Source of the DNA: Sanguibacter antarcticus
GTDB taxonomy: Bacteria; Actinomycetota; Actinomycetes; Actinomycetales; Cellulomonadaceae
Assembly: GCF_002564005.1 (NCBI RefSeq)
Contig: NZ_PDJG01000001.1
Span: forward strand, 248,001-312,000
DNA: 64,000 bases
Direction of reading: 5' to 3'
Made by a program: the position numbers and the translations under genes. The notes under the pieces were generated by a model. It searched no databases and was not told where the DNA came from. It saw nothing but the letters and a program-made list of their open reading frames with translations. Shown one piece after another: positions 1-64,000 of this stretch (position 1 is its first letter; each line of letters opens with the position of its first letter).

Positions 1-267
1 ACCCATCAGGACGCACCACCCGACGTGCTGGCCGCCTGGATCCAGGGGCACTGGGGCATCGAGAACCGCCTGCACTGGGTCCGTGACGTCACCTTCGACG
101 AGGACCACTCCCAAGTCCGCACCGCAGGCGCCCCGCGCGTCATGGCCACGCTCCGCAACACAGCCATCAGCATCCTGCGCCTAGCCGGCTGGACCAGCAT
201 CGCCACCGCCCTACGCCACCACGCCCGCAACCCCGACAAAGCCATCACATGCGCCCTGACCTGCTAA
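1..267 (+). CDS. ISAs1-family transposase, C-terminal part
   Basis: The reading frame is open from base 1, so the gene starts outside the window. The visible 88 residues carry the conserved ISAs1/IS4-like C-terminal block GIENRLHWVRDVTFDEDHS, which includes the last acidic residues of the DDE catalytic site, followed by RVMATLRNTAISILRLAGW. These enzymes cut and paste their own insertion sequence. The gene lies directly in front of a headless GH13 gene, so this copy (or an ancestor) landed inside that gene. Family assignment rests on the motif only. Confidence 0.85.
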   Translation, partial: THQDAPPDVLAAWIQGHWGIENRLHWVRDVTFDEDHSQVRTAGAPRVMATLRNTAISILRLAGWTSIATALRHHARNPDKAITCALTC

Positions 268-290
268 GACGCGACCTTTCCGGGGCCCTG
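1..290 (+). mobile_element. Right end of an ISAs1-type insertion sequence
   Basis: The element enters from outside the window. Its transposase stops at 267. About 23 bases later comes the block ccggggccctg (280-290), whose reverse complement starts CAGGGCCCCGG, a plausible terminal inverted repeat for this family. GH13 coding sequence resumes in frame immediately after it. The left end and target duplication cannot be seen here. Confidence 0.6.
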
Positions 291-1252
291 CCCTGGTGCT
301 CGACGGGGTGTTCAATCACGTCGGAGCCGGCCACCCATGGTTGGGTCGCGCGCTGAGCGAAGGTCCAGCCGGGGAATACGCTGACTTCTTCCGCATCGAC
401 TGGTCCGATCCGAGCAAGCCTCTCCTCGGAGACTTCGAGGGCCATGCATCGCTCGTCGCGCTCAATCATGACTCTCCCGCTGTCGCGGAGTACGTCATCG
501 ACGTCATGACGAGGTGGCTCGCCCGCGGTGTCGACGGGTGGCGGCTCGACGCCGCCTATGCGGTGCCCTCACGGTTCTGGGCCGAGGTGCTGCCTGCCGT
601 CCGTGCTGTGCACCCCGAGGCGTGGTTCCTCGGTGAGGTCATCCACGGCGACTATGCGACGATCGCCGCCGACACAGGCATCGACTCGATCACGCAGTAC
701 GAGCTGTGGAAAGCGCTCTGGAGCAGTCTTGCCGACCGCAACTACTTCGAGCTCGACTGGACGCTCGCTCGGCACAGCGAGTTCGCGAGCACCCAGCTAC
801 CAGCCACCTTTGTCGGCAACCACGACGTAACACGCATCGCGACGTCAGCCGGACCCCACGGGGGCGTCCTCGCGCTGGTCGTGCTCATGACCGTAGCCGG
901 GATCCCGTCCATCTACTACGGGGACGAGCAGGCGTTCACCGGCACCAAGGAGGACCGCGCAGGCGGAGACGACGCCGTCCGTCCCGCGATGCCGCAGTCT
1001 CCCGCGGACCTCGCTCCTTGGGGAGCTGAGATGCTCCGCACCCACCAGCAGCTGATCGGTCTCCGCCGTCGCAACCCGTGGCTCGTCCGCTCGACGACCA
1101 CGACCACCCACCTCAGCAACACTCGCTACGCCTACACAGCACGCCCGGCCACGGGCCCCGGGGCGCTGCACGTCGAGCTCGACATCACCGACGGACATCA
1201 CGCCCTCGTGAGAGACGACGCCGGCACCGTGCTCTTCTCCTACGACGGCTGA
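291..1252 (+). pseudogene. GH13 alpha-glucosidase/amylase family enzyme, N-terminus lost to IS
   Basis: About 318 residues remain and all four GH13 signature regions are present: DGVFNHVG (region I), GWRLDAAY (region II, nucleophile Asp), FLGEVIHGD (region III, acid/base Glu) and FVGNHDVTR (region IV, transition-state Asp). What is missing is the first ~100 or more residues, beta-strands 1-3 of the TIM barrel. The frame reads back through GTG at 296 into the insertion sequence end without a natural start. The barrel cannot close, so the product is probably inactive. Intact relatives act on alpha-1,4/1,6 glucans, maltodextrins or cyclodextrins. A separate complete amylase lies at 47563. Confidence 0.85.
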
Positions 1253-1532
1253 CCCCGGTACCAGCCTCTGATCGGTCAGCGGCTTCACGCCCAGCTCGCG
1301 ACCTGGATCCACTACGCAGGTGCGCGGCGGCGAGCGTGTTCGGATCGACCACCACCAGTCGGCCGTTTCGCCAGCCCTGGGCTGTGCACGCCGACGGCCA
1401 TGAGTCCTTCGACCTGCCGCTTGAGGGAGCCGCGCCAGGTCGCCACCGGCTACGGCGCAGCCGGTGCGACTCGTGCCGTCTTTCGGTGCGGCAGGCGGGT
1501 GAGAGATTCGAGACCATTGTCCCCGCAAGGTT

Positions 1533-2585
1533 TCACTGATCGACGGCCCGCGGACCGGGGTGCGTGCTGGCCGCGCGGACCGTGAGGTCCACGTGACCCA
1601 GGCTGTGCAGGGCCTGGCGCAGCTCTTCCGAGGCACGGATGCGGATCGTGTCGGCCGCGATGAGGGTTGCGGTCCGGTCCAGCGTGAGGGTTGCCTGGGC
1701 GTTGAGTCGATGGCCGCTCCAGCGCAGCCGCACGTCGTGAACGTCTTCAACACCTTCGACGTGCTCGAAGGCGTGTTGGGCGCGCTCAGTGAGGGCAGGG
1801 TCGACGCCGTCCAGCAGGCGGCGCCCCACGTCGCGGGCGGTGCTCCAGAGCAGGGTGAGGATCGCTGCGGTGATGAGCAGGCCGATGATCGGGTCCGCCT
1901 GGGGGAAGCCGGCCCAGACGCCTGCCACGCCCAGGACCACGGCGAGGGAGGTGAAACCGTCGGCGCGGGCATGCATCCCGTCCGCGACCAGAGCGGCAGA
2001 GCCAATCCGACGACCAGTGCGGATCCGATAGAGGGCAACGGCTTCGTTTCCGGCGAACCCGATAACACCGGCGGCGAGCACCCACCCGAGGTTGGTCAGG
2101 GGCGTGGGGTCGGCGAGGCGGCGGACGGATTCCACACCAGCCACGATCGCGGACAGGGCGATCATCGCGACGATGAACAGGCCCGCCAGGTCCTCGGCTC
2201 GTCCGAACCCGTGGGTGTAGCTCCGGGTGGCGGCGCGACGGCTGAGTGCGAACGCGACCCACAGCGGCACAGCAGTCAACGCATCCGAGAAATTGTGGAT
2301 CGTGTCGGCGAGCAGAGCCACGGACCCGCTGATCGCGACGATCCCCAGCTGCGCCACGGCCGTGGTGCCCAGGACGACGAGACTGATCTTGACCGTGCGG
2401 ATGCCCTGAGCGCTGGCTTCCAGCGCGTCGTCGATCGAGTCGGCGGCATCGTGGCTGTGTGGGACGAAGACCTCGTGCAGCCAACCCCGGAATCCGGCGG
2501 GGTGGTCGTGGGCTTCCGGGTGGTCGTGCGCTGGGTGCCGATGAACGGTGACCTGACTGTCACGGTGGTCAGCCTGGGGGGTCAC
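1533..2585 (-). CDS. Cation diffusion facilitator (CzcD-like metal exporter)
   Basis: A 350-residue CDF-family secondary transporter that exchanges cytoplasmic divalent metal (Zn, Cd, Co or Ni) for protons. The N-terminus is rich in His and Asp (residues ~8-30), as in CzcD. About six membrane helices follow. The metal-site signatures are IHNFSDAL in TM2 and ADGMHARADG in TM5, giving the HD-HD quartet usual for Zn/Cd transporters. A C-terminal ferredoxin-like cytoplasmic domain ends with histidine- and acid-containing strands. The start codon overlaps the stop of the upstream ArsR gene by four bases, so the two are translationally coupled and presumably derepressed together by metal. Metal specificity cannot be fixed from sequence. 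Confidence 0.93.
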   Translation of the reverse strand: MTPQADHRDSQVTVHRHPAHDHPEAHDHPAGFRGWLHEVFVPHSHDAADSIDDALEASAQGIRTVKISLVVLGTTAVAQLGIVAISGSVALLADTIHNFSDALTAVPLWVAFALSRRAATRSYTHGFGRAEDLAGLFIVAMIALSAIVAGVESVRRLADPTPLTNLGWVLAAGVIGFAGNEAVALYRIRTGRRIGSAALVADGMHARADGFTSLAVVLGVAGVWAGFPQADPIIGLLITAAILTLLWSTARDVGRRLLDGVDPALTERAQHAFEHVEGVEDVHDVRLRWSGHRLNAQATLTLDRTATLIAADTIRIRASEELRQALHSLGHVDLTVRAASTHPGPRAVDQ

Positions 2586-2923
2586 GCGGGGTCCTGGGGA
2601 TGGTGGTGGCGGGGGTGATTGTCGACGGCATGCTCTGCCTGGAAGATCGCGTCGCTGACCAGCTGGCGGGCATGTTCGGCCGCCAGGGCGTAGAACACCC
2701 GGTTGCCGTCCTGGCGTGTGCTGACAATGCGGGCCAGCCGGAGCTTGGCTAGGTGCTGAGACACCGCGGTCGGGGACTTGCCGACCGCTTCGGCCAGCTC
2801 GCCGACGGACAGCTCCCCCTCACAGAGCGCGAGGACGATCCGGACCCGGGTCGCGTCGGCGAGCATCGCGAAGACCTCGACCGCCAGGTCGATGTAGGGC
2901 GAGTCGGGCGAGAGTCCACACAT
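2582..2923 (-). CDS. ArsR/SmtB-family metal-sensing repressor
   Basis: A winged-helix repressor with the recognition region ELAEAVGKSPTAVSQHLAKL followed by a wing (TRQDGNRVFYAL). The C-terminal helix and tail are rich in His and Asp (DAIFQAEHAVDNH, then PRHHH), like the alpha-5 sensing site of CzrA/NmtR-type Zn, Co or Ni sensors. There is also a Cys near the start (MCGLSPDSP). I chose the ATG at 2923. ATG 2941 and GTG 2959 are in frame upstream but lie on the likely operator. It is the first gene of a two-gene operon with the CDF exporter, so it very probably represses that exporter until metal binds. Confidence 0.88.
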   Translation of the reverse strand: MCGLSPDSPYIDLAVEVFAMLADATRVRIVLALCEGELSVGELAEAVGKSPTAVSQHLAKLRLARIVSTRQDGNRVFYALAAEHARQLVSDAIFQAEHAVDNHPRHHHPQDPA

Positions 2924-2930
2924 TCTCGTA

Positions 2931-2948
2931 TCTTCACGCATGCGAATA
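2931..2948. promoter_or_regulatory. Candidate operator of the ArsR/CDF operon
   Basis: The palindromic core CGCATGCG (2937-2944) has partly matching flanks (TTCA on one side, AATA on the other). It sits directly before the chosen start codon, which resembles the AT-rich hyphenated dyads bound by SmtB-type repressors. Placement is suggestive, the match is imperfect. Confidence 0.35.
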
Positions 2949-2997
2949 TGGTTGCACACTCGTCGGGAAGTGGTGAAGGTCGGTCAACGTGCCGCCG

Positions 2998-3612
2998 TCA
3001 TGGGGTGGTTTCGAAGTCGGGTACCGGCCGGTGGTCGGCTTCTTCGGTGGTTGTGGCGGACCCGTTCTTCTCGATGTCGTCGATGAGCCAGTCCATCTCC
3101 GCGATCTCGCGGCGCTGAGCCTCGATGATCTCGTCGGCGAGCTCGCGGACACGGACGTCGTCGATGTCGGCGCGCTCGCTGGTCAGGATCGCGATGGAGT
3201 GGTGGGGGATCATGCCCTTCATGTACGCGCGATCGTCGACGAAGGACTGCGACCTCGACAGCCACAGTGTGGCCCCGCCCATGACGAGAGCCCCGACCAG
3301 GATCGCGGCGTTGAGCTTGTTGTTCTTGTACATCATCGAGGCCATGAAACCGAGCATGATGATCGTCATCGCCGAACCCATGAGCAGGGCCATGTAGACG
3401 CGTTCCTCGCTCCAACGCACGTGCGCCAGGGCGAAGGTGTTGGTGTATGTCAGGGCGAACATGACCATGGTCGAGGTCGCGATCATGGCGCCGAACCGCA
3501 GGTACATCCTCCGGGAGCTTCCGGTGCCCTGGTGGCCGTGCTGGGGCTGCTGCGGCCGCGCGTTGTCCCTGTCTCGCGGGTGTCCTGCTGGCAGCATCTC
3601 GGTCGTCTTCAT
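2998..3612 (-). CDS. Membrane-anchored DUF305 protein
   Basis: A 204-residue protein. A His/Gln-rich N-terminus is followed by three membrane helices (about residues 38-60, 72-94 and 100-118) and a C-terminal DUF305 domain. The domain carries the signature DRAYMKGMIPHHSIAI and ends in an amphipathic helix (EIIEAQRREIAEMDWLIDDI). DUF305 is a small ferritin-like helical fold often found in copper and heavy-metal resistance loci, and its paired HH and Met residues are the likely metal ligands. It is transcribed in the same direction as the ArsR/CDF pair but from its own upstream region. A second DUF305 protein, a lipoprotein, is encoded at 13144. Exact function is unknown. Confidence 0.85.
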   Translation of the reverse strand: MKTTEMLPAGHPRDRDNARPQQPQHGHQGTGSSRRMYLRFGAMIATSTMVMFALTYTNTFALAHVRWSEERVYMALLMGSAMTIIMLGFMASMMYKNNKLNAAILVGALVMGGATLWLSRSQSFVDDRAYMKGMIPHHSIAILTSERADIDDVRVRELADEIIEAQRREIAEMDWLIDDIEKNGSATTTEEADHRPVPDFETTP

Positions 3613-4056
3613 CGCGAGCCTCCGTCGTCGGTGGTTTGAGCGGCTGCGAGAGCGAGGCTTGTGCAGACCGCAAAGAGGTCCTTCCAGCCTAGGCAGGATT
3701 CGTCCGAGGGCGCACGGCGGCTGCAGGGAAGGCCAGAGGTCTCCGGCGATCTGCCTGGCCGTTCGCCGAGCTCATCAAGAACTGCGATCTGAAGAGGGCC
3801 GAGAAAGTCCCCTGTGAGGAACCCTGGGTCCCAGGGCACGCTCCACGGTGCGACGGATACGGGATGGAGCGAGGTCGTGACGGCATCCGTGGTGTGCGGT
3901 GGGCGTCACGCTGCGCAGTGACTGGACTCTGAAGTCGGCTGTGACGAGATTGACGAGTACCTCAGCGAACCGTCGAGCGACGAGGGGCCAGGTCGATTCC
4001 CACGGCGTCACGGATGCGCCGGTGCCACCTAGCCGGTGAAGCGGTCCTGCGGTTCT
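3613..4056. other. No gene recognised
   Basis: I see no credible gene in these 444 bases. Open frames exist on both strands but have no recognisable domains, no good ribosome sites and the atypical residue content of shadow frames. The stretch presumably holds the promoter of the DUF305 gene and the 3' flank of the sensor kinase gene. Confidence 0.6.
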
Positions 4057-5205
4057 CTATGGTGAGTCGATCAACCGGCTCTGTCCCCCCGGCAAGGTAA
4101 AGCTGAACTCGCTGCCTGTTCCCGGACCTGCGCTCGCCGCGGTGATCCTTCCACCGTGGGCGGCGGTCAGTGCTTGCGAGATCGCCAGACCGATCCCGGA
4201 TCCGCCATGGGCCCGGTCGCGTGCGGTGTCCGCGCGGTAGAAGCGCTCGAAGAGGTGCGGTAGATGCTCTGGAGCGATGCCTTCGCCTGTGTCGCGCACA
4301 GAGAATCTGATGCAGCCGGCGGGGGCCCTGGAGGCATGAACGGTGACGATCCCACCCGGAGGCGTGTGTCGGATCGCGTTCGCGACGAGGTTGTCGAGGA
4401 TCTGCGCCATCCGGAGGCGGTCGACATGGATCTGGGGCAGGTCCTCGTCGACGTCGCTCACGAGGTGCACGGACTGCGCTGCCGCGGGTTCACGACCCGC
4501 ACTGAGAGCAGCGGCCACCAGGTCGCGAGGGTCGACGGGTGCACGCTCGAGAGTCAGGTCTCCGCTCTCCGCGCGGGTGACGGCAGACAGGTCTAGCGAC
4601 AAGCGGGTCAGGCGGGCGGCCTGCTCGCGCAGAACGGCGGTCGTGGCTTCGTCGAGGGTCTGGATGCCGTCCTCGAGTGCTTCGAGGTAGGCGCTGATGG
4701 TTGCGACGGGTGTGCGCACCTCGTGCGCGACGTCTGCCATGAGGCGTCCTCGAAGCCGTTCGCTGTCCTGTAGCCGTTCGGCCATCTGGTTGAACGATGC
4801 CGCGACGGTGTCGAACTCGGTGCCGATGCCCGGCGGTGAGATGCGCGATGCGTACAGGCCCATCCCGACGTCCGCGGCCGTCGAGGAAAACGCTGCCAGG
4901 GAACGAGAGATTCGGCGCGCTAAGAGTATTGAGACCATCATCGATGCAAGGCCCGCGGCAGCCAGTGCGAAGGTCAGAGTCAGGGTGCTGGCCGAACGGA
5001 ACGCTTCCTCAGCATGCAGCACGGCCATATCGGGGTCGCTCAGCTGAGCGCGCACCATGTGATCGTGGAACAGGGCGGGCCCGATGATCGAGGCGACCAC
5101 CCAGGCTGTGACCGCACCCGTGGCCAGGACGAGCATGATGGCGACCAGAAGTCGCGGGGCCAGCCCCCGCAGAGCCGAAGCGGGCGGCCGAGAGCGGATC
5201 ATCAT
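4057..5205 (-). CDS. Sensor histidine kinase of the metal island
   Basis: A 382-residue HAMP histidine kinase. TM1 spans about 17-42, a short ~28-residue external loop follows, TM2 is about 72-95, then HAMP, HisKA with the phospho-acceptor His161 in DVAHEVRTP, and HATPase_c with N-box (DNLVANAIRHTPPGG), G1 (DTGEGIAPEH), F-box (LFERFYR) and G2 (GGSGIGLAIS). The sensor loop is too short for a folded domain, so the membrane segments or the few loop residues must sense. It overlaps the upstream response regulator gene by four bases. Copper genes on both sides suggest a CopS/CusS-like role; the ligand is inferred. Confidence 0.92.
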   Translation of the reverse strand: MMIRSRPPASALRGLAPRLLVAIMLVLATGAVTAWVVASIIGPALFHDHMVRAQLSDPDMAVLHAEEAFRSASTLTLTFALAAAGLASMMVSILLARRISRSLAAFSSTAADVGMGLYASRISPPGIGTEFDTVAASFNQMAERLQDSERLRGRLMADVAHEVRTPVATISAYLEALEDGIQTLDEATTAVLREQAARLTRLSLDLSAVTRAESGDLTLERAPVDPRDLVAAALSAGREPAAAQSVHLVSDVDEDLPQIHVDRLRMAQILDNLVANAIRHTPPGGIVTVHASRAPAGCIRFSVRDTGEGIAPEHLPHLFERFYRADTARDRAHGGSGIGLAISQALTAAHGGRITAASAGPGTGSEFSFTLPGGQSRLIDSP

Positions 5206-5927
5206 CCGGGTCCGATGCGGTACCCGACGCCACGCACGGTCCGGACGAACGTCTGTCGGTCGGCGCTGTCACCGAGCTTTTGACGCACGTGCAGGACGTG
5301 CACGTCGACGAGGTGCTCGTCGCCCACCCATCCCTCGCCCCAGACCTTCTCGATCAGGACACGCCTGCTGAACACCATGCCTGGTCGCGATGCCAGGGCT
5401 GCCAGGACGTCGAACTCCGTGCGCGTCAGGTCGACGAGGCCCCCCTCCACCCGCACCTCGCGGGCCGCCACGTCGAGCATCAGTGTGCCGATCTCGATCA
5501 CCTGTGAGGCTGCGCCCCCCTCGGGGCTCGCAGGCACCCGGCGGGGTCGACGCTGCAGCGCCCCGATCCGGGCGACGAGCTCACGTGGGCTGAATGGCTT
5601 GGTCATGTAGTCGTCCGCGCCCACCGACAGGCCGATGAGGACGTCGATCTCCTCTGCGCGAGCGGTCAACATGATGACGTAGCAGTCGGAGAAGGTGCGC
5701 AGCTGGCGGCACACCTCGACCCCGTCCAACCCGGGCAGGCCCAGGTCCAGCACGACGACGTCAGGGTCGACCTGGCGAACCACCTCGACCGCTCGTGCGC
5801 CGTCGGAGCACAGATGAGTCTCGAACCCGTCGCGCTCAAGGTAGTCCGCGACGATGCGGCTCAGAGCCTCCTCATCATCGACGACGACCGCGCGATGCCC
5901 TGAGATCACGGGCAAGTGTGTGTCCAT
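5202..5927 (-). CDS. OmpR/PhoB-type response regulator of the metal island
   Basis: A 241-residue regulator. The receiver domain has acidic pocket Asp17/Asp18, phospho-acceptor Asp61 in VVVLDLGLPG and the conserved Lys in YMTKPFSP. A C-terminal winged helix of the OmpR class (LTRTEFDVLAALASRPG, then VLIEKVWGEGWVG) follows. It precedes its kinase in a two-gene operon. OmpR-class regulators bind direct repeats about 11 bp apart. Repeats of that spacing occur in its own divergent promoter and before three other transcription units of the island, so it probably controls the copper genes. Confidence 0.93.
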   Translation of the reverse strand: MDTHLPVISGHRAVVVDDEEALSRIVADYLERDGFETHLCSDGARAVEVVRQVDPDVVVLDLGLPGLDGVEVCRQLRTFSDCYVIMLTARAEEIDVLIGLSVGADDYMTKPFSPRELVARIGALQRRPRRVPASPEGGAASQVIEIGTLMLDVAAREVRVEGGLVDLTRTEFDVLAALASRPGMVFSRRVLIEKVWGEGWVGDEHLVDVHVLHVRQKLGDSADRQTFVRTVRGVGYRIGPG

Positions 5928-5987
5928 CGCTCCATTGTGAGCGCGCCTGTGCCAGTTCCCGACCAGCGGAGCAGGTCACCGGCGAGC

Positions 5988-6009
5988 ATTCATCGAATCT
6001 TGACGCAGA
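5988..6009 (+). promoter_or_regulatory. Candidate response-regulator box (11-bp direct repeat)
   Basis: ATTCATCGAAT is followed at exactly 11-bp spacing by CTTGACGC. It lies in the divergent promoter between the regulator/kinase operon and the glutaredoxin operon, and matches similar repeats at 9979, 10565 and 17384. It could serve both autoregulation and control of the thiol operon. Confidence 0.45.
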
Positions 6010-6076
6010 CACCACCACGAGCTCGGGGTCGCGACGTGAGGCTGTGGGCCTCTGGTCCGCATCTCAAGGAGCGTCT

Positions 6077-6376
6077 GTGCCTACCGAACCCGCTGCACCC
6101 TTTGTGGTGACCGTCGTGCACGCACCGGCGTGCCACTTCTGCCTGGACGCCGAGGAGGCCCTGGCTGTTCTGGCAGTGCGGTACTCGCTCGACGTGCGCA
6201 GCATCGAGATCGACTCTCCCGAGGGGCGTCGACTCGTCGCCGAACACCGCCCGGCGATGAACCCCCTCGTGCTGCTCGACGGTGTCTTCTTCAGCTCCGG
6301 ACGGCTTCCTCGCAAAAAGTTCGTGAAAGCGCTCGAGCTCCGCGCTAGAGCGTGCCCGATCGCCGGGGCGGTCTGA
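6077..6376 (+). CDS. Glutaredoxin-like thioredoxin-fold protein
   Basis: A 99-residue thioredoxin-fold protein. The beta-strand VVTVVHAPACHFC carries a CxxC redox site (Cys-His-Phe-Cys). A cis-Pro region follows (RPAMNPLVLLDG), then the typical final strand and helix (VFFSSGRLPRKKFVKAL). The start is the GTG at 6077, with AAGGAG at 6066-6071 five bases upstream; the longer frame upstream runs through the divergent promoter. It is the first gene of an operon with a CcdA-like membrane protein and a membrane-anchored redoxin. It probably shuttles electrons or reduces thiols damaged by metal. Confidence 0.87.
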   Translation: MPTEPAAPFVVTVVHAPACHFCLDAEEALAVLAVRYSLDVRSIEIDSPEGRRLVAEHRPAMNPLVLLDGVFFSSGRLPRKKFVKALELRARACPIAGAV

Positions 6377-6378
6377 CC

Positions 6379-7326
6379 GTGGGTACCGAGCTGCTGACCA
6401 CCGGAAGCGTTCTTGCGGCATTCTTCGCCGGCGGGGTCGCGCTGTTCGCCCCCTGCTGCATCGTCTTCCTTGCGCCGAGCTATCTCGCTGGTGCCGTGAA
6501 GAACCGTCGGTGGCGGCTGCTGCCGCTGACGTTCGTGTTCGCCGCAGGCCTCGGCCTGGTCTTGATCCCGATAACTCTCGGCATGAGCCTGCTGGCGGGT
6601 GCGATCGCCCGTTACCACGCACCGCTCTACTACGCTGGTGGGGCCCTCATGATCGGCCTGGCGATCTTGGCGTTCTCCGGCAGGATGTGGTCGCTACCGT
6701 CCTTCGTGCGTGCGCCAGACACCAGCCGCGGGGACACCGCAAGCTTCTTCTCCCTCGGTGTGTTCTCGGGTATCGCCTCGAGCTGCTGTGCCCCAGTCCT
6801 CGCCGGGGTCATGACTCTTTCGGTGCTGTCGGGCTCCCCGATCGGAGGCTTCACCCTAGGTGTGGCCTACGTGTTCGGGATGGTCTTCCCGCTGTTCGCC
6901 ATGGCACTGGTCTGGGACAAGGCGAAGCTGGGCGACAAGAAGATCATGCGGGCGAAGGTCGTCAGGATGCGCATAGCCGGACGCAACTTCGTCACGAACA
7001 CGCTCAACATCGCCGTCGCGGTGGGCTTTGCAGTGATGGGCGGATTCATCATCGCCTTGGCAGGGAGTGAACAGATGACCGGCGGATCGGCCGTCCAGGA
7101 CGGTGCCAGCCGTGCTCTGACCGCTGTCTTCGGATCCGTCCAGGAGTGGTTGTCACCGGTACCTGAGCCCATTCTCGGCCTGCTCTTGCTCGCCGTCGCC
7201 AGCGTGTTCGTGTGGGCGACGCTCACCGGAAGCCGACGCGCCCTCCGTACCCCGAGCACGCCGGAGGCCGCCGACGCGGTGCCAACGTGCCATGCCATCT
7301 CGACCGAGGAAGAGATCTCCCGATGA
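6379..7326 (+). CDS. CcdA/DsbD-type transmembrane electron carrier
   Basis: About 315 residues with six to seven membrane helices. It has the paired-cysteine signatures of the CcdA/DsbD beta domain: FAPCCIVFLAPSYL near the start and SSCCAPVLAGVM in the middle. Such proteins pass reducing power from cytoplasmic thioredoxin or glutaredoxin to thiol proteins outside the membrane. I prefer the GTG at 6379, just after the glutaredoxin stop; GTG at 6352 would overlap that gene. Its end overlaps the next gene by four bases (ATGA). The trio glutaredoxin, CcdA and redoxin forms a plausible complete relay. Long loops and tail make it larger than minimal CcdA. Confidence 0.85.
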   Translation: MGTELLTTGSVLAAFFAGGVALFAPCCIVFLAPSYLAGAVKNRRWRLLPLTFVFAAGLGLVLIPITLGMSLLAGAIARYHAPLYYAGGALMIGLAILAFSGRMWSLPSFVRAPDTSRGDTASFFSLGVFSGIASSCCAPVLAGVMTLSVLSGSPIGGFTLGVAYVFGMVFPLFAMALVWDKAKLGDKKIMRAKVVRMRIAGRNFVTNTLNIAVAVGFAVMGGFIIALAGSEQMTGGSAVQDGASRALTAVFGSVQEWLSPVPEPILGLLLLAVASVFVWATLTGSRRALRTPSTPEAADAVPTCHAISTEEEISR

Positions 7327-7949
7327 CCTCCGCCAGCGCCACACGACGACTTGACGAACGCCAGCATGCCCTCCACGAGATCCAGGTGATGCAGGAAGCC
7401 AAAACACGTCACCGCCAGCGGCGCAGCTGGGCACTGTGGGGTGCCGCGCTGCTGGTCATCGCGACCGTCGTCACCCTGGCACTCCTCAACGCCGGCCCTA
7501 CCGAGTCTGTCGACACACGTCGGGCGCCCGACTTCACGCTGCCTGCATCCGACGGATCCGTGGTGTCGCTCGCCGACTACCGAGGTGCGCCCGTCGTGCT
7601 CTACTTCAACGAGGGCGCCGGGTGCGACGCGTGCCTGTTGCAGATGCAGAAGATCGAGCAGAATCCAGCGTTCGCCGAGGCGGGCATCACGGTCCTGCCG
7701 ATCGTCATGAACTCCGCTGAGCAGATCAATGCGGAGCGTGCCAGGCTCGGGGTGACCGCTCCGTTCCTCATCGACGACGGAACAGTCTCCGAGGCATACG
7801 GCACCCTCGGAACAGGGATGCACGAGGGCCTTCCCGGTCACGGATTCATCCTGATCGACGCCGAAGGCGTACAGAGGTGGTACGGCAACTATCCTTCGAT
7901 GTGGCTTGAGCCGGACGCACTTCTCGAGGAGGTCACCAGCCGGCTGTGA
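7323..7949 (+). CDS. Membrane-anchored redoxin (AhpC/TSA-like)
   Basis: A 208-residue protein. A charged N-terminal segment is followed by a single membrane helix (about residues 38-58) and an extracytoplasmic thioredoxin-fold domain beginning RRAPDFTLPASDGSVVSLAD. The redox site is GAGCDACLLQM, a CxxC (Cys-Asp-Ala-Cys), with a cis-Pro loop and a terminal HGFILIDAEGVQRWYGNY block. It belongs to the redoxin/TlpA-like group and would be the outer partner of the CcdA-like carrier encoded just upstream. The ATGA overlap with that gene fixes the start at 7323. The target may be metal-damaged disulfides or peroxide. Confidence 0.87.
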   Translation: MTSASATRRLDERQHALHEIQVMQEAKTRHRQRRSWALWGAALLVIATVVTLALLNAGPTESVDTRRAPDFTLPASDGSVVSLADYRGAPVVLYFNEGAGCDACLLQMQKIEQNPAFAEAGITVLPIVMNSAEQINAERARLGVTAPFLIDDGTVSEAYGTLGTGMHEGLPGHGFILIDAEGVQRWYGNYPSMWLEPDALLEEVTSRL

Positions 7950-8147
7950 CGTACCGCTGGTGGGGGCGGGCCGCGACTGCGGTTCTGCGCTGGTGCGTGG
8001 GTGTGCCGTCCATCGGTAGGGCGGTGCATCCGTGGTCTGCGCCCCGCGTGCCGGAGGGGGGAGGGCGAGACCTTGCTCGTCAGGCCTGGCGTCGAGGAGA
8101 GCAGCATGTCCTTGGTCTGGGACGAGGGCCTCGCGCCGTCGACGGCC

Positions 8148-9578
8148 TCAGGCGACCTCGACGACGCCCATCATCCCCGCGTCCTCGTGGTCGAGGATGT
8201 GGCAGTGGTAGACGGTACGCCCGGTGTAGTCGTTGAACGCGACCCGCACGACGGTCTGGCCGCCGGCTGGGACGTTGACGACGTCGCGCCAGGTCGGTTC
8301 CGTGACTCGGGAGCCGTCCTGCTCGATCACCTGCATCGGCCATACGTGCAGGTGGAAAGGGTGGTCCATCGGAGATGTGTTGCGGATGGTCCATTCCTCC
8401 ACGGCGCCGGCGAGCACCGCGGTATCCGTGCGGTGGTGATCGAACTCCTTGCCGTCGATCGTGAAGCGCATGCCCATCCCGGCGCCGAGGGTGAGCACTC
8501 GCCGCTGCGACGGCTCATCCCCGCGGAGGTCGACCGGAATCGGTCGCTCAGGTAGGTCGAGTGAGCGCGACGCTGCGGTCCCGGTGACGGACAGCGTCGC
8601 GAGCGTGACCGCGCCCGATGGTCCAGAGGGACTGTCCATCATCCCCATTCCGGTAGACCCGCGGTCGTATGCCACGGTGCGGAGCACGCTCGTTCCTCCC
8701 TGCGCCGTGACCAGGAGGTCCGCGCGATTTCCCGGTGCGAGCAGAACACTCTCGATATCGCGCGGGCGGCCTCCGGCATCGACATCCAGGCCGAGGAGCT
8801 GGAGGTGCTGACCTGGGAGCTCCAGGCGAAGGTAGCGTGACGTGCAGGTATTGACCACCCGCCACCGTTCCCGTTCTCCCGGCCGCGCAACCAGCTGCGG
8901 GCTGATCTGGCCGTTGACGAGGACGAGGTCGCCTTCACGGCCCATCATCACGGCCCCCGGGGATGCTTCCGGAACACGGCCAGCACTGTCGAGGGTGATG
9001 TCCGAGACGATCAGAAGGCGTTCTCGGGTGCTTGGGGGCTCGTCCTCGCCAGCTATGACGATCGCTCCGTACAGGCCACCGAAGACCTGGTCTGCAACCG
9101 ATCCGTGCAGGTGCGGATGATACCAGAACGTGCCCGTCGGGTGGTCGATCGGGATCTGGAAGTCGTACTCGTACGTCTCGCCCGGGGCGATGTTGACGAA
9201 CGGGTTGTCGCTCGCGCCTTGCGGGCTCACATGCAGTCCATGGACGTGCAGGTTCGTCGAGGTGGAGAGGTTGTTGGTCATGGCGACCTGCAGCCGGTCG
9301 CCGGGCTGCAGTCGCAGGGTCGGTCCAGGCACAGTGCCGTTGAAGCTCAAGACGGTGGCGCGTCTCCCGGCTAGGGTGACCTCACGCTCGGCAGTCTCCA
9401 TCTCTACTCGCAAGGTCTGGTCACGGCTGCTCAGTACGCTCGGCTCGACGAATGCATGCCCGCCGATCCGCGGTGGAGTCGGGGTGCGCGTCTGCGACAG
9501 CCCAGCGGCGCCGATCACGACCCCGGCCACGCCCAGCGCCCCGAGCCGGACCGCGTGGCGGCGACTGATCGGTTCCAC
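8148..9578 (-). CDS. TAT-exported multicopper oxidase (CueO/laccase-like)
   Basis: A 476-residue three-domain multicopper oxidase. All four copper-ligand blocks are present: NLHVHGLHV (~112), FWYHPHLHGS (~152), HPFHLHVWP (~415) and the type-1 motif HCHILDHEDAGMM (~460). The N-terminus MEPISRRHAVRLGALG is a twin-arginine signal, so the enzyme is exported folded. The start is GTG 9578, directly after the stop of the SHOCT gene; the frame upstream has no signal or oxidase sequence. CueO-type enzymes oxidise Cu(I) to the less toxic Cu(II) outside the cytoplasm. Position in a copper island, behind a CsoR-like site, supports that role over lignin or Mn chemistry. Confidence 0.94.
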   Translation of the reverse strand: MEPISRRHAVRLGALGVAGVVIGAAGLSQTRTPTPPRIGGHAFVEPSVLSSRDQTLRVEMETAEREVTLAGRRATVLSFNGTVPGPTLRLQPGDRLQVAMTNNLSTSTNLHVHGLHVSPQGASDNPFVNIAPGETYEYDFQIPIDHPTGTFWYHPHLHGSVADQVFGGLYGAIVIAGEDEPPSTRERLLIVSDITLDSAGRVPEASPGAVMMGREGDLVLVNGQISPQLVARPGERERWRVVNTCTSRYLRLELPGQHLQLLGLDVDAGGRPRDIESVLLAPGNRADLLVTAQGGTSVLRTVAYDRGSTGMGMMDSPSGPSGAVTLATLSVTGTAASRSLDLPERPIPVDLRGDEPSQRRVLTLGAGMGMRFTIDGKEFDHHRTDTAVLAGAVEEWTIRNTSPMDHPFHLHVWPMQVIEQDGSRVTEPTWRDVVNVPAGGQTVVRVAFNDYTGRTVYHCHILDHEDAGMMGVVEVA

Positions 9579-9580
9579 GG

Positions 9581-9853
9581 TTACTCGTCCTGAAGGTGCT
9601 CGAGGCGCTCGCGGTACTCGGTCGTGTCGATCTCCCCGCGGGCGTACCTCTCGGCCAGAATCTGGCGGGGGCGCTCGTGCCCGGAGGGGGTCGGTTTGAC
9701 TAGAGGTGCCGCGGACGCGTCTGGGCCGCGTCGGACGCCGCCACCGATGAATCGGACGGCCAGGATGACGAGCAGCGTGACACCCACGATCGCGAGGAGA
9801 CCGAAGATCCAACCCCAGCCCATTCCGCCGTTCATCCCATATCCGTTGCCCAT
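9581..9853 (-). CDS. Small membrane protein with SHOCT domain
   Basis: 90 residues: a Gly/Met/Asn-rich start (MGNGYGMNGGMGWGWIFG), one membrane helix (about 13-37), a linker, and a C-terminal SHOCT motif (RQILAERYARGEIDTTEYRERLEHL). SHOCT is a short oligomerisation-type motif found at the end of many small membrane proteins. The gene leads the operon with the multicopper oxidase (two bases between stop and start) and is nearest to the CsoR-like operator. The Met-rich start may bind Cu(I), which is a guess. Confidence 0.85.
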   Translation of the reverse strand: MGNGYGMNGGMGWGWIFGLLAIVGVTLLVILAVRFIGGGVRRGPDASAAPLVKPTPSGHERPRQILAERYARGEIDTTEYRERLEHLQDE

Positions 9854-9902
9854 GTCCCACTTCCTGTCCGACGTCGTTCGGCGTGAGGAGAGTCCGCAGC
9901 CT

Positions 9903-9918
9903 ATACCGCAGGGGGTAT
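9903..9918. promoter_or_regulatory. CsoR/RicR-like copper operator
   Basis: ATACCGCAGGGGGTAT is an inverted repeat closely matching the known CsoR operator pattern (ATACCC...GGGTAT with a G/C core). It lies 50 bp before the SHOCT/multicopper oxidase operon, where a Cu(I)-released repressor would act. No csoR gene is in this window, so the repressor would be encoded elsewhere. Confidence 0.6.
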
Positions 9919-9978
9919 GTCTTCACCGTAGACCTGTGGAGGTCTCATGGGCGGGCCTCGTAGGCCGACGTGCATGAT

Positions 9979-10000
9979 CTTCATGCGATCTTCATGGGAC
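9979..10000 (+). promoter_or_regulatory. Candidate response-regulator box (11-bp direct repeat)
   Basis: CTTCATGCGAT is followed directly by CTTCATGGGAC: two near-identical half-sites 11 bp apart. This is the best example of the repeat shared by four island promoters. It lies upstream of the CsoR-like site and the SHOCT/oxidase operon, so that operon may answer to both regulators. Confidence 0.5.
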
Positions 10001-10019
10001 TGGGCAGGGCGGGCGTGAT

Positions 10020-10190
10020 CGTCGGGCGGCCCAGGACGGCCCTGCCTCGATGGCAACGAGCGCTCCCTTGCGACCACTGACCGCCTGGACCGTCGACCCG
10101 TCGGGGCTCACCTGCACGGTGTCTGGACTGTTCGCTCCCTCGATCGTGGGCAGCACCCGGCTGGTCTCGGCGTCGATCGAACTGAGGGCG
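10020..10190 (-). pseudogene. Fragment of a YVTN/YncE-type beta-propeller gene
   Basis: One minus-strand frame reads GALSSIDAETSRVLPTIEG, then NSPDTVQVSPDGSTVQAVSG and KGALVAIEAG. That is one and a half blades of the YVTN repeat pattern (IDxxTxxVxxTI...PxxVxxSPDG). No start, export signal or further blades are present, so this is a remnant. YncE-like propellers are common in copper islands. The flanks carry the response-regulator box on one side and the DUF2933 gene on the other. Confidence 0.45.
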
Positions 10191-10192
10191 CC

Positions 10193-10453
10193 TCAGTGGT
10201 TCTGGTGCGTGAAGCTGCTCGCCGACGGCGAGGTCGGTGCTTTCGTGACCTCGTGGTCGGAGTGATCATGCCCCCTGCGCATCATGAACATCATTCCGAC
10301 CATCATCAACGGGCAGGCGAGCACGGCGGCCAGAGTAAGTGCTTCACTGAAGGAGCGCCCAGCGGCGAGCAGGACGATCAGCACCGCTGCGGCGATGCCC
10401 AGCATTCCCAGGAGGTGGGACTTCCCACCGTGATTGTGATCCTGCTTGTTCAT
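10193..10453 (-). CDS. DUF2933-like small membrane protein
   Basis: 86 residues starting MNKQDHNHGGKSH. Two membrane helices follow (about 14-33 and 38-55), the second ending in the Met-rich stretch CPLMMVGMMFMMRRGHDHSDH. The His-rich head and the Met/His-rich tail suggest metal contact. The pattern matches DUF2933, short proteins found near copper and silver resistance genes. ATG 10453 follows GGTGAG at a suitable distance; an in-frame GTG at 10462 is possible. A response-regulator-like repeat lies about 110 bp upstream. Confidence 0.75.
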   Translation of the reverse strand: MNKQDHNHGGKSHLLGMLGIAAAVLIVLLAAGRSFSEALTLAAVLACPLMMVGMMFMMRRGHDHSDHEVTKAPTSPSASSFTHQNH

Positions 10454-10564
10454 CGTTCTCACCCAGATCTCTCATTGTGCGTGTTGTGGACGACTGACCA
10501 AGCTCTCGACGTCCCGCTGCTGACCTCTCGAGGTTGCAGGGCCCACCCGTGCGGGCAGATGCAG

Positions 10565-10586
10565 AAGTGACGAAGAATCGCTGAAG
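10565..10586 (-). promoter_or_regulatory. Candidate response-regulator box (11-bp direct repeat)
   Basis: On the minus strand CTTCAGCGATT is followed directly by CTTCGTCACTT, half-sites 11 bp apart that resemble the repeats at 9979, 5988 and 17384. It sits upstream of the DUF2933 gene and reads in the same direction. Confidence 0.4.
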
Positions 10587-10673
10587 ATCTTCCTGCGGCA
10601 CTAGCTGCTACGTCAGGCGTCCGACGCCGCCGGGACGAGGGTCGGGCGGTGCGATGTGGCCGAAACAGGGTCA

Positions 10674-10790
10674 GCGGTGACGGTGGACGTCGACCAGTGC
10701 AGACAGCACGCCACCGACCAGGCCGCCGTACCAGGTGAACCCCATCCCACCGAGGACCTGGAACAGATACGCACCGTCGATGGGGGCAGG
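10674..10790 (-). pseudogene. Possible fragment of a prolipoprotein diacylglyceryl transferase (Lgt)-like gene
   Basis: A short minus-strand frame reads YLFQVLGGMGFTWYGGLVGG and then VLSALV before a stop. GGxxWYGGLxGGxL is the hallmark of an Lgt membrane segment. Only this ~38-residue piece survives, next to the P-type ATPase remnant. Extra Lgt-like genes do occur in actinobacterial metal islands. The assignment rests on one motif. Confidence 0.35.
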
Positions 10791-10792
10791 CG

Positions 10793-11300
10793 GTCAAGGT
10801 TCTGGGCGACTACAGCCCCGACGTCATCCAGGTGCCCCGCGGGATCCCGGTGCGGATGGAGTACGACCGGCAAGAGACGGGAGACTGCACCTCCCGGGTC
10901 GGCGTGCCGACCTTCAAGGACGACCAGGACGACCACGCGCACCAGACGACGACAGTCGAGCTCATGCAAGAGGCGATCGGTGACTTCGAGCTCGCCTACG
11001 GCGTGACCATCGTCCGCGGTCGCCTGCATGTCACGGACGCTAGAACGCCCGCGAGTGAACCGGGCCCGCCGAACAAGGCCACCACACGCATAGCTACAAG
11101 CCGGTCCGCGAGGCGCAAGGATCCAAAGCCCCCGATCCAGCGCCTGGTGGACGAGGTCTCCAGCTACTTCGTGCCCGCGGTCATCCCTAGCGCGATCTGA
11201 TTCTTCGTGGACTGGTCGCTTGTCGGTCCCCACCTGGCCTTCATCTTCGCCATGATCGCGGCAGTGTTGGTACTGACCATCGCCTGCCCGTGCGGCTCGT
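10793..11300 (+). pseudogene. Decayed copper-transporting P1B-type ATPase (CopA-like)
   Basis: Three blocks of a CopA-type ATPase survive. First, a cupredoxin-like N-terminal domain (VKVLGDYSPDVIQVPRG, then YDRQETGDCTSRV and TIVRGRLHV). Second, the block after the actuator domain, VREAQGSKAP / IQRLVDEVSSYFVPAVI, split by a one-base frameshift near 11130. Third, FFVDWSLVGP leading to VLTIACPC with the CPC metal motif, cut from the second by an in-frame TGA at 11198-11200. The first membrane helices, most of the actuator domain and everything after CPC are deleted. The gene cannot make a pump. Confidence 0.85.
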
Positions 11301-11373
11301 CTCCGCTGACACCGAGTCAATCTTGATCGTCGGCAGACGCGATCGTCTGTCTGGAGCAGCGATGAGCACAGTC

Positions 11374-11417
11374 TCCTTGCCAGTCACGGTCGCGCGAAGG
11401 ATCGTGACTGGCAAGGA
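11374..11417. terminator. Strong hairpin after the NlpC/P60 gene
   Basis: TCCTTGCCAGTCACG (11374-11388) and its exact reverse complement (11403-11417) form a 15-bp perfect stem with a 14-base loop. It begins 15 bases past the NlpC/P60 stop. No T-run follows on either strand. A terminator is the simplest reading. Confidence 0.5.
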
Positions 11418-11431
11418 CCCAACACCGTCTA

Positions 11432-12229
11432 TCAGGTCATGCGGACGAAGGTGGGGTTCGACTGCCAGATCTCGCGGAACTGGATGGTCTTCCCCGGCTT
11501 GGGCGCGTCGATCATCGTGTTGCCGCCCGCGTAGATCCCGATGTGGCCGGGGGAGAAGATGAGGTCTCCGGGCTGCGCCTGGTCTCGCGAGACGACGGTG
11601 CCGGCTGCTTGCTGCTCGCCGGAGGTGCGGGGGATGGTGATGCCGACCTGGGCGTAGACGTACGAGGTGAAGCCGGAGCAGTCGAATCCGGTGGGGGTAG
11701 TTCCTCCCCAGACATACGGGACGCCGACGTAGCGGCTGGCCGCTTCGATGATGGCGCTTCCGGAGGCCGCGGCAGGGATCGAAACCTCAGCGGCAGCTTC
11801 CGTCGGGGCGGCGGCTTCGCTCGTCACTGTCGCGGTGGGCGCACGCTCGGCGGTCCGCGAAGCGGCGGGGGCAGACTGGACCGGCTCGGGTTCGGGCTCG
11901 GGCGCGGGTGTGACGGTGACGGCAGTGTGCTCGACGGTCCACGACGCGTCGGTGGCTACGGTGACTGCGGGCGCGACATCCAGCTGTTGGCGGGCCTGGG
12001 CTGTCAGTGCATCGACGTCCACGGTGCTCGGCGAGGAAGCGGTGGCGGGTGCTGCCGAGGCAGGCGCTCCGATGAACATCGAGACGAAGAGTCCCGAGGA
12101 GGCGGCTGCGACCACTGTCCGGCGACGCATTGTGGTTGCGTTCTCGCAGGTACTGAGGAGCAACGTCGTCAGGGGCGTGATAGGGCGCCTGGCCGCGCGA
12201 TGGCGGGCAGAGTTCACCGTCGAGTTCAT
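11432..12229 (-). CDS. Secreted NlpC/P60 peptidoglycan endopeptidase
   Basis: 265 residues. A long positively charged start leads into a signal sequence (around residues 34-60, ending APASAAPA). A low-complexity Ala/Pro/Glu/Thr linker (PEPEPEPV) runs to about 155, followed by a C40 NlpC/P60 domain. The catalytic Cys is in GFDCSGFTSYVY (~181) and the His in GHIGIYAGG (~229). The domain is at the small end for the family and there is no LysM or SH3 module. Such enzymes cut stem peptides during cell separation or wall turnover. The mRNA leader carries a c-di-AMP riboswitch, the usual arrangement for actinobacterial cell-wall hydrolases. Confidence 0.93.
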   Translation of the reverse strand: MNSTVNSARHRAARRPITPLTTLLLSTCENATTMRRRTVVAAASSGLFVSMFIGAPASAAPATASSPSTVDVDALTAQARQQLDVAPAVTVATDASWTVEHTAVTVTPAPEPEPEPVQSAPAASRTAERAPTATVTSEAAAPTEAAAEVSIPAAASGSAIIEAASRYVGVPYVWGGTTPTGFDCSGFTSYVYAQVGITIPRTSGEQQAAGTVVSRDQAQPGDLIFSPGHIGIYAGGNTMIDAPKPGKTIQFREIWQSNPTFVRMT

Positions 12230-12245
12230 ATTCTCTCCATGACGT

Positions 12246-12390
12246 CTGCGAGGTTAGCTGTCGGGTTCGGGTAGGAGAACGCCCGGCCGATGACCTCTCG
12301 GGTCATGCGGCTTCACCCCAAGGGCGCAGAGCTGCGCGCCCACTTCTGGGTCCCCCGTCCCTGCCAACGAATTCGTCGGCAACCTCAGGC
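12246..12390 (-). promoter_or_regulatory. c-di-AMP riboswitch (ydaO/yuaA type)
   Basis: Between the promoter and the NlpC/P60 start the minus strand shows the conserved blocks of this class in order: GACGGGGGACCCAG, GGGGTGAAGCCGCATGACCC, then CCCGAACCCGACAGCTAACC. GAGGTT near the 5' end pairs with AACCTC at the 3' end (12381-12386 with 12250-12255) to close the P1 stem. In this class, c-di-AMP binding usually shuts off expression, tying wall hydrolysis to turgor and wall stress. It ends about 15 bases before the start codon. Confidence 0.85.
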
Positions 12391-12615
12391 GGTGGCAGGG
12401 CTCGACGTGCCGCTTGAGCGCTTCACTGGCATCTTGCCGCTGTGGAGCCTCTCGAAAGTACAGGACGTACCCGTGGTATGTCACGGGATGATCACGGCTC
12501 GTGGGGGTGAAGCGCTCACCCCGACGAAGGGACCAGCAACGATGGGCTCATCGAGGTCTCAGGAACTCTTGTTAGCCTGTCCACAGTTGGGGCTTTCCGG
12601 TGATTGGGGGGACAT

Positions 12616-13047
12616 GTGCGCGCTCGGGTGAGCAGCATCCAGCGCGTCGGCGCTGTCGTCGTCCTGCTCCTGGTGGTGCTCCTCGGGGTCGTGCTGAACA
12701 GCGCGTCTGAGGACGGGCACGGCGGGCACATGGAGCTCGAGGCACCGATGTCGGTCGCGTCAGGCCTGCTGGACGAGACGTGGACGACGCCCGCGGCGTC
12801 AGAGATCCTGCTCCTTCCCTTGGACCACCCAGCGGCTGACAGCTCGCTCCACCACGTTCTCGTGGTGTGCTGCGCTCTGGTCGCAGCAGCAATCTTGGTA
12901 CCGGTCGTCTCTCGGTGGATCCTGGGCAGGAGCGGACTGCGACGTGTGCACGACGACGTCCCGGCCGTGCTGGTGGCGGCACTGACTCATCGCCGTCGAG
13001 GCAACCGACCCATCCCGGCGCACTCTCTGTGCGTCCTGCGCGTGTAG
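12616..13047 (+). CDS. Small two-helix membrane protein with His/Met loop
   Basis: 143 residues; the GTG at 12616 has the run TTGGGGGG just upstream. TM1 covers about 10-28, followed by an external loop with HGGHMELEAPM. TM2 (about 79-100, HHVLVVCCALVAAAILVPVV) contains a Cys pair. A basic tail of about 35 residues ends the protein. The layout resembles the DUF6153 group of small proteins seen in actinobacterial metal loci, but the match is weak and I do not assign a function. It lies upstream of, and on the same strand as, the DUF305 lipoprotein. Confidence 0.55.
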   Translation: MRARVSSIQRVGAVVVLLLVVLLGVVLNSASEDGHGGHMELEAPMSVASGLLDETWTTPAASEILLLPLDHPAADSSLHHVLVVCCALVAAAILVPVVSRWILGRSGLRRVHDDVPAVLVAALTHRRRGNRPIPAHSLCVLRV

Positions 13048-13102
13048 GAGCCCTCCGGTTTGCCGTCCCCGCGGTGAACCTGAGCAACCACACCCAGATC
13101 CT

Positions 13103-13121
13103 GTCCCTCGTATCGAGGGAC
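13103..13121. promoter_or_regulatory. Perfect 19-bp palindrome before the DUF305 lipoprotein gene
   Basis: GTCCCTCG-TAT-CGAGGGAC has perfect 8-bp arms. It lies about 20 bp before the DUF305 start and next to its ribosome site. A repressor operator is likely; a small mRNA hairpin is the alternative. Confidence 0.4.
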
Positions 13122-13143
13122 GGGCTAGACGATGGAGCCCACC

Positions 13144-13755
13144 ATGAACACCAAGACACGCATCGCTGCCTTCGCCGCCTCGCTGACCCTGGCCACAGCT
13201 CTTGCCGCGTGCGGCGATGCTGCGCCCGAGGCGGAGTCGACACCCGCGGCGCAGGAAACATCTCAGGAGGCCGCTGAGGTCGCGCACAACGGCGCCGACA
13301 CCGAGTTCGCACAGATGATGATCGTCCACCACGAAGGCGCAGTCGAGATGGCTGACCTTGCGGCGACGAACGCCGAGAGCGAGGAGGTCAAGGACCTCGC
13401 AACGGAGATCTCCGCTGCCCAGGGGCCCGAGATCGACACCATGACGTCCTGGCTGGAGAGCTGGGGTGAGGAGACCTCGCCTGATGACGGCATGGAAGGC
13501 ATGGACCACGGCGACATGGAGATGGAAGGACTGGACCAGGAAGCGGTCATGGCCGAGCTCGGTGCCCTGACCGGAACCGAGTTCGACCGACGGTTCCTCG
13601 AGCTGATGACCAGCCACCACGAAGGCGCAGTGGGGATGGCGCAGGAGGAGCTGGACTCGGGCGAGAACGCTGATGCTCTGGTGCTCGCCCAGACGATCAT
13701 CGACGCTCAGACGACTGAGATCGCAACGATGCAGGGCATGCTCGACAGCTTCTGA
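13144..13755 (+). CDS. DUF305 lipoprotein (copper-island type)
   Basis: 203 residues. A lipoprotein signal ends in the lipobox ALAAC (Cys ~24). A DUF305 domain follows with two copies of the metal-type signature: FAQMMIVHHEGAVEMADLA (~60) and LELMTSHHEGAVGMAQEEL (~160). Between them is a Met/His/Asp-rich loop (DDGMEGMDHGDMEMEGLD). The duplicated HHEGA motif and Met loop are typical of DUF305 proteins in copper resistance loci, where they probably bind Cu outside the membrane. ATG 13144 is preceded by GGAG and sits inside a longer frame. A strong hairpin terminator follows. Confidence 0.92.
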   Translation: MNTKTRIAAFAASLTLATALAACGDAAPEAESTPAAQETSQEAAEVAHNGADTEFAQMMIVHHEGAVEMADLAATNAESEEVKDLATEISAAQGPEIDTMTSWLESWGEETSPDDGMEGMDHGDMEMEGLDQEAVMAELGALTGTEFDRRFLELMTSHHEGAVGMAQEELDSGENADALVLAQTIIDAQTTEIATMQGMLDSF

Positions 13756-13771
13756 CTCAGTTCACCTTCCT

Positions 13772-13804
13772 GTGGCGGGACAGCGAATCACGCTGTCTCG
13801 CCAC
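13772..13804 (+). terminator. Rho-independent terminator after the DUF305 lipoprotein
   Basis: GTGGCGGGACAGCG, the loop AATCA and CGCTGTCTCGCCAC form a 14-bp stem with one G-U pair. It ends 31 bases before the next start codon, so it separates the two same-strand genes. Confidence 0.7.
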
Positions 13805-13834
13805 GCCCTGCTTCTCCCTTCCTAAGGACTTTCA

Positions 13835-14713
13835 ATGCGCCCCCGTCCCATCGCACGACCAGCCTCTGTGCTGGCGCTCACCGTCGTTCTCGCCCTCGCA
13901 GGGTGTGCCACATCGCCAGCTACCGACGACCCGGCCGAGGACGCGTCCGACGCGGCGTCGCCCACGTTCGAACACATCCACGGCATCGGTCTCAACCCTG
14001 GTGACGACAAGGTATATGTCGCAACACACCAGGGACTCTTCCAGCTCGATGGTTCGGTCCCGCAGCCCGTCGGCGAGAGCCGAAGCGACATGATGGGCTT
14101 CGTGGTCACAGGGCCTGACACGTTCTACGCCAGCGGCCACCCAGCTCCCGGGGAGGTCGCGCCGGCAAATCTGGGTCTGCTGCGCAGCACTGACGCTGGA
14201 GCCGGGTGGGAGGAGGTCTCCCTGCGCGGACACAGCGACTTCCACGACCTCACGGGAGCAGGGGAGCGGCTCTACGGCTTGGACTCCTCCGACGGTCTGC
14301 TCAAGATCAGCAACGACGCAGGTGTGACCTGGGCGAGCGGACCGAGCATCAACGCTCGAGATGTCGATGTCGATCCGAACGACCCGGACCGACTCGTCGC
14401 GACGACGGAGACCGGCCTTTTCGTGAGTACGGACGGCGGGCAGAGCTTCGCGCCTCACGAGTTCCAGCCGACAGAGCGGCTTGTCCTGGTCGCCCATGTA
14501 CCCGGGAGGTCGGAGCAGCTCACAGCATCTCTCGCAGGTGTGGACGCGACCGGCAAGCTATGGAAGCTGAACGGTGAGCAGTGGGTTGTCACCGGTGTGC
14601 CGCAAGGAACACCAGAAGCCTTCACGGCGGTCGGAGAGGAGTCATACCTCGCCGCGTTCGACAGCACGGTCTACCGCACCGGAGACGGTGGACGATCCTG
14701 GTCCCAGGAGTGA
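13835..14713 (+). CDS. F510_1955-type BNR-repeat lipoprotein
   Basis: 292 residues. A lipoprotein signal ends LALAGC (Cys ~26). A beta-propeller-like domain follows, with repeats such as PTFEHIHGIGLNPGDDKVYVA, LLRSTDAGAGWEEVSL, LLKISNDAGVTWASG, LFVSTDGGQSFAPHE and VYRTGDGGRSWSQE. The SxDxGxxW Asp-box is the BNR (sialidase-like) repeat. The overall pattern, with HIHGIG near the start, matches proteins annotated as the F510_1955 family, which accompany DUF305 and copper genes. Glycosidase catalytic residues are not evident, so a binding role at the cell surface is more likely. Confidence 0.78.
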   Translation: MRPRPIARPASVLALTVVLALAGCATSPATDDPAEDASDAASPTFEHIHGIGLNPGDDKVYVATHQGLFQLDGSVPQPVGESRSDMMGFVVTGPDTFYASGHPAPGEVAPANLGLLRSTDAGAGWEEVSLRGHSDFHDLTGAGERLYGLDSSDGLLKISNDAGVTWASGPSINARDVDVDPNDPDRLVATTETGLFVSTDGGQSFAPHEFQPTERLVLVAHVPGRSEQLTASLAGVDATGKLWKLNGEQWVVTGVPQGTPEAFTAVGEESYLAAFDSTVYRTGDGGRSWSQE

Positions 14714-14723
14714 GGTCACTCGG

Positions 14724-15305
14724 CTACTTGCGGTAGACCCAGTGCCACGGCTCACGGGGAGTGTCCTCCACGAAGCCGTAGCGTCCGGCGTTGGACCGCA
14801 TCCACGCCTGGGCCTGGGAGCTCATGTCGAGATCAAGGGCGATGCCCCAGCCGTGAGGACTCGTTCCCGGGGTGGCCGCAAGGCCACCCTGGGAGTACAG
14901 GCCCTTGCGTTCTGCGACGTCGACCTGCGCATCGTAGGAGCGGTAGGAATCGGTGATCCCGATCGAGACCCCATCCTTGGCTGCATCCGCGAGCAGCTGT
15001 TCGAACGCTTTCCCGGCCGGCGCCCACAGGCGATGCCCGGTGCCTGCGACATTCACGAGCTCCGCGCGGGGAACTTCGCCGTTGCCGTAGCGGGCCAGGT
15101 CGGCGGGAACGCCAGCAGCTGACCACGAGGCGGCTCCGGCGCCCGCCGCGCTGGCCTTCGACAGGTCGTCGACGGCCAGTCCGAGGGCTTGACCGAACGA
15201 GCCCGAGCGGGCCGAGTCCGGGAGGTTGGGGACCGGTGGGGAGAACGAGCCGATCGTCGCCTGAATCTCGGTGATCCGCTGAGTAATTGCGGCGATTCCG
15301 TCCAC
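14724..15305 (-). CDS. M15-family D,D-carboxypeptidase-like peptidase
   Basis: 193 residues from a GTG preceded by GAGGAGGTGG. A Ser/Ala/Pro-rich N-terminal third without a clear signal peptide is followed by a VanY/D-Ala-D-Ala carboxypeptidase domain. The zinc and catalytic motifs are present: SYRSYDAQV, SPHGWGIALDLD (zinc His and Asp) and EPWHWVY (catalytic Glu/His zone). It would trim peptidoglycan peptides. The N-terminal stretch resembles a coiled/hydrophobic region of secreted actinobacterial proteins, so export may be non-classical. It sits in the same island as the NlpC/P60 enzyme. Confidence 0.88.
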   Translation of the reverse strand: MDGIAAITQRITEIQATIGSFSPPVPNLPDSARSGSFGQALGLAVDDLSKASAAGAGAASWSAAGVPADLARYGNGEVPRAELVNVAGTGHRLWAPAGKAFEQLLADAAKDGVSIGITDSYRSYDAQVDVAERKGLYSQGGLAATPGTSPHGWGIALDLDMSSQAQAWMRSNAGRYGFVEDTPREPWHWVYRK

Positions 15306-15407
15306 GTCTGCTCCACCTCCTCTCTAGTCGACTTGTCCCATCGACCATGCCGCGCTCCTTATGAGCGTGAGGCGTGATGTAGAGGATCTCGGTGCTAGCG
15401 CTCGGTG

Positions 15408-16838
15408 TCACATGCGGTGCGCCATGGGCTGGAGGAACATCCACACGTTGACCGCGCCGAGCAGGATGACGATGGTTGCATAGGGCATGAGGGTCGCTCG
15501 GCGGCGGGCATCCGTGCGGTAGCGGCGGTGGGCGATGCGTCGGGCCGTGTAGAGCGAGCCCGCGACGCCGAGTGCGAGCAGCGCGAGCTGGAGCACCTGG
15601 ATGGTGCCCGTGCTCAGGAGCGCGGGGTCGACGCGGGAGGTGTTCGCTCCGAAGAGCGCAGCGACGGTGGTGTAGACGGAGCCGCCTTCGGCAAGGAGGT
15701 GGAAGAGGTTGTGTGCGAGGTGGGCTGCGACGTCGAGGGGGATGAGCGCGTACCCGAAGCGGGCGAAGTTCATCGTGGTGCTCTCGAGGTTGCCGGCGGC
15801 CGCGACGCGTGAGGCGAGGGCGAGGAGCGCGACCGGGACCGTCACGGCGACGGCGAATGCGACGGTGAAGATCAGCGGGTAGCTCGTGATCCCGGTGGCG
15901 GTCTCGATCCAGGCGAGGACGTCGGTCCAGACCTCGAGCATCGTGATGTTCTGGATGAGGACGATGCCCATGATCGCCATCGCGAGGTAGGACTGCTCGA
16001 TCTTGGGCTTGGTGATGAACCACAGCTCGCTCGTGGGTTTGCGCAGGCGTATCTGGATGGCGTCGTTGGGGCAGGCCTTGATGCAGTTGGCGCACAGGTT
16101 GCAGTTCGCGGACTCGTCCATCGTGCGCGGGAAGGTGAAGAGGGGGCAGCCGGCGACCTTGTCGTTGCCGTTGTAGCAGACGGCCTTGGCGGTGCATGTC
16201 TTGCAGATCCCGGAGTCGGCGCGTAGCTCGACCATCCCGACGCGGGCGTAGTTGCCGGACAAACCGCCGAGGAAGCACAGGTAGCGGCAGAAGGTGCGCC
16301 GCTGGAAGAAGGCACCCGAGGCGATGACGGCCGTGGTGAGCAGGAGCAGCAGGACCCCCGAGCCCCAGGGCGACTCGACGACGCCCCACACGTGGTCGGC
16401 CCACGTAATCGCGAGGAATGAGGCGTCGATGATCCAGATGCCGTAGTTCTTGAGGAACTTGGGCACCGGCCGGTTGACGCCCACCCACTTCTGCACGACG
16501 TCCGTCAGCCCCCCGAACGGGCAGACCGCGCACCAGAACCGGCCGAGCAGCACGAACACGATCGGGATGACGGGCCACCACAGCACCCACATGAGCGCGG
16601 TGCCCGCGTTCTCGTGCGCGACGTCCGGCCCGGCGAGGAGCTGGTAGGCGACGAGACCGAAGACCGCCGCGACCGGGATCTGGAAGATCTTCGGGTACCA
16701 CCGGCTGCGCAGCGACCGGGCGACCCACGGGATCGTCATGAGGTTGCGGCCCACCGGTGGTGGCGTGAGGTCTGGTCCCGGGGTCACGTCGGGATCGACG
16801 TCGTGAGCGGCGGGCGGTGTGAGCATGGGCATGGTCAT
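15408..16838 (-). CDS. Membrane polyferredoxin (NapH/NosR/YccM-like 4Fe-4S protein)
   Basis: 476 residues with about ten membrane helices. Two CxxxCP-type motifs occur near helices (FWCAVCPFGG and FCRYLCFLGG). Two cytoplasmic 4Fe-4S clusters follow: CKTCTAKAVCYNGNDKVAGC, an unusual spaced set, and the classical CNLCANCIKACPNDA. C-terminal helices hold extra His residues (HLAHNLFHLLAEGG). NapH and NosR relatives move electrons from quinol to periplasmic enzymes. No nitrate or N2O reductase gene is nearby, so the partner is unknown. The start codon overlaps the stop of the upstream Met/His-rich membrane protein gene, so they form one operon. Confidence 0.87.
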   Translation of the reverse strand: MTMPMLTPPAAHDVDPDVTPGPDLTPPPVGRNLMTIPWVARSLRSRWYPKIFQIPVAAVFGLVAYQLLAGPDVAHENAGTALMWVLWWPVIPIVFVLLGRFWCAVCPFGGLTDVVQKWVGVNRPVPKFLKNYGIWIIDASFLAITWADHVWGVVESPWGSGVLLLLLTTAVIASGAFFQRRTFCRYLCFLGGLSGNYARVGMVELRADSGICKTCTAKAVCYNGNDKVAGCPLFTFPRTMDESANCNLCANCIKACPNDAIQIRLRKPTSELWFITKPKIEQSYLAMAIMGIVLIQNITMLEVWTDVLAWIETATGITSYPLIFTVAFAVAVTVPVALLALASRVAAAGNLESTTMNFARFGYALIPLDVAAHLAHNLFHLLAEGGSVYTTVAALFGANTSRVDPALLSTGTIQVLQLALLALGVAGSLYTARRIAHRRYRTDARRRATLMPYATIVILLGAVNVWMFLQPMAHRM

Positions 16839-17302
16839 CGCGGGATCCTTCGCGGCCGGTCAGCTAGGCGGGCGGTGAGGGGCAGGTCACTGTCGCTGCG
16901 GCGCTGGGGCTCGTGGTGGCGCTTGCGCCGGCGCAGCACCGCGGCGCTGACCAGCACGACAGCGTTCAGCCCGCCGAACGCCGACAGCACCGGGACCCGG
17001 GGTCGGTCAGGTGTGGGGGCCACCTCGTCGGGGTGGTCGTCGCTGGTCCCCTCGTGCTGACCGTGCTCCTCCTCGACAGGGGTCGAGTGGTCCATTCCTT
17101 CCATATCCTCCATGTCGCCCGCGGGCGGCGTCGTGGGGTCCTCGGGCAGGGGGCCGTCGTCGGTCGCGAGGCCCGCGGGCTGGGACACGTAGTCGACCGT
17201 CACCTCCTGGTGCTCGGGCACCGCGATGGTGAGGGCGAGGTAGGCGGCCAGCGGCACCGTGAGTGCAACGACGGACGACAGCCGGACGAGAGCGACGTAC
17301 AT
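16835..17302 (-). CDS. Membrane-anchored protein with Met/His-rich extracytoplasmic loop
   Basis: 155 residues from ATG 17302 with a good AGAGGAG site; the longer frame upstream lies on the promoter. An N-terminal membrane helix (about 5-28) is followed by an exported stretch of ~85 residues rich in Met, His, Asp and Glu (GDMEDMEGMDHSTPVEEEH). A C-terminal helix (~108-125) and a basic tail end it. The composition suggests copper binding. I recognise no named family. It overlaps the polyferredoxin gene by four bases and has a response-regulator-like repeat upstream, so both probably serve metal-linked electron transfer. Confidence 0.7.
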   Translation of the reverse strand: MYVALVRLSSVVALTVPLAAYLALTIAVPEHQEVTVDYVSQPAGLATDDGPLPEDPTTPPAGDMEDMEGMDHSTPVEEEHGQHEGTSDDHPDEVAPTPDRPRVPVLSAFGGLNAVVLVSAAVLRRRKRHHEPQRRSDSDLPLTARLADRPRRIPR

Positions 17303-17383
17303 GGGAACTCCTCTGGGTCTGCAGCCAGAAGCGTCGCCGCCATCGCGGCCACTCGCGTGGGACTTGTGGGCCTCAGGGCGAAC

Positions 17384-17405
17384 CTCAATCGAACCTTCAT
17401 CAATT
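17384..17405 (+). promoter_or_regulatory. Candidate response-regulator box (11-bp direct repeat)
   Basis: CTCAATCGAAC is followed directly by CTTCATCAATT, 11 bp apart, matching the repeats at 5988, 9979 and 10565. It lies 82 bp before the start of the polyferredoxin operon. Confidence 0.42.
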
Positions 17406-17457
17406 GAGAACATCGAGTCCGTCCGATCCACAGAGGTTGACCCGGCACGATGACGGC

Positions 17458-17560
17458 ATGAAGACGCTGGACGAGAGCGCGTTGGAACTGGCAGGGTATT
17501 CGGACCTTCTCGTGAGGCTTACGGAGCTCTTCGCCGAACCCGTGGGGACTAGGGGGGAGT
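17458..17560 (+). pseudogene. Truncated gene start, cut by an IS remnant
   Basis: ATG 17458 begins MKTLDESALELAGYSDLL followed by VRLTELFAEPVG, a normal-looking amphipathic N-terminus. The frame then runs into the antisense end of an ISL3 transposase remnant and loses protein-like character. It is the first ~33 residues of a gene I do not recognise. Confidence 0.35.
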
Positions 17561-17800
17561 CCGCCGGCGGCGAGGAGCGTTCTGTGTCGGTAGTTGTCGC
17601 GGTTGCGGTATCCGCAGGCCAGGAACGCGTCGCGTCAGCGGCGTAGAGTTCGGCCCAGTCGGGCAACCTCGGGAATCGGGCAGGTGGGGAACGTCGCGAT
17701 GATCCTTTCGGCGCGGCGCGGCGCGGCGACGGCCTTCGGTCAGGTCCTTGGCGCGGTAGGCGGCGCGCAGGTCCTAGGCGTAGCGCCAGGCGACGTAGAC
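17550..17800 (-). pseudogene. ISL3-type transposase remnant
   Basis: Minus-strand frames give, in order, VYVAWRYA*DLRAAYRAKDL then TEGRRR, VARLGRTLRR*RDAFLA and CGYRNRDNYRHRTLLAAGG. These match the C-terminal part of ISL3-family transposases (EVARLGRTLRRWR...GFRNxxNYRLR). Two in-frame stops, frameshifts and an internal deletion of the GGTEAINGII region show long-dead sequence. Confidence 0.7.
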
Positions 17801-17889
17801 TCTCTCGTGAGACTTGTGGGCATCGATCGCTACTTTCGAGCGCGCGAGTTGTTTGTCGGTGCGGTTCTGCGCCCCGCCCGCAAAATGGT

Positions 17890-18048
17890 TTAGATTCCCA
17901 ACAGCGGGTCGCCGTTGCGTCCGCAGTGGACCAGCGTCTCGTCCTGGAACCGGAGCCGGACTTCCTCCACGATCTGCGTGCCGGGCTTGACCACGTGGAA
18001 GGCCGTCCAGGACGGCGGCAGCGACCCTTCTATGTCTGTCAAGCCATG
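17890..18048 (-). pseudogene. Unidentified C-terminal coding fragment
   Basis: A clean minus-strand frame of about 50 residues ends GTQIVEEVRLRFQDETLVHC and then GRNGDPLLGI before TAA (17890-17892). It has good amphipathic patterning but no start of its own and abuts the IS110 remnant. I do not recognise the family; it is probably the tail of an older gene. Confidence 0.3.
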
Positions 18049-18825
18049 ATCGCTGCGGTAGGGATCGGATTCGCGGCGGGCTCGTGGGCCCTGCTTGCGG
18101 CCGTCAGTGCACGATAGATCTGTCGGGCGAGGTAGCGCTTGAGGATGCGGCGGATCTCGCGCCTCGTGAGCCCTTCAGCGATTCGTCTTTCGTCTCCACA
18201 TCGTGCGTCATGCGCACGATCATGACCATGTGCAGGGCCTTGTTCAACCGACGATCGCCACCGCGATTGAGACGGTGACGCACTCTGTTGCCAGAGGACG
18301 CGGGGATCGGGCTGACGCCCACGAGCGAGGCAAACGCCGCCTCGGAGTACATGCGTCCCTCGTGTGACCATGCGGCCATTGCCACCGCCACTGTCACGGG
18401 GCCGATCCCAGGCTTGTCGAGCACGACGCACGCCGGACTCTGGTTGAGTAGTGACGTGGTTGTCTTGACGTTCTCGGCGAGCTCTTTGTCGAGGTCGAGG
18501 ACACGTTCGGCCAGCCGCACTGCCTGAGTGCGTGCGATGACCATCTCGAGTGCCACGGTGCGGGAGCGCAACTTGGAGACCTCGACGACCTGGTTGCCCG
18601 CCGTCGTGACCGCGCGCCCATTGGGCTCCGTAGGAGGCAGAGCACTCGATCACTCACAGCGCCTCGAGGTCACCGCCGGTGCGGCGCCCCGCCCGGTCGA
18701 GCGCCCGAGCAATCCCCGCGCTCGTGGTGGGGAACTCGGCGTCGTCGACGACCTCGCCGTGGGGCGTCGCGAGAACTCCCATCATCGGAAGGCATCGACG
18801 CCTACCAGGGCAACGACGCGCCGAC
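18039..18825 (-). pseudogene. IS110-family transposase, decayed
   Basis: Pieces of an IS110 transposase lie in order across several frames. N-terminal part: GVLATPHGEVVDDAEFPTTS and VIECSASYGAQWARGH. Transposase_20 block: LDKPGIGPVTVAVAMAAWSH and SSGNRVRHRLNRGGDRRLNK. Tail: RREIRRILKRYLARQIYRAL. Breaks are a stop after GGDLEAL, frame changes near 18590 and 18185, and a deletion between the RuvC-like and C-terminal parts. The active site Asp region near the start is also broken. Confidence 0.82.
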
Positions 18826-18877
18826 GCCCGCGACGAAGCAGGTAGGTCAGCGACTCATCGTCTCGCACCTCCACTAT

Positions 18878-18913
18878 TGACACTCATGTTCCGACATCGG
18901 AACATGAGTGTCA
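18878..18913. promoter_or_regulatory. 36-bp palindrome over the start of the HTH/nucleotidyltransferase operon
   Basis: TGACACTCATGTTCCGA (18878-18894) and its exact reverse complement (18897-18913) are separated by only two bases. The right arm contains the probable start codon ATG 18904. A 17-bp-arm dyad placed this way is the classic layout of an autoregulatory operator bound by the first gene's product. Confidence 0.7.
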
Positions 18914-19617
18914 TGTTAAGTGTTACAGAGGCGGCTAGACAGACGGGCCTCTCGACTCGTCGCGTGCGGGCGCTGATCGCTGGGGGAGCCCTTCGGGCAA
19001 CGAAGGTGGGCGCTGCCTACGCGATCGACGAGCGCGACCTCGACAACTTCGTGCGTCACGAGCGCCCCGCATACATCCGTGCCTTGTCCCCGCGGATCGC
19101 ATGGGCGGCTGCCGCGCTCCTGGACGGGGTGCAGCCCACGTGGCTGCGAGCGGAGGAACGCTCCCGCCTACGTTCCAGGCTTGCCTCCGCGGGAACGTCA
19201 CGTGGGACCTGGCAAGCCTGGACCGCACGCCTCGCCCAGACACGCATGACGTTCAAGGCCTCCCCAGCCCAGGTCGAAGCGGTCATGGCCGCATCGTCAA
19301 CGGTGCGATCAGGGCGCTCCGCATCCAACCTCGTCACCGACCCGCTCGTAGGAGCCGTCAGTGCCGCCGTCTGGACCCACACCCTCGACGACGTCGACCA
19401 CCTCCGGCGCACCCTAGGGCTCCTGCGGTCGAGCGCAGGGAACGTGACGATCAGCGTCCCACCCCCGTTCGGGCTCCCTGCGCTCGGGGCGGACGGGCGC
19501 AACGCCTTTCGCCTCGTCGTCGCCCACGACCTGCTGACCGAGAACGACCCCCGCACGGTCTACGCAGGCACCGCGCTGCTCGCTGCCATCACGACCACGG
19601 AAGGATTCAAGTCGTGA
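18904..19617 (+). CDS. HTH (excisionase/MerR-like) protein, putative antitoxin/repressor
   Basis: 237 residues. The N-terminal ~55 residues are an excisionase/MerR-type helix-turn-helix (LSVTEAARQTGLSTRRVRAL, wing ATKVGAAYAIDERDLDNFV). The remaining ~180 residues (HERPAYIRALSPRIAWAAAA onward) have no motif I know. Three in-frame ATGs (18886, 18904, 18913) lie in or at the palindrome; 18904 is a compromise. It overlaps the nucleotidyltransferase gene by four bases (GTGA). The arrangement (repressor first, coupled NTase second, operator over the start) is that of an AbiE-like toxin-antitoxin pair, with this gene as the antitoxin and autorepressor. Confidence 0.72.
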   Translation: MSVMLSVTEAARQTGLSTRRVRALIAGGALRATKVGAAYAIDERDLDNFVRHERPAYIRALSPRIAWAAAALLDGVQPTWLRAEERSRLRSRLASAGTSRGTWQAWTARLAQTRMTFKASPAQVEAVMAASSTVRSGRSASNLVTDPLVGAVSAAVWTHTLDDVDHLRRTLGLLRSSAGNVTISVPPPFGLPALGADGRNAFRLVVAHDLLTENDPRTVYAGTALLAAITTTEGFKS

Positions 19618-20633
19618 TCGTCCCCACCGAGGTGCTGATCGAGATCGTCACGACACTGACGACGACCGACGAGCAGACTGCGCGCGCCCACCTCGACGCC
19701 CCGGGGCCCTCAATCGAGCACCATGTCGCTCTAGAGAACCTGAACAACCTCCTGCGCCAGCTCCCAGCGCACCACGCAGATCGTCTGCGCCTGCGCGACC
19801 AGCTCTCCCCGGCAGCCCCCCAGGCCACCGCGACCTCTCTGCACGCCGCCGGCGAGCTCCTGCGCAGCGGGTCCGTACGATTTCCGCAGATGCCTGGGAC
19901 GCTCAGCCTTCCCGCCCTCGACCCTGTCCTGACCGAGACGTTCGCGGTACTCCAGGCACTCGATACATCGCCTCACCCTTGGACCGTCGTGGGAGGTCTC
20001 ATGGTGATGACGCACTGCGTCCGCCACGGTGTCCCGTTCACCCGGGCGACCGGCGATGCTGACATCGCCGTCGGCGTATTCACCCACCGCCGAGCCCTGC
20101 GAGAGCTCACCAGAGACATGGCCCAGCTCGGATTTGTCGACATCACTCCCGACTCGATGACGGGGGAGAACCTGTCATACCGGTGGTCGCGAGACCCCGT
20201 GCTGATCGACCTGCTGGTACCCGAGCGCGTCAACGACCAAAGAATCGTCCCCCACACCGCCGCCCTCCGGCCGGCAGTCGAGCTCCCCGGTGTCCAGCAG
20301 GCGCTCGCACGCACGCAACGACTCACCATCGAGCTCCACGACGGACAAACCGGACCGATCAGGGTGCCTGACCTGCTCGGAGCATTGACTATCAAGTCCA
20401 CCGCAGCGCTCAGCGACCGGCGCGACACCGACCGTCACTTCAGCGACCTCGTCATGCTGATCGATGCCCTTGCCGCATCTGGGGACGTCGTCAGGTATGC
20501 CAGTGAACTCCGGTCAGAAGACCGCACGCGCATCCAACGAGCTGCCGACCGCTTTACCGAGGCCCAACGCCGCACTTCCATGGATCCACTGGCCGCTGAG
20601 GATGTCCTAGACCTCCTCCTAGACAGGGCTTGA
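19614..20633 (+). CDS. AbiEii-like nucleotidyltransferase, putative toxin
   Basis: 339 residues from GTG 19614. The central part carries a minimal nucleotidyltransferase site: VVGGLMVMTHCVRHG (GG at ~127-128) followed by FTRATGDADIAV (metal-binding D148 and D150). A second acidic strand follows (DPVLIDLLVPERV), then PDLLGALTIKSTAALSDRRD, which fits the Lys-containing helix of AbiEii/MNT proteins. The ~115-residue N-terminal extension is helical and unassigned. AbiEii-type enzymes add nucleotides to tRNA or other targets and block growth during phage attack. Coupling to an HTH gene and the IS-rich setting support a toxin or defence role, which is inference. Confidence 0.7.
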   Translation: MIVPTEVLIEIVTTLTTTDEQTARAHLDAPGPSIEHHVALENLNNLLRQLPAHHADRLRLRDQLSPAAPQATATSLHAAGELLRSGSVRFPQMPGTLSLPALDPVLTETFAVLQALDTSPHPWTVVGGLMVMTHCVRHGVPFTRATGDADIAVGVFTHRRALRELTRDMAQLGFVDITPDSMTGENLSYRWSRDPVLIDLLVPERVNDQRIVPHTAALRPAVELPGVQQALARTQRLTIELHDGQTGPIRVPDLLGALTIKSTAALSDRRDTDRHFSDLVMLIDALAASGDVVRYASELRSEDRTRIQRAADRFTEAQRRTSMDPLAAEDVLDLLLDRA

Positions 20634-20789
20634 CCCCGTGGTTGCCGCTCGACCTGGTGTGGGTAAGTCGCGCTCCCTGCACACGTGAGGGCGATCCTGC
20701 GCACGACCCCAAAATATGTGGTGACGCGTCAGCTCGAGGAACACCTTGTCTCGTACCGGGTTTGATGGAGGCTCTCATTCCACGAAAGG

Positions 20790-20879
20790 ATGAGTGTCGT
20801 GACAGCACCGAAGAAGTTCCCCGAGGACCTTCGGGAACGAGCGATCCGCATGGGGGCGATGCGCGGCATGATCCGGTGA
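20790..20879 (+). pseudogene. IS3-type OrfA fragment
   Basis: ATG 20790 begins MSVVTAPKKFPEDLRERAIR, the normal start of an IS3-family OrfA, and ends at a stop after 29 residues. The bases before it (TGATGGAGGCTCTCATTC) look like an IS3 left end. The rest of orfA and all of orfB are deleted. From here to 21058 I see no gene. Confidence 0.65.
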
Positions 20880-21058
20880 CCAGACCGGTACTACACCCTC
20901 ATCTGGGAAGAGCCCTCAAACCGAGGACCCAACTAACCTGCAGGTCAGCATACCTTAGCGCTCCTCAAGCCAGCCCATCCTGGTGAGAACACCCCTTAGC
21001 GCAGACCAGCGGTAAGAGACCACTCGGCGCGACTAGCATTCTCGGCAGCAAAAACGCC

Positions 21059-21424
21059 CTACGTGGTCGGGGCGCTTCGCGCTGCCCGATTTGCGGAGCG
21101 TGTCGCCGCAATAAGGCAATACAGCGACGCAACGTAGCCGGCAACTCCCACCAATCCGACGGAATCAGCACTATCGACCACGACACCGACCGTGATAGTC
21201 AGAACGGCACCTGACCCTGCGACCCACCCGCCTGCTTTCAACCAGGCGGCCGCAGCCCGATGGCCAGCGACCCACGCTTCCGGCGACGCCTTCGTAGCAC
21301 CCGTGCGAATACCGATCGCACCATTGACGCCCAAATGCTCACCTGACTGCGCAATATAAACCATCATAGCGGAAAGCAGAAAAAGTCCTAGCGACAAACT
21401 TATTCCAACACCCATGGACTCCAT
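21059..21424 (-). CDS. SdpI-like small membrane protein
   Basis: 121 residues with three membrane helices (about 5-25, 64-84 and 87-107). Between the first two is the loop NGAIGIRTGATKASPEAW followed by VAGHRAAAAWLKAGG, the signature of the SdpI/DUF6545-like group (G-IR-PAT--S-EAW---H). SdpI of Bacillus gives immunity to the killing peptide SdpC. In Actinobacteria the function of such short members is unknown. The base composition here is lower in GC than the chromosome to the right, in keeping with an acquired segment. Confidence 0.65.
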   Translation of the reverse strand: MESMGVGISLSLGLFLLSAMMVYIAQSGEHLGVNGAIGIRTGATKASPEAWVAGHRAAAAWLKAGGWVAGSGAVLTITVGVVVDSADSVGLVGVAGYVASLYCLIAATRSANRAARSAPTT

Positions 21425-21600
21425 CCGAACTCCTTCGATGATTACGTTCCGAGCCTCAATTATAGACGCTGCACGCCCGGGGATAGCCGCGACTCCGGAT
21501 CACTCTAACCGATCGATGTCGGCAGAAGAGGCCAGCTGTCCGGCAAGACCGAACATCGCATCGAAACTTCCCATGTCCGGAATGGCTCCGGCGCTGTCTC

Positions 21601-22043
21601 CTACGCGTCGTCGCGGAGCAGTGAATACATGAACATGTCGCGGGGCTCGTTGCCCACGCGCTCCCACCCTCGCAGCAGTCCCTCTCGCTGAAATCCTACA
21701 GACTCGGCCACCCGCCAGGACCCCTCGTTCCACGGCTCGGCGTACAGCTGGACCCAAGTGACTCCAGGCAGAGACAGTCCCCAGTCGCTGAGGCATCGGC
21801 GATGGCGAACGAATAACCCTCGCCCTCAGGCAGACGCGAGTGCTGGCGGCGGATGAAAGCTAGGACCTCGACGTCATCAGACGACGTCGGGACGGTCGTG
21901 ATCGCAGGGATGAAGGGATCGCTGGACGCCTCACGAACGACATCCGCATCGGCGTCGCGGAACGAGCGCAGCACGACCGAACGCCCCCGCAGGCTCGGCA
22001 TCGTTGTCGGCAACGGTGAGGAAGCGGGGGTCACGCCAGACAT
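21601..22043 (-). pseudogene. GNAT acetyltransferase, broken
   Basis: The front reads MPSLRGRSVVLRSFRDADAD then FIRRQHSRLPEGEGYSFAI, a RimJ/RimL-like GNAT start. The end, in another frame, reads WNEGSWRVAESVGFQREGLL then RGWERVGNEPRDMFMYSLL, the usual C-terminus. The middle with the acetyl-CoA-binding QxxGxG/A loop is missing, and the two parts are out of frame near 21790. The region cannot make a working enzyme. Confidence 0.78.
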
Positions 22044-22498
22044 CCTGCATCGGGTTCCAGGGGCTGACGCGCCAGCTCGATCTCAGGCTCGCCGACCGTG
22101 AATCGACCAGCCGAGTCGAACCATGCGGCACGAACGTCACGGACCCACGCGGGATCGATCGGGCCGTAGATGTGCGGGTACAGCTCGCCGTCGCCGCCGT
22201 CTTCCTCGCGGACGTCGACACCGGAGGACCGGATGGTCTGCTCGTCCATCACCAGGACGCACAGGTCCTGGTCGTCATCGGCGTACACGAGCTCGGCGAC
22301 GGGCGCGAGCTGGTGCGGCCGCGATCCATGAATGAAGCCGACCTCGTCCAGCGACGCGCCCCTGGTCGAGGTGCGGTAGGAGCCGCTGGTGACGGCAGCC
22401 TGCCAGTCGGACCGGTGTGCCAGGTGCCAGACCGCCGGTGTCCGGCTCGGGTCACCGCTCGGGTCCGCCAGCGGTGTGGGGTCTGTGGGCAGGGCCAT
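22031..22498 (-). CDS. DUF952 domain protein
   Basis: 155 residues from ATG 22498, with GGAGG about ten bases upstream. Typical DUF952 landmarks are present: AVWHLAHRSDWQAAVTSGSY, an FIHGSRPHQLAPVAE block and LYPHIYGPIDPAWVRDVRAA. DUF952 proteins share a fold with ADP-ribosyltransferase-like toxins of the Tox-ART class, but biochemical roles are mostly unknown. It overlaps the broken GNAT gene at its 3' end. Confidence 0.85.
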   Translation of the reverse strand: MALPTDPTPLADPSGDPSRTPAVWHLAHRSDWQAAVTSGSYRTSTRGASLDEVGFIHGSRPHQLAPVAELVYADDDQDLCVLVMDEQTIRSSGVDVREEDGGDGELYPHIYGPIDPAWVRDVRAAWFDSAGRFTVGEPEIELARQPLEPDAGCLA

Positions 22499-22639
22499 CG
22501 TGATCAATCCTCCAACTGTGCCAAGGGTTTAAAACGGGCCGTCCAGGCGCCCACGGCCAATCGCTAGAGTATTCGATTTCGTCCGCTCGATCTCGGTGGA
22601 AAGGTCGAGTTCTGTAACGGGACTCCTCGAGACCGGCAC

Positions 22640-22677
22640 CTTCAGACCACGACTACACCCCCGATTGTGATGAGCCG
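22640..22677 (+). repeat. 38-bp direct repeat, left copy
   Basis: The copy starts at c22640 (CTTCAGACCACGACTACACC...) and is repeated at 25890-25927. The first 28 bases are identical and two of the last ten differ. The copies flank the KfrA-like gene, the IS1380 and the RHS toxin tip. Confidence 0.85.
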
Positions 22678-22728
22678 ATAATCCATCCGCGCTCGGGCGG
22701 CTTCATTTCGCCAACGCGCCGCCAGCGC

Positions 22729-23442
22729 ATGAAACTCACTCATCTTGGCCCCTCACATGCATCGTCACGGAGATTCCGACCCAACCAGATACCCCAGGGT
22801 GAGGGAAGCCGGGTTGGTAGTAGCACTGTAGTAGTAGTAAGAATTAGGGGGGGGGGCATCAAGGAACGGGTTTTCTCGGCGGCGGAGGAGATCGCTACCG
22901 AGAGTGGCGCGACGCCGACGCCGACGGTGGCGCTCGTGCGCGTGCGGGCGCAGTGTTCAAATGCCGACGCTACGCGCTACCTGCGTGAGTGGCGGTCCGA
23001 GCGCGCAGAGCACTTCAGGGCCGAGGCCAACGTGCCGGCCATGCCGGCTGCCGTGGACCAGGCTGTACGGCGCAGTACGACGACGCTGTGGAGCGTCGCC
23101 GTCCAGGCGGCGCGCGCTGAGCACGACGCCGCATTGGCGGCGGCACGAGCATCTGTCGAGGAGTCCCGCGCCGAGGCCGACAGCCTCGCCGCGCAGGCAG
23201 ATGAGACGGCCAGCGTCCTGGGCCGCACGGAGATCGCATGGATGACCCAGAGCCTCGAGGATGCCCGCGCAGAACTCGAAGAAGTTCGCGCCCAGGCCGC
23301 GCGTGGCGCGGTCGAGGGCACCGAGCAGCTACGTGTCGCTTTTGAGGATGCACGCGCCACACGTGAGGCATCCACGGCCGAGAGTGCGCTCTCGTCGAAG
23401 GCAGCATCGCTGGCTTGTGAGAGTCGCTGCACCACCTGTCTA
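22729..23442 (+). pseudogene. KfrA-like DNA-binding coiled-coil protein, C-terminus cut by IS1380
   Basis: The reading frame shows a KfrA N-terminal domain (ERVFSAAEEIATESGATPT, RAQCSNADATRYLREWRSE, PAAVDQAVRRSTTTLWSVAV) followed by a long Ala/Glu/Arg coiled coil (about 115-225). It runs into the left end of IS1380 at 23443. KfrA-type proteins bind DNA and help stabilise plasmids and mobile elements. The start is uncertain: the only in-frame ATG is 22729, and a run of ten Gs at about 22847-22856 lies before the conserved domain, so a frameshift there is possible. No coiled-coil continuation is seen beyond the IS. Confidence 0.72.
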
Positions 23443-25130
23443 GCCTCGGGCTTTCATGGCGGGGTGGGTCTCAGTAGGTGTCATGACGCAAGAAAGTGCT
23501 CCTGACCTGGAAGAATACGGTTTGTTGAGGACCGATTCTGACTAGTTCGAGGAGCACCTTCAAGGTGAAGACTACCGTCGCGTATCCCCGTCTGAACATC
23601 GTCACGTCGGCGACGTCCGCGGTTGGTCAGGCTGGTGGGGTGCTGTTGACCGAGACGGTCCGGGCGACGGGTCTGGATCGGGCGTTGTCGACGGGCTTGG
23701 CGCGGTGGCGTAAGCCGACGGCGTTCCACGACCCGGGCAAGGTGATCGTGGACCTGGCGGTCGCCCTGGCGTTGGGTGGGGACGCGTTGGCGGACGTCGC
23801 GGTGCTGCGCGCCGAGCCCGGTGTCTATGGCGCGGTCGCCTCGGATCCGACGGTTTCGCGCACGATCGCGGCGTTGGCCGCTGATGCCCCGGCAGCGTTG
23901 GCGGCGATCAACACCGCCCGAGCTGCGGCCCGTTCGGCGGCCTGGCGCCTGGCTGGTGAGCGCGCCCCCGACGCGGGCGCCAGCGCGGTGGACCCTCTGG
24001 TCATCGACCTCGACGCGACGCTGGTCACGGCGCATTCGGAGAAGGAGAACGCGGCGCCGACGTTCAAGCGCGGGTTCGGGTTCCATCCCCTGTGCGCGTT
24101 CGTCGACCACGGCGGCGCCGGGACCGGGGAACCGCTGGCGATCATGCTGCGGCCGGGCAATGCCGGGTCGAACACCGCCGCCGATCACATCGCGGTTCTC
24201 CGAGATGCTCTGGCTCAGCTCCCTGGTCATGGCGGGCGGACGCGGGGCAGTAAGAAGATCCTGGTCCGCACCGACGGCGCAGGCGGAACCAAAACCCTCA
24301 TCGAATGGCTCACGACCCACCGCCTGGGCTACTCGGTCGGGTTCACGCTGCCTGGCAACACCCCCGACCTGCTGGCCCGCATCCCCGAGACCGTCTGGGC
24401 CCCGGCCCTGGACGCTCACGACGAGGTCCGTGACGGCGCCTGGATCGCTGAGCTCACCGACCTGATGGACCTGACCGCCTGGCCGGCAGGCATGCGCGTC
24501 ATCGTTCGCAAGGAACGACCCCACCCCGGGGCCCAGCTGCGCTTCGAGGACGTTGACGGGATGCGCATCACCGCGTTCGTGACGAACACGCCCGCCGGTC
24601 AGCTCGCTGACCTCGAGCTGCGCCACCGCCGCCGCGCCAGATGTGAAGACCGCATCCGCATCGCCAAGGACACCGGTCTGCGCAACCTCCCCCTCAAGGC
24701 CTTCGCCCAGAATCAGATCTGGTGCGCGATCGTCGCCCTCGCCAATGACCTCCTGGCCTGGATGGGCATGCTCGCCCTCACCGACCACCAGGCCCGCCGC
24801 TGGGAACCCAAACGCCTGCGCCTACGCCTGTTCACCATCCCCGCCGTCATCGCCCGCACCGGCCGGCGCACCTGGCTCCGCCTCTCCAACCGAGCGCCCT
24901 GGGCAGCGCTGGCCGCTCAAGCAGTCCAAGCCCTGCGAGCCCGACCCGCACCCGGCTGAGCGCCAGCACACCCTTGACTCAACGACCCCCGCGCGACCAC
25001 CCGGACCTGGAACCGGCGCCCAACCCGACGACACGGGACCATCTGTCATACCCACAAGGCAGAATCACACCCGAGCAGGCGCCCTGACGCCCAAACGACC
25101 CACCTCATGAGCCCGATGAAAGATCGAGGC
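23443..25130 (+). mobile_element. IS1380-family insertion sequence, apparently complete
   Basis: About 1.69 kb, one transposase gene. The left end is GCCTCGGGCTTTCATGGCGG; the right end, read in reverse, is GCCTCGATCTTTCATCGGGC, an imperfect terminal inverted repeat. Flanking bases (ctgtcta and taactag) do not give a clean 4-bp duplication, so the surroundings may have rearranged after insertion. It interrupts the KfrA-like gene. Confidence 0.8.
23565..24959 (+). CDS. IS1380-family transposase
   Basis: 464 residues from a GTG preceded by GGAGCACC. It is full length for the family. DDE elements can be read at VIDLDATLVTAHSEKENAAP (first Asp), ILVRTDGAGGTKTLIEWL (second Asp) and RRRARCEDRIRIAKDTGLRN (Glu). 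The C-terminal helices (NQIWCAIVALANDLLAWMGML) are typical. No stop or frameshift is visible, so this copy may still move. It is the only complete transposase in the window. Confidence 0.93.
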   Translation: MKTTVAYPRLNIVTSATSAVGQAGGVLLTETVRATGLDRALSTGLARWRKPTAFHDPGKVIVDLAVALALGGDALADVAVLRAEPGVYGAVASDPTVSRTIAALAADAPAALAAINTARAAARSAAWRLAGERAPDAGASAVDPLVIDLDATLVTAHSEKENAAPTFKRGFGFHPLCAFVDHGGAGTGEPLAIMLRPGNAGSNTAADHIAVLRDALAQLPGHGGRTRGSKKILVRTDGAGGTKTLIEWLTTHRLGYSVGFTLPGNTPDLLARIPETVWAPALDAHDEVRDGAWIAELTDLMDLTAWPAGMRVIVRKERPHPGAQLRFEDVDGMRITAFVTNTPAGQLADLELRHRRRARCEDRIRIAKDTGLRNLPLKAFAQNQIWCAIVALANDLLAWMGMLALTDHQARRWEPKRLRLRLFTIPAVIARTGRRTWLRLSNRAPWAALAAQAVQALRARPAPG

Positions 25131-25212
25131 TAACTAGCTCATACGCGGCCCGTATAGGATCGGGCTCCGTATTTGCACCCGGTTCGTGGGCGCAGCCTCG
25201 CTTCGCGTGTTT

Positions 25213-25464
25213 CTAAGCCTTGTCCCGGACGTTCTTAGGAATCATGGAGGGCGGCATGGCGTCGATTCCCAGAAACTCTATTCCCAGGAGGACTCCTTCC
25301 TCGCTAAAATCCAGTATGATCTCACCGGCTCCTCGAGGGTAAGGTACGATTTTCTGAACGGCTGCTTGCCCATCCCCTATTTCCCCCAAGCGTATGTAGC
25401 CAAGGTTGTCTTCTGCTTCCCACGTGACCCAGACCGTGTGCGGCAACTCGTCCAACTCGTCCAT
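25213..25464 (-). CDS. DUF2283 protein, putative immunity partner
   Basis: 83 residues from ATG 25464 with GGAG upstream. The fold-defining motif is IILDFSEEGVLLGIEFLGID, matching DUF2283 (YDxeaD...l-ID-d--G-v-GIE-l). It begins 11 bases after the stop of the RHS toxin tip and reads in the same direction, the layout of a toxin followed by its immunity gene. DUF2283 proteins are often paired with DUF4258 toxins. GC content is clearly lower than in neighbours, in keeping with transfer. Confidence 0.75.
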   Translation of the reverse strand: MDELDELPHTVWVTWEAEDNLGYIRLGEIGDGQAAVQKIVPYPRGAGEIILDFSEEGVLLGIEFLGIDAMPPSMIPKNVRDKA

Positions 25465-25475
25465 GGCTTCTCTCC

Positions 25476-25888
25476 TCAGCGTCTCGTGACCGTTATTACT
25501 TTGCCTTTTGCGTTTACAATAACTCGGATAGATTTACCGGTGTAAACCCAGGTTCCGTTCCCGTTACCTCGACTCTTTTTTCCAGTTCGTATTACGTCGC
25601 GAACCATATCGTCAATAATGCCGCGTTGGCCCTGGCGCTGATTTGCGTGCGTCGACTTCTTCTCTCGATACATAGTGGAGAGTTTTTTACAGCGGCCCTA
25701 GCTCCATGCCAAGCGGCGTAAACAAGGATTGTCCCGATAATCGCGAAGCCCAACATAAGCAAGATGGTCGAGGCCGATACGCCCAGAACCGCGGCGCCGC
25801 CTGCCAGGAGTGCGGCTTGTGCCATCAAACCATCAAGGTCATAGAAGTTGATGGGATCTACAGGATATGTGTATGCCGTGGAGTTGCC
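25476..25888 (-). pseudogene. Orphan RHS-type toxin tip (DUF4258-like), frameshifted
   Basis: The minus strand reads GNSTAYTYPVDPINFYDLDG, the normal C-terminal border of an RHS core. A hydrophobic stretch follows (AALLAGGAAVLGVSASTILL...). After a frame change it continues KSTHANQRQGQRGIIDDMV, DVIRTGKKSRGNGNGTWVYT and IRVIVNAKGKVITVTRR, a DUF4258-like RNase toxin domain. The frame change lies in the tract GAGAGAAGAAG near 25665; removing one AG pair would restore a single frame. The RHS core itself is absent upstream, so this is a detached tip captured between direct repeats. Confidence 0.72.
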
Positions 25889-25889
25889 G

Positions 25890-25927
25890 CTTCAGACCAC
25901 GACTACACCCCCGATTGCGACGAGCCG
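25890..25927 (+). repeat. 38-bp direct repeat, right copy
   Basis: This is the second copy of the repeat at 22640-22677. The RHS homology on the minus strand ends one base from it, so the repeat marks a recombination border. Confidence 0.85.
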
Positions 25928-26025
25928 GATTGGCCGCTGGGGCCGCGTACCGACTGAGCACGACGGTGGGGGTGAGCACGATGACGTCGCGAGCTCTGCA
26001 GGCTGGACGGGGGTGCAGGTCCAGG

Positions 26026-26511
26026 TCACGCGAGCTTGAGGTGCATCACGTGCAACCCGACCATTCCATCGTCCGGATGGTCAAATGCCTCGGGCACCGT
26101 GCCGATGACCTCGAACCCCAAGGACTTCCACAGGTGCACGGCGGGGCGGTTGACCTCGACGACGGCATTGAACTGGATGCCGCGGTACCCCTCCTTGCGC
26201 GCCCACTCGACTACATGCTCACCCAGCGCCCGGCCGATGCCCTTGCCTTGATGGGGTGGATCGACGAGGAACGACGCCGTAGCCACGTGTCCGCCTCTAC
26301 CAGGCCGGTTGGCACCCATCTTGGCCGAACCCGAGATCTGCTGCCCCTCGATGGCGACGACAGTCCGCCCAGGAGGCTGTTCCATCCACCAAGGGCGCGC
26401 TTCATCCAGCGTCTGGCCTTCCGGAAAGGCGTAGGTCCTACCTTCGGCCATGATGGCCGAGTAGAAGGCAAAAATCTCCGGCCAGTCGTCATCGGTACCC
26501 GTTCGGATCAT
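26026..26511 (-). CDS. GNAT N-acetyltransferase (phosphinothricin acetyltransferase-like)
   Basis: 161 residues, complete. It opens MIRTGTDDDWPEIFAFYSAI. The central strand is SFLVDPPHQGKGIGRALGEH, the acetyl-CoA pyrophosphate loop (Q-GKGIGRAL), and the end is NRPAVHLWKSLGFEVIGTVP. The closest recognisable group acetylates small amines or amino-acid analogues. Substrate is unknown. ATG 26511 was taken; GTG 26514 is adjacent. It is the first gene after the mobile region and has chromosome-like composition. Confidence 0.88.
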   Translation of the reverse strand: MIRTGTDDDWPEIFAFYSAIMAEGRTYAFPEGQTLDEARPWWMEQPPGRTVVAIEGQQISGSAKMGANRPGRGGHVATASFLVDPPHQGKGIGRALGEHVVEWARKEGYRGIQFNAVVEVNRPAVHLWKSLGFEVIGTVPEAFDHPDDGMVGLHVMHLKLA

Positions 26512-26651
26512 CACCCGAAGAACCTATCTGAGTGCCAGCCGTGCGGTCGATCGGATTTGGTCGGTCGACACATCGACACATCGGCGCCTCCAGGACGAAC
26601 GGCGCCCCGGAATCAAGGGCGCGCTGCAGGCACGCGACCTCTGTCTTGCTT

Positions 26652-26935
26652 TCAACCTCGACCGTCTGCGTCTGCTCCAGTCGCAGCGAGCCGAAGTTCG
26701 AGGGGCACAGAGGTCCGACGGGCGGCAGAGCCGAGGACGTCGCGCAGGCGGTTGCGGGCCACTGTGAGCAGCCACCCTTCGGGATCGTCGGGGATGCCAG
26801 AGGTCGGCCACGTCGCGAGCGCGCGCTCGAACGCATCCGCGAGCACGTCCTCGGCAAGGGCGACGTCACGCGTAGCCGAGGCGAGCAGCGCGACGAGTCG
26901 GCCATAGCCCGCCCGTCCACTCTCCGTCGACGAAA
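26652..26935 (-). pseudogene. Fragment of an ECF-type sigma factor (region 2)
   Basis: About 90 residues of a sigma-70 factor survive: YGRLVALLASATRDVALAED, AFERALATWPTSGIPDDPEG and WLLTVARNRLRDVLGSAARR. This is region 2 (core and -10 binding) of the ECF42-like type. No start is found and regions 3-4 and the C-terminal extension are absent. It is similar to, but not a duplicate of, the intact factor at 27120. Confidence 0.78.
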
Positions 26936-27119
26936 CGTGTCGCCGTCAGGTGGGATCAGACCGATGGGGCATGCCCCTCCATGCGCGTGCCACCAACGTC
27001 ATGACCCACAACACCTAGATGTTCTGTGTCATGACGTCGGTGACAGCCGCTCGGAGGCGTGAGGCTGGGCCTGGTTCCCGGTGGCACCGTGGGGTCGGCG
27101 GGGGCGGTGAGGGCGATGG

Positions 27120-28373
27120 CTACGTCGTCCGTACCTCAGCGATCCGGCGGCGCAGGAAGGCTTGTTCGACGTCGTTGTCCGTCAAGCGCAGCGCCTCCTC
27201 GTAGGCCGCTGCTGCCTCGTTCCAGCGTTCTAGCCTGCGCAGGAGATCTCCCCGGGCGGCGTCGAGGTAGCCGTACCTTGCTAGCGCCGGTTCGTCGAGC
27301 AGGCGGTCCAGTGCGGCCAGGCCTGCGATCGGACCGTCGAGCATGCTGACGGCCACCGCGCGGTTGAGCTCGACGACCGGCGAGGGCCACAGCCGTGCCA
27401 GGACGGAGTACAGCGCGACGATCTCCGCCCAGTCGGTCGCCTCCCAGCTGGGGGCCTCGGCATGGACGGCGGCGAGTGCAGCCTGGACTGCGTACCGACC
27501 GGGAGGTCGTTGCCCCAGCGCCCCGACAAGGAGGTCGATGCCCTCGGCGATCGTGGTGCTGTCCCAGCGGCTGCGGTCCTGGTCAGCGAGCAGGACGAGC
27601 TCGCCCGAGGCGGACACCCGGCTCGCGCGCCGGGCATCGGTCAGGAGCATCAGCGCGAGCAGCGCGGTCGCTTCGCTCTCGTGCGGGAGGAGGTCGTGAA
27701 GCACGCGTGCGAGACCCAGTGCGTGGTCGAGCAGCTCGCTGTTGATGAGGTCTGCACCACGTGGGGCCGAGTGGCCGGTGGTGAACACCAGCTGGAGGAC
27801 GTCGAGCACCGCGGCGAGCCGCTGCGGGAGCTCCTCCGGTGACGGGACCCGGTAGGGGATGCGCGCCGTGGCGATCTTCCGCTTGGCTCGTGTGAGCCGT
27901 GCAGCCATCGTCGACTCCTGGACCAGGAACGCCCGGGCCACGTCGGCCGTCGTGAGGCCGCACAGCAGCCGGAGCGTCAGCGCGACCTGTGCCTCCCGGG
28001 AGAGCGCGGGATGGCAGCACGTGAAGATGAGACGGAGCCGGTCGTCGTCGATGGCAGGCGTCGGCTCGGCGTCGCCGGGTGCACCGACGACGTCGGCCAC
28101 GACCAGCCGAGGCAACGTCGTGCGAAGACGCGCCTCCCGCCGGAGCGCGTCTCGCGCGCGGTTGCGAGCGACAGTGGTCAGCCATGCCCCCGGACGGTCG
28201 GGAACTCCAGCGACCGGCCAGGACTGCAGAGCCTGGGTGAACGCCTCCTGCGTGCAGTCCTCCGCCAGGTCGAGGTCGCGCGTGAGTCGCGCCGTCGCCG
28301 CGAGCACCCGCGCCCACTCGCGGCGACACGCCTCCTCCACCGCCCTGACGACGTCGTGAGACGACGGGTCCAC
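27120..28373 (-). CDS. ECF42-type RNA polymerase sigma factor with TPR-like extension
   Basis: 417 residues. Sigma region 2 covers about 10-80 (LAEDCTQEAFTQALQSWPVA, WLTTVARNRARDALRREARL). Region 4 follows (LTLRLLCGLTTADVARAFLV, TMAARLTRAKRKIATARIPY). A long C-terminal domain of about 230 residues has TPR-like helices (LDAARGDLLRRLERWNEAAA). ECF42 sigma factors have exactly this extension and usually no separate anti-sigma factor; the extension is needed for activity. The DGPF/YCII gene just upstream (four bases apart) is the hallmark partner. The start is GTG 28373. Confidence 0.93.
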   Translation of the reverse strand: MDPSSHDVVRAVEEACRREWARVLAATARLTRDLDLAEDCTQEAFTQALQSWPVAGVPDRPGAWLTTVARNRARDALRREARLRTTLPRLVVADVVGAPGDAEPTPAIDDDRLRLIFTCCHPALSREAQVALTLRLLCGLTTADVARAFLVQESTMAARLTRAKRKIATARIPYRVPSPEELPQRLAAVLDVLQLVFTTGHSAPRGADLINSELLDHALGLARVLHDLLPHESEATALLALMLLTDARRASRVSASGELVLLADQDRSRWDSTTIAEGIDLLVGALGQRPPGRYAVQAALAAVHAEAPSWEATDWAEIVALYSVLARLWPSPVVELNRAVAVSMLDGPIAGLAALDRLLDEPALARYGYLDAARGDLLRRLERWNEAAAAYEEALRLTDNDVEQAFLRRRIAEVRTT

Positions 28374-28377
28374 GCGC

Positions 28378-28746
28378 TCAGGGCATCGACGTGCTGTGGT
28401 CGACCACAGGGCGGATCTCGACAGCGTTGTGCGACATAGACAGCTCGGGAAGCTGTCGGGCGAGCGCGATCACCTCGTCGAGGTCGTCCGCCTCCACCGC
28501 GTAGTAGCCGCCGAGCACCTCCTTCGTCTCGAGGAACGGCCCGTCGGTCACCGACACGTCTCCAGCCGACGTCCGCCGCAGCGTGGTCGTGGTCGAGCTC
28601 GGCTCGAGCTCCTCGCCACCGACGATCCGCGGTCCGGCCGCCGATGTGAACGTCTGGTGACCAGCGTGGTTCGCGCTCTGCTCCTCGGGCGTGAGGGCCT
28701 CCCACTGCTGCTCGTCGCCATAGATGAGTACCAGGTACTTTGCCAT
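28378..28746 (-). CDS. DGPF/YCII-family protein
   Basis: 122 residues starting MAKYLVLIYGDEQQWEALTP from ATG 28746, with AAGGA upstream. The family signature TDGPFLETKEVLGGYYAVEA is complete, followed by EVIALARQLP and a C-terminal strand with EIRPV. YCII/DGPF proteins form small ferredoxin-like dimers. Their genes sit beside ECF42 sigma factors, which typically control them, but their biochemical role is open. The gene is in an operon with the sigma factor. Confidence 0.93.
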   Translation of the reverse strand: MAKYLVLIYGDEQQWEALTPEEQSANHAGHQTFTSAAGPRIVGGEELEPSSTTTTLRRTSAGDVSVTDGPFLETKEVLGGYYAVEADDLDEVIALARQLPELSMSHNAVEIRPVVDHSTSMP

Positions 28747-29202
28747 GCTCCACATCCTTGTTCCGGGGGCACCAGCTGCGCCCGCTCTCTCTTTCGACGA
28801 ACGAACCGAGCGCACATCGACAGTCTGCCGTCCGAACATCCGCGATGCACAGGGCTGAGGCCGACGAGGGCCTGGAGCACGAGCGCTGCTGTCCGCTGGT
28901 CCGGGCCGCGGTCGAGCGTGGGGTAGCACTCTGGCGTGGTCGCAGGAGGTAGTGATGGTGAGCCAGCTGGCACGGCAGACCGTCGGCACCGCGGATCTCA
29001 GGGGTTCCCTGAGGCCGGAGGGGATCCGTGCAGAATCGAGCAGGGCTCTGAGTGCGGGTGTCGTCCGATGCCCGGCGACGGCCGCCGCCCACCCCACCCT
29101 CACCCTCGGGGTGAACAGACATCTCACTCCATCCGCCCGTTGTGCCTCTCTGGTGGGTGGGCAGACGCTGGAACGACAGTCCCTTCCAGCTGGCGGTGCA
29201 TC
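28747..29202. other. No gene recognised
   Basis: 456 bases between the DGPF gene and the lodA-like remnant. The promoter of the DGPF/sigma operon must lie in the first part. Open frames on both strands show only shadow-type composition. Confidence 0.6.
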
Positions 29203-29571
29203 ATGGCCACGACGTACAGGATCCACCCTGCGATCGACCTCGACCGGGTGCGCAGGTGCGTCGGGAAGGAGAGCCGCGGCTGCGACGAGGACGGGTCACG
29301 GTGACACCGTTCACGGTGACGCGGTCTGCCGCACGCCTGCTCGACGTCGTCGTGGGGGCAGGGCCAGCAGGTTCGGCGACCGCGCTGCGGCTCGCGCGAG
29401 CAGGACTCGACGTCATGCTGGTCGAGCGAAGGACGTTCACGGACATCCGGGTGGGAGGCCCTCGCGCCCGACGTGCAGCCGATGCTGCGAGACCTCGTCG
29501 AGCATGCCCGCTGCTACGCGTCGGAGGACCGCTGGGCGACGCCGTTCTGGCGCCGTCGCAAGGTCCTGTGA
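29203..29571 (+). pseudogene. Remnant of a lodA/lodB-like locus (CTQ oxidase and its flavoprotein)
   Basis: ATG 29203 begins MATTYRIHPAIDLDRVR, close to the LodA/GoxA start (IHPAIGIARVG). After about 30 residues and a stop, a flavoprotein start appears: LLDVVVGAGPAGSATALRLA, RAGLDVMLVERRTFTDIRVG. The next block, EALAPDVQPMLRDL, is the halogenase/LodB-type 'GExLxP' region, one base out of frame. Nearly all of both genes is deleted. LodA enzymes are quinone-cofactor amino-acid oxidases and LodB matures the cofactor. The lodB-like part is clear as a flavoprotein; the lodA link rests on a dozen residues. Confidence 0.5.
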
Positions 29572-29579
29572 TGGTCGCG

Positions 29580-30680
29580 TCAGCCGACCGAGCGCCAGAT
29601 GCGGGCGTGCTCGAGGGCGCTGCGCTCCCACGTGAACTCCGCCGCACGCAACCGGGCCGCCTCCACCATGAGCGCGATCTGCGGGTCGCCGCTCGTCGCC
29701 CACACGACGCCGTCCGCGATGTCGGCCGCGGTCGGCTCCACGAGGATGCCCGCGTGCCCGACCACCTCTGGCAACGAGCTCGTCGCCGCGGCGACGACCG
29801 GCGTCCGCGCAGCCATCGCCTCGAGCGCAGGCAGCCCGAAGCCCTCGTGGAGGGACGGGACCACCACGGCGACCGCACCCGCGACGAGACCAGGGACCGA
29901 CGCCGCGGGCACGCGCCCCACGAGACGTGTCCCGGCCAGACCAGCGAACAGCCGGGTCCGGTCGGGATGCTCCGGACCGGAGAGCACGAGCGTGAGCTCC
30001 GGTCGCGCCGACCGGATCGCCGGCCACGCCTCAGCGAGCGCCGCGAGATTCTTGCGACGCGACGCGCCGCCCGCATGGAGCACGTAGGGCCCGCGCACGC
30101 CGAGCGACGCGATGTACGCCGACGGGATCCTGTCGGCGTCGAAGAACTCCTGGTTCACACCGTTGTAGACGACGTGCGGCTCATCGATGCCGAGCAGCTC
30201 GACCGCCTCGTGCGCACTGAAGCGGGACACGCAGATGACGGCGGCCGCACGGCGGGCCTCTTCGGCCGCCGCGCGGACGGGTCGCGACTCGTCGGGAAAG
30301 CGCCACGCGACGACGTCGTGGATCGTCAGGATCTCGCGCTCCGGTGCGGGGGGCAGCATGAGGTCCATGCGGTGCACCACGGCGTCGCGCGGATAGAGCA
30401 GCCGGCCGGCGACGGCGCGCACCCGCGCCGAGGCGTTGCCCAGATAGCCCAGGGGGAGGCGCGCTGTCCCCGAGAGCGGCGACCGCAGCGAGCGCACGAC
30501 GGTGTGGTCCACCCGCCACGGCTGCTCCGTCGAGAGGCCGGTCGACGAGCCCTCGTCCGCTGCGGTGCGCAGGGACTCGTCAGCGCGCGACGCGATCTCC
30601 TCCTGGTAGACCTGCGCACCCATGGGGGTGTCCACAGCGACGCGAGCCAGCACGATGTGGCCGACAGAGGGAGGAGTCAC
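29580..30680 (-). CDS. Glycosyltransferase family 4 enzyme
   Basis: 366 residues from GTG 30680. It has a GT-B fold: an N-terminal Rossmann half (VGHIVLARVAVDTPMGAQVY) and a linker with TIHDVVAWRFPDESRP and VVYNGVNQEFF. The C-terminal nucleotide-sugar half holds YVLHAGGASRRKNLAALAEA and the E-x7-E motif VPSLHEGFGLPALEAMA. This is the GT4 mannosyl/glucosyltransferase type used for cell-surface polysaccharides. It is divergent from a second GT4 gene (30850) with about 170 bases between them. Confidence 0.9.
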   Translation of the reverse strand: MTPPSVGHIVLARVAVDTPMGAQVYQEEIASRADESLRTAADEGSSTGLSTEQPWRVDHTVVRSLRSPLSGTARLPLGYLGNASARVRAVAGRLLYPRDAVVHRMDLMLPPAPEREILTIHDVVAWRFPDESRPVRAAAEEARRAAAVICVSRFSAHEAVELLGIDEPHVVYNGVNQEFFDADRIPSAYIASLGVRGPYVLHAGGASRRKNLAALAEAWPAIRSARPELTLVLSGPEHPDRTRLFAGLAGTRLVGRVPAASVPGLVAGAVAVVVPSLHEGFGLPALEAMAARTPVVAAATSSLPEVVGHAGILVEPTAADIADGVVWATSGDPQIALMVEAARLRAAEFTWERSALEHARIWRSVG

Positions 30681-30849
30681 GGGACCACCAGTTCTCGGGT
30701 GCGTGCTGCAGGGGTGGCTGCGCGGGTGCCCGCGCAGGTCGAGAGACGGAGCCATCGACGTGCGGTGCTCGCTGTGCGAACATGCCCATCATGCCGGACA
30801 GCGACCCGTGCGGTCCGACACCAGCGGACGTCGTACAGGTGAGGGCGGG

Positions 30850-32106
30850 GTGATTCGGGTGCTGGTCGACAGCGAGCCGACGCGCACGGGCGCACGCCCC
30901 GTGCGCACCGTCCTCGTCGCGAGCTCGTTCGACCCGTACACGGGCGGCGTCGAAGAGCACACCCGGCGCGTCGCGGGGGTCCTCGCGAGGCTCGGTCACG
31001 GCGTCGAGGTGTGGACGGTCGACCGCGGTGAGCACCTGCGTCCGCGAACCGTCGACGGCGTCACGGTCCGCTACCTGCCGACACCGCTGCCTGCCCGGTC
31101 GGTCCGCGACGTCCTGACCTTCGCGGCCCGGCTGCCGTCCGCTGCGTGGCGCTGGGCAGGTGCGCTGCGCGCGTTCCGGCGAGCGCACGGCGGCCAGCCG
31201 GACGTCCTGCACGTCCAGTGCTTCGGCCCCAACGGCGTCTACGCCCTCGCGCTGCACCGCCTCGCCCGCGTGCCGCTCGTCGTCAGCTCGCACGGTGAGA
31301 CGTTCGCCGACGACCACTCCGTCTTCGACGCCTCCCGGCTCGTGCCGTGGGCCCTGGGCGCCGCGATGGGTCGTGCACTTGCGGTCACCGGCTGCTCCCG
31401 GGTGGTGCTCGACGACCTCGCGCGCCGCTTCCCGCGCTGGGACGCGAGCGCAGCGTCGACCGTGCCGAACGGCGTCGACCTCACGGAACCCGGTGTCTGC
31501 TTGCCCGATGCCGATGCCGATGCCGATGCCGATGCCGATGCAGGTGCTGCTGCCGAGCGCTCGGTCGTGCTCGCCGTCGGGCGGCTCCAGCGCGTCAAGG
31601 GCTTCGACCTCCTCGTGCGGGCTTTCGCTGCGGCGGCGGACGCGGGCCGAGTCCCGGTCGGCACCCGGTTGCGCATCGGCGGGGACGGCCCGGAGGACGG
31701 CTCGCTGCGGGCGCTCGCGGCGGAGCTGGGTATCGCGAACCGTGTGGACCTGCCGGGCCGGCTCGACCGGAGGCAGGTCGCGCAGGAGATGGCTCGGGCG
31801 ACGCTCGTCGTCGTGCCGTCGCGCGCAGAGTCCTTCGGCATCACGGTGCTCGAGGCGTGGCGCGCGGGCGCGCCCGTCGTCGCGACGACGCGTGGTGGTC
31901 CTCCCGAGTTCGTCACGGAGGGCGAGACAGGCCTGCTCGTCGACCCGACCGACACCGACGCCCTGGCCGTCGCCCTCGGTCGGCTGCTCGACGACGCGGG
32001 CCTCCGGTGGCGCCTCGGACAGGCCGGCAACGCGCTCGTGCAGCGCGAGTACACGTGGGACCGGGTCGCCGGCCGCTACCTGGACCTCTACCGCACGGCG
32101 GGCTGA
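30850..32106 (+). CDS. Glycosyltransferase family 4 enzyme with DA-repeat linker
   Basis: 418 residues from GTG 30850. The N-terminal half contains VASSFDPYTGGVEEHTRRVA and SSHGETFADDHSVFDASRL. The C-terminal half contains SVVLAVGRLQRVKGFDLLVR, FGITVLEAWRAGAPVVAT with the E-x7-E acid pair (SRAESFGITVLEAW), and TGLLVDPTDTDALA. The two halves are joined by an Asp-Ala repeat coded by tandem GATGCC units. It is a GT-B enzyme, probably acting on surface glycans with the divergent GT4 neighbour. Acceptor unknown. Confidence 0.9.
   Translation: MIRVLVDSEPTRTGARPVRTVLVASSFDPYTGGVEEHTRRVAGVLARLGHGVEVWTVDRGEHLRPRTVDGVTVRYLPTPLPARSVRDVLTFAARLPSAAWRWAGALRAFRRAHGGQPDVLHVQCFGPNGVYALALHRLARVPLVVSSHGETFADDHSVFDASRLVPWALGAAMGRALAVTGCSRVVLDDLARRFPRWDASAASTVPNGVDLTEPGVCLPDADADADADADAGAAAERSVVLAVGRLQRVKGFDLLVRAFAAAADAGRVPVGTRLRIGGDGPEDGSLRALAAELGIANRVDLPGRLDRRQVAQEMARATLVVVPSRAESFGITVLEAWRAGAPVVATTRGGPPEFVTEGETGLLVDPTDTDALAVALGRLLDDAGLRWRLGQAGNALVQREYTWDRVAGRYLDLYRTAG
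31508..31542 (+). repeat. (GATGCC)n hexanucleotide repeat inside a glycosyltransferase gene
   Basis: Six consecutive units (the last ends GATGCA) code for an Asp-Ala run between the two Rossmann halves. Unit gain or loss would stay in frame and only change linker length. Confidence 0.9.
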
Positions 32107-32216
32107 CCGCTCGTGGCACAGAAATCTCTGGAGCCTGACGCGCCCGGGTCGTAGGCTCGGCGGCGCGCGTCCGGCGTCCACGAGGTCCCGCCGCCCCCCG
32201 TCACGAGAGCGAACCG

Positions 32217-33200
32217 ATGACCCAGCCCCCAGCAGCCCCCGATCACCCCACACCCGATCACCCCACCTCCGACCACCCCACGCCCCAGCCCCCTGCGGCC
32301 CTCCCGCTCGCCGGGAGGACCGCCCTCGTCACGGGAGTCTCACGCCGTCGCGGGATCGGGTACGCGGTCGCCACCCGGCTCGCGGCGCTCGGCGCCAGCG
32401 TCGTCGTCCACCACTTCAGCCCGCACGACGCGGACCAGCCGTGGGGTGCCGACGATCTCGACGCCGTGCGGGCAGGGATCCGCGAGGCGCTCGTCGGCAG
32501 CGCCGTCATGGGCGACCGCAGCGCCGACCTGCGCGACCCGCACGCTGCCGTCGCGCTCGTCGACGAGGCCCACGCGCTCACCGGTCGTCTCGACATCCTC
32601 GTGTGCAACCACGCACGCAGCGGAGGCGACGGCTCCATCCTCGACATGACGGCCGACCGCCTCGACGCCTTCTGGGACGCCAACACGCGGTCGACCCTGC
32701 TGCTCACCCAGCGTTTTGCACAGCTGTGGAGCGGCGCTGCAGACCCGGTGGACCTCGATGCAGGCACGAGCACGGGTGCGAGCCCGACCCCGCCCGGGGG
32801 CCGCGCCCGCAGCGGTGTCCCCACGGACGAGCGTGCGACGGGACGAGTCTTCTGGATGACGTCCGGGCAGGGCGACGGGCCCATGCGCGGCGAGGTCGCC
32901 TACGTGACGAGCAAGGCCGCTCTCTCTGGTGCGACGGCGACGGTGGCGGCCGAGCTGCTCGAGCTCGGGATCGTCCTCAACACGATCAACCCTGGACCCG
33001 TGAACACGGGCTACCTCGACCCAGAGACCTCCGACCGGGACGTCAGCGACCTCGAGGTGCTCGTGAGCGCCACCCCGTTCGGTCGTTTCGGCCGTCCTGA
33101 CGACCCGGCACGGCTCATCGGCTGGCTCGCCGGCGACGAAGGCGTCTGGGTCGTCGGTCAGGTCCTCACCACGGATGGCGGGATGCGGCTCTTCTACTGA
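32217..33200 (+). CDS. Short-chain dehydrogenase/reductase
   Basis: 327 residues. A Pro/His repeat leader (about 1-28, DHPTPDHPTSDHPT) precedes a classical SDR core: GRTALVTGVSRRRGIGYAVA (cofactor Gly motif), ILVCNHARSGG (NNAG position), a catalytic Ser in VFWMTSGQGDG, YVTSK (YxxxK) and NTINPGPVNTGYL. Sequences of this type are often annotated as 3-oxoacyl-ACP reductase. A Gly/Pro/Thr insertion of about 35 residues sits before the Ser strand. It ends convergently with the MocR gene, overlapping by seven bases. Confidence 0.88.
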   Translation: MTQPPAAPDHPTPDHPTSDHPTPQPPAALPLAGRTALVTGVSRRRGIGYAVATRLAALGASVVVHHFSPHDADQPWGADDLDAVRAGIREALVGSAVMGDRSADLRDPHAAVALVDEAHALTGRLDILVCNHARSGGDGSILDMTADRLDAFWDANTRSTLLLTQRFAQLWSGAADPVDLDAGTSTGASPTPPGGRARSGVPTDERATGRVFWMTSGQGDGPMRGEVAYVTSKAALSGATATVAAELLELGIVLNTINPGPVNTGYLDPETSDRDVSDLEVLVSATPFGRFGRPDDPARLIGWLAGDEGVWVVGQVLTTDGGMRLFY

Positions 33201-34621
33201 GCGGGCCCGAGCGCGTCGAAGGCCTGCGCCACACCGTCGAGAGCGTGCGCGAGATCGTCGGGCTGAAGGGTGAACGGGATGCGCACATGGTGCTCGAGCC
33301 CCTGCCCGGTGGCAGAGAAGCTCGAGCCGGGAGCGAGCGCGATGCCGCGGCGCCCCGCTGCGAGCGCGAGCTCCGACGAGGCAGGGACCGGGAGCCGGCA
33401 CCACAGCGACAGACCGCCCGGTGGTACCGGGACGTCCCAGCCGGGCAGGCGCTCGCGGGCGAACCGGACGGCGGTGTCGCGTGCGTCGCGCAGGTGGGCG
33501 CGCCTCTCGTCGCCGATCCCGGGCTGGTCGTGCAGGAGGGTGGCGAGGGCGAGCTGCTCGAGGACGGGGTCGGCGAGGCTCCCGGACAGGCGGGCTCGGG
33601 CGAGGTCGGCGACGGTGCGTCGTGACGCGCGGATCCAGCCCAGGCGCAGCCCGCCCCAGTAGGTCTTCGCTGCTGAGCCGACGAGCATCGCGCCGGAGCC
33701 GTGGCCGCCCACGGGGGAGGGCATCGGGAGGTCTTGGTCGAGGCGGATCTCGGCGAGGGTCTCGTCGGCGACGACCCGGATGCCGAGACGGCGGGCGCCG
33801 TCGACGAGGGCGGTGCGTGCGCTCTCGTCGAGCAGGCGTCCGGTGGGGTTGTGGAAGTCGGCGGTGACGAGGATGGCGACGGCGCCGGTCGTGCGTGCGG
33901 CGTCGAGGAGGGCGGGGACGTCGACCTCGGGGCTGTTCACGGGGACGCCGACGAGCCGTGCGCCGGCGAGCCGCAGCGCGGCGAAGACGTTCGGGTAGCC
34001 GGGGGTCTCGACGACGACGCGGCTCCCGGGGCGCACGAGGTGGCGGGCGAGGAGCGAGATCGCGTCGAGGGCGCCGGAGGTCACGAGGACGTTCTCCGGG
34101 TCGGTCGCCAGGCCTCGGCGGGTGTAGTCGTCGGCGATCGCGCGGCGCAGCACAGGCAGGCCCCCGGCGACGTAGCCGCTCCCGGCGGTGTACGACGGCA
34201 GGGCGTCGAGGGCGCTCCGGAGCGCCTCGAACACTCCGGGGGCGGCGGACGGGGCGGCGGAAGTGAGGTCGAGGGGCGTGTCGGTCGTGCGGTGCGACCC
34301 GCTCGTGGGGATCGGTTCGCGGGCGCGGGGCACGTCGTGGACGGGCAAGCGCACGACCCGGCCGGAGCCGCGTCGGGCGTCGAGGAAGCCGGTGTCCATG
34401 AGGTGGGAGAACGCGCGCACGATCGTCGTCCGGCTCATGCCGGACGCGGTGCTCAGTGCGCGCTCGCTCGGGAGGCGTGCTCCGGGGAGCACGCGGCCGT
34501 CGGCGACGAGGAGCGTGATGCGCTCGCTGAGCCACCGGTAAGCCGGTGTGCCCGGTTGTGCCGGACCGAGGAGCGCGCAGAGGGCGTCGGGGGAGATCCG
34601 GGGCTCGACCATAGGGTCCAC
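33194..34621 (-). CDS. MocR-family regulator (GntR HTH fused to aminotransferase)
   Basis: 475 residues. A GntR winged helix at ~25-95 (GARLPSERALSTASGMSRTT, GFLDARRGSGRVVRLP) is fused to a fold-type-I PLP domain. The PLP lysine lies in MLVGSAAKTYWGGLRLGW and the Asn/Asp/Tyr pocket in VTADFHNPTGRLLDESAR. MocR proteins use the PLP domain as a sensor. The divergent neighbour, 52 bases away, is a YczE-type membrane protein; such pairing is common for MocR regulators, so that gene is its likely target. Confidence 0.92.
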   Translation of the reverse strand: MDPMVEPRISPDALCALLGPAQPGTPAYRWLSERITLLVADGRVLPGARLPSERALSTASGMSRTTIVRAFSHLMDTGFLDARRGSGRVVRLPVHDVPRAREPIPTSGSHRTTDTPLDLTSAAPSAAPGVFEALRSALDALPSYTAGSGYVAGGLPVLRRAIADDYTRRGLATDPENVLVTSGALDAISLLARHLVRPGSRVVVETPGYPNVFAALRLAGARLVGVPVNSPEVDVPALLDAARTTGAVAILVTADFHNPTGRLLDESARTALVDGARRLGIRVVADETLAEIRLDQDLPMPSPVGGHGSGAMLVGSAAKTYWGGLRLGWIRASRRTVADLARARLSGSLADPVLEQLALATLLHDQPGIGDERRAHLRDARDTAVRFARERLPGWDVPVPPGGLSLWCRLPVPASSELALAAGRRGIALAPGSSFSATGQGLEHHVRIPFTLQPDDLAHALDGVAQAFDALGPAQ

Positions 34622-34673
34622 TGTCGCACAGGTGGCTCTTTTTCAGGGTGCCACTGCGGGCTACCGTGACGCT

Positions 34674-35456
34674 ATGACAACGGCCCGCACCCGTCCTCCA
34701 GCTCCCACGCTCCAGAATCTCTCGCCCCTCCAGCAGGTCCGTGCGGGCAGGATGACCCGTCGGCTCGCACAGCTCTTCGACGGGCTGACCCTCTACGGGG
34801 TGTCCATGGCGATGATGTTCCGCAGCGGCCTCGGCCTCAACCCCTGGGACGTGTTCCACGGAGGCGTCGCCCGGCACCTCCCGCTGTCGATGGGCACCAT
34901 CGTCGTCCTCACGGCCGTGCTCGTGCTCGCCCTGTGGATCCCGCTGCGTCAGGCTCCAGGCCTCGGCACGGTCGCCAACGCCGTGTGGTTGGGGGTCGCG
35001 CTCGACCTCGCGCTCTGGGTGCTGCCCCAGGCCGACGCGCTCGCCGTCCAGGTGCCCCTGCTCCTCGGCGGGATCGTGCTCAACGGCCTCGCCGGCGCCC
35101 TGTACATCGGCTCCCAGCTCGGCCCGGGCCCGCGCGACGGGCTCATGACCGGGATCGCCCGCAAGACAGGAGGATCGCTGCGGGTCATCCGGACCGGGAT
35201 CGAGGTCGTCGTCGTGGCCCTCGGATGGGTGCTCGGCGGGACGGTGGGGATCGGGACCATCCTCTACGCCCTGGCGATCGGTCCGCTCGTCCAGCGCTTC
35301 ATGCCGTTCTGCATCGTCGTCGTCGACCCGCCCGCACCCCGTCGCGGGCAGGCACCGCGCGCTGTGGACGCATCACGCAGCCGTGCGCTCGGTGACCCGG
35401 TCGAGCACGTCGACGACGTGCGCGGCGATCTCGAGGGCAGCCGTCGCCGCGGGTGA
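34674..35456 (+). CDS. YczE/YitT-like integral membrane protein
   Basis: 260 residues from ATG 34674 with five to six membrane helices. Motifs of the YczE group include FDGLTLYGVSMAMMFRSGLG, NPWDVFHGGVARHLPLSMGT, YIGSQLGPGPRDGLMTG and VLGGTVGIGTILYALAIGPL. The family is probably a transporter of unknown substrate. It is divergent from the MocR regulator. The tail (~25 residues) overlaps the convergent lhgO gene by 84 bases and is poorly conserved in style, so the true C-terminus may be unusual. Confidence 0.85.
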   Translation: MTTARTRPPAPTLQNLSPLQQVRAGRMTRRLAQLFDGLTLYGVSMAMMFRSGLGLNPWDVFHGGVARHLPLSMGTIVVLTAVLVLALWIPLRQAPGLGTVANAVWLGVALDLALWVLPQADALAVQVPLLLGGIVLNGLAGALYIGSQLGPGPRDGLMTGIARKTGGSLRVIRTGIEVVVVALGWVLGGTVGIGTILYALAIGPLVQRFMPFCIVVVDPPAPRRGQAPRAVDASRSRALGDPVEHVDDVRGDLEGSRRRG

Positions 35457-36593
35457 CGGTGCGTTGATGACGTGGACCTGGCGCGGTCCGCTGGCGAGGA
35501 GGAAGTCGTCGACGAGCCGTCCGTCCCGACCGAGGGCCTGCGCCCGGACACCCGAGGGGCTCGGGACGAGGTCGTTGCGAGAGATGCCAGGGACGAGCCG
35601 GGACAGGCTCTTCGCGAAGAGCGACCGGGACATCGAGCGCGCGACCTCGCGTGTCCCGGGCGCGACGTTCCGTGCCCCGAGGCGCCACAGCCCGGGCCAG
35701 CAGAGCGCGTCGGCGACGTCGCGCACGTCGACGTCGCGCCAGCGGTAGCCCTCGCGGGCGAGGGCCCACACCGCGTTGGGTCCGGCGTGCACCCCGCCGT
35801 GCACCATCGTCGTGAGGTGCACGCCGAGGAACGGGAAGCGCGGGTCCGGGACGGGGTAGACGAGGCCGTTCACGAGCCCGGCCGCCTCGGGCGCGAGCTC
35901 GAAGTACTCGCCGCGGAACGGCACGATGCGCGCGCCGGGCTCGACACCGCAGGCGCGGGCGAGCCGGTCCGCGTGCAGCCCGCCGCAGACGACGAGGGAG
36001 TCGGCGGCGGTCTCCCGTGGCTCGCCGTCCTGCACGAACGTCACGCGCAGCGGCTGCGACGCGTCGGACGGCGACCGGGCCGAGACGAACGCACGGCCGA
36101 GGAGCACCTCGCCGCCAGCGTCCTGGACCGCACGGGCCAGGGCTCGGCAGACGGCCGGGTAGTCGACGATCCCGGTGCTCTCGACGTGCAGCGCAGCGAC
36201 GCACGCGACCTCCGGCTCGATCTCGCGCGCCTCGGCGGCGCTGACGAGGCGTGCCGGGACGCCGTTCGCTGCTGCACGCTCCGCGAGGACCGTCAGCCGC
36301 GGGAGCTCGTCTGGCGTCACGGCCACGACGAGCTTGCCCGTGGTGCGGACTGCGACACCGTGCTCGGCCGCGAACGCCGTCATCGACGCCGCACCTGCCG
36401 TGCCGAGCGTCGCCTTGAGGCTCCCGGGCGGGTAGTACAGGCCGGAGTGGATGACGCCGGAGTTGCGCCCCGTCTGGTGCGCGGCGAGCTCTGGCTCCTT
36501 CTCCAGGACGGTCACCCTGTCCCCGCGCCCGGCCAGCCGTGCAGCCGTCGCGAGCCCGACGATCCCTGATCCGACCACCACCACGTGTGCCAT
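35373..36593 (-). CDS. lhgO: L-2-hydroxyglutarate oxidase
   Basis: 406 residues of a DAO-superfamily FAD enzyme. The FAD-binding start is VVVVGSGIVGLATAARLAGR, followed by the LhgO-type block HQTGRNSGVIHSGLYYPPGS, a YFELAPE core strand and VHLTTMVHGGVHAGPNAVW. The end is APSPAATAALEIAAHVVDVL. LhgO oxidises L-2-hydroxyglutarate to 2-oxoglutarate and delivers electrons to the quinone pool. It ends convergently with and inside the yczE-like gene. Length matches the family. Confidence 0.92.
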   Translation of the reverse strand: MAHVVVVGSGIVGLATAARLAGRGDRVTVLEKEPELAAHQTGRNSGVIHSGLYYPPGSLKATLGTAGAASMTAFAAEHGVAVRTTGKLVVAVTPDELPRLTVLAERAAANGVPARLVSAAEAREIEPEVACVAALHVESTGIVDYPAVCRALARAVQDAGGEVLLGRAFVSARSPSDASQPLRVTFVQDGEPRETAADSLVVCGGLHADRLARACGVEPGARIVPFRGEYFELAPEAAGLVNGLVYPVPDPRFPFLGVHLTTMVHGGVHAGPNAVWALAREGYRWRDVDVRDVADALCWPGLWRLGARNVAPGTREVARSMSRSLFAKSLSRLVPGISRNDLVPSPSGVRAQALGRDGRLVDDFLLASGPRQVHVINAPSPAATAALEIAAHVVDVLDRVTERTAA

Positions 36594-36777
36594 GCGATCG
36601 AGCGTACTCAGCGCGATCTCGGCCGCCAGAGGATGCGGGGTGACTCTCGGGGTGGTCCTGCACGGCGCAGCCGCTCGCGCTGCGTGCCGCTGTCGGAGTC
36701 CCGTCGTACTGTAGGTCCACAGCCCGGCTCACTCGTGATCCGGGCCCGTCTGCGTCCCCGCACCTGTCGAAGGAACC

Positions 36778-39700
36778 ATGAATCTCACGGGAGTCCTCTC
36801 TGCCCTCCTCGCCGACGACGGCGCCCGCGCAGCGGTCGAGCGCGTCGCGTCGCGCGGCTTCCTCGACGTCGTCGGCCCGGTCGGGGTCCGTCCGCCGCTG
36901 CTCGCCGCGATGGCTGGTTCGCGCTCGAGCGATGGTCCCGTCCCGCTCAGCGGCGTCCCCGGCTCGCGCCCGCTCGTCGTCATCACGGCGACCGGTCGTG
37001 AGGCGGACGAGCTCGCGAGCGCCCTGCGCTGCTACCTGCCCTACGACGACGTCGCCGTGCTCCCGGCGTGGGAGACCCTGCCGCACGAGCGGCTGTCCCC
37101 GCGCTCGGACACCGTCGCGCGGCGTCTCGCCGTCTTCCGCCGGCTCGCCCACCCGTCAGCCGACGGCGGGATGACCGGCGAGGTCCGGGTGCTCGTCATG
37201 CCGGTGCGTGCGCTCCTGCAGCCGGTCGTCGAGGGCCTCGGGGACCTCGAGCCCGTCCGCCTAGAGACGCGCGACCACGCCGACCTCTCGGCCGTCGCCG
37301 ACCAGCTCGCCGCTGCCGCCTACGCGCGCGTCGACATGGTCGAGCGGCGGGGCGAGTACGCGGTGCGCGGAGGGATCCTCGACGTGTTCCCGCCCACCGA
37401 GGAGCACCCGCTGCGGGTGGAGTTCTGGGGCGAGGAGGTCGAGGAGATCCGCTGGTTCGCCGTCGCCGACCAGCGCAGCCTCGAGGTCGCCGACCACGGT
37501 GTGTGGGCACCGCCGTGCCGCGAGATGCTCCTCACCGACTCGGTGCGCGACCGCGCGGCCGCGCTCGTCGAGCAGCTTCCCGGTGCGGAGGAGATGCTCA
37601 CGAAGATGGCGGCCGGCATCGCGGTCGAGGGCATGGAGTCCCTCGCCCCCGTGCTCGTCGACTCGATGGTCTCGGTCCTCGACCTCGTGACCGACGACGC
37701 CCTCGTGGTGCTCTCCGAGCCTGAGAAGGTCCGCCGCCGTGCGTTCGACCTCGTCTCGACGACCGAAGAGTTCCTCGCCGCTGCCTGGACGGGCGCGGCC
37801 GCCGGCGGCACGTCACCCATCAACCTCGGGGCTGCGTCCTTCGCGACCATCGAGGAGGTCCGGGACATCGCTGCGCGCCGGGGCCTCGGATGGTGGACGT
37901 TGTCGTCGTTCGGTCTCGACGACCCGGCCGCCGGCGACGAGCCGGAGGGCGCGACGCCGAGCTTCGCGCACATGGACGGTGCCGAGACGCTCCGCATCGC
38001 GGCGCGAGACGTCGAGAGCTATCGCGGCGACGTGCAGCGCGCGCTCGACGACATCCGCGGGCTGCAGCTCGCCGGCTGGCGGCTCGTCCTGACCACCGAG
38101 GGCCACGGCCCGGCCAAGCGGATGGTCGAGCAGCTCAGCGCTGCCGAGACGCCGGCGAGGCTCGTCGGCGAGATCGGCGCAGACCCTGAGGGCGGCGTCG
38201 TCCTCGTCACCCCGGCGCCCGTCGGTCCCGGGTTCGTCGCGCCCGAGCTCCGCCTCGCCGTCTTCTCCGAGTCCGACCTCACCGGCCGCGCCGGGTCGTC
38301 GACCCGCGAGATGCGCAAGATGCCGTCGAAGCGCCGCAACGTCGTCGACCCGCTCCAGCTGCGCACGGGAGACTTCGTCGTCCACGAGCAGCACGGCGTC
38401 GGTCGCTTCGTCGAGCTCGTGCAGCGCACGCTCGGTGCTGGTGCCAACGCGGCGACGCGCGAGTACCTCGTCGTCGAGTACGCCGCGTCGCGCAAGAACC
38501 ACCCCGGCGACCGTCTCTACGTCCCCACCGACCAGCTCGACCAGGTGACGAAGTACACCGGCGGGGAGTCGCCGTCTCTCAACAAGATGGGCGGCTCCGA
38601 CTGGGCCAAGACGAAGGGCCGGGCCAAGAAGGCGATCAAGGAGATCGCGGGCGAGCTCATCCGGCTCTACTCGGCGCGCATGGCGACCAAGGGCCACGCG
38701 TTCTCGGGCGACACCCCGTGGCAGCGTGAGCTCGAGGACGCGTTCGCGTACGTCGAGACGCCGGACCAGCTCGCGACGATCGACGAGGTCAAGGGCGACA
38801 TGGAGAAGACCGTGCCGATGGACCGCCTCGTGTGCGGTGACGTCGGCTACGGCAAGACGGAGATCGCCGTGCGCGCCGCGTTCAAGGCGGTCCAGGACGG
38901 CAAGCAGGTCGCTGTCCTCGTGCCGACGACGCTCCTCGTCCAGCAGCACTACGACACCTTCTCCGAGCGGTACGCGGGCTTCCCTGTCGTCGTCAAGGGG
39001 CTCTCCCGGTTCCAGACGGACAAGGAGGCCAAGGCCGTCATCGACGGCCTCGCCGAGGGGACCGTCGACGTCGTCATCGGCACGCACCGCCTCCTCGCAG
39101 GCTCGATCCGCTTCAAGGACCTCGGCCTCGTCGTCGTCGACGAGGAGCAGCGCTTCGGCGTCGAGCACAAAGAAAAGCTCAAGCAGCTGCGCACCAACGT
39201 CGACGTCCTCGCGATGAGCGCGACGCCCATCCCGCGCACCCTCGAGATGGCCGTGACCGGCATCCGAGAGATGTCGACGCTCGCGACGCCGCCCGAGGAG
39301 CGCCACCCGATCCTCACGTACGTCGGTGCGTACGACGAGCGCCAGATCACGGCCGCGATCCGGCGCGAGCTGCTGCGCGAGGGCCAGGTCTTCTACGTCC
39401 ACAACAAGGTCGAGTCGATCGACCGGGCCGCCGCACGCCTGCACGAGCTCGTCCCGGAGGCACGGATCGAGGTGGCGCACGGCAAGATGGGCGAGCACCA
39501 GCTCGAGCGCGTCATCATGGACTTCTGGGAGAAGAAGTTCGACGTCCTCGTGTGCACGACGATCATCGAGACCGGCCTCGACATCTCCAACGCGAACACG
39601 CTCATCCTCGAGCGCGCCGACATGCTCGGGCTCTCCCAGCTCCACCAGCTGCGCGGCCGCGTCGGTCGTGGCCGGGACCGTGCCTACGCGTACTTCCTCT

Positions 39701-40428
39701 ACCCGCCGGAGCGCCCGCTCACCGAGACCGCGCACGACCGGCTCGCGACGATCGCCGCGAACACGGACCTCGGTGCGGGCATGGCCGTGGCGCTCAAGGA
39801 CCTCGAGATCCGTGGGGCCGGGAACCTGCTCGGTGGTGAGCAGTCCGGGCACATCGCCGGGGTCGGCTTCGACCTGTACATCCGGATGGTGGGGGAGGCC
39901 GTCGCCGGCTTCCGCGGCGAGGTCGAGGAGGAGGCCCCGGAGGTCACCATCGAGCTGCCGGTCGACGCCCACCTGCCCCACGACTACATCGCGCACGAGC
40001 GGCTGCGCCTCGAGGCGTACCGCAAGATCGCGGCCGCCCAGACGGCGAAGGAGCTGGACGACATCCGTGCCGAGCTCGTCGACCGCTACGGGCCGGTGCC
40101 AGAGATGGTGGCGAACCTCTTCGACGTCGCGGCGTTCCGCAACCACGCGCGGGCTGCGGGCCTCGCCGACGTGACGTCGCAGGGGAAGGTCGTGCGCTTC
40201 GCTCCCGTGGACCTGCCCGAGTCGGCACAGCTGCGGCTCAAGCGCCTCTACCCCGGCACGCTCGTCAAGCCGACGACCCGGACCATCCTCGTGCCGTTCC
40301 CCACGACGGGCCGGATCGGTGGCCGGCCGCTGCGCGGTGCGGAGATCCTCGCGTGGAGCACGCAGCTCATCGACGCGGTCATCTCGGGAGACGTCTCGGC
40401 GGCGGCGAAGGTCGGCACGCGGGGCTGA
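36778..40428 (+). CDS. mfd: Transcription-repair coupling factor
   Basis: 1216 residues. Domains in order: UvrB-like N-terminal modules (UvrA contact), an RNA-polymerase-interacting CarD-like domain at ~530 (LRTGDFVVHEQHGVGRFVEL), and a RecG-type translocase. The translocase has Walker A GDVGYGKTE (~687), the DEEQ box VVVDEEQRFGVEH (~787), SATPIPRTLEMAV and the motif VI region LHQLRGRVGRGRDRAYAY. A C-terminal TRCF domain closes it (VTIELPVDAHLPHDYI). Mfd pushes stalled RNA polymerase off lesions and recruits UvrAB. Complete, no oddities; the start is ATG 36778. Confidence 0.97.
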   Translation: MNLTGVLSALLADDGARAAVERVASRGFLDVVGPVGVRPPLLAAMAGSRSSDGPVPLSGVPGSRPLVVITATGREADELASALRCYLPYDDVAVLPAWETLPHERLSPRSDTVARRLAVFRRLAHPSADGGMTGEVRVLVMPVRALLQPVVEGLGDLEPVRLETRDHADLSAVADQLAAAAYARVDMVERRGEYAVRGGILDVFPPTEEHPLRVEFWGEEVEEIRWFAVADQRSLEVADHGVWAPPCREMLLTDSVRDRAAALVEQLPGAEEMLTKMAAGIAVEGMESLAPVLVDSMVSVLDLVTDDALVVLSEPEKVRRRAFDLVSTTEEFLAAAWTGAAAGGTSPINLGAASFATIEEVRDIAARRGLGWWTLSSFGLDDPAAGDEPEGATPSFAHMDGAETLRIAARDVESYRGDVQRALDDIRGLQLAGWRLVLTTEGHGPAKRMVEQLSAAETPARLVGEIGADPEGGVVLVTPAPVGPGFVAPELRLAVFSESDLTGRAGSSTREMRKMPSKRRNVVDPLQLRTGDFVVHEQHGVGRFVELVQRTLGAGANAATREYLVVEYAASRKNHPGDRLYVPTDQLDQVTKYTGGESPSLNKMGGSDWAKTKGRAKKAIKEIAGELIRLYSARMATKGHAFSGDTPWQRELEDAFAYVETPDQLATIDEVKGDMEKTVPMDRLVCGDVGYGKTEIAVRAAFKAVQDGKQVAVLVPTTLLVQQHYDTFSERYAGFPVVVKGLSRFQTDKEAKAVIDGLAEGTVDVVIGTHRLLAGSIRFKDLGLVVVDEEQRFGVEHKEKLKQLRTNVDVLAMSATPIPRTLEMAVTGIREMSTLATPPEERHPILTYVGAYDERQITAAIRRELLREGQVFYVHNKVESIDRAAARLHELVPEARIEVAHGKMGEHQLERVIMDFWEKKFDVLVCTTIIETGLDISNANTLILERADMLGLSQLHQLRGRVGRGRDRAYAYFLYPPERPLTETAHDRLATIAANTDLGAGMAVALKDLEIRGAGNLLGGEQSGHIAGVGFDLYIRMVGEAVAGFRGEVEEEAPEVTIELPVDAHLPHDYIAHERLRLEAYRKIAAAQTAKELDDIRAELVDRYGPVPEMVANLFDVAAFRNHARAAGLADVTSQGKVVRFAPVDLPESAQLRLKRLYPGTLVKPTTRTILVPFPTTGRIGGRPLRGAEILAWSTQLIDAVISGDVSAAAKVGTRG

Positions 40429-40514
40429 CCGTCTGGCGGGCTCGGCCTGCTCGTCCCGGCGGGGCCGTGGGGCTCGCACGCGGGGACCCACCGGGCCAGG
40501 GCAAAAAAGAAGAC

Positions 40515-40552
40515 GACGCGTGCCGCGCAGGGGGGCAGTGGCACGCGCCGTC
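40515..40552. terminator. Hairpin after mfd
   Basis: GACGCGTGCC pairs with GGCACGCG(CC)GTC across a 15-base loop. A run of six As precedes it on the plus strand, so on the minus strand it reads as a stem plus T-run. It is the clearest structure in the 363-base gap between mfd and pntA, which otherwise holds only the pntA promoter. Confidence 0.45.
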
Positions 40553-40791
40553 ATAGAGAAGTGTGTCGCTTCACATACCCAGAGTCAATGTGAGTCGAAG
40601 ATTGTCACCCGGGCGTGACCTTCAGAACCTGGTCCCGTCGCGGTGGGGGCTGTAGGTCCTGCCCCTGTCCGGCCCGGGCGCGAGATCATGATCTGGACAC
40701 CGGTCGAAGAACTGTACGGTGACCGCACGCAGCACCCTGTCCTGGCCTTCGGCGCCGGCGGCACGGGACGCACCATCAACGAGGAGGCTCG

Positions 40792-42351
40792 ATGAGGATC
40801 GGCATCCCCCGGGAGACACGTCCCGGGGAACGGCTCGTCGCCGCAACACCCACCACCGTGGCTCAGCTCGTCAAGCTCGGCTACGACGTCGTCGTCGAAG
40901 CCGGCGCGGGCGCCGAGGCGAGCTTCTCCGACACCGCCTACCGCGAGTCGGGCGCCGCGATCGGCGACGCTGCGACCGCGTGGAGCAGCGACGTCGTCAC
41001 GTGCGTCAACGCACCAGACGACGCGTCGGTCGCCCAGCTCCGTCCAGGCGCCACCATCGTGGCGATGATGGCCCCCGCAGCGCACCCCGAGCGCGTCGCA
41101 GCCTTCGCCGAGCGCGGAGTGAGCGCGCTCGCGCTCGACGCCGTGCCGCGCATCTCGCGCGCGCAGGCGCTCGACGTGCTCAGCACCATGTCCAACGTCG
41201 CCGGGTACCGCGCCGTCATCGAGGCGGCCGAGGTCTACGGCGGCATGTTCACCGGACAGGTGACCGCAGCGGGCAAGACCGCCCCGGCCAAGGTCTTCGT
41301 CATCGGCGGCGGCGTCGCCGGCCTCGCAGCGATCGGCGCTGCCGGCAGCCTCGGCGCCCAGGTCCGTGCCTTCGACGTCCGCCCCGAGGCGGGCGAGCAG
41401 ATCGAGTCGATGGGCGCCCAGTTCGTCCAGGCGCAAGCCGCCCAGCAGGCGGTCTCGTCGGACGGCTACGCCCAGGAGATGACGTCCGAGCAGGAACGGC
41501 TCACTGCCGTCATGTACGCGGAGGAGAGCGCCCACGCGGACATCGTCATCACGACCGCACTCGTGCGCGGCGCCGCTCCACGCACCCTCACGGCCGCGAT
41601 GGTCGCCGCGATGCGACCAGGAAGCGTCATCGTCGACCTCGCCGCCTCCGGCGGAGGCAACTGCGAGCTGACGGTCCCCGGGTCCACGATCGTCACCGAC
41701 AACGGTGTGACGATCGTCGGGTACACCGACCTCACGAGCCGCCTGCCCAAGCACACGTCGCAGCTCTTCGGCACCAACATCGTCAACCTCATGAAGCTCC
41801 TCACCCCAGACGCCGACGGCCAGGTGGTCCTCGACATGGAGGACGTGGTCCAGCGCGGCATGACCGTCACGCTCGCCGGCGAGGTCCTCTGGCCACCACC
41901 GCCGGTGCAGGTCTCGGCCGTGCCGGCCGGAGCGCCCGTCGAGGTCGCACCCACCGTCGACCCGGCCGTGCGTGCGCTCGAGGAGAAAGAAGCCGCTCGC
42001 CGAGCCGGCCAGCGCAAGCTCGTCGGCTACGGGCTCGGTGCTGTCCTTCTCGGGCTCTCGGTCGCCTTCTCTCCTGCGGCGTTCGCCGGCTACTTCACGG
42101 TGTTCGTCCTCGCGGTGTTCGTCGGCTACTACGTCATCTCCCAGGTGAGCCACTCGTTGCACACGCCGCTCATGGCGCAGACGAACGCCATCTCGGGGAT
42201 CATCCTCGTCGGCGCGCTCCTGCAGCTCGGCAACGACAGCTGGTGGGTCACGTCGCTCGCCTTCGTGGCAGCGAGCGTCGCCAGCATCAACATCTTCGGT
42301 GGCTTCCTCGTCGCCTACCGCATGATCTCCATGTTCCGGAAGGATGCCTGA
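40792..42351 (+). CDS. pntA: NAD(P) transhydrogenase subunit alpha
   Basis: 519 residues. The N-terminal NAD(H)-binding domain I starts [20 protein letters not shown]. It includes [20 protein letters not shown] (Rossmann Gly motif) and the mobile-loop region. After ~405, three to four membrane helices follow ([50 protein letters not shown]), so the alpha1 and alpha2 parts are fused as in E. coli. PntAB uses the proton gradient to make NADPH from NADH. The beta subunit gene follows after one base. Confidence 0.96.
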
Positions 42352-42352
42352 C

Positions 42353-43771
42353 ATGACGCTTGCCTCCCTCGCGCAGGCCGTGTACGTCATCGCGGCCATC
42401 CTCTTCATCCTCAGCCTGGCCGGCCTGTCCAAGCAGACGACCGCCCGACGCGGAGCGCTCTTCGGCATGACCGGAATGATCCTGGCGCTCGGCGCCACGA
42501 TCGCGCTCAGCCTCGACAGCTCCGAGCGTCCGCCCCTCGTGACCGCGATCCTCATCGCGCTCGTCCTCATCGTCGGAGCGTCGCTCGGCACCTGGCAGGC
42601 TCGCCGCGTCGAGATGACCCAGATGCCGGAGATGATCGCGATGCTGCACAGCTTCGTCGGACTCTCGGCCGTGCTCGTCGGCGTGAACTCCTACCTCACC
42701 GAGGCGCACGCCGACCCGGTCCACCTCGTCGAGGTGTTCCTCGGGATCTTCATCGGCGCGATCACCTTCACCGGCTCGATCGTCGCCTACCTCAAGCTCT
42801 CCGCACGGATCAAGTCCTCGCCGCTCAAGCTTCCCGGCCGCAACATGCTCAACCTCGGCGGGCTCCTCGTGAGCGCCGCACTCATGGCCTGGTTCCTCAC
42901 GAGCCCCTCGATCGTGCCGCTCCTGCTCCTCATCGTCGTGTCGCTCGCGATCGGCTGGCACCTCGTCGCGTCCATCGGCGGCGGAGACATGCCCGTCGTC
43001 GTCTCCATGCTCAACTCGTACTCAGGATGGGCTGCCGCCGCGGCCGGGTTCATGCTCAGCAACAACCTGCTCATCATCGTCGGCGCCCTCGTCGGGTCCT
43101 CCGGCGCGATCCTGTCCTACATCATGTGCACCGCCATGAACCGGTCGTTCGTCTCGGTCATCCTCGGCGGATTCGGCTCAGACGACGGCGCACCCGCCGG
43201 CGACGGTGACGCCACGGACTACGGCGAGCACCACGAGACCACCGCCGTCGAGGTCGCAGAGATGCTCACCGAGGCACGCACCGTCGTCATCACGCCCGGG
43301 TACGGCATGGCCGTCGCCAAGGCGCAGTACCCCGTCGCCGACCTCGTCTCGCGGCTGCGGGCACGGGGTGTCGACGTCCGGTTCGGCGTCCACCCGGTCG
43401 CCGGCCGCCTCCCCGGGCACATGAACGTGCTCCTCGCGGAAGCCAAGGTCCCGTACGACATCGTGCTCGAGATGGACGAGATCAACGACGACCTGGCCAC
43501 GACCGACGTCGTCCTCGTCATCGGCGCCAACGACACGGTCAACCCCGCAGCCCTCGACGACCCGAGCTCCCCGATCGCCGGGATGCCGGTCCTCGAGGTG
43601 TGGAAGGCGAAGCAGGTGGTCGTCTTCAAGCGGTCGATGGCCACCGGCTACGCCGGTGTGCAGAACCCGTTGTTCTTCAAGGACAACACCGCGATGCTCT
43701 TCGGCGACGCCAAGCAGCGCGTCGACGACATCGTCGCTGCGCTCGCGGAGGTTCCTGCTCCGGTGCGCTGA
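42353..43771 (+). CDS. pntB: NAD(P) transhydrogenase subunit beta
   Basis: 472 residues from ATG 42353 (GGAAGGA upstream; ATG 42344 is possible but would overlap its own ribosome site). Eight to nine membrane helices carry the proton channel ([40 protein letters not shown]). The cytoplasmic NADP-binding domain III holds [40 protein letters not shown] and [18 protein letters not shown]. Complete. A strong terminator follows seven bases downstream. Confidence 0.96.
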
Positions 43772-43777
43772 CGGCCG

Positions 43778-43809
43778 GTCGAGACGGGCCCCGCCGGGCC
43801 CGTCTCGAC
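43778..43809 (+). terminator. Terminator of pntAB
   Basis: GTCGAGACGGGCCC, a four-base loop (CGCC) and GGGCCCGTCTCGAC form a perfect 14-bp GC-rich stem. No T-run follows, as is common in Actinobacteria. Confidence 0.75.
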
Positions 43810-43849
43810 GGCGCGTGCGGCCTGCGCACCGGCGTGCAGGTCTGAGACC

Positions 43850-44719
43850 ATGAACCACATGGCGCAGGATCCGCACGACCTCTTCCCCGGCAGGCACTTC
43901 ATCAGCACCGTCCTCGACGCGCTGGACACGAAGACGGAGCTCTCGGGTGCTCTCGCACGCCGCTATCTGCAGCGTGCGGCGATGGCGGGCATCATCATCG
44001 GTGTCCTGTACGTGACGAACTACTCGGTCATCGCGGCGTTCGACGCGGTCGACCACGGGGAGGGCGCGCTGCGGCCGATCGGTCGGATCGTCGGGGCGCT
44101 CGCCTTCGGCTGGGCCCTCGTCTTCATCTACTACTCGAAGTCCGAGCTGCTCACCTCGAACATGATGATCGTGTCGATCGGCGCCTACTACCGCCGGACG
44201 AGCTGGAGCAAGGCCCTGCGGATCCTCGGGCTGTGCTTCGCCGGCAACGCCGTCGGTGGGTTGCTCGTCGCGCTCATGATCCGGTTCAGCACCCTGACGG
44301 AGGGGGTGCCGATGGAAGAGATGGTCGCGTCTGTCGAGCACAAGACGGCGTTCATCAGCGAGGGCGCCGCAGGCTGGGGCGACCTGTTCGTCCGGGCGAT
44401 CCTCTGCAACTTCCTCATCAACCTCGCGATGCTCCTCGTGTACAACGGGCTCATCAAAGACGACCTCACGAAGAGCCTCGTGATGATCGTGGCCGTCTTC
44501 ATGTTCGCCTTCCTCGGGCTCGAGCACTCGGTCGCGAACACCGTCCTGTTCACCGTGGTGGGTCTGCACGAGGGGATCGACGTGGGACTCGCGGCGGCCA
44601 ACGTCGGCATCGCCCTGCTCGGGAACTTCCTCGGTGGCGGGGTGCTCATCGGCTTCTACTACGCCTACGTCAACGACGGTGCGCAGTACCTCGAGCGCCG
44701 CTCCTCCGTGGAGGAGTGA
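43850..44719 (+). CDS. Formate/nitrite transporter family channel
   Basis: 289 residues with six membrane helices in the aquaporin-like FNT fold. Signatures are KSELLTSNMMIVSIGAYY (usual 'ELFTGN'), CFAGNAVGGLLVALMIRF, RAILCNFLINLAMLLVYNG (the central-His helix in many members is changed here) and MFAFLGLEHSVANTVLFTV with the usual His-containing 'EHSVAN'. FNT channels move formate, nitrite, hydrosulfide or lactate with protons. The substrate cannot be read; no nirBD, fdh or pflB gene is near. ATG at 43850 or 43859. Confidence 0.88.
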   Translation: MNHMAQDPHDLFPGRHFISTVLDALDTKTELSGALARRYLQRAAMAGIIIGVLYVTNYSVIAAFDAVDHGEGALRPIGRIVGALAFGWALVFIYYSKSELLTSNMMIVSIGAYYRRTSWSKALRILGLCFAGNAVGGLLVALMIRFSTLTEGVPMEEMVASVEHKTAFISEGAAGWGDLFVRAILCNFLINLAMLLVYNGLIKDDLTKSLVMIVAVFMFAFLGLEHSVANTVLFTVVGLHEGIDVGLAAANVGIALLGNFLGGGVLIGFYYAYVNDGAQYLERRSSVEE

Positions 44720-44801
44720 GCCTCGCAGCACCCCAGACAGCACCCGAGACAGGACACCTGACGGGCGCGCCCGGCCGCACGCGAGGCCCGGACAGCCCCG
44801 G

Positions 44802-45833
44802 TCAGCTCGGCTGGGGAGCCGGAACCTGTGCGCCTTCGCGCGGGAAGAGCCGCTCCACGACGTCCGCGAGCGTGACGACTCCTCGGAGCGCGTCCCCGTG
44901 CGTGATGACCGCAAGGTGGTTGCGCGTCTCGCGCATCATCGTCAGCGCCGCATAGACGGGCGTCGAGCCGTCGAGCGTGAAGACCGGCCGGGCGATGTCG
45001 CGCGCGGCGCGGTCGCTGGGTTCGGCGAGCGTGTCGCGGACGTGGACCACGCCGAGGATCGTCTCCTCGTCCCCGACGAGGAGACGCAGGTGGCCGGTGG
45101 CGAGCGTGGCGTCCTGGACGTCGGTCATCGTGCTGTCGGCCGCGACGAACGCGGGGTTGGCGCCAGGGCCGACGAGGTCTGCGAGCGTGAGGGTCTGGAG
45201 CTCGAGCGCGCCGGAGAGCTGGGCGTAGTAGGCGGGATCGAGGGCGCCGACGTTCGCAGAGTGCTCCAGCAGGTGACGCAGGTCGTCGGGAGTCTGGCCG
45301 CTGGCGACCTGGGTGGCGGGCTCGACGCCCACGCGCTGCAGGCACCAGTCGGCTGACGCGTTGAGGGCGCGCAGCAACGGTCGGGTGAGCGCCATGAACC
45401 CGCGCATCGGGATGGCCAGGAGGGTGGCTGACCGCTCGGGGTGCGCGATCGCCCACGACTTGGGGGCCATCTCGCCGACGACGAGGTGCAAGAACGTGAC
45501 GATGGCGAGCGCGAGCGCGAACCCGGCGGCGTCGGCGGCCCACGCGGCGGCGCCCCAGGTCTCGAACACCGGCGTGAGCCAGTGGTGCACGGCGGGCTTG
45601 GTGACGGCACCGAGCGCCAGCGTGCAGATCGTGATGCCGAGCTGGGACCCGGCGAGCAGGAGCGTGAGCTCGGACGCGCTGCGCAGCGCGGCTCGGGCGG
45701 CCTTGCTGTGGGTCGCGGCGTCCTCGAGGCGGTGCCGCTTGGCGGCGAGGAGCGCGAACTCGATCGCGACGAAGAAGGCGCTGGACGCGATGAGCACGGC
45801 CGTGATGCCGAGGACGATCCACGGGTTGCTCAT
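44802..45833 (-). CDS. CNNM/CBS-domain membrane protein (hemolysin C/CorC-like), second of pair
   Basis: 343 residues. A DUF21 (CNNM) domain with three helices opens it (SAFFVAIEFALLAAKRHRLE, LLLAGSQLGITICTLALGAV, LHLVVGEMAPKSWAIAHPER). A CBS pair follows (~205-330), and no C-terminal CorC_HlyC domain is present. Relatives act in Mg2+ or other divalent metal export or homeostasis. It overlaps the upstream paralogue by four bases, so the two are made together and probably form a heteromer. Confidence 0.9.
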   Translation of the reverse strand: MSNPWIVLGITAVLIASSAFFVAIEFALLAAKRHRLEDAATHSKAARAALRSASELTLLLAGSQLGITICTLALGAVTKPAVHHWLTPVFETWGAAAWAADAAGFALALAIVTFLHLVVGEMAPKSWAIAHPERSATLLAIPMRGFMALTRPLLRALNASADWCLQRVGVEPATQVASGQTPDDLRHLLEHSANVGALDPAYYAQLSGALELQTLTLADLVGPGANPAFVAADSTMTDVQDATLATGHLRLLVGDEETILGVVHVRDTLAEPSDRAARDIARPVFTLDGSTPVYAALTMMRETRNHLAVITHGDALRGVVTLADVVERLFPREGAQVPAPQPS

Positions 45834-47239
45834 CGGTCTGTCTCCTGGGTGTGGGCGAGGGCGTCGTCGGCCGGCGCGAGGTCGGGGTCGGGCGGAGGGC
45901 TGGCCACGAGGGTCACCCGGACGAGCGAGGGCACGTGCCGGTCGACCGTGAGGACGTCCACGTGCATCGTGACGGTCGCCGGGACGTCGGTCCGCACGAG
46001 GTCTGCTGGGTCGGGTGGGAGCGGGACGAGCACGCTGGTCCCGGCGCGGGGGAACGCGCCGTGGTGGGCGACGACGAGCCCGGCGACGGTCTCGTAGTCG
46101 CCGTGGGGCAGGTCGTGGCCGATGGTCCGCTCGACCTCGTCGACGTGCACGTCGCCGGCCATGACCCACGTGCCGTCGTCGGTCGAGGGGGCGACGGTCG
46201 GTGCGGCGGGGTCGTGCTCGTCGGTGATCTCCCCGACGATCTCTTCGGCCAGGTCTTCGAGCGTGAGGACGCCGGCGAGCCCGCCGTGCTCGTCGATGAC
46301 GCAGGCGAGGTGGTCGTGGGAGCCGGCGATCTCGCGCAGCGCGTCTGGGAGCGCCATCGTCGTTGGCAGGACGGTCGCGGTCCGCATGATCGTCGCGGTC
46401 GTGGAGTCGTCAGCGCGGGGGAGCGCGAGGACGTCGGCAAGGTGCACGACGCCGACGACGAGCTCGTCGTCGAGCACGGGGTACCGGGAGTGGCCTGTGC
46501 TCATGAGCGCGCGGAGCCCGGCGACGGTGAGGTCGGGGTGGACGACGTCGACGCGGGAGCGGGGGATCATGGCGTGCTCTACGTCGCGGCCGGGGAAGTC
46601 GAGGATGCGGTCGAGGAGCACCGAGAGGTCGGCGGGCAGGTCACCGCTGGCACGTGACTCGGCGACGATGTGCTCGAGGTCTCGTGCTGTCGCCGAGTGC
46701 TCGAGGTCGTGGACGGGCTCGATCCCGAGGGCGCACAGCAGCACGTTGGAGGCGTGGTCGAACACGGCGACGAGCCACCCGAAGGTGCGCAGGTACAGGG
46801 TCGTGGACCGGGAGAGCCACAGTGCGACCGGCTCTGGCCGGGCGATCGCGAGGTTCTTGGGGAAGAGCTCGCCGAAGAGCATCTGGACGATGGTGGAGAA
46901 CACGAGCGCGAGGACGGTGCCGACGGCGATGCCGACCCCGGTGGGCACACCGACCCCGCCCAGCCCCTCGCCGAGAGACTCGCCGATGAGCGGTTCGGCG
47001 ACGTAGCCGACGAGGAGACCCGTGACGGTGATGCCGAGCTGGGCGCCGGAGAGCATGAAGGACGTCCGTCGCGTCACGCCGAGCGCCCGTTCGGCGCCGG
47101 TGTCGCCAGCCTCTGCTTTGGCGGCGAGCCGTGAGCGGTCGACGGCCATGAACGCGAACTCCTGCGCCACGAAGTATCCGGTCACCGCCGTGATGGCGAG
47201 GACCACGACGACGCCGAGAAGGAGCGTGAGGACCCACAT
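45830..47239 (-). CDS. CNNM/CBS/CorC-domain membrane protein, first of pair
   Basis: 469 residues from ATG 47239. A DUF21 domain (AVTGYFVAQEFAFMAVDRSR, FMLSGAQLGITVTGLLVGYV, MLFGELFPKNLAIARPEPVA) is followed by two CBS motifs (MIPRSRVDVVHPDLTVAGLR and the segment ending VIDEHGGLAGVLTLEDLAEE). A C-terminal CorC_HlyC domain follows (VMAGDVHVDEVERTIGHDLP). Full-length HlyC/CorC-like protein, likely in Mg2+/Co2+ homeostasis. It is first in the operon; its promoter lies in the 323-base gap shared with the divergent amylase gene. Confidence 0.92.
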   Translation of the reverse strand: MWVLTLLLGVVVVLAITAVTGYFVAQEFAFMAVDRSRLAAKAEAGDTGAERALGVTRRTSFMLSGAQLGITVTGLLVGYVAEPLIGESLGEGLGGVGVPTGVGIAVGTVLALVFSTIVQMLFGELFPKNLAIARPEPVALWLSRSTTLYLRTFGWLVAVFDHASNVLLCALGIEPVHDLEHSATARDLEHIVAESRASGDLPADLSVLLDRILDFPGRDVEHAMIPRSRVDVVHPDLTVAGLRALMSTGHSRYPVLDDELVVGVVHLADVLALPRADDSTTATIMRTATVLPTTMALPDALREIAGSHDHLACVIDEHGGLAGVLTLEDLAEEIVGEITDEHDPAAPTVAPSTDDGTWVMAGDVHVDEVERTIGHDLPHGDYETVAGLVVAHHGAFPRAGTSVLVPLPPDPADLVRTDVPATVTMHVDVLTVDRHVPSLVRVTLVASPPPDPDLAPADDALAHTQETDR

Positions 47240-47417
47240 CAGAAGGCACCTCGCGTGGCAGGTCGATCGGGTCTCGGTATGTGGGGGCTCGTCGTGCTGC
47301 GGTCCATCGTTCTCCATGTCGTATGGCGGGGTCCCATGGTCAACGTCTCTCCGTCGTCGATCGTTCCAGTGTGCCGCGTGTCCGCGCGGACGCCCGCTGG
47401 CGCAGAGAATGCAACGC

Positions 47418-47445
47418 CTTGCAACCCTTGCGCAGACCTTGCAAC
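47418..47445 (+). promoter_or_regulatory. Phased CTTGCAAC repeats before the amylase gene
   Basis: CTTGCAAC occurs at 47418 and 47438, with a related CTTGCGCA at 47427 between them. The copies are about ten bases apart, on one face of the helix. CTTGCA-type sites are bound by MalR, the maltose-responsive LacI-type repressor of actinobacterial amylase genes. It lies about 120 bp before the start codon, inside the otherwise gene-free 47240-47562. Confidence 0.5.
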
Positions 47446-47562
47446 GGGGATAGTGTCCATGTTTGTCGCGATACGCGACGGTGTCACGACGACGTGCCAC
47501 CGAACCTGCTCGGCCTCCGGCTCTCGGGGCAGGGCACGTTCTGCCGACGATGGAGGAACTCG

Positions 47563-49446
47563 ATGACGAGACAACTCATGGCTGCCCCGCGCTCGCGCGG
47601 ACGTTCGAACCACTGGTCGGTCCGCAGATGGTCGACCCAGAGCACCGCACTCCTGACGGCGGGAGCCCTCGCCGCCTCAGCGCTCCTGGGCGGTGCGCTC
47701 ACCCCGCTCGCACCGGCTTCCGCCGCCCCGATGGCGACCGTCCAGCCGGCGGTCGCGTCCCCCGTCCTCACATCGCCGGTCCTCGTGTCCGCGGCACCGA
47801 CGGTGCCTGGCCGCGGCAACACGGCAGTGAACATGTTCCAGTGGACGTGGAACGCGATCGCGAGCGAGTGCACCTCGACGCTCGGGCCGGCGGGCTACGC
47901 GTACGTCCAGACCTCTCCGCCGCAGGAGCACATCCGTGGCACCGCCTGGTGGACGTCCTACCAGCCGGTGAGCTACAAGCTGGAGTCGAAGCTCGGTACG
48001 CGGACGGAGTTCAAGGCGATGGTCGACACCTGCGACGCAGCGGGCGTCAAGATCATCGCGGACACCGTCATCAACCACATGACCGGCGCGGACGGCGGCA
48101 GCGGCACCGGCTTCGCCGGCACGCCGTACGGGATCGAGAGCTTCCCCGGCCCCGACGGCGGGTACGGCCCGAACGACTTCAACGACTGCAAGACCAACAT
48201 CTCCAACTACAGCGACCGCTACCAGGTCCAGAACTGCCGCCTCGTCTCGCTGCAGGACCTCAAGACGGGGTCCGACTACGTCCGCAGCGAGATCGCCGCA
48301 TACCTCAACGACATGATCAACCTCGGTGTCGTCGGCTTCCGTATCGACGCGGCTAAGCACATCCCGGCGGGCGACCTCGCGGCGATCAAGGGCAAGCTCA
48401 CCAACCCGAACGTCTTCTGGGTCCACGAGGTCATCGGCGCTGCGGGCGAGCCCATCCAGCCGTCGGAGTACCTCGGCAGCGGGGACTCGCACGAGTTCAA
48501 CTACGCACGCACGCTCAAGAGCCGCTTCGACGGTCGGATCGCCGACCTCCGGTCGATCTCCAACGGTCTGCTCGCCTCCGACCGCGCCGGGGTCTTCGTG
48601 GACAACCACGACACAGAGCGCAACGGCGAGACCATGAACTACAAGTGGGGAGCGAAGTACAAGCTCGCGAACGTCTTCATGCTGGCCTACCCCTACGGCT
48701 GGCCCACCGTCTACACGGGCTACACCTTCTCCGACAAGGACGCAGGCGCCCCGCAGCAGGGCGACGGTCAGGTCATCGACGCGAGCTGCTCGAACACGGC
48801 GACGTGGACCTGCGCGCACCGGTGGCCCGAGATCAAGAACATGGTCGGCTTCCGGACCGCTGTCGGCACCGAGGCTGTGACGAGCTGGTGGGACAACGGG
48901 AACAACCAGATCGCCTTCGGTCGTGGCTCGAAGGGGTACGTGGCGATCAACAACGAGGCGAGCGCCGTCACCCGGACGTTCCAGTCGTCGCTCCCTGCCG
49001 GCACCTACTGCGACGTCGTCGCAGGTGACGGTTGCACCAAGACCGTCTCCGTGAACGGCTCCGGTCAGCTCACGGCGACCATCCCCGCGTACGGGGCGCT
49101 GGCGCTGCACGTCGGGGCGCTCAGCGGTGGCACGGGAGGACCGGGAGACCCGGACCCGGCGACAAAGCTTGCGGTGTACTACTCGACGAACAAGGGATGG
49201 TCGGCGTACAACGTGCACTACAAGGTCGGGTCGGGCGCGTGGACCACGGTCCCGGGCAAGGCGATGTCAGCGGCGTGCACGGGATGGGTCTCGACGACGA
49301 TCGCGACGTCGGGCGCTACCGTGACGGCGGCGTTCAACAACGGGTCCGGCACGTGGGACAACAACGGCTCGAAGGACTACACGCTCACGGGCGCGACGGC
49401 CGCGGTCAAGGACGGGACGGTGACGACGACCGATCCCTGCGCCTGA
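47563..49446 (+). CDS. Secreted alpha-amylase (GH13) with C-terminal starch-binding domain
   Basis: 627 residues. A signal peptide (to ~55, ending PASAAP) leads into a GH13 barrel of the bacterial/animal type opening TAVNMFQWTWNAIASECTST. The catalytic signatures are IIADTVINHM (region I), VVGFRIDAAKHI (nucleophile Asp ~263), FWVHEVIGAAG (Glu ~289) and FVDNHDTERNG (Asp ~349). A beta-sandwich all-beta domain follows. From ~535 a CBM25/26-like starch-binding module begins LAVYYSTNKGWSAYNVHYK. It hydrolyses alpha-1,4 links of starch outside the cell. The start is ATG 47563 with GGAGGA. MalR-like sites lie upstream. Confidence 0.95.
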   Translation: MTRQLMAAPRSRGRSNHWSVRRWSTQSTALLTAGALAASALLGGALTPLAPASAAPMATVQPAVASPVLTSPVLVSAAPTVPGRGNTAVNMFQWTWNAIASECTSTLGPAGYAYVQTSPPQEHIRGTAWWTSYQPVSYKLESKLGTRTEFKAMVDTCDAAGVKIIADTVINHMTGADGGSGTGFAGTPYGIESFPGPDGGYGPNDFNDCKTNISNYSDRYQVQNCRLVSLQDLKTGSDYVRSEIAAYLNDMINLGVVGFRIDAAKHIPAGDLAAIKGKLTNPNVFWVHEVIGAAGEPIQPSEYLGSGDSHEFNYARTLKSRFDGRIADLRSISNGLLASDRAGVFVDNHDTERNGETMNYKWGAKYKLANVFMLAYPYGWPTVYTGYTFSDKDAGAPQQGDGQVIDASCSNTATWTCAHRWPEIKNMVGFRTAVGTEAVTSWWDNGNNQIAFGRGSKGYVAINNEASAVTRTFQSSLPAGTYCDVVAGDGCTKTVSVNGSGQLTATIPAYGALALHVGALSGGTGGPGDPDPATKLAVYYSTNKGWSAYNVHYKVGSGAWTTVPGKAMSAACTGWVSTTIATSGATVTAAFNNGSGTWDNNGSKDYTLTGATAAVKDGTVTTTDPCA

Positions 49447-49454
49447 TCCTCTAG

Positions 49455-49486
49455 ACGGCCGGTCCCGTGCAGACGGGGCCGGCCGT
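49455..49486 (+). terminator. Terminator of the amylase gene
   Basis: ACGGCCGGTCCCGT, the loop GCAG and ACGGGGCCGGCCGT form a 14-bp stem with one G-U pair, starting nine bases after the stop and followed by GCTT. Confidence 0.75.
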
Positions 49487-49500
49487 GCTTCGATGGGCGC

Positions 49501-50223
49501 ATGCCGCAGACACCCCGGACCATGTCCGTGAACGCTTCCCGCCCGTTCGACGACCTCGTCGCGGTGATGGACCGGCTCCGGTCCCCGGGAGGCTGCCCGT
49601 GGGACGCCGCGCAGACTCACGCGTCGCTCGCCAGGCACGCCCTCGAGGAGGCCTACGAGCTCGTCGAGACGCTCGAGACCGACGACCGGGCCGGGATGCG
49701 CGAGGAGCTCGGTGACCTCCTGCTCCAGGTCGTCTTCAACGCCCGCGTCGCCCACGAGCACGAGCGCGAGCCCTTCGGGATCGACGACGTGGTGCGCGAC
49801 CTCACGGCCAAGCTCGTCCGCAGGCACCCGCACGTCTTCGCCGACGAGACGTACGTCGACGACGCGAGCCTGACCGCCCGCTGGGACGCGATCAAGCAGG
49901 AAGAGAAGGCGCGCACGTCGTGCCTCGACGGAGTCCCGCTCGCGCAGGGTGCACTCTCGCGGGCGCAGAAAGTCCTCTCGCGCGCTGGTCGTGCAGGCCT
50001 CGCCCCGACGGCAGCGCTGTCCCTCGGCGTGGTGGTCGGCGACGGTGCTGCGGACGTCGGAGCAGCGCTCCTCGAGCTCGTGCGCCACGCTGCGGCGGTC
50101 GGCGTCGACGCCGAAGGGGCGTTGCGCGAGGCGTCGCGTCAGGTGGAAGCGCAGGTCAGAGAGGCAGAAGAAGGACAACGCGCAGCGAGTGCACACGGAG
50201 CGGGTGAGGCGAGGGTGAAATAG
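49501..50223 (+). CDS. mazG: Nucleoside triphosphate pyrophosphohydrolase
   Basis: 240 residues. The all-alpha MazG fold is marked by FDDLVAVMDRLRSPGGCPWD, HALEEAYELVETLE with the EExxE metal motif, and ELGDLLLQVVFNARVAHEHE with the second acidic pair (ExxD). LVRRHPHVFADETYVDD and RWDAIKQEEKA follow, as in full-length MazG. The C-terminal half is a weaker, degenerate second copy. It hydrolyses (d)NTPs to monophosphates and may clear damaged nucleotides or (p)ppGpp. A single gene between two terminator-bounded units. Confidence 0.93.
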   Translation: MPQTPRTMSVNASRPFDDLVAVMDRLRSPGGCPWDAAQTHASLARHALEEAYELVETLETDDRAGMREELGDLLLQVVFNARVAHEHEREPFGIDDVVRDLTAKLVRRHPHVFADETYVDDASLTARWDAIKQEEKARTSCLDGVPLAQGALSRAQKVLSRAGRAGLAPTAALSLGVVVGDGAADVGAALLELVRHAAAVGVDAEGALREASRQVEAQVREAEEGQRAASAHGAGEARVK

Positions 50224-50362
50224 CGGGCTAGCCCGCGACCCGGCGCTCGGGCCCGGGGTGATCTTGGTGTGGTCTGTTCCGAGATGTCTGGCGCGAGGCC
50301 CGTGTCCGGATCCACGATCGAGACGTGTCCAGGCCCAGTGGTACGTGTCAGAGGTGTCGGCG

Positions 50363-51952
50363 ATGAACGCATCCCGCCACCGTCTCGGAGGTTCCCTCCC
50401 CGACCAGCGCCCGCCGACCCTCGTCGACGGTTCTCAGGCGGTGCGCCCCGTCTCGCTCCTGGCGCCTGCGCCAGCCGCGCCTGCCCCGGCTCTCGAGACG
50501 ACCCGCCCTGCCACGGTGCACGCGGTCGGTGGCACCGTCGAGTGGGCCCGGCTCCACCGGCTGCGCCTCGTCGTCCTCGACGCGGTCCTCGTCGGTGTCG
50601 CCCTGACGTTCGCGTACGTCGCCCGTGTGGCGCTCGGGTTCCCCGGCGGCGACGTCGTCGTCCCGACGTCGTCCTACGTCCTCATCACCGTCGTCCTCGG
50701 GCCGGCGTGGCTGGTCGCGCTCACCGTAGAGAAGTCGCGGGACCGGCGGATCGTGGGGGTCGGTCTCACCGAGTACCGGCGGGTGTTCCAGGGCACGTGG
50801 AAGTTTTTCGCGATGGTCGCGGTCATCTCCTACCTCGTCCGGTTCGACCTCGCACGGGGGTACGTCGCGGTCGCGATGCCGGTCGGTATCGCGCTCCTGC
50901 TCGGTGGTCGGTATCGCGCCCGGGCCTGGTTGCGTCAGCACCGCGAGGCGGGGGAGTGCATGTCGCCCCTGGTGGTCGCGGGGTCACGGACGGGGGTCGA
51001 GGACCTCATCACCGAGCTCACGGCGAACCCGTGCGCCGGCTACCTCGTCGTCGGAGCGTGCATCCCGGACGGCGACCGCTGCCTGGGCGAGCTCGTGGCG
51101 GGTGTCGCCGTCCTCGGTGACGTCCTCGACATCCCCGCAGCAGCCCGGGCGACGGGCGCCAGGAGCGTCGCGGTCGGCGGGTGCGACTCGCTCACGTCGA
51201 GCGTCGTGCAGAACCTCGGGTGGGAGCTGGAGACGACAGGCACCGAGCTCATCGTCGCTCCGGGGCTCGTCGACGTCGCAGGGCCTCGGGTCGTCATGAG
51301 CCCGGCTGAAGGGCTCTCGCTCGTCCACGTGGACGCCGCGTGCTTCTCCGGGGTGAAGTATCTCGTGAAGTCCTGCGTCGACTGGCTCCTCGCGCTCGTG
51401 GCGCTCGTCGTCTTGGCGGTCCCTCTCCTGGTCGTCGCTGCGGCTGTCAAGGCGACGAGCGCAGGCCCCGTCTTCTACCGTCAGGAACGCATCGGCCGCG
51501 ACGGCCGACCGTTCATGATGCTCAAGTTCCGGTCGATGCGTTCCGGCGCAGACCGAGAGGTGGCGGTTCTCGCCGACCGCAACGAGGCTGCCGGCCCGCT
51601 GTTCAAGATCCACGACGATCCCCGGGTGACGGCGATCGGCACGTACATGCGGCGCTACAGCGTCGACGAGCTCCCGCAGTTCCTCAACGTGCTCCGCGGG
51701 GACATGAGCCTGGTCGGCCCGCGTCCCCAGCTGCCGTGCGAGGTCGCCCAGTACGACGGTCACGCTGCGCGCAGGCTGCGGGTCAAGCCTGGGATCACGG
51801 GTCCGTGGCAGGTGAGCGGGCGCTCGGACCTCGAGTGGAAGGTGGGCTTGCGCAAAGACGTCTACTACACGGAGAACTGGACCGTGTTCAGCGACTTCCT
51901 CATCCTGGCCCGAACGCTGAAGGCTGTCACGGCGCACAAAGGCGCCTACTGA
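50363..51952 (+). CDS. Polyprenyl-phosphate sugar-phosphate transferase (exopolysaccharide priming)
   Basis: 529 residues from ATG 50363. About five membrane helices (two near 65-110, two near 130-180, one near 335-360 before the catalytic domain) surround a CoA-binding-like central domain (~205-320). The C-terminal bacterial sugar transferase domain holds AGPVFYRQERIGRDGRPFMM, KFRSMR, DELPQFLNVLRGDMSLVGPR and KPGITGPWQVSGRSDLEW. It loads the first sugar phosphate onto undecaprenyl phosphate (WbaP/CpsE type). No other capsule gene lies within the next few kb, so its pathway partners are elsewhere. Confidence 0.92.
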   Translation: MNASRHRLGGSLPDQRPPTLVDGSQAVRPVSLLAPAPAAPAPALETTRPATVHAVGGTVEWARLHRLRLVVLDAVLVGVALTFAYVARVALGFPGGDVVVPTSSYVLITVVLGPAWLVALTVEKSRDRRIVGVGLTEYRRVFQGTWKFFAMVAVISYLVRFDLARGYVAVAMPVGIALLLGGRYRARAWLRQHREAGECMSPLVVAGSRTGVEDLITELTANPCAGYLVVGACIPDGDRCLGELVAGVAVLGDVLDIPAAARATGARSVAVGGCDSLTSSVVQNLGWELETTGTELIVAPGLVDVAGPRVVMSPAEGLSLVHVDAACFSGVKYLVKSCVDWLLALVALVVLAVPLLVVAAAVKATSAGPVFYRQERIGRDGRPFMMLKFRSMRSGADREVAVLADRNEAAGPLFKIHDDPRVTAIGTYMRRYSVDELPQFLNVLRGDMSLVGPRPQLPCEVAQYDGHAARRLRVKPGITGPWQVSGRSDLEWKVGLRKDVYYTENWTVFSDFLILARTLKAVTAHKGAY

Positions 51953-52050
51953 CGAGCTGTTCGTCTGGTGTCCACCGCCCGTAGGCCGAACATCCCGACC
52001 GCCCCACGGTGCTTCGCACTAGGCTTGGGTGGTAATCCCCCAAAGTCTGA

Positions 52051-53343
<1,293 letters not shown>

Positions 53344-53395
53344 CTCGGTCCTGACCGACTGAGCGACGGCTGATCAGCACCGTCTGAGCAGCGAG

Positions 53396-53434
53396 GGCAG
53401 GTGCCCGCCGGGAGAGCTCCGGTGGGTACCTGCC
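53396..53434 (+). terminator. Terminator of eno
   Basis: GGCAGGTGCCCGCCGG (53396-53411) pairs with CCGGTGGGTACCTGCC (53419-53434), a 16-bp stem with two G-U pairs and a seven-base loop, followed by TTCCTGTCT. Confidence 0.82.
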
Positions 53435-53522
53435 TTCCTGTCTGAGGTGCCGTTGTGTGTAAGCCCTGTGGAGGCGGCGCGTCCTGGAGTGCGCTCGGGG
53501 CCTGGCGGGAGAGAATCAGCAC

Positions 53523-54269
53523 GTGCCTCCAGCGTCCAGACCTCCCGCGCCGCGCCCGTCGACGGGCTCGTCCTCGTCGCGCTCCGCGCCGCGGTCTGGT
53601 CGTCCGGCCGCGAAGCCTGGGAGCACGACGAAGTCCACGAGCAAGCCCGCGAGCAAGACTGTGAGCAAGCCCGCGAGCAAGCCTGCAGCGAAGTCCACGT
53701 CCGGTGCGTCCACGTCGACCGGTACCAGGTCCGGTCCCTCGGGAAGCGGCGCGCGGCGTCCTCCTCGACCTGCAGGTTCACGGGCGAGCGCGTCTCGTCC
53801 ATCCGTCCTCCCCTCGGGAGCCCCCGGCCCTCGCAAGCGGACCGGATCAGAACCGACCGGCTGGCTGCGGGTGTTCACGGTGCGCTCGGCCGTCTTCGTC
53901 CTCGTCGTGCTCATGGCCTTCGTCCTCGTGACGCCGACCGCCGTCCAGTTCCTCAAGCAGCGAGACAGTCTCCAGGCGTTGCGCGCGGACGTCGAGGACA
54001 CCCGTGCGGTGAACGCTGACCTGTCGAACGAGCTCGACCGGTGGGCCGACGAGAAGTACGTCATCGCGCAGGCGCGCGAGCGGCTGACGTTCGTGTTCCC
54101 CGGCGAGACCCCCTACCGGGTCATCGACCCGGAGTCGGTCGTCGAGACGACAGACCCGGACACCGGCCAGGCGGTGCCCGACGGCGCTGTCACCGACGAC
54201 CTCGATACTGACCAGCCCTGGTACGCCACGGTCTGGGACACAGTCCAGGTCGCCGGCGACGCGCCCTGA
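53523..54269 (+). CDS. FtsB/DivIC-type septum formation initiator with long basic tail
   Basis: 248 residues from GTG 53523. The first ~115 residues are cytoplasmic low-complexity Ser/Pro/Lys/Ala repeats (KPASKTVSKPASKPAAKST). A single membrane helix (about 120-141, SAVFVLVVLMAFVLVTPTAV) is followed by the DivIC coiled coil (FLKQRDSLQALRADVEDTRA, DLSNELDRWADEKYVIAQAR). The short beta domain has RERLTFVFPGETPYRVID. FtsB/DivIC joins the FtsL-FtsQ complex in the divisome. The order eno, this gene, DUF501, ppx is conserved in Actinobacteria. Confidence 0.92.
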   Translation: MPPASRPPAPRPSTGSSSSRSAPRSGRPAAKPGSTTKSTSKPASKTVSKPASKPAAKSTSGASTSTGTRSGPSGSGARRPPRPAGSRASASRPSVLPSGAPGPRKRTGSEPTGWLRVFTVRSAVFVLVVLMAFVLVTPTAVQFLKQRDSLQALRADVEDTRAVNADLSNELDRWADEKYVIAQARERLTFVFPGETPYRVIDPESVVETTDPDTGQAVPDGAVTDDLDTDQPWYATVWDTVQVAGDAP

Positions 54270-54429
54270 GAGCTGCGCTGAAGCGCTCGCGACGACGGTG
54301 GGTGGACGACTGTCCTGCTCGGCTCCCCGGTCGGGGAGAATGGTCGGTCGACGCGCGCCCCGTCGGCTGCACGCCCTGGTGGCTGCTCGAACTCCCGTTG
54401 ACTGCTCGCCCTGCTGATTGGATGAACCC

Positions 54430-54933
54430 GTGATCGACCCGGCTGCCTCCGGCGTCACCGCTCGTGACCTCGAGGTCCTCGCTGACCAGCTGGGACGCGT
54501 GCCGCGCGGTGTCGTCGGCATCGCCGCCCGGTGCGTGTGCGGGCGTCCGCTCGTCGTCCGCACAGCGCCTCGGCTCGACGACGGCACACCGTTCCCGACC
54601 ACGTTCTATCTCACGAGCCCCGGCGCCGTCGCCGCGGCGAGCACGCTCGAGGCGAACGGCGTGATGCGTGAGATGTCCGAGCGCCTGACGGTCGACGAGG
54701 ACCTCGCCGCCGCGTACCGGTCGGCGCACGAGCACTATCTCGCCCAGCGAGAAGAGCTCGGGCACGTCGAGGAGATCGCGGGGATCTCTGCGGGCGGGAT
54801 GCCCGTCCGGGTGAAGTGCTTGCACGTCCTCGTCGGCCATGCGCTCGCTGCCGGTCCCGGTGTGAACCCGCTCGGTGACGAGGCGCTCGCGCTCGTCCGC
54901 CCGACCTGGCGGCCGGACCGCTGCACCTGCTGA
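54430..54933 (+). CDS. DUF501 protein
   Basis: 167 residues; GTG 54430 is taken as the start, with TTG 54418 as an alternative. Landmarks of the family are VGIAARCVCGRPLVVRTAPR, DGTPFPTTFYLTSPGAVAAA and VRVKCLHVLVGHALAAGPGV followed by NPLGDEAL. A conserved Cys/His set (CxCG, CLH..VGHAL) suggests a metal site. Function unknown. It sits between ftsB and ppx/gppA, with 46 bases to the latter, which is the usual actinobacterial arrangement. Confidence 0.9.
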   Translation: MIDPAASGVTARDLEVLADQLGRVPRGVVGIAARCVCGRPLVVRTAPRLDDGTPFPTTFYLTSPGAVAAASTLEANGVMREMSERLTVDEDLAAAYRSAHEHYLAQREELGHVEEIAGISAGGMPVRVKCLHVLVGHALAAGPGVNPLGDEALALVRPTWRPDRCTC

Positions 54934-54979
54934 GCCTGCCTGACGCTCGGCGGCTCCGGGAGATGGCAGGCTTAGGACC

Positions 54980-55975
54980 ATGACGACGGCTTCCTCCGCT
55001 CCTGCAGCACCAGCGCTCGCGCCCGGCACCGTGAGGGTCGCCGCGATCGACTGCGGCACCAACTCGATCCGCCTCCTCGTGGCAGACATCGACACGGAGG
55101 CGGGCGTGCTCGTCGACGTGTGCCGCGAGATGGAGGTGGTCCGCCTCGGTCAAGGCGTCGACCGCACGGGGCGTCTCGCCCCCGAGGCTCTGGCACGCAC
55201 CCTCGATGCCACTGCGCGCTACGCCGCGGTGTGCCGGGACCTCGGTGCTGAGCGCATCCGGTTCGTCGCGACGTCGGCGTCGCGCGACGCCGAGAACCGT
55301 CAGGACTTCGTCGACGGCGTCGTCGCGGCGATCGGGGTGGAGCCCGAGGTCGTCTCTGGCGAAGAAGAGGCCGCGCTGTCCTTCCGTGGGGCGACGGGCG
55401 TGCTCGGCGCCGAGCACGGGGCACCCTATGCCGTGGTCGACCTCGGTGGCGGGTCGACAGAGGTCGTCGTCGGCGAGTCGGTTCCGGACGCCGCGTTCTC
55501 GATGGACGTCGGCTGCGTGCGGATGACGGAGCGGCACCTCGTCTCGGACCCTCCCACTCCGGAGCAGGTGGCTGCCGCGCGGGCCGACGTGCGCGCTGCG
55601 CTCGACGTCGCGGTGCAGACGGTGCCGCTGGGCCGTGCGGCGACGCTCGTCGGGCTGGCCGGCTCGGTGACCACGGTGACGGCCCATGCGCTCGGCCTCG
55701 AGCGCTATGACCGGGAGCGGATCGACGGCGCTGTCGTGAGCGTGGAGGAGACCCTCGCCGCGTGCGAGGACCTGCTCCGCAGGACGCGCGAGGAGCGGAT
55801 GGAGCTCGGGTTCATGCACCCGGGGCGCGTGGACGTCATCGGCGCGGGCGCGCTCGTCTGGTCGGAGGTCGTCGCCCGGGTGCGTGACGAGATCGCCGCG
55901 AACGGTGGCGAGCTGCGCGACGTCGTGACGAGCGAGCACGACATCCTCGACGGCATCGCCTGGAGCCTCGTCTAG
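54980..55975 (+). CDS. Ppx/GppA-family exopolyphosphatase
   Basis: 331 residues of the ASKHA fold: phosphate-1 motif VAAIDCGTNSIRLLVADID, connect-1 FVATSASRDAENRQDFVDGV with EVVSGEEEAALSFRGATGVL, and phosphate-2 AVVDLGGGSTEVVVGES. The short form lacks the C-terminal HD domain, as usual in Actinobacteria (Ppx1/Ppx2 type). It hydrolyses polyphosphate ends or pppGpp. The very 3' end carries a 16-bp tandem duplication that extends past the stop codon. Confidence 0.93.
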   Translation: MTTASSAPAAPALAPGTVRVAAIDCGTNSIRLLVADIDTEAGVLVDVCREMEVVRLGQGVDRTGRLAPEALARTLDATARYAAVCRDLGAERIRFVATSASRDAENRQDFVDGVVAAIGVEPEVVSGEEEAALSFRGATGVLGAEHGAPYAVVDLGGGSTEVVVGESVPDAAFSMDVGCVRMTERHLVSDPPTPEQVAAARADVRAALDVAVQTVPLGRAATLVGLAGSVTTVTAHALGLERYDRERIDGAVVSVEETLAACEDLLRRTREERMELGFMHPGRVDVIGAGALVWSEVVARVRDEIAANGGELRDVVTSEHDILDGIAWSLV

Positions 55976-55993
55976 CAGGAGCCTCGTCTAGCA
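55962..55993 (+). repeat. Tandem 16-bp duplication at the end of ppx/gppA
   Basis: GGAGCCTCGTCTAGCA is present twice in a row. The first copy contains the last codons and stop of the gene, the second is untranslated. It looks like a recent replication slippage. Confidence 0.9.
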
Positions 55994-56133
55994 GCAGAAG
56001 TCGCTGTCAGGTATGACGCCGTAGCCAGTAGTGCGCTTCGCGTAGTACCGTGTGGTGTGCGCGAGCGGGTCGAGGCCCTCAGACGCAGGTGACGACGCAC
56101 GGTCGCACCGAGGGCGAGGCTCACGGAGGGTCC

Positions 56134-56463
56134 ATGGATACGACGCAGCTCCTCAAGGGCGTGCTCGACGCGGCGGTGCTCGCCGTGCTCGAGCAGGCCG
56201 ACGGCTACGGCTATGACGTCGTCCGGCGGTTGCGAGCAGCGGGGCTGGACGAGGTCGGTGACGCGTCGGTGTACGGCACGCTCCGGCGGCTGCACTCGGC
56301 GGGAGCGCTCACGAGCTACGTGGTGCCCTCCGACGAGGGGCCGCACCGCAAGTACTACGGGATCAACGTGCAGGGGCGCGGGATCCTCGCCGTCCAGCGC
56401 AAGGAATGGAACGAGTTCGCGGGCGCCATGACCGCCCTCCTCATGAGTGAAGGAGCAGCGTGA
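56134..56463 (+). CDS. PadR-family transcriptional regulator
   Basis: 109 residues from ATG 56134 behind GGAGGG. A short PadR winged helix: LLKGVLDAAVLAVLEQADGY, GYDVVRRLRAAGLDEVGDAS, VYGTLRRLHSAGALTSYVV and GPHRKYYGINVQGRGILAVQ. It lacks the long C-terminal coiled coil of larger PadR proteins, so it is the short dimerising type. It overlaps the next gene by one base; such PadR genes commonly control a membrane protein encoded with them. Confidence 0.93.
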   Translation: MDTTQLLKGVLDAAVLAVLEQADGYGYDVVRRLRAAGLDEVGDASVYGTLRRLHSAGALTSYVVPSDEGPHRKYYGINVQGRGILAVQRKEWNEFAGAMTALLMSEGAA

Positions 56464-57662
56464 TGACCACTGCAGTCCTCATCAACCACGTGGCCGCCTA
56501 CGCGGCAGCCGTCCGCGAGCACCTCGCAGACCTCGGGCCTGAGCAGGTCGACGACCTCACAGACGGCCTCGAGGCAGATCTCGCGGAGGCGCTCGACGAC
56601 CCGACGCGCCCCATCACCGGCGAGACGCCGCTGGTCACCCGGTCGGGAACGATGGAACCGGTGGCCGCAGGTGCTCCGACCGGGTCGCGTGCACCGGACC
56701 CAGGCCTCACGTGCGTGCTCGATCTCACCGCCCGGTTCGGCTCACCCGAGGCCTACGCGGAGGAGCTGCGCTCAGCCGCAGGCCTTCCGGTGGTGGTCCC
56801 CACCAGGTCGTCGCGCCGCAGGCCCGTCCAGGCGCTCCGGAGACGTGTCGCCCGGATGGTGGAACGGATCACCTCCCACCGACGCTGGCCTGCCGTCCGC
56901 GAGTTCCTCGTGTCGCTGCGCTCGGCCTGGTGGGTGGCACGAGGCTGGGCGCTGTTCACGGTGGCGACCGTCGTCACCGGCAAAGACATCGCGTTCGCGC
57001 CGCAGGATCTCTCAGCGCTGGTGCTCCTGCTCGTCCTCGTCGTCGCGAGCGTCCAGTACGGCCGAGGCCTCTGGGCTCCGCCGCGCCGTGCCGCAGGTGT
57101 CTTCACGGCGCTGAGCGTGCTCGCGATCGTCGTGCTGCCGTTCGCCGCAGCGAGCCAGTGGGGACGCCCAGAGGTCACCTCCTCTGTGGAGTACTCCGTC
57201 CAGCAGGTCCTCCCCGAGGACGGCGTCTACCTCGACGGCGAGCCGGTCAAGAACCTCTTCGTCTACGGGCCTGACGGTGAGTTCCTCGACGGTGCGCGGA
57301 TCGTCGACGACGAGGGACGCCCGGTCGGTCTCGCGGACACCTCGAGCTTCTACGACCCTGAAGAGGACCTCAGCTGGTACTGGGAGCCGCGCGTGGACGC
57401 TCAGGGCCGCGACGTCTGGAACGCGTACCCCGTGCCGATGTGGAACAACCTCGACGCCACGTGGATCGATGACCGGGGGTGGGTCCTGCCGGACGGGGTG
57501 CACGGCTCCGCGCCGGTCCAGCCCTTCTCGCAGCTCTTCCCGCTGGCGCCGTCGCCAGGAACGACGACGGCCGACCCGTCGGACCCCGCGACCGACACCA
57601 CCGACCCCGCCGTCGACCCGACGGACGTGACGGAGGACGGAGCTGCGCCGTCGGCGCCGTAG
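56463..57662 (+). CDS. HAAS-like membrane protein paired with PadR
   Basis: About 400 residues, starting at ATG 56463 (or GTG 56460) and coupled to padR. The N-terminal ~110 residues are helical (VAAYAAAVREHLADLGPEQV, DDLTDGLEADLAEALDD, FGSPEAYAEELRSAAGL), the pattern of the HAAS/DUF1700 domain found with PadR. Three membrane helices follow (about 163-178, 183-200, 210-228). A ~130-residue extracytoplasmic part is rich in Trp and Tyr (DLSWYWEPRVDAQGRDVWN), then an acidic Thr/Asp/Pro tail. Function unknown; a stress-responsive membrane module is likely. Confidence 0.72.
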   Translation: MTTAVLINHVAAYAAAVREHLADLGPEQVDDLTDGLEADLAEALDDPTRPITGETPLVTRSGTMEPVAAGAPTGSRAPDPGLTCVLDLTARFGSPEAYAEELRSAAGLPVVVPTRSSRRRPVQALRRRVARMVERITSHRRWPAVREFLVSLRSAWWVARGWALFTVATVVTGKDIAFAPQDLSALVLLLVLVVASVQYGRGLWAPPRRAAGVFTALSVLAIVVLPFAAASQWGRPEVTSSVEYSVQQVLPEDGVYLDGEPVKNLFVYGPDGEFLDGARIVDDEGRPVGLADTSSFYDPEEDLSWYWEPRVDAQGRDVWNAYPVPMWNNLDATWIDDRGWVLPDGVHGSAPVQPFSQLFPLAPSPGTTTADPSDPATDTTDPAVDPTDVTEDGAAPSAP

Positions 57663-57725
57663 GTGTGCCGGGGATCACCTGCGTGACGTTTCGCCGGACG
57701 AAAGACCCAGTAATACGATGGATCT

Positions 57726-59219
57726 ATGCCTCACACTGACCCGACCACGGATTCTCCCCCCACGACGGAAGCCGTCGGGGCCGCCGCCGCGGTCACCCCG
57801 CGCCCGCGCAAGGTCCCACGCGTGGTCGTGCTCGGTGGTGGATCGGTGGGTCTGTACGCCGCGCGCCGCCTCCGCAAGCGCCTCGGCCGTCGTGCGGCTG
57901 CGATCGTCGTCGTCGACCCGCGGCCGTACATGACCTACGCGCCGTTCCTCCCCGAGGTCGCGGCCGGGTCCATCTCGGACCGTGACGTCGTCGCCCCGCA
58001 CCGTCGTGCGCTGCGGAACGTCGACACCTTGCAGGGCAAGGTGACGAACATCAACCACGCCGCACGCCAGATCGAGATCACGCCCGAGGTGGGCGACGTC
58101 TACGAGATCACCTACGACCACCTCGTCATCGGTCTCGGGTCGGTCGCGCGCACGCTCCCCATCCCCGGCCTCGCTGAGGAGGCCATCGGCTTCAAGAACG
58201 TCGAGGAAGCCGTCGCAGTCCGCAACCAGATCCTCAACCGCATCAACCTCGCGAGCTCGACCTGGGACCCGGACCTGCGCAAGCGGATGCTCACGTTCAC
58301 GTTCATCGGTGGTGGCTTCGCGGGCATCGAGGCGCTCGCCGAGACCGAGGACATGGCGCGCGCAGCCATCAAGAACCTCCCCGGTGTCGATCAGGGCGAC
58401 GTGCGGTTCGTCATGATCGAGGGCACGGACCGGATCCTGCCCGAGCTCACGCTCGAGATGGCCAACTATGCGCTCGACGAGATGAAGAAGCGCGGGATCG
58501 AGTTCCACCTGTCGACGTTCCTCAGCTCGTGCGTCGACGGCCACGTGGTGACCTCGACCGGCGTCGAGTTCGACTCGGACACCATCGTGTGGACCGCAGG
58601 CGTCCGGGCCAACCCTGTCCTCGGCACGTCCGACCTCCCGCTCGACCGCATGGGCCGTCTCATGGTCCTCCCGACGCTCCAGGTCGCCGGTCCGGACGGC
58701 GTGGTCGTCCCGGGCGCCTGGGGCGCCGGCGACTGCGCTGCCGTGCCTGACCTCTTCAACCCGGGAGCGTTCTGCCCGCCGAACGCCCAGCACGCCATCC
58801 GTGAGGCGAAGGTGCTCGGCGACAACCTCTACGCCACGCTGCACGGCGGCGAGGTCAAGGAGTACAGCCACAAGAACCTCGGCACGGTCGCGTCCCTCGG
58901 TCTGCACAAGGGCGTCGCGATCCTCTTCGGCAAGATCAAGCTGCGCGGCTTCCCGGCCTGGGTCATGCACCGCATGTACCACGTCGCCGCGATGCCCACG
59001 GCGAGCCGCAAGATTCGCATCACGACGAACTGGATCGGGACGTGGCTCCTGCGCCGCGAGGTCGTCTCCCTCGGCTCGATCCACGACCCGCGTGCGGAGT
59101 TCCGTGCCGCCTCCGCTCCCGCCCCGGAGCGCCCGAAGGCGGATGTGCCTGCGGTACCTGCCGAGCCTGCAGGCCACGCTGTCACGCCGGCCGGGGACCC
59201 GAACGACTCCGTCCAGTAA
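57726..59219 (+). CDS. ndh: Type II NADH dehydrogenase (NDH-2)
   Basis: 497 residues. The FAD site is PRVVVLGGGSVGLYAARRLR, the NADH site LTFTFIGGGFAGIEALAETE, followed by the conserved GAWGAGDCAAVPDLFNPGAF (second FAD contact) and FCPPNAQHAIREAKVLGDNL. A C-terminal amphipathic/hydrophobic segment (~395-420) would bind the membrane. It oxidises NADH and reduces menaquinone without pumping protons. The tail (~440-497) is Ala/Pro-rich. A perfect 16-bp hairpin terminator follows. Confidence 0.94.
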   Translation: MPHTDPTTDSPPTTEAVGAAAAVTPRPRKVPRVVVLGGGSVGLYAARRLRKRLGRRAAAIVVVDPRPYMTYAPFLPEVAAGSISDRDVVAPHRRALRNVDTLQGKVTNINHAARQIEITPEVGDVYEITYDHLVIGLGSVARTLPIPGLAEEAIGFKNVEEAVAVRNQILNRINLASSTWDPDLRKRMLTFTFIGGGFAGIEALAETEDMARAAIKNLPGVDQGDVRFVMIEGTDRILPELTLEMANYALDEMKKRGIEFHLSTFLSSCVDGHVVTSTGVEFDSDTIVWTAGVRANPVLGTSDLPLDRMGRLMVLPTLQVAGPDGVVVPGAWGAGDCAAVPDLFNPGAFCPPNAQHAIREAKVLGDNLYATLHGGEVKEYSHKNLGTVASLGLHKGVAILFGKIKLRGFPAWVMHRMYHVAAMPTASRKIRITTNWIGTWLLRREVVSLGSIHDPRAEFRAASAPAPERPKADVPAVPAEPAGHAVTPAGDPNDSVQ

Positions 59220-59246
59220 GGGTTCCGCTCCACAACGACACGCTCG

Positions 59247-59287
59247 ACGACGAGAGGCGCACCCGCCCGTGGTGCGCCTCTCGTCGT
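59247..59287 (+). terminator. Terminator of ndh
   Basis: ACGACGAGAGGCGCAC (59247-59262) and its exact complement GTGCGCCTCTCGTCGT (59272-59287) form a perfect 16-bp stem with a nine-base loop, followed by TGTAG. It ends 22 bases before the tRNA. Confidence 0.85.
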
Positions 59288-59309
59288 TGTAGGGTCGCAG
59301 AAACGAGCG

Positions 59310-59386
59310 GCCCCCATAGCCCAATCGGCAGAGGCATCCGACTTAAAATCGGCACAGTCAGGGTTCGAGTCCCTGTGGGGGCACCA
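59310..59386 (+). tRNA. tRNA with anticodon UAA (Leu), short variable loop
   Basis: The acceptor stem GCCCCCA/TGGGGGC is perfect, the T arm is CAGGG-TTCGAGT-CCCTG, and the anticodon arm CCGA-CTTAAAA-TCGG gives anticodon TAA. The discriminator is A and CCA is encoded. By anticodon this is tRNA-Leu(UUA codon). The variable loop is only about five bases, whereas standard tRNA-Leu is class II with a long arm. Pair 27-43 is T-C, a mismatch. Confidence 0.85.
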
Positions 59387-59460
59387 CAGGGACCGCGTGC
59401 GCGTGGGTGATCCCGGGCGATCGCCGTACCTGCGGGAGCACAGCCGGGTAGCGTAGGTCT

Positions 59461-59844
59461 ATGAACTCCACCGGGGTGTCCACCGTCGTCGTCATCGAGG
59501 ACGACCCTGACATCCGTGAGCTCATACGGTCGGTGCTCTCTCGTGGTGGGATCGTCGTGCACACGGCGGAGAACGGTCTCGACGGCGTCGCGCTCGTGAC
59601 CTCGATCCACCCGGACCTCGTCACCCTGGACATCGGCCTGCCGGACATCGACGGGTACGAGGTCGCGCGCCGGTTGCGGCTGGCACCGGGCACTGCCGAC
59701 ATCCAGATTCTCATGCTCTCGGCGCGCACCCACGAGCTCGACCCGGTCCGGGGACGTGATGCGGGCGCCGAGCTCCACCTGAGCAAGCCGTTCCGCCCGC
59801 GAGAGCTGCGCGCACAGGTCGACGAGCTGCTCGCTCGCCTCTAG
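59461..59844 (+). CDS. Single-domain response regulator
   Basis: 127 residues, receiver domain only: VVVIEDDPDIRELIRSVL (acidic pocket D14/D15), phospho-acceptor D57 in LVTLDIGLPDIDG, Thr/Ser position MLSARTHE and Lys in HLSKPFRPREL. There is no output domain, so it acts through protein contacts, in CheY/Spo0F fashion. It converges with the histidine kinase gene; their stop codons overlap in CTAG. Confidence 0.92.
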   Translation: MNSTGVSTVVVIEDDPDIRELIRSVLSRGGIVVHTAENGLDGVALVTSIHPDLVTLDIGLPDIDGYEVARRLRLAPGTADIQILMLSARTHELDPVRGRDAGAELHLSKPFRPRELRAQVDELLARL

Positions 59845-61577
59845 AACCGGGGGAGGACCACCGTCACGGTGCTCCCGACCCCGAGGACGCTCTTCATGTC
59901 GATCGTGCCCTTGTGCCCGTCGACGATCGCCTTGGTGATGACGAGCCCGAGGCCGACCCCGGGGATGGCGGCGGCACGCGCAGACTCTGCACGGAAGAAC
60001 TTCTGGAACAACGACCCCAGGTCGTGCGGGTTCATCCCGATGCCGGTGTCCGAGATGACGATGAGGGTCGCGTCAGCGTCGGTGTGGACGACGACCCGGA
60101 CAGATCCGCCGGGCAGCGTGTACTTGATCGCGTTCGACAAGAGGTTGTCGATGACCTGCGAGATGCGTGCGTGGTCTGCGTGCTGGGGGCGGGTCTCGTC
60201 GATGTTCTGCTTGAGGGTCACCCCGGCGGCCTCGGCACGGGGTCTGAACGAGTCGATCGCTCGCGAGGCGAGCTGGCCGATCTTGACGTCGCTCATCCGG
60301 AAGCGGAGCGTCCCAGCCTCGGCCTGCGCCGTGAGGAGGAGGTCCGAGACGAGGACGAGGAGCTGCTCGGCGTTGCGTGAGACGACAGTCAGGTGGCCCT
60401 GGACCTCGTCAGGGATCTCGTACTCCTCGTCTTCTACCGCGTCGGCGATGAGGTCGAGATAGCCGATGATCGACGTGAGCGGCGTGCGGAGCTCGTGGGA
60501 GACCGTCGCCACGAAGTCGTCCTTGGTGCGCATCGCCTGGACCATCTCGGTGATGTCGTGCACCGCGACGATCGTTCCGTGCGTGTCTCCGTTCGACTCG
60601 CGGATCTCCCGCGAGGTCACAGACACGGCCCGTTGGGTCAGGGGATCGTCCCCGAGCCACATCCGCTGGTCCTCGACCATCTGCCCGTGCAGCGCGCGGC
60701 ACGTCGGCCGGTTCTCCGGCAGCACAGGGGTGATCCGGTCCATCTCGTACATGAGCGAACCCTGCTCTTCGGCGCACCACGGCGCGGTGGTGTCGAGCGG
60801 GTCGGCGTCGGGCGGCGCCATGAGGAGCCCGAGCTCGCGGTGCTTGCGGTTGGCCAGCAGGGGCCTCCCGTCGGCATCGAGGCTGTACAGACCGATGTCG
60901 ACGGTGTTGAGGATCGACTCGAGGAGGACAGAGGCACGTCGGCTCGCTGCGAGGGACTGCGCGAGCCGTGCTTGCTCGTTGCGCAGCCGGGCGTCTTGGC
61001 CTTGGGCGAACTCCGTGAACCCGGCGACCGTGACACCGACCATGAAGACGATCCAAGGGAACAAGAGGGTGCGCATCCAGAAGCGGAGGTCGAACGACTG
61101 GACCACCCCGGGTTCTGAGACGAGGAGCGGGGCCAGGAGCACCGCGAGCGTCCCGAAGGTCCCGAGCGCGACCCCTCGCCACCGGTACTGCGTGGCGAAC
61201 CACATCGCTGGGAAGACCACGAGGAGGCCCAGGACGCCGAGCTCGGCGTTGGTGGCGGTCCGCATGAGCCCGCCCGCGACGATGTCGAGCATCCCGATGA
61301 CGAGAAGGACAGGGGAGCGAGACCTCGTCCACGGGACGAGGACGCACACGAGCGTCAGCACCACGGCCATGGTGAACCCGACGAGGTACATCGGGCGGAG
61401 GAACAGGTCCCTGGCCGAGACCCAGACGGCGAGCGACACACCGAAGACGGTCACTGCGAACGGCGCCTGGAGCGCGATGACATAGGCGCGGGGCGAGTTC
61501 CCGAGGAAGCGGACGACCGTGCCGGTGAACCCCGGGGACGGTGGTCGGGCCATGGTCTCGACGCTTGGGGTCGTCAT
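59841..61577 (-). CDS. Multi-TM PAS sensor histidine kinase
   Basis: 578 residues. About six to seven membrane helices (~30-200) are followed by a coiled-coil linker and a PAS-like domain (~215-335, ILNTVDIGLYSLDADGRPLL). HisKA has the acceptor His in FVATVSHELRTPLTSIIGYL. HATPase_c shows DNLLSNAIKYTLPGG, ISDTGIGMNPHDL and IPGVGLGLVITKAIVDGHKG. The membrane part resembles energy- or quinone-sensing domains rather than a ligand pocket. The convergent single-domain regulator is its likely partner although the two are not an operon. Confidence 0.92.
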   Translation of the reverse strand: MTTPSVETMARPPSPGFTGTVVRFLGNSPRAYVIALQAPFAVTVFGVSLAVWVSARDLFLRPMYLVGFTMAVVLTLVCVLVPWTRSRSPVLLVIGMLDIVAGGLMRTATNAELGVLGLLVVFPAMWFATQYRWRGVALGTFGTLAVLLAPLLVSEPGVVQSFDLRFWMRTLLFPWIVFMVGVTVAGFTEFAQGQDARLRNEQARLAQSLAASRRASVLLESILNTVDIGLYSLDADGRPLLANRKHRELGLLMAPPDADPLDTTAPWCAEEQGSLMYEMDRITPVLPENRPTCRALHGQMVEDQRMWLGDDPLTQRAVSVTSREIRESNGDTHGTIVAVHDITEMVQAMRTKDDFVATVSHELRTPLTSIIGYLDLIADAVEDEEYEIPDEVQGHLTVVSRNAEQLLVLVSDLLLTAQAEAGTLRFRMSDVKIGQLASRAIDSFRPRAEAAGVTLKQNIDETRPQHADHARISQVIDNLLSNAIKYTLPGGSVRVVVHTDADATLIVISDTGIGMNPHDLGSLFQKFFRAESARAAAIPGVGLGLVITKAIVDGHKGTIDMKSVLGVGSTVTVVLPRF

Positions 61578-61654
61578 CGTTCAACTGTATGGGGGCGGTT
61601 GTCGTCAGGCTCTGCGTGGAGGGCGAGTCAGCGGGTGATGTCCTGGAGCCGCCG

Positions 61655-63310
61655 TCAGGCGCCAGACCGCCCGAGCGCACGCCCGGCCTGCCGGCCGGAG
61701 AAGAGGCACCCGCCGAGGAACGTCCCCTCGAGGGACCTGTACCCGTGCATCCCGCCGCCGCCGAACCCTGCGACCTCGCCGGCAGCGTACAAGCCGGGCA
61801 CCGGGTTGCCGTCGTCGCCGAGCACACGGCCGTCGAGGTCGGTCTCGAGACCACCGAGGGACTTGCGCGTGATGACGTGCAGGCGCACCGCGATGAGCGG
61901 ACCGTCTGCCGCGTCGAGGATCGGGGCGGGGCGCGCGACCCGGACGAGGCGGTCGCCACGGTAGGAGCGGGCGCTGCGGACCGCAGCGATCTGAAGGTCC
62001 TTGGTGAACGGGTTCACGGTCTCGCGGTCCCTCGCCTCGACGACGGACCTGAGCTCCGCGGGGTCGATGAGGCCGTCGCCGGTGACCGAGTTCATGCCGG
62101 CAGCAAGCTCGTCGAGCGTGTCTGCGACGACGAAGTCCACGCCGCGGCTCTTGAACGCTTCGACGGGTGCGGTAGCACCCTTGCGCACGCGTCCGAGCAC
62201 CTGGCGGACGCTTTTGCCCGTGAGGTCAGGGTTCTGCTCGGAGCCCGAGAGGGCGAACTCCTTCTCGATGATCGCCTGGTTGAGGACGAACCAGCTGTAG
62301 TCGTGCCCGGTGGTCCGCAGGTGGGCGAGCGTCCCGAGGGTGTCGAAGCCGGGGAAGAGCGGCACGGGCAGGCGGGATCCGGTGGCGTCGAGCCAGAGGG
62401 ACGACGGGCCGGGCAGGATCCGGATGCCGTGGGCGGGCCAGACGGGGTCCCAGTTCGTGATGCCCTCGACGTAGTGCCACATCCGGTCGTCGTTGATGGT
62501 GCGCGCGCCGGCGGTGCGCGAGATCGCGAGCATGCGCCCGTCGACGTGGGCGGGGACGCCGGTGATCATGTGCTCGGGCGGAGAGCCGAGCCTGCTCGGC
62601 CAGGCGGCCCGGACGAGGTCGTGGTCGCCGCCGATCCCGCCGCTCGTCACCAGGACGGCCGCAGCACGCAGCGTGAAGTCGCGGACGGGGGACCGGGAGC
62701 TGGGCGCGCCGCGGGGGACGTCGCTCGGGGCGAGCACCGTTCCGCAGACGCCGGTGACGGCGCCGTCCTCGGTGAGCAGAGCGTCGACCCGGTGGCGATG
62801 GCGGACCACGATGCGACCTGCGTCGACGTGCTCCCGCACGCGTCGCACGAACGGGGCGAGGATGCCGGGGCCCGTGCCCCACGTGATGTGGAACCGGGGG
62901 ACAGAGTTCCCGTGGCCCTGCGCGGTGTACCCGCCGCGCTCGGCCCACCCGACGACAGGGAAGAACCGCACACCCATCGCGTGCAGCCAGGATCGCTTCT
63001 CACCGGCGGCGAAGTCGAGGTAGGCGTCGGCCCAGCGCCGTGGCCACGCGTCCTCGGGACGGTCGAAGCCTGCAGAGCCGGCCCAGTCCTGGCGCGCGAG
63101 GTCGATCGAGTCGCGGACACCCATGCGTCGTTGCTCGGGAGAGTCGACGAGGAAGAGGCCCCCGAACGACCAGAACGCCTGCCCGCCGAGCGACTGCGCA
63201 GGTTCTTGGTCGACGATGACCACGGACCGACCGGCGTCGGCAGCTTCTGCCGCTGCGACGAGCCCGGCGAGGCCGGCGCCCACGATGATGACATCACTGG
63301 CATCTGACAT
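61655..63310 (-). CDS. FAD-binding dehydrogenase (fumarate reductase/ketosteroid dehydrogenase-like)
   Basis: 551 residues. The FAD-binding start is DVIIVGAGLAGLVAAAEAAD with VDQEPAQSLGGQAFWSFGGL, followed by the C-terminal FAD contact VPGLYAAGEVAGFGGGGMHG and YRSLEGTFLGGCLFSGRQAG. The group is annotated as 'FAD-binding dehydrogenase' and is related to 3-ketosteroid delta-1-dehydrogenases and flavocytochrome-type fumarate reductases. No steroid genes are near, so the substrate is unknown. The gene is alone; the divergent neighbour is the Bax-inhibitor-like gene. Confidence 0.88.
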   Translation of the reverse strand: MSDASDVIIVGAGLAGLVAAAEAADAGRSVVIVDQEPAQSLGGQAFWSFGGLFLVDSPEQRRMGVRDSIDLARQDWAGSAGFDRPEDAWPRRWADAYLDFAAGEKRSWLHAMGVRFFPVVGWAERGGYTAQGHGNSVPRFHITWGTGPGILAPFVRRVREHVDAGRIVVRHRHRVDALLTEDGAVTGVCGTVLAPSDVPRGAPSSRSPVRDFTLRAAAVLVTSGGIGGDHDLVRAAWPSRLGSPPEHMITGVPAHVDGRMLAISRTAGARTINDDRMWHYVEGITNWDPVWPAHGIRILPGPSSLWLDATGSRLPVPLFPGFDTLGTLAHLRTTGHDYSWFVLNQAIIEKEFALSGSEQNPDLTGKSVRQVLGRVRKGATAPVEAFKSRGVDFVVADTLDELAAGMNSVTGDGLIDPAELRSVVEARDRETVNPFTKDLQIAAVRSARSYRGDRLVRVARPAPILDAADGPLIAVRLHVITRKSLGGLETDLDGRVLGDDGNPVPGLYAAGEVAGFGGGGMHGYRSLEGTFLGGCLFSGRQAGRALGRSGA

Positions 63311-63507
63311 GTCAGAAGTAGACCACGGTGCGGTCGCCAGGTGTGCACGACCTGTGCTGATGAACTGTCGGTATGGCGTTCTCCCCCCTGGGAACTAGGA
63401 CGCGCGATCGAACGTTCGTTACAGTTGAACGGTAGGAACAACCGGCCAGCGAGATCCACTCGGCTGGCGCGAGAGCGTCGGACCGGAACCGCGACCAGGA
63501 GGCATGT

Positions 63508-64000
63508 GTGGGAAGCCCAGTTTTCTCCAAGAGCAGTGCGTTCAGCCCGAACGCCGACCGGTCTCAGGGGGGTGCGTCGGCATACCAGGGCCAGTCCGCT
63601 CAGGCACAGTATGGCCAGCCTGCTGGCTACGGCCAGTCCGCCGGCTACGGCTCGGTGCCGGACGCCGCGACGCTCGGCTCGATGTACGGGGCCCCGTCGG
63701 CGACGACCGCCCAGACGGGCCGGCTGACGTATGACGACGTCATCATCAAGACGGTCGGTCTGCTCGCGATCGTCATCGCGTTCGCCGCGATCACGTGGTT
63801 CACGGTTCCCGAGCTGTTCTTCGTCGGCGCGATCGTCGGCCTGGTCCTCGGTCTCGTCAACGCGTTCAAGCGCGAGCCGAGCCCGGTCCTCATCGTCGCC
63901 TACGCGATCGCCGAGGGAGTGTTCGTCGGTGGGCTGAGCGCGTACTTCGAGGCCGCGTGGGACGGGATCGTCCTCCAGGCGGTCGTCGCGACGTTTGCGA
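63508..64000 (+). CDS. Bax-inhibitor-1/YccA-like membrane protein, runs off the window
   Basis: The start is GTG 63508 with a perfect AGGAGG five bases upstream; overlapping ATG 63504 is in another frame. A ~65-residue soluble leader rich in Gly, Gln, Tyr and Ala (QPAGYGQSAGYGSVPDAATL) is followed by DDVIIKTVGLLAIVIAFAAI and further helices (FFVGAIVGLVLGLVNAFKRE, VLIVAYAIAEGVFVGGLSAY). This is the actinobacterial BI-1/YccA pattern, seven helices when complete; here about three are visible. Roles in Ca2+ leak or membrane-stress control are known for relatives. Confidence 0.88.
   Translation, partial: MGSPVFSKSSAFSPNADRSQGGASAYQGQSAQAQYGQPAGYGQSAGYGSVPDAATLGSMYGAPSATTAQTGRLTYDDVIIKTVGLLAIVIAFAAITWFTVPELFFVGAIVGLVLGLVNAFKREPSPVLIVAYAIAEGVFVGGLSAYFEAAWDGIVLQAVVATFA

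Follow-up and report, generated by a model that had tools for sequence, protein, structure and literature searches.

What kind of genetic element is formed by the two overlapping genes which lie behind a long palindrome in Sanguibacter antarcticus? The window, that is, the whole stretch of DNA that was analysed, comprises 64,000 nucleotides (G000:C1:248001-312000), and its first-pass annotation had proposed a toxin–antitoxin or phage-defence module which resembles AbiE. This proposal is borne out by the structural likeness of the second gene product to MenT1 and MenT3, by AbiEi_2 domains in relatives of the first gene product and by the pairing of both genes at 54 of 57 toxin loci. We regard it as likely that the locus is an AbiE/MenAT-like toxin–antitoxin operon which is repressed by its antitoxin at the palindrome. 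The computations show that the genes are paired, that their predicted folds agree with this reading, that the motifs are conserved and that an operator-like site is conserved as well. The genes and their parts are the following:

18913..19617, plus strand: putative antitoxin/autorepressor gene (P0001), 234 aa from the ATG at 18913, 237 aa if the ATG at 18904 is used
18913..19056, plus strand: helix-turn-helix of the Xis/BldC/MerR type (HTH_17), residues 4-51 when counted in the 237-aa form
19075..19182, plus strand: antitoxin family signature segment, residues ~58-93, with five invariant alignment columns
19246..19614, plus strand: C-terminal domain with the antitoxin role, residues ~115-237, AbiEi_2-like as judged from relatives
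19614..20633, plus strand: putative toxin gene (P0002), DUF1814/AbiEii/MenT-like nucleotidyltransferase, 339 aa, GTG start
19614..19910, plus strand: N-terminal extension of the toxin, residues 1-99, five helices in the predicted model
19992..19997, plus strand: motif I, G127-G128, from the toxin alignment
20043..20063, plus strand: motif II, R144-x-T146-x-D148-x-D150, from the toxin alignment
20394..20396, plus strand: motif III lysine, K261, from the toxin alignment
20433..20447, plus strand: motif IV-like R274-H275-x-x-D278, from the toxin alignment

The antitoxin frame ends at 19617 and the nucleotidyltransferase frame begins at 19614, so that the overlap of four bases seen in the annotation is correct; it reads GTGA and both frames are open. 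Counting from the toxins, with the window and duplicates left out (L001, L003, L015, L018, L058), we found that 54 of 57 loci encode a relative of the antitoxin on the toxin's strand. The three toxin loci without partner are L010, which lies at a contig end, L017 and L049; the match at L017 is weak (E = 6.5e-4) and coincides with a canonical AbiEii match. For the AbiEii reference set L067, L078, L081 and L082 were excluded. The toxin frame is split or short at six loci or more (L032, L053, L057, L059, L060, L062). The overlap amounts to exactly 4 nt in 28 of the 54 pairs, a count biased towards short distances since the toxin start codon was chosen nearest to the antitoxin stop. The annotated starts of plasmids are cleaner evidence, and in four such records the overlap is 4 nt (two records) or 14 nt (two records). 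The regulator gene precedes the toxin gene in the window and in these four records, and the two genes are presumably co-transcribed.

Toxin matches were present in 34 plasmid records, and most of the 20 listed are annotated just as hypothetical protein. The gene directly 5′ of the toxin in the four plasmid records is annotated once as HTH, once as DNA-binding and twice as hypothetical. Three of these upstream proteins were scanned: one passes HTH_17, one stays below the cut-off and one is without match, probably because its start is annotated too late. The named loci among the 45 from the toxin search belong mostly to Actinomycetota; two carry the title Chloroflexi, and a further one is called just 'uncultured bacterium'. 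The Sanguibacter genome itself contains a second pair of the same family at 2.614 Mb (G000:C1:2612705-2616328; L002, L015), which has a shorter toxin and a weak dyad (P = 0.035). It also has a canonical AbiEii-family match at 2.791 Mb (G000:C1:2791289-2791939; L075), and hence three nucleotidyltransferase toxin-like genes coexist in this genome.

The toxin has the marks of a DUF1814/AbiEii/MenT protein, namely motifs I and II (hGG, DhD and the arginine in motif II), the motif III lysine and the nucleotidyltransferase fold. Counted over the sequences which have a residue at the given column, G127 is found in 66/66 and G128 in 62/65, R144 in 62/65, D148 and D150 in 64/64 each, and K261 in 65/67. 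Column 146 is threonine or serine in 64/64 sequences, and the strict motif II pattern R/K-x-[ST]-x-D-x-D occurs in 46 of 54 locus toxins. In the motif IV-like stretch H275 and D278 are each conserved in 67/69. The annotation had held that the protein keeps only the GG...DxD core; this is not the case, as K261 and the motif IV-like R-H-x-x-D (274-278) are near-invariant too. The published consensus of motif IV is +DxxD (PMC3985639), which the toxin family does not show, having R-H-x-x-D instead. Further, 42 of the 48 loci at which the gap from GG to DxD was measured have 19 residues there, against x15 as reported for AbiEii (PMC3985639). P0002 has no match to the Pfam model AbiEii (PF08843) at the gathering score. 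Among the 23 members of the toxin alignment this model appears once at E ≤ 0.1 (P0017, 20.2 bits, below 22.5), and one of six family toxins scanned passes it (L094, 22.7 bits). By structure comparison MenT1 and MenT3 are the best matches of the toxin, at ~21% identity or less. Both are treated as AbiEii homologues in PMC11375011, which also gives their phosphoacceptor positions, T39 in MenT1 and S78 in MenT3; T146 would be the counterpart of these residues.

As to the antitoxin, 11 of the 17 homologues shown (P0025-P0030, P0032-P0036) begin at the residue encoded from the ATG at 18913, which makes this start likelier than 18904. The helix-turn-helix is of the HTH_17 type in Pfam and of the excisionase type in TIGR01764; its nearest solved folds by structure comparison are BldC and Xis, and two strands of the predicted model (33-35 and 38-42) form a wing-like pair. 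The family alignment has five invariant columns (R59, W67, R88, L89, R90), every one of which falls between the helix-turn-helix and the AbiEi_2 part. This segment, residues ~58-93 of P0001, gave no Pfam match over the cut-off; it is the family's most conserved stretch and lies outside both recognised domains.

The C-terminal part of P0001 by itself contains no known Pfam domain and AbiEi_2 is not detected in it; to this extent the annotation, which had seen no known motif there, is right. Relatives, however, do match AbiEi_2 at this place. Residues 121-230 of the homologue P0066 match PF09952 with 26.7 bits over profile positions 41-142 (cut-off 21), and the partner gene of the near-orthologue L005 (genome G018) reaches 22 bits against the same cut-off. 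At E ≤ 0.1 the domain is seen in 9 of 47 members of the antitoxin alignment. It was absent in the scan of the own genome and in 0 of 4 antitoxins of a further scan was it found, three plasmid antitoxins being without match. An antitoxin profile compared with AbiEi_2 proteins of related genomes gave E = 3.6e-4 (probability 37%), and seven control pairs gave E = 0.054-0.85. AbiEi_4 appears at E ≤ 0.1 in two of the 47 alignment members, and P0068, the one examined, is below the cut-off. The statement that neither protein looks like AbiEi or AbiEii holds for P0001 and P0002, which pass no AbiE Pfam model, but goes too far when applied to the whole family. The AbiEi_2 profile stays unaligned with the antitoxin family over its first ~40 positions. 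This early part would be the DNA-binding part of canonical members, and the DNA-binding domain of the antitoxin may therefore have been exchanged; such an exchange is less certain because the antitoxin helix-turn-helix is itself of the winged type. Should AbiEi_2 correspond to COG4861, the nearest antitoxin class would probably be that of the COG4861–DUF1814 pairs (e.g., MenAT2, Rv0837c-Rv0836c). These pairs were compared with the module by description, and the ~40 early profile positions would set the module antitoxins apart from them.

The module resembles AbiE (AbiEi-AbiEii; type IV toxin–antitoxin/abortive infection), as outlined in PMC3985639, in being a presumed two-gene operon with the regulator first and a pol-beta nucleotidyltransferase toxin second, in a putative antitoxin which would join an N-terminal DNA-binding to a C-terminal antitoxin domain, and in inverted repeats over the (here putative) -35, -10 and +1. 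It differs in its Xis/BldC-type helix-turn-helix, in a toxin with R-H-x-x-D as motif IV, an N-terminal extension and, for P0002, no PF08843 match, and in a single 36-bp palindrome where AbiE is described with two 23-bp inverted repeats (PMC3985639). With MenAT (MenT1 and MenT3, in which phosphorylation of the toxin gives a type VII-like control) it shares the best structural match of the toxin and the threonine or serine at the proposed phosphoacceptor column of motif II. In contrast to this likeness stands the low identity in the structural alignments, and the antitoxin is neither like the 68-aa MenA1 (PMC10435456) nor of the COG5340 type as MenA3 and MenA4 are described (PMC7319586).

The pair could nevertheless be an ordinary AbiE, in which a COG4861-type AbiEi and its AbiEii are divergent in sequence yet work in the standard way, with mechanistically nothing new. 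Some family members do match Pfam AbiEi_2 and AbiEii, and descriptions of COG4861–DUF1814 pairs as predicted systems, Rv0837c-Rv0836c among them, are already in print (PMC3968373; PMC7319586). Moreover, with a winged helix-turn-helix in the antitoxin the difference from AbiEi is maybe one of degree. We still judge this reading to be unlikely, as the helix-turn-helix is closest to BldC and Xis, just the AbiEi_2 profile positions ~41-142 align, motif IV differs and the toxin has an additional domain. Still more improbable is a substrate-modifying nucleotidyltransferase, for instance an antibiotic or small-molecule adenylyltransferase, which is accompanied by its own repressor and is no toxin: MenT1 and MenT3 score higher structurally, relatives of the partner carry the AbiEi_2 domain, and motifs II and III are of the DUF1814 type.

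Upstream of the antitoxin gene and over its start we find these putative control elements:

18877..18882, plus strand: TTGACA, candidate -35 element, inside the left arm apart from its first base, assigned from the sequence
18878..18913, no strand: operator-like palindrome of 36 bp, arms 18878-18894 and 18897-18913, 2-nt centre
18900..18905, plus strand: GAACAT, candidate -10-like hexamer, separated by 17 nt from TTGACA and by 7 nt from the ATG

The palindrome at the start of the first gene is as the annotation had described it, with arms of 17 nt each which are 100% complementary and enclose a 2-nt centre; when the region was shuffled 100 times with its dinucleotides preserved, no shuffle reached an arm of 17 nt. 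It spans -35 to +1 relative to the ATG at 18913. With up to three mismatches the arm sequence matches within the window just the palindrome's own two arms, and the 3.52-Mb genome has just one place which fits a degenerate version of the site. Of 55 upstream regions, 20 have an imperfect-palindrome score above that of the shuffles at P ≤ 0.01, and 24 have one at P ≤ 0.05; in the other 31 it is not above the shuffles at P ≤ 0.05. Nineteen of the 20 dyads with P ≤ 0.01 fall within -51 to +5, the exception being L040 at -80 to -46. The nearest orthologues (L001, L004, L005, L019) have their dyad at exactly -35 to +1. These dyads differ by paired substitutions in both arms, the pattern which is expected of a protein-bound site, and those of L004 and L019 contain mismatches in the core. 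The antitoxin probably binds the palindrome and represses its own operon. AbiEi (PMC3985639) and Rv2827c (PMC7319586) are described as acting at inverted repeats which cover the promoter and the start, so that this control logic is already known; a single palindrome which ends on the initiation codon is a geometry unlike the AbiEi and Rv2827c repeats. Further long perfect palindromes were noticed upstream of the operator dyad in L057 (Kocuria sp.; 29-bp arms, -114 to -49) and in L046 (15-bp arms, -88 to -56).

The promoter elements recur in relatives. Of 59 upstream regions, 30 have TTGACA, one mismatch being allowed, with its first base between -37 and -33, 27 have TGT(n) immediately 5′ of the start codon, and 24 have both; the shuffle means are 1.57, 2.75 and 0.035 and the maxima 7, 7 and 2 (200 shuffles), counts to be read with the reservation that the loci are mutually related and the tests not independent. 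Hexamers of the form GA[ACT][ACT]AT peak at -13 (10 regions) and -12 (5 regions) in the same set. A generic sigma-70 scan detected no promoter at this place in the window. With the spacing of TTGACA, 17 nt, GAACAT, 7 nt and ATG the antitoxin mRNA would be leaderless and presumably start at the ATG. The row of L094 (Tsukamurella plasmid pTpau01, 2342) is probably off the promoter, since the frame upstream continues the helix-turn-helix of the DNA-binding protein and the annotated antitoxin start therefore looks late.

A truncated IS110-type transposase remnant lies at 18104-18571 on the minus strand (Transposase_20, E = 1.2e-17) and ends 307 bp upstream of the palindrome. Together with the excisionase-type helix-turn-helix (TIGR01764) this could mean that the palindrome marks the end of an insertion sequence or serves for recombination, the HTH protein then being an accessory of the excisionase kind which belongs to the IS110 remnant. 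We give this very little credence, because other genomes have dyads equally distant from the antitoxin ATG, the site is single in the genome and the partner gene is present at 54 of 57 toxin loci.

Of the insertion-sequence remnants which the annotation had placed on both sides, that of IS110 is confirmed, and the supposed IS3 remnant, a 26-residue frame at 20801-20878, has no Pfam match at E = 0.01. A frame of 464 codons with a DDE_Tnp_1_4 transposase domain lies at 23565-24959, 2.9 kb downstream of the module. At 15408-17431 of the window the gene of a 4Fe-4S (Fer4_5) protein adjoins a frame without Pfam match; these genes occur in two of six genomes of the genus, own included, and as two separate pieces in the other genome. 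The module itself has matches in 11 of 99 genomes searched and in two of six of the genus, the own genome included in both counts.

Defence genes were sought among 100 of 206 neighbour frames from 26 of the 45 toxin-search loci with at least 12 kb (L058 excluded as duplicate), with 100 of 188 frames from 20 arbitrary stretches of related genomes as controls; frames above 900 aa were excluded before sampling. At E ≤ 1e-10 we found 40 PADLOC families in the neighbours and three in the controls (mad3, mad8, AriA), and the 25 neighbour families listed include Wadjet JetA, JetB and JetD, AbiLi, AbiLii, HEC-05, HEC-01A and PDC-M14A. The generic models mad3 (4 vs 7) and AriA (1 vs 2, neighbours vs controls) do not favour the neighbours. 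By Pfam the same 100 neighbours are, among the 25 of 71 families listed, mostly ordinary transport and metabolism proteins. Several defence matches may come from one island, and the difference is therefore suggestive and short of proof; the neighbourhood would fit a defence or stabilisation role. The idea of a mobile defence cargo is supported in part, by the presence in 11 of 99 genomes and two of six of the genus, by the plasmid relatives and by some defence models which the sampled controls lack.

The N-terminal extension is found in 15 of the 23 toxin alignment members. T16, L46, R48, Q49, R57, L60, R89 and P91 are identical in all 15. A high pTM suggests that the extension is placed firmly on the nucleotidyltransferase domain in the predicted model. 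It evolves faster than the catalytic part, its mean pairwise identity being 0.38 and that of residues 100-235 being 0.64. A search with the extension region alone matched four close relatives; as it missed ten other known carriers, it tells little on relatives elsewhere. In just two of the 45 loci from the toxin search were query residues before 51 matched. R-Q-x(3-5)-H, an arrangement which we liken to the HEPN motif, is present in 11 of the 15 extended toxins and its R48 is invariant. That the five-helix domain is a HEPN RNase-like toxin fused to a nucleotidyltransferase antitoxin is nonetheless hardly believable, for the histidine is absent in 4 of these 15, the extension is absent in 8 of the 23 alignment members, the 45 loci seldom match this part of the query, and a separate AbiEi-like antitoxin is present.

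For the AbiE/MenAT-like operon we suggest the following mode of action, in which we infer toxicity, tRNA target, DNA binding and leaderless start. By analogy with MenT1 and MenT3, the DUF1814-type toxin probably extends the 3′ ends of tRNA with nucleotides and thereby blocks translation, and the AbiEi_2-like domain of the antitoxin would neutralise it. The antitoxin probably binds the two 17-bp half-sites which enclose the -35, the -10-like element and the start-codon edge of a leaderless mRNA; once bound, it would repress its own operon. The GTGA overlap could couple toxin translation to that of the antitoxin. When the antitoxin falls, as by plasmid loss or phage takeover, transcription would resume and free toxin stop growth. 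The most speculative element is that the toxin would be neutralised when T146 is phosphorylated, a mechanism proposed for T39 of MenT1 and S78 of MenT3.

In the literature searched we found no account of an AbiEii-type toxin with an HTH_17, excisionase or MerR-type helix-turn-helix partner or with a leaderless promoter. It is possible, though we think it rather doubtful, that these modules form a separate branch of nucleotidyltransferase toxin–antitoxin systems which is widespread in Actinomycetota. In such a branch the DNA-binding domain of AbiEi would have been swapped for an Xis/BldC-type helix-turn-helix, a leaderless promoter would lie under one long palindrome ending on the initiation codon, and antitoxin specificity and half-sites would change together between species. 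The Sanguibacter/Cellulomonas toxins would have gained a docked helical domain of ~99 residues (invariant R48, Q49, R57, R89) as built-in regulator, substrate selector or trigger sensor.

With the module family one can compare the DNA-binding domain of the antitoxin, the operator sequence and the operator position in many species, and a nucleotidyltransferase toxin with a natural extension gives a handle on what accessory domains add. Finally, with the MenT phosphoacceptor threonine/serine position present in a branch that has a different kind of antitoxin, auto-phosphorylation of the toxin, which has been proposed as a general mechanism, becomes testable outside M. tuberculosis.
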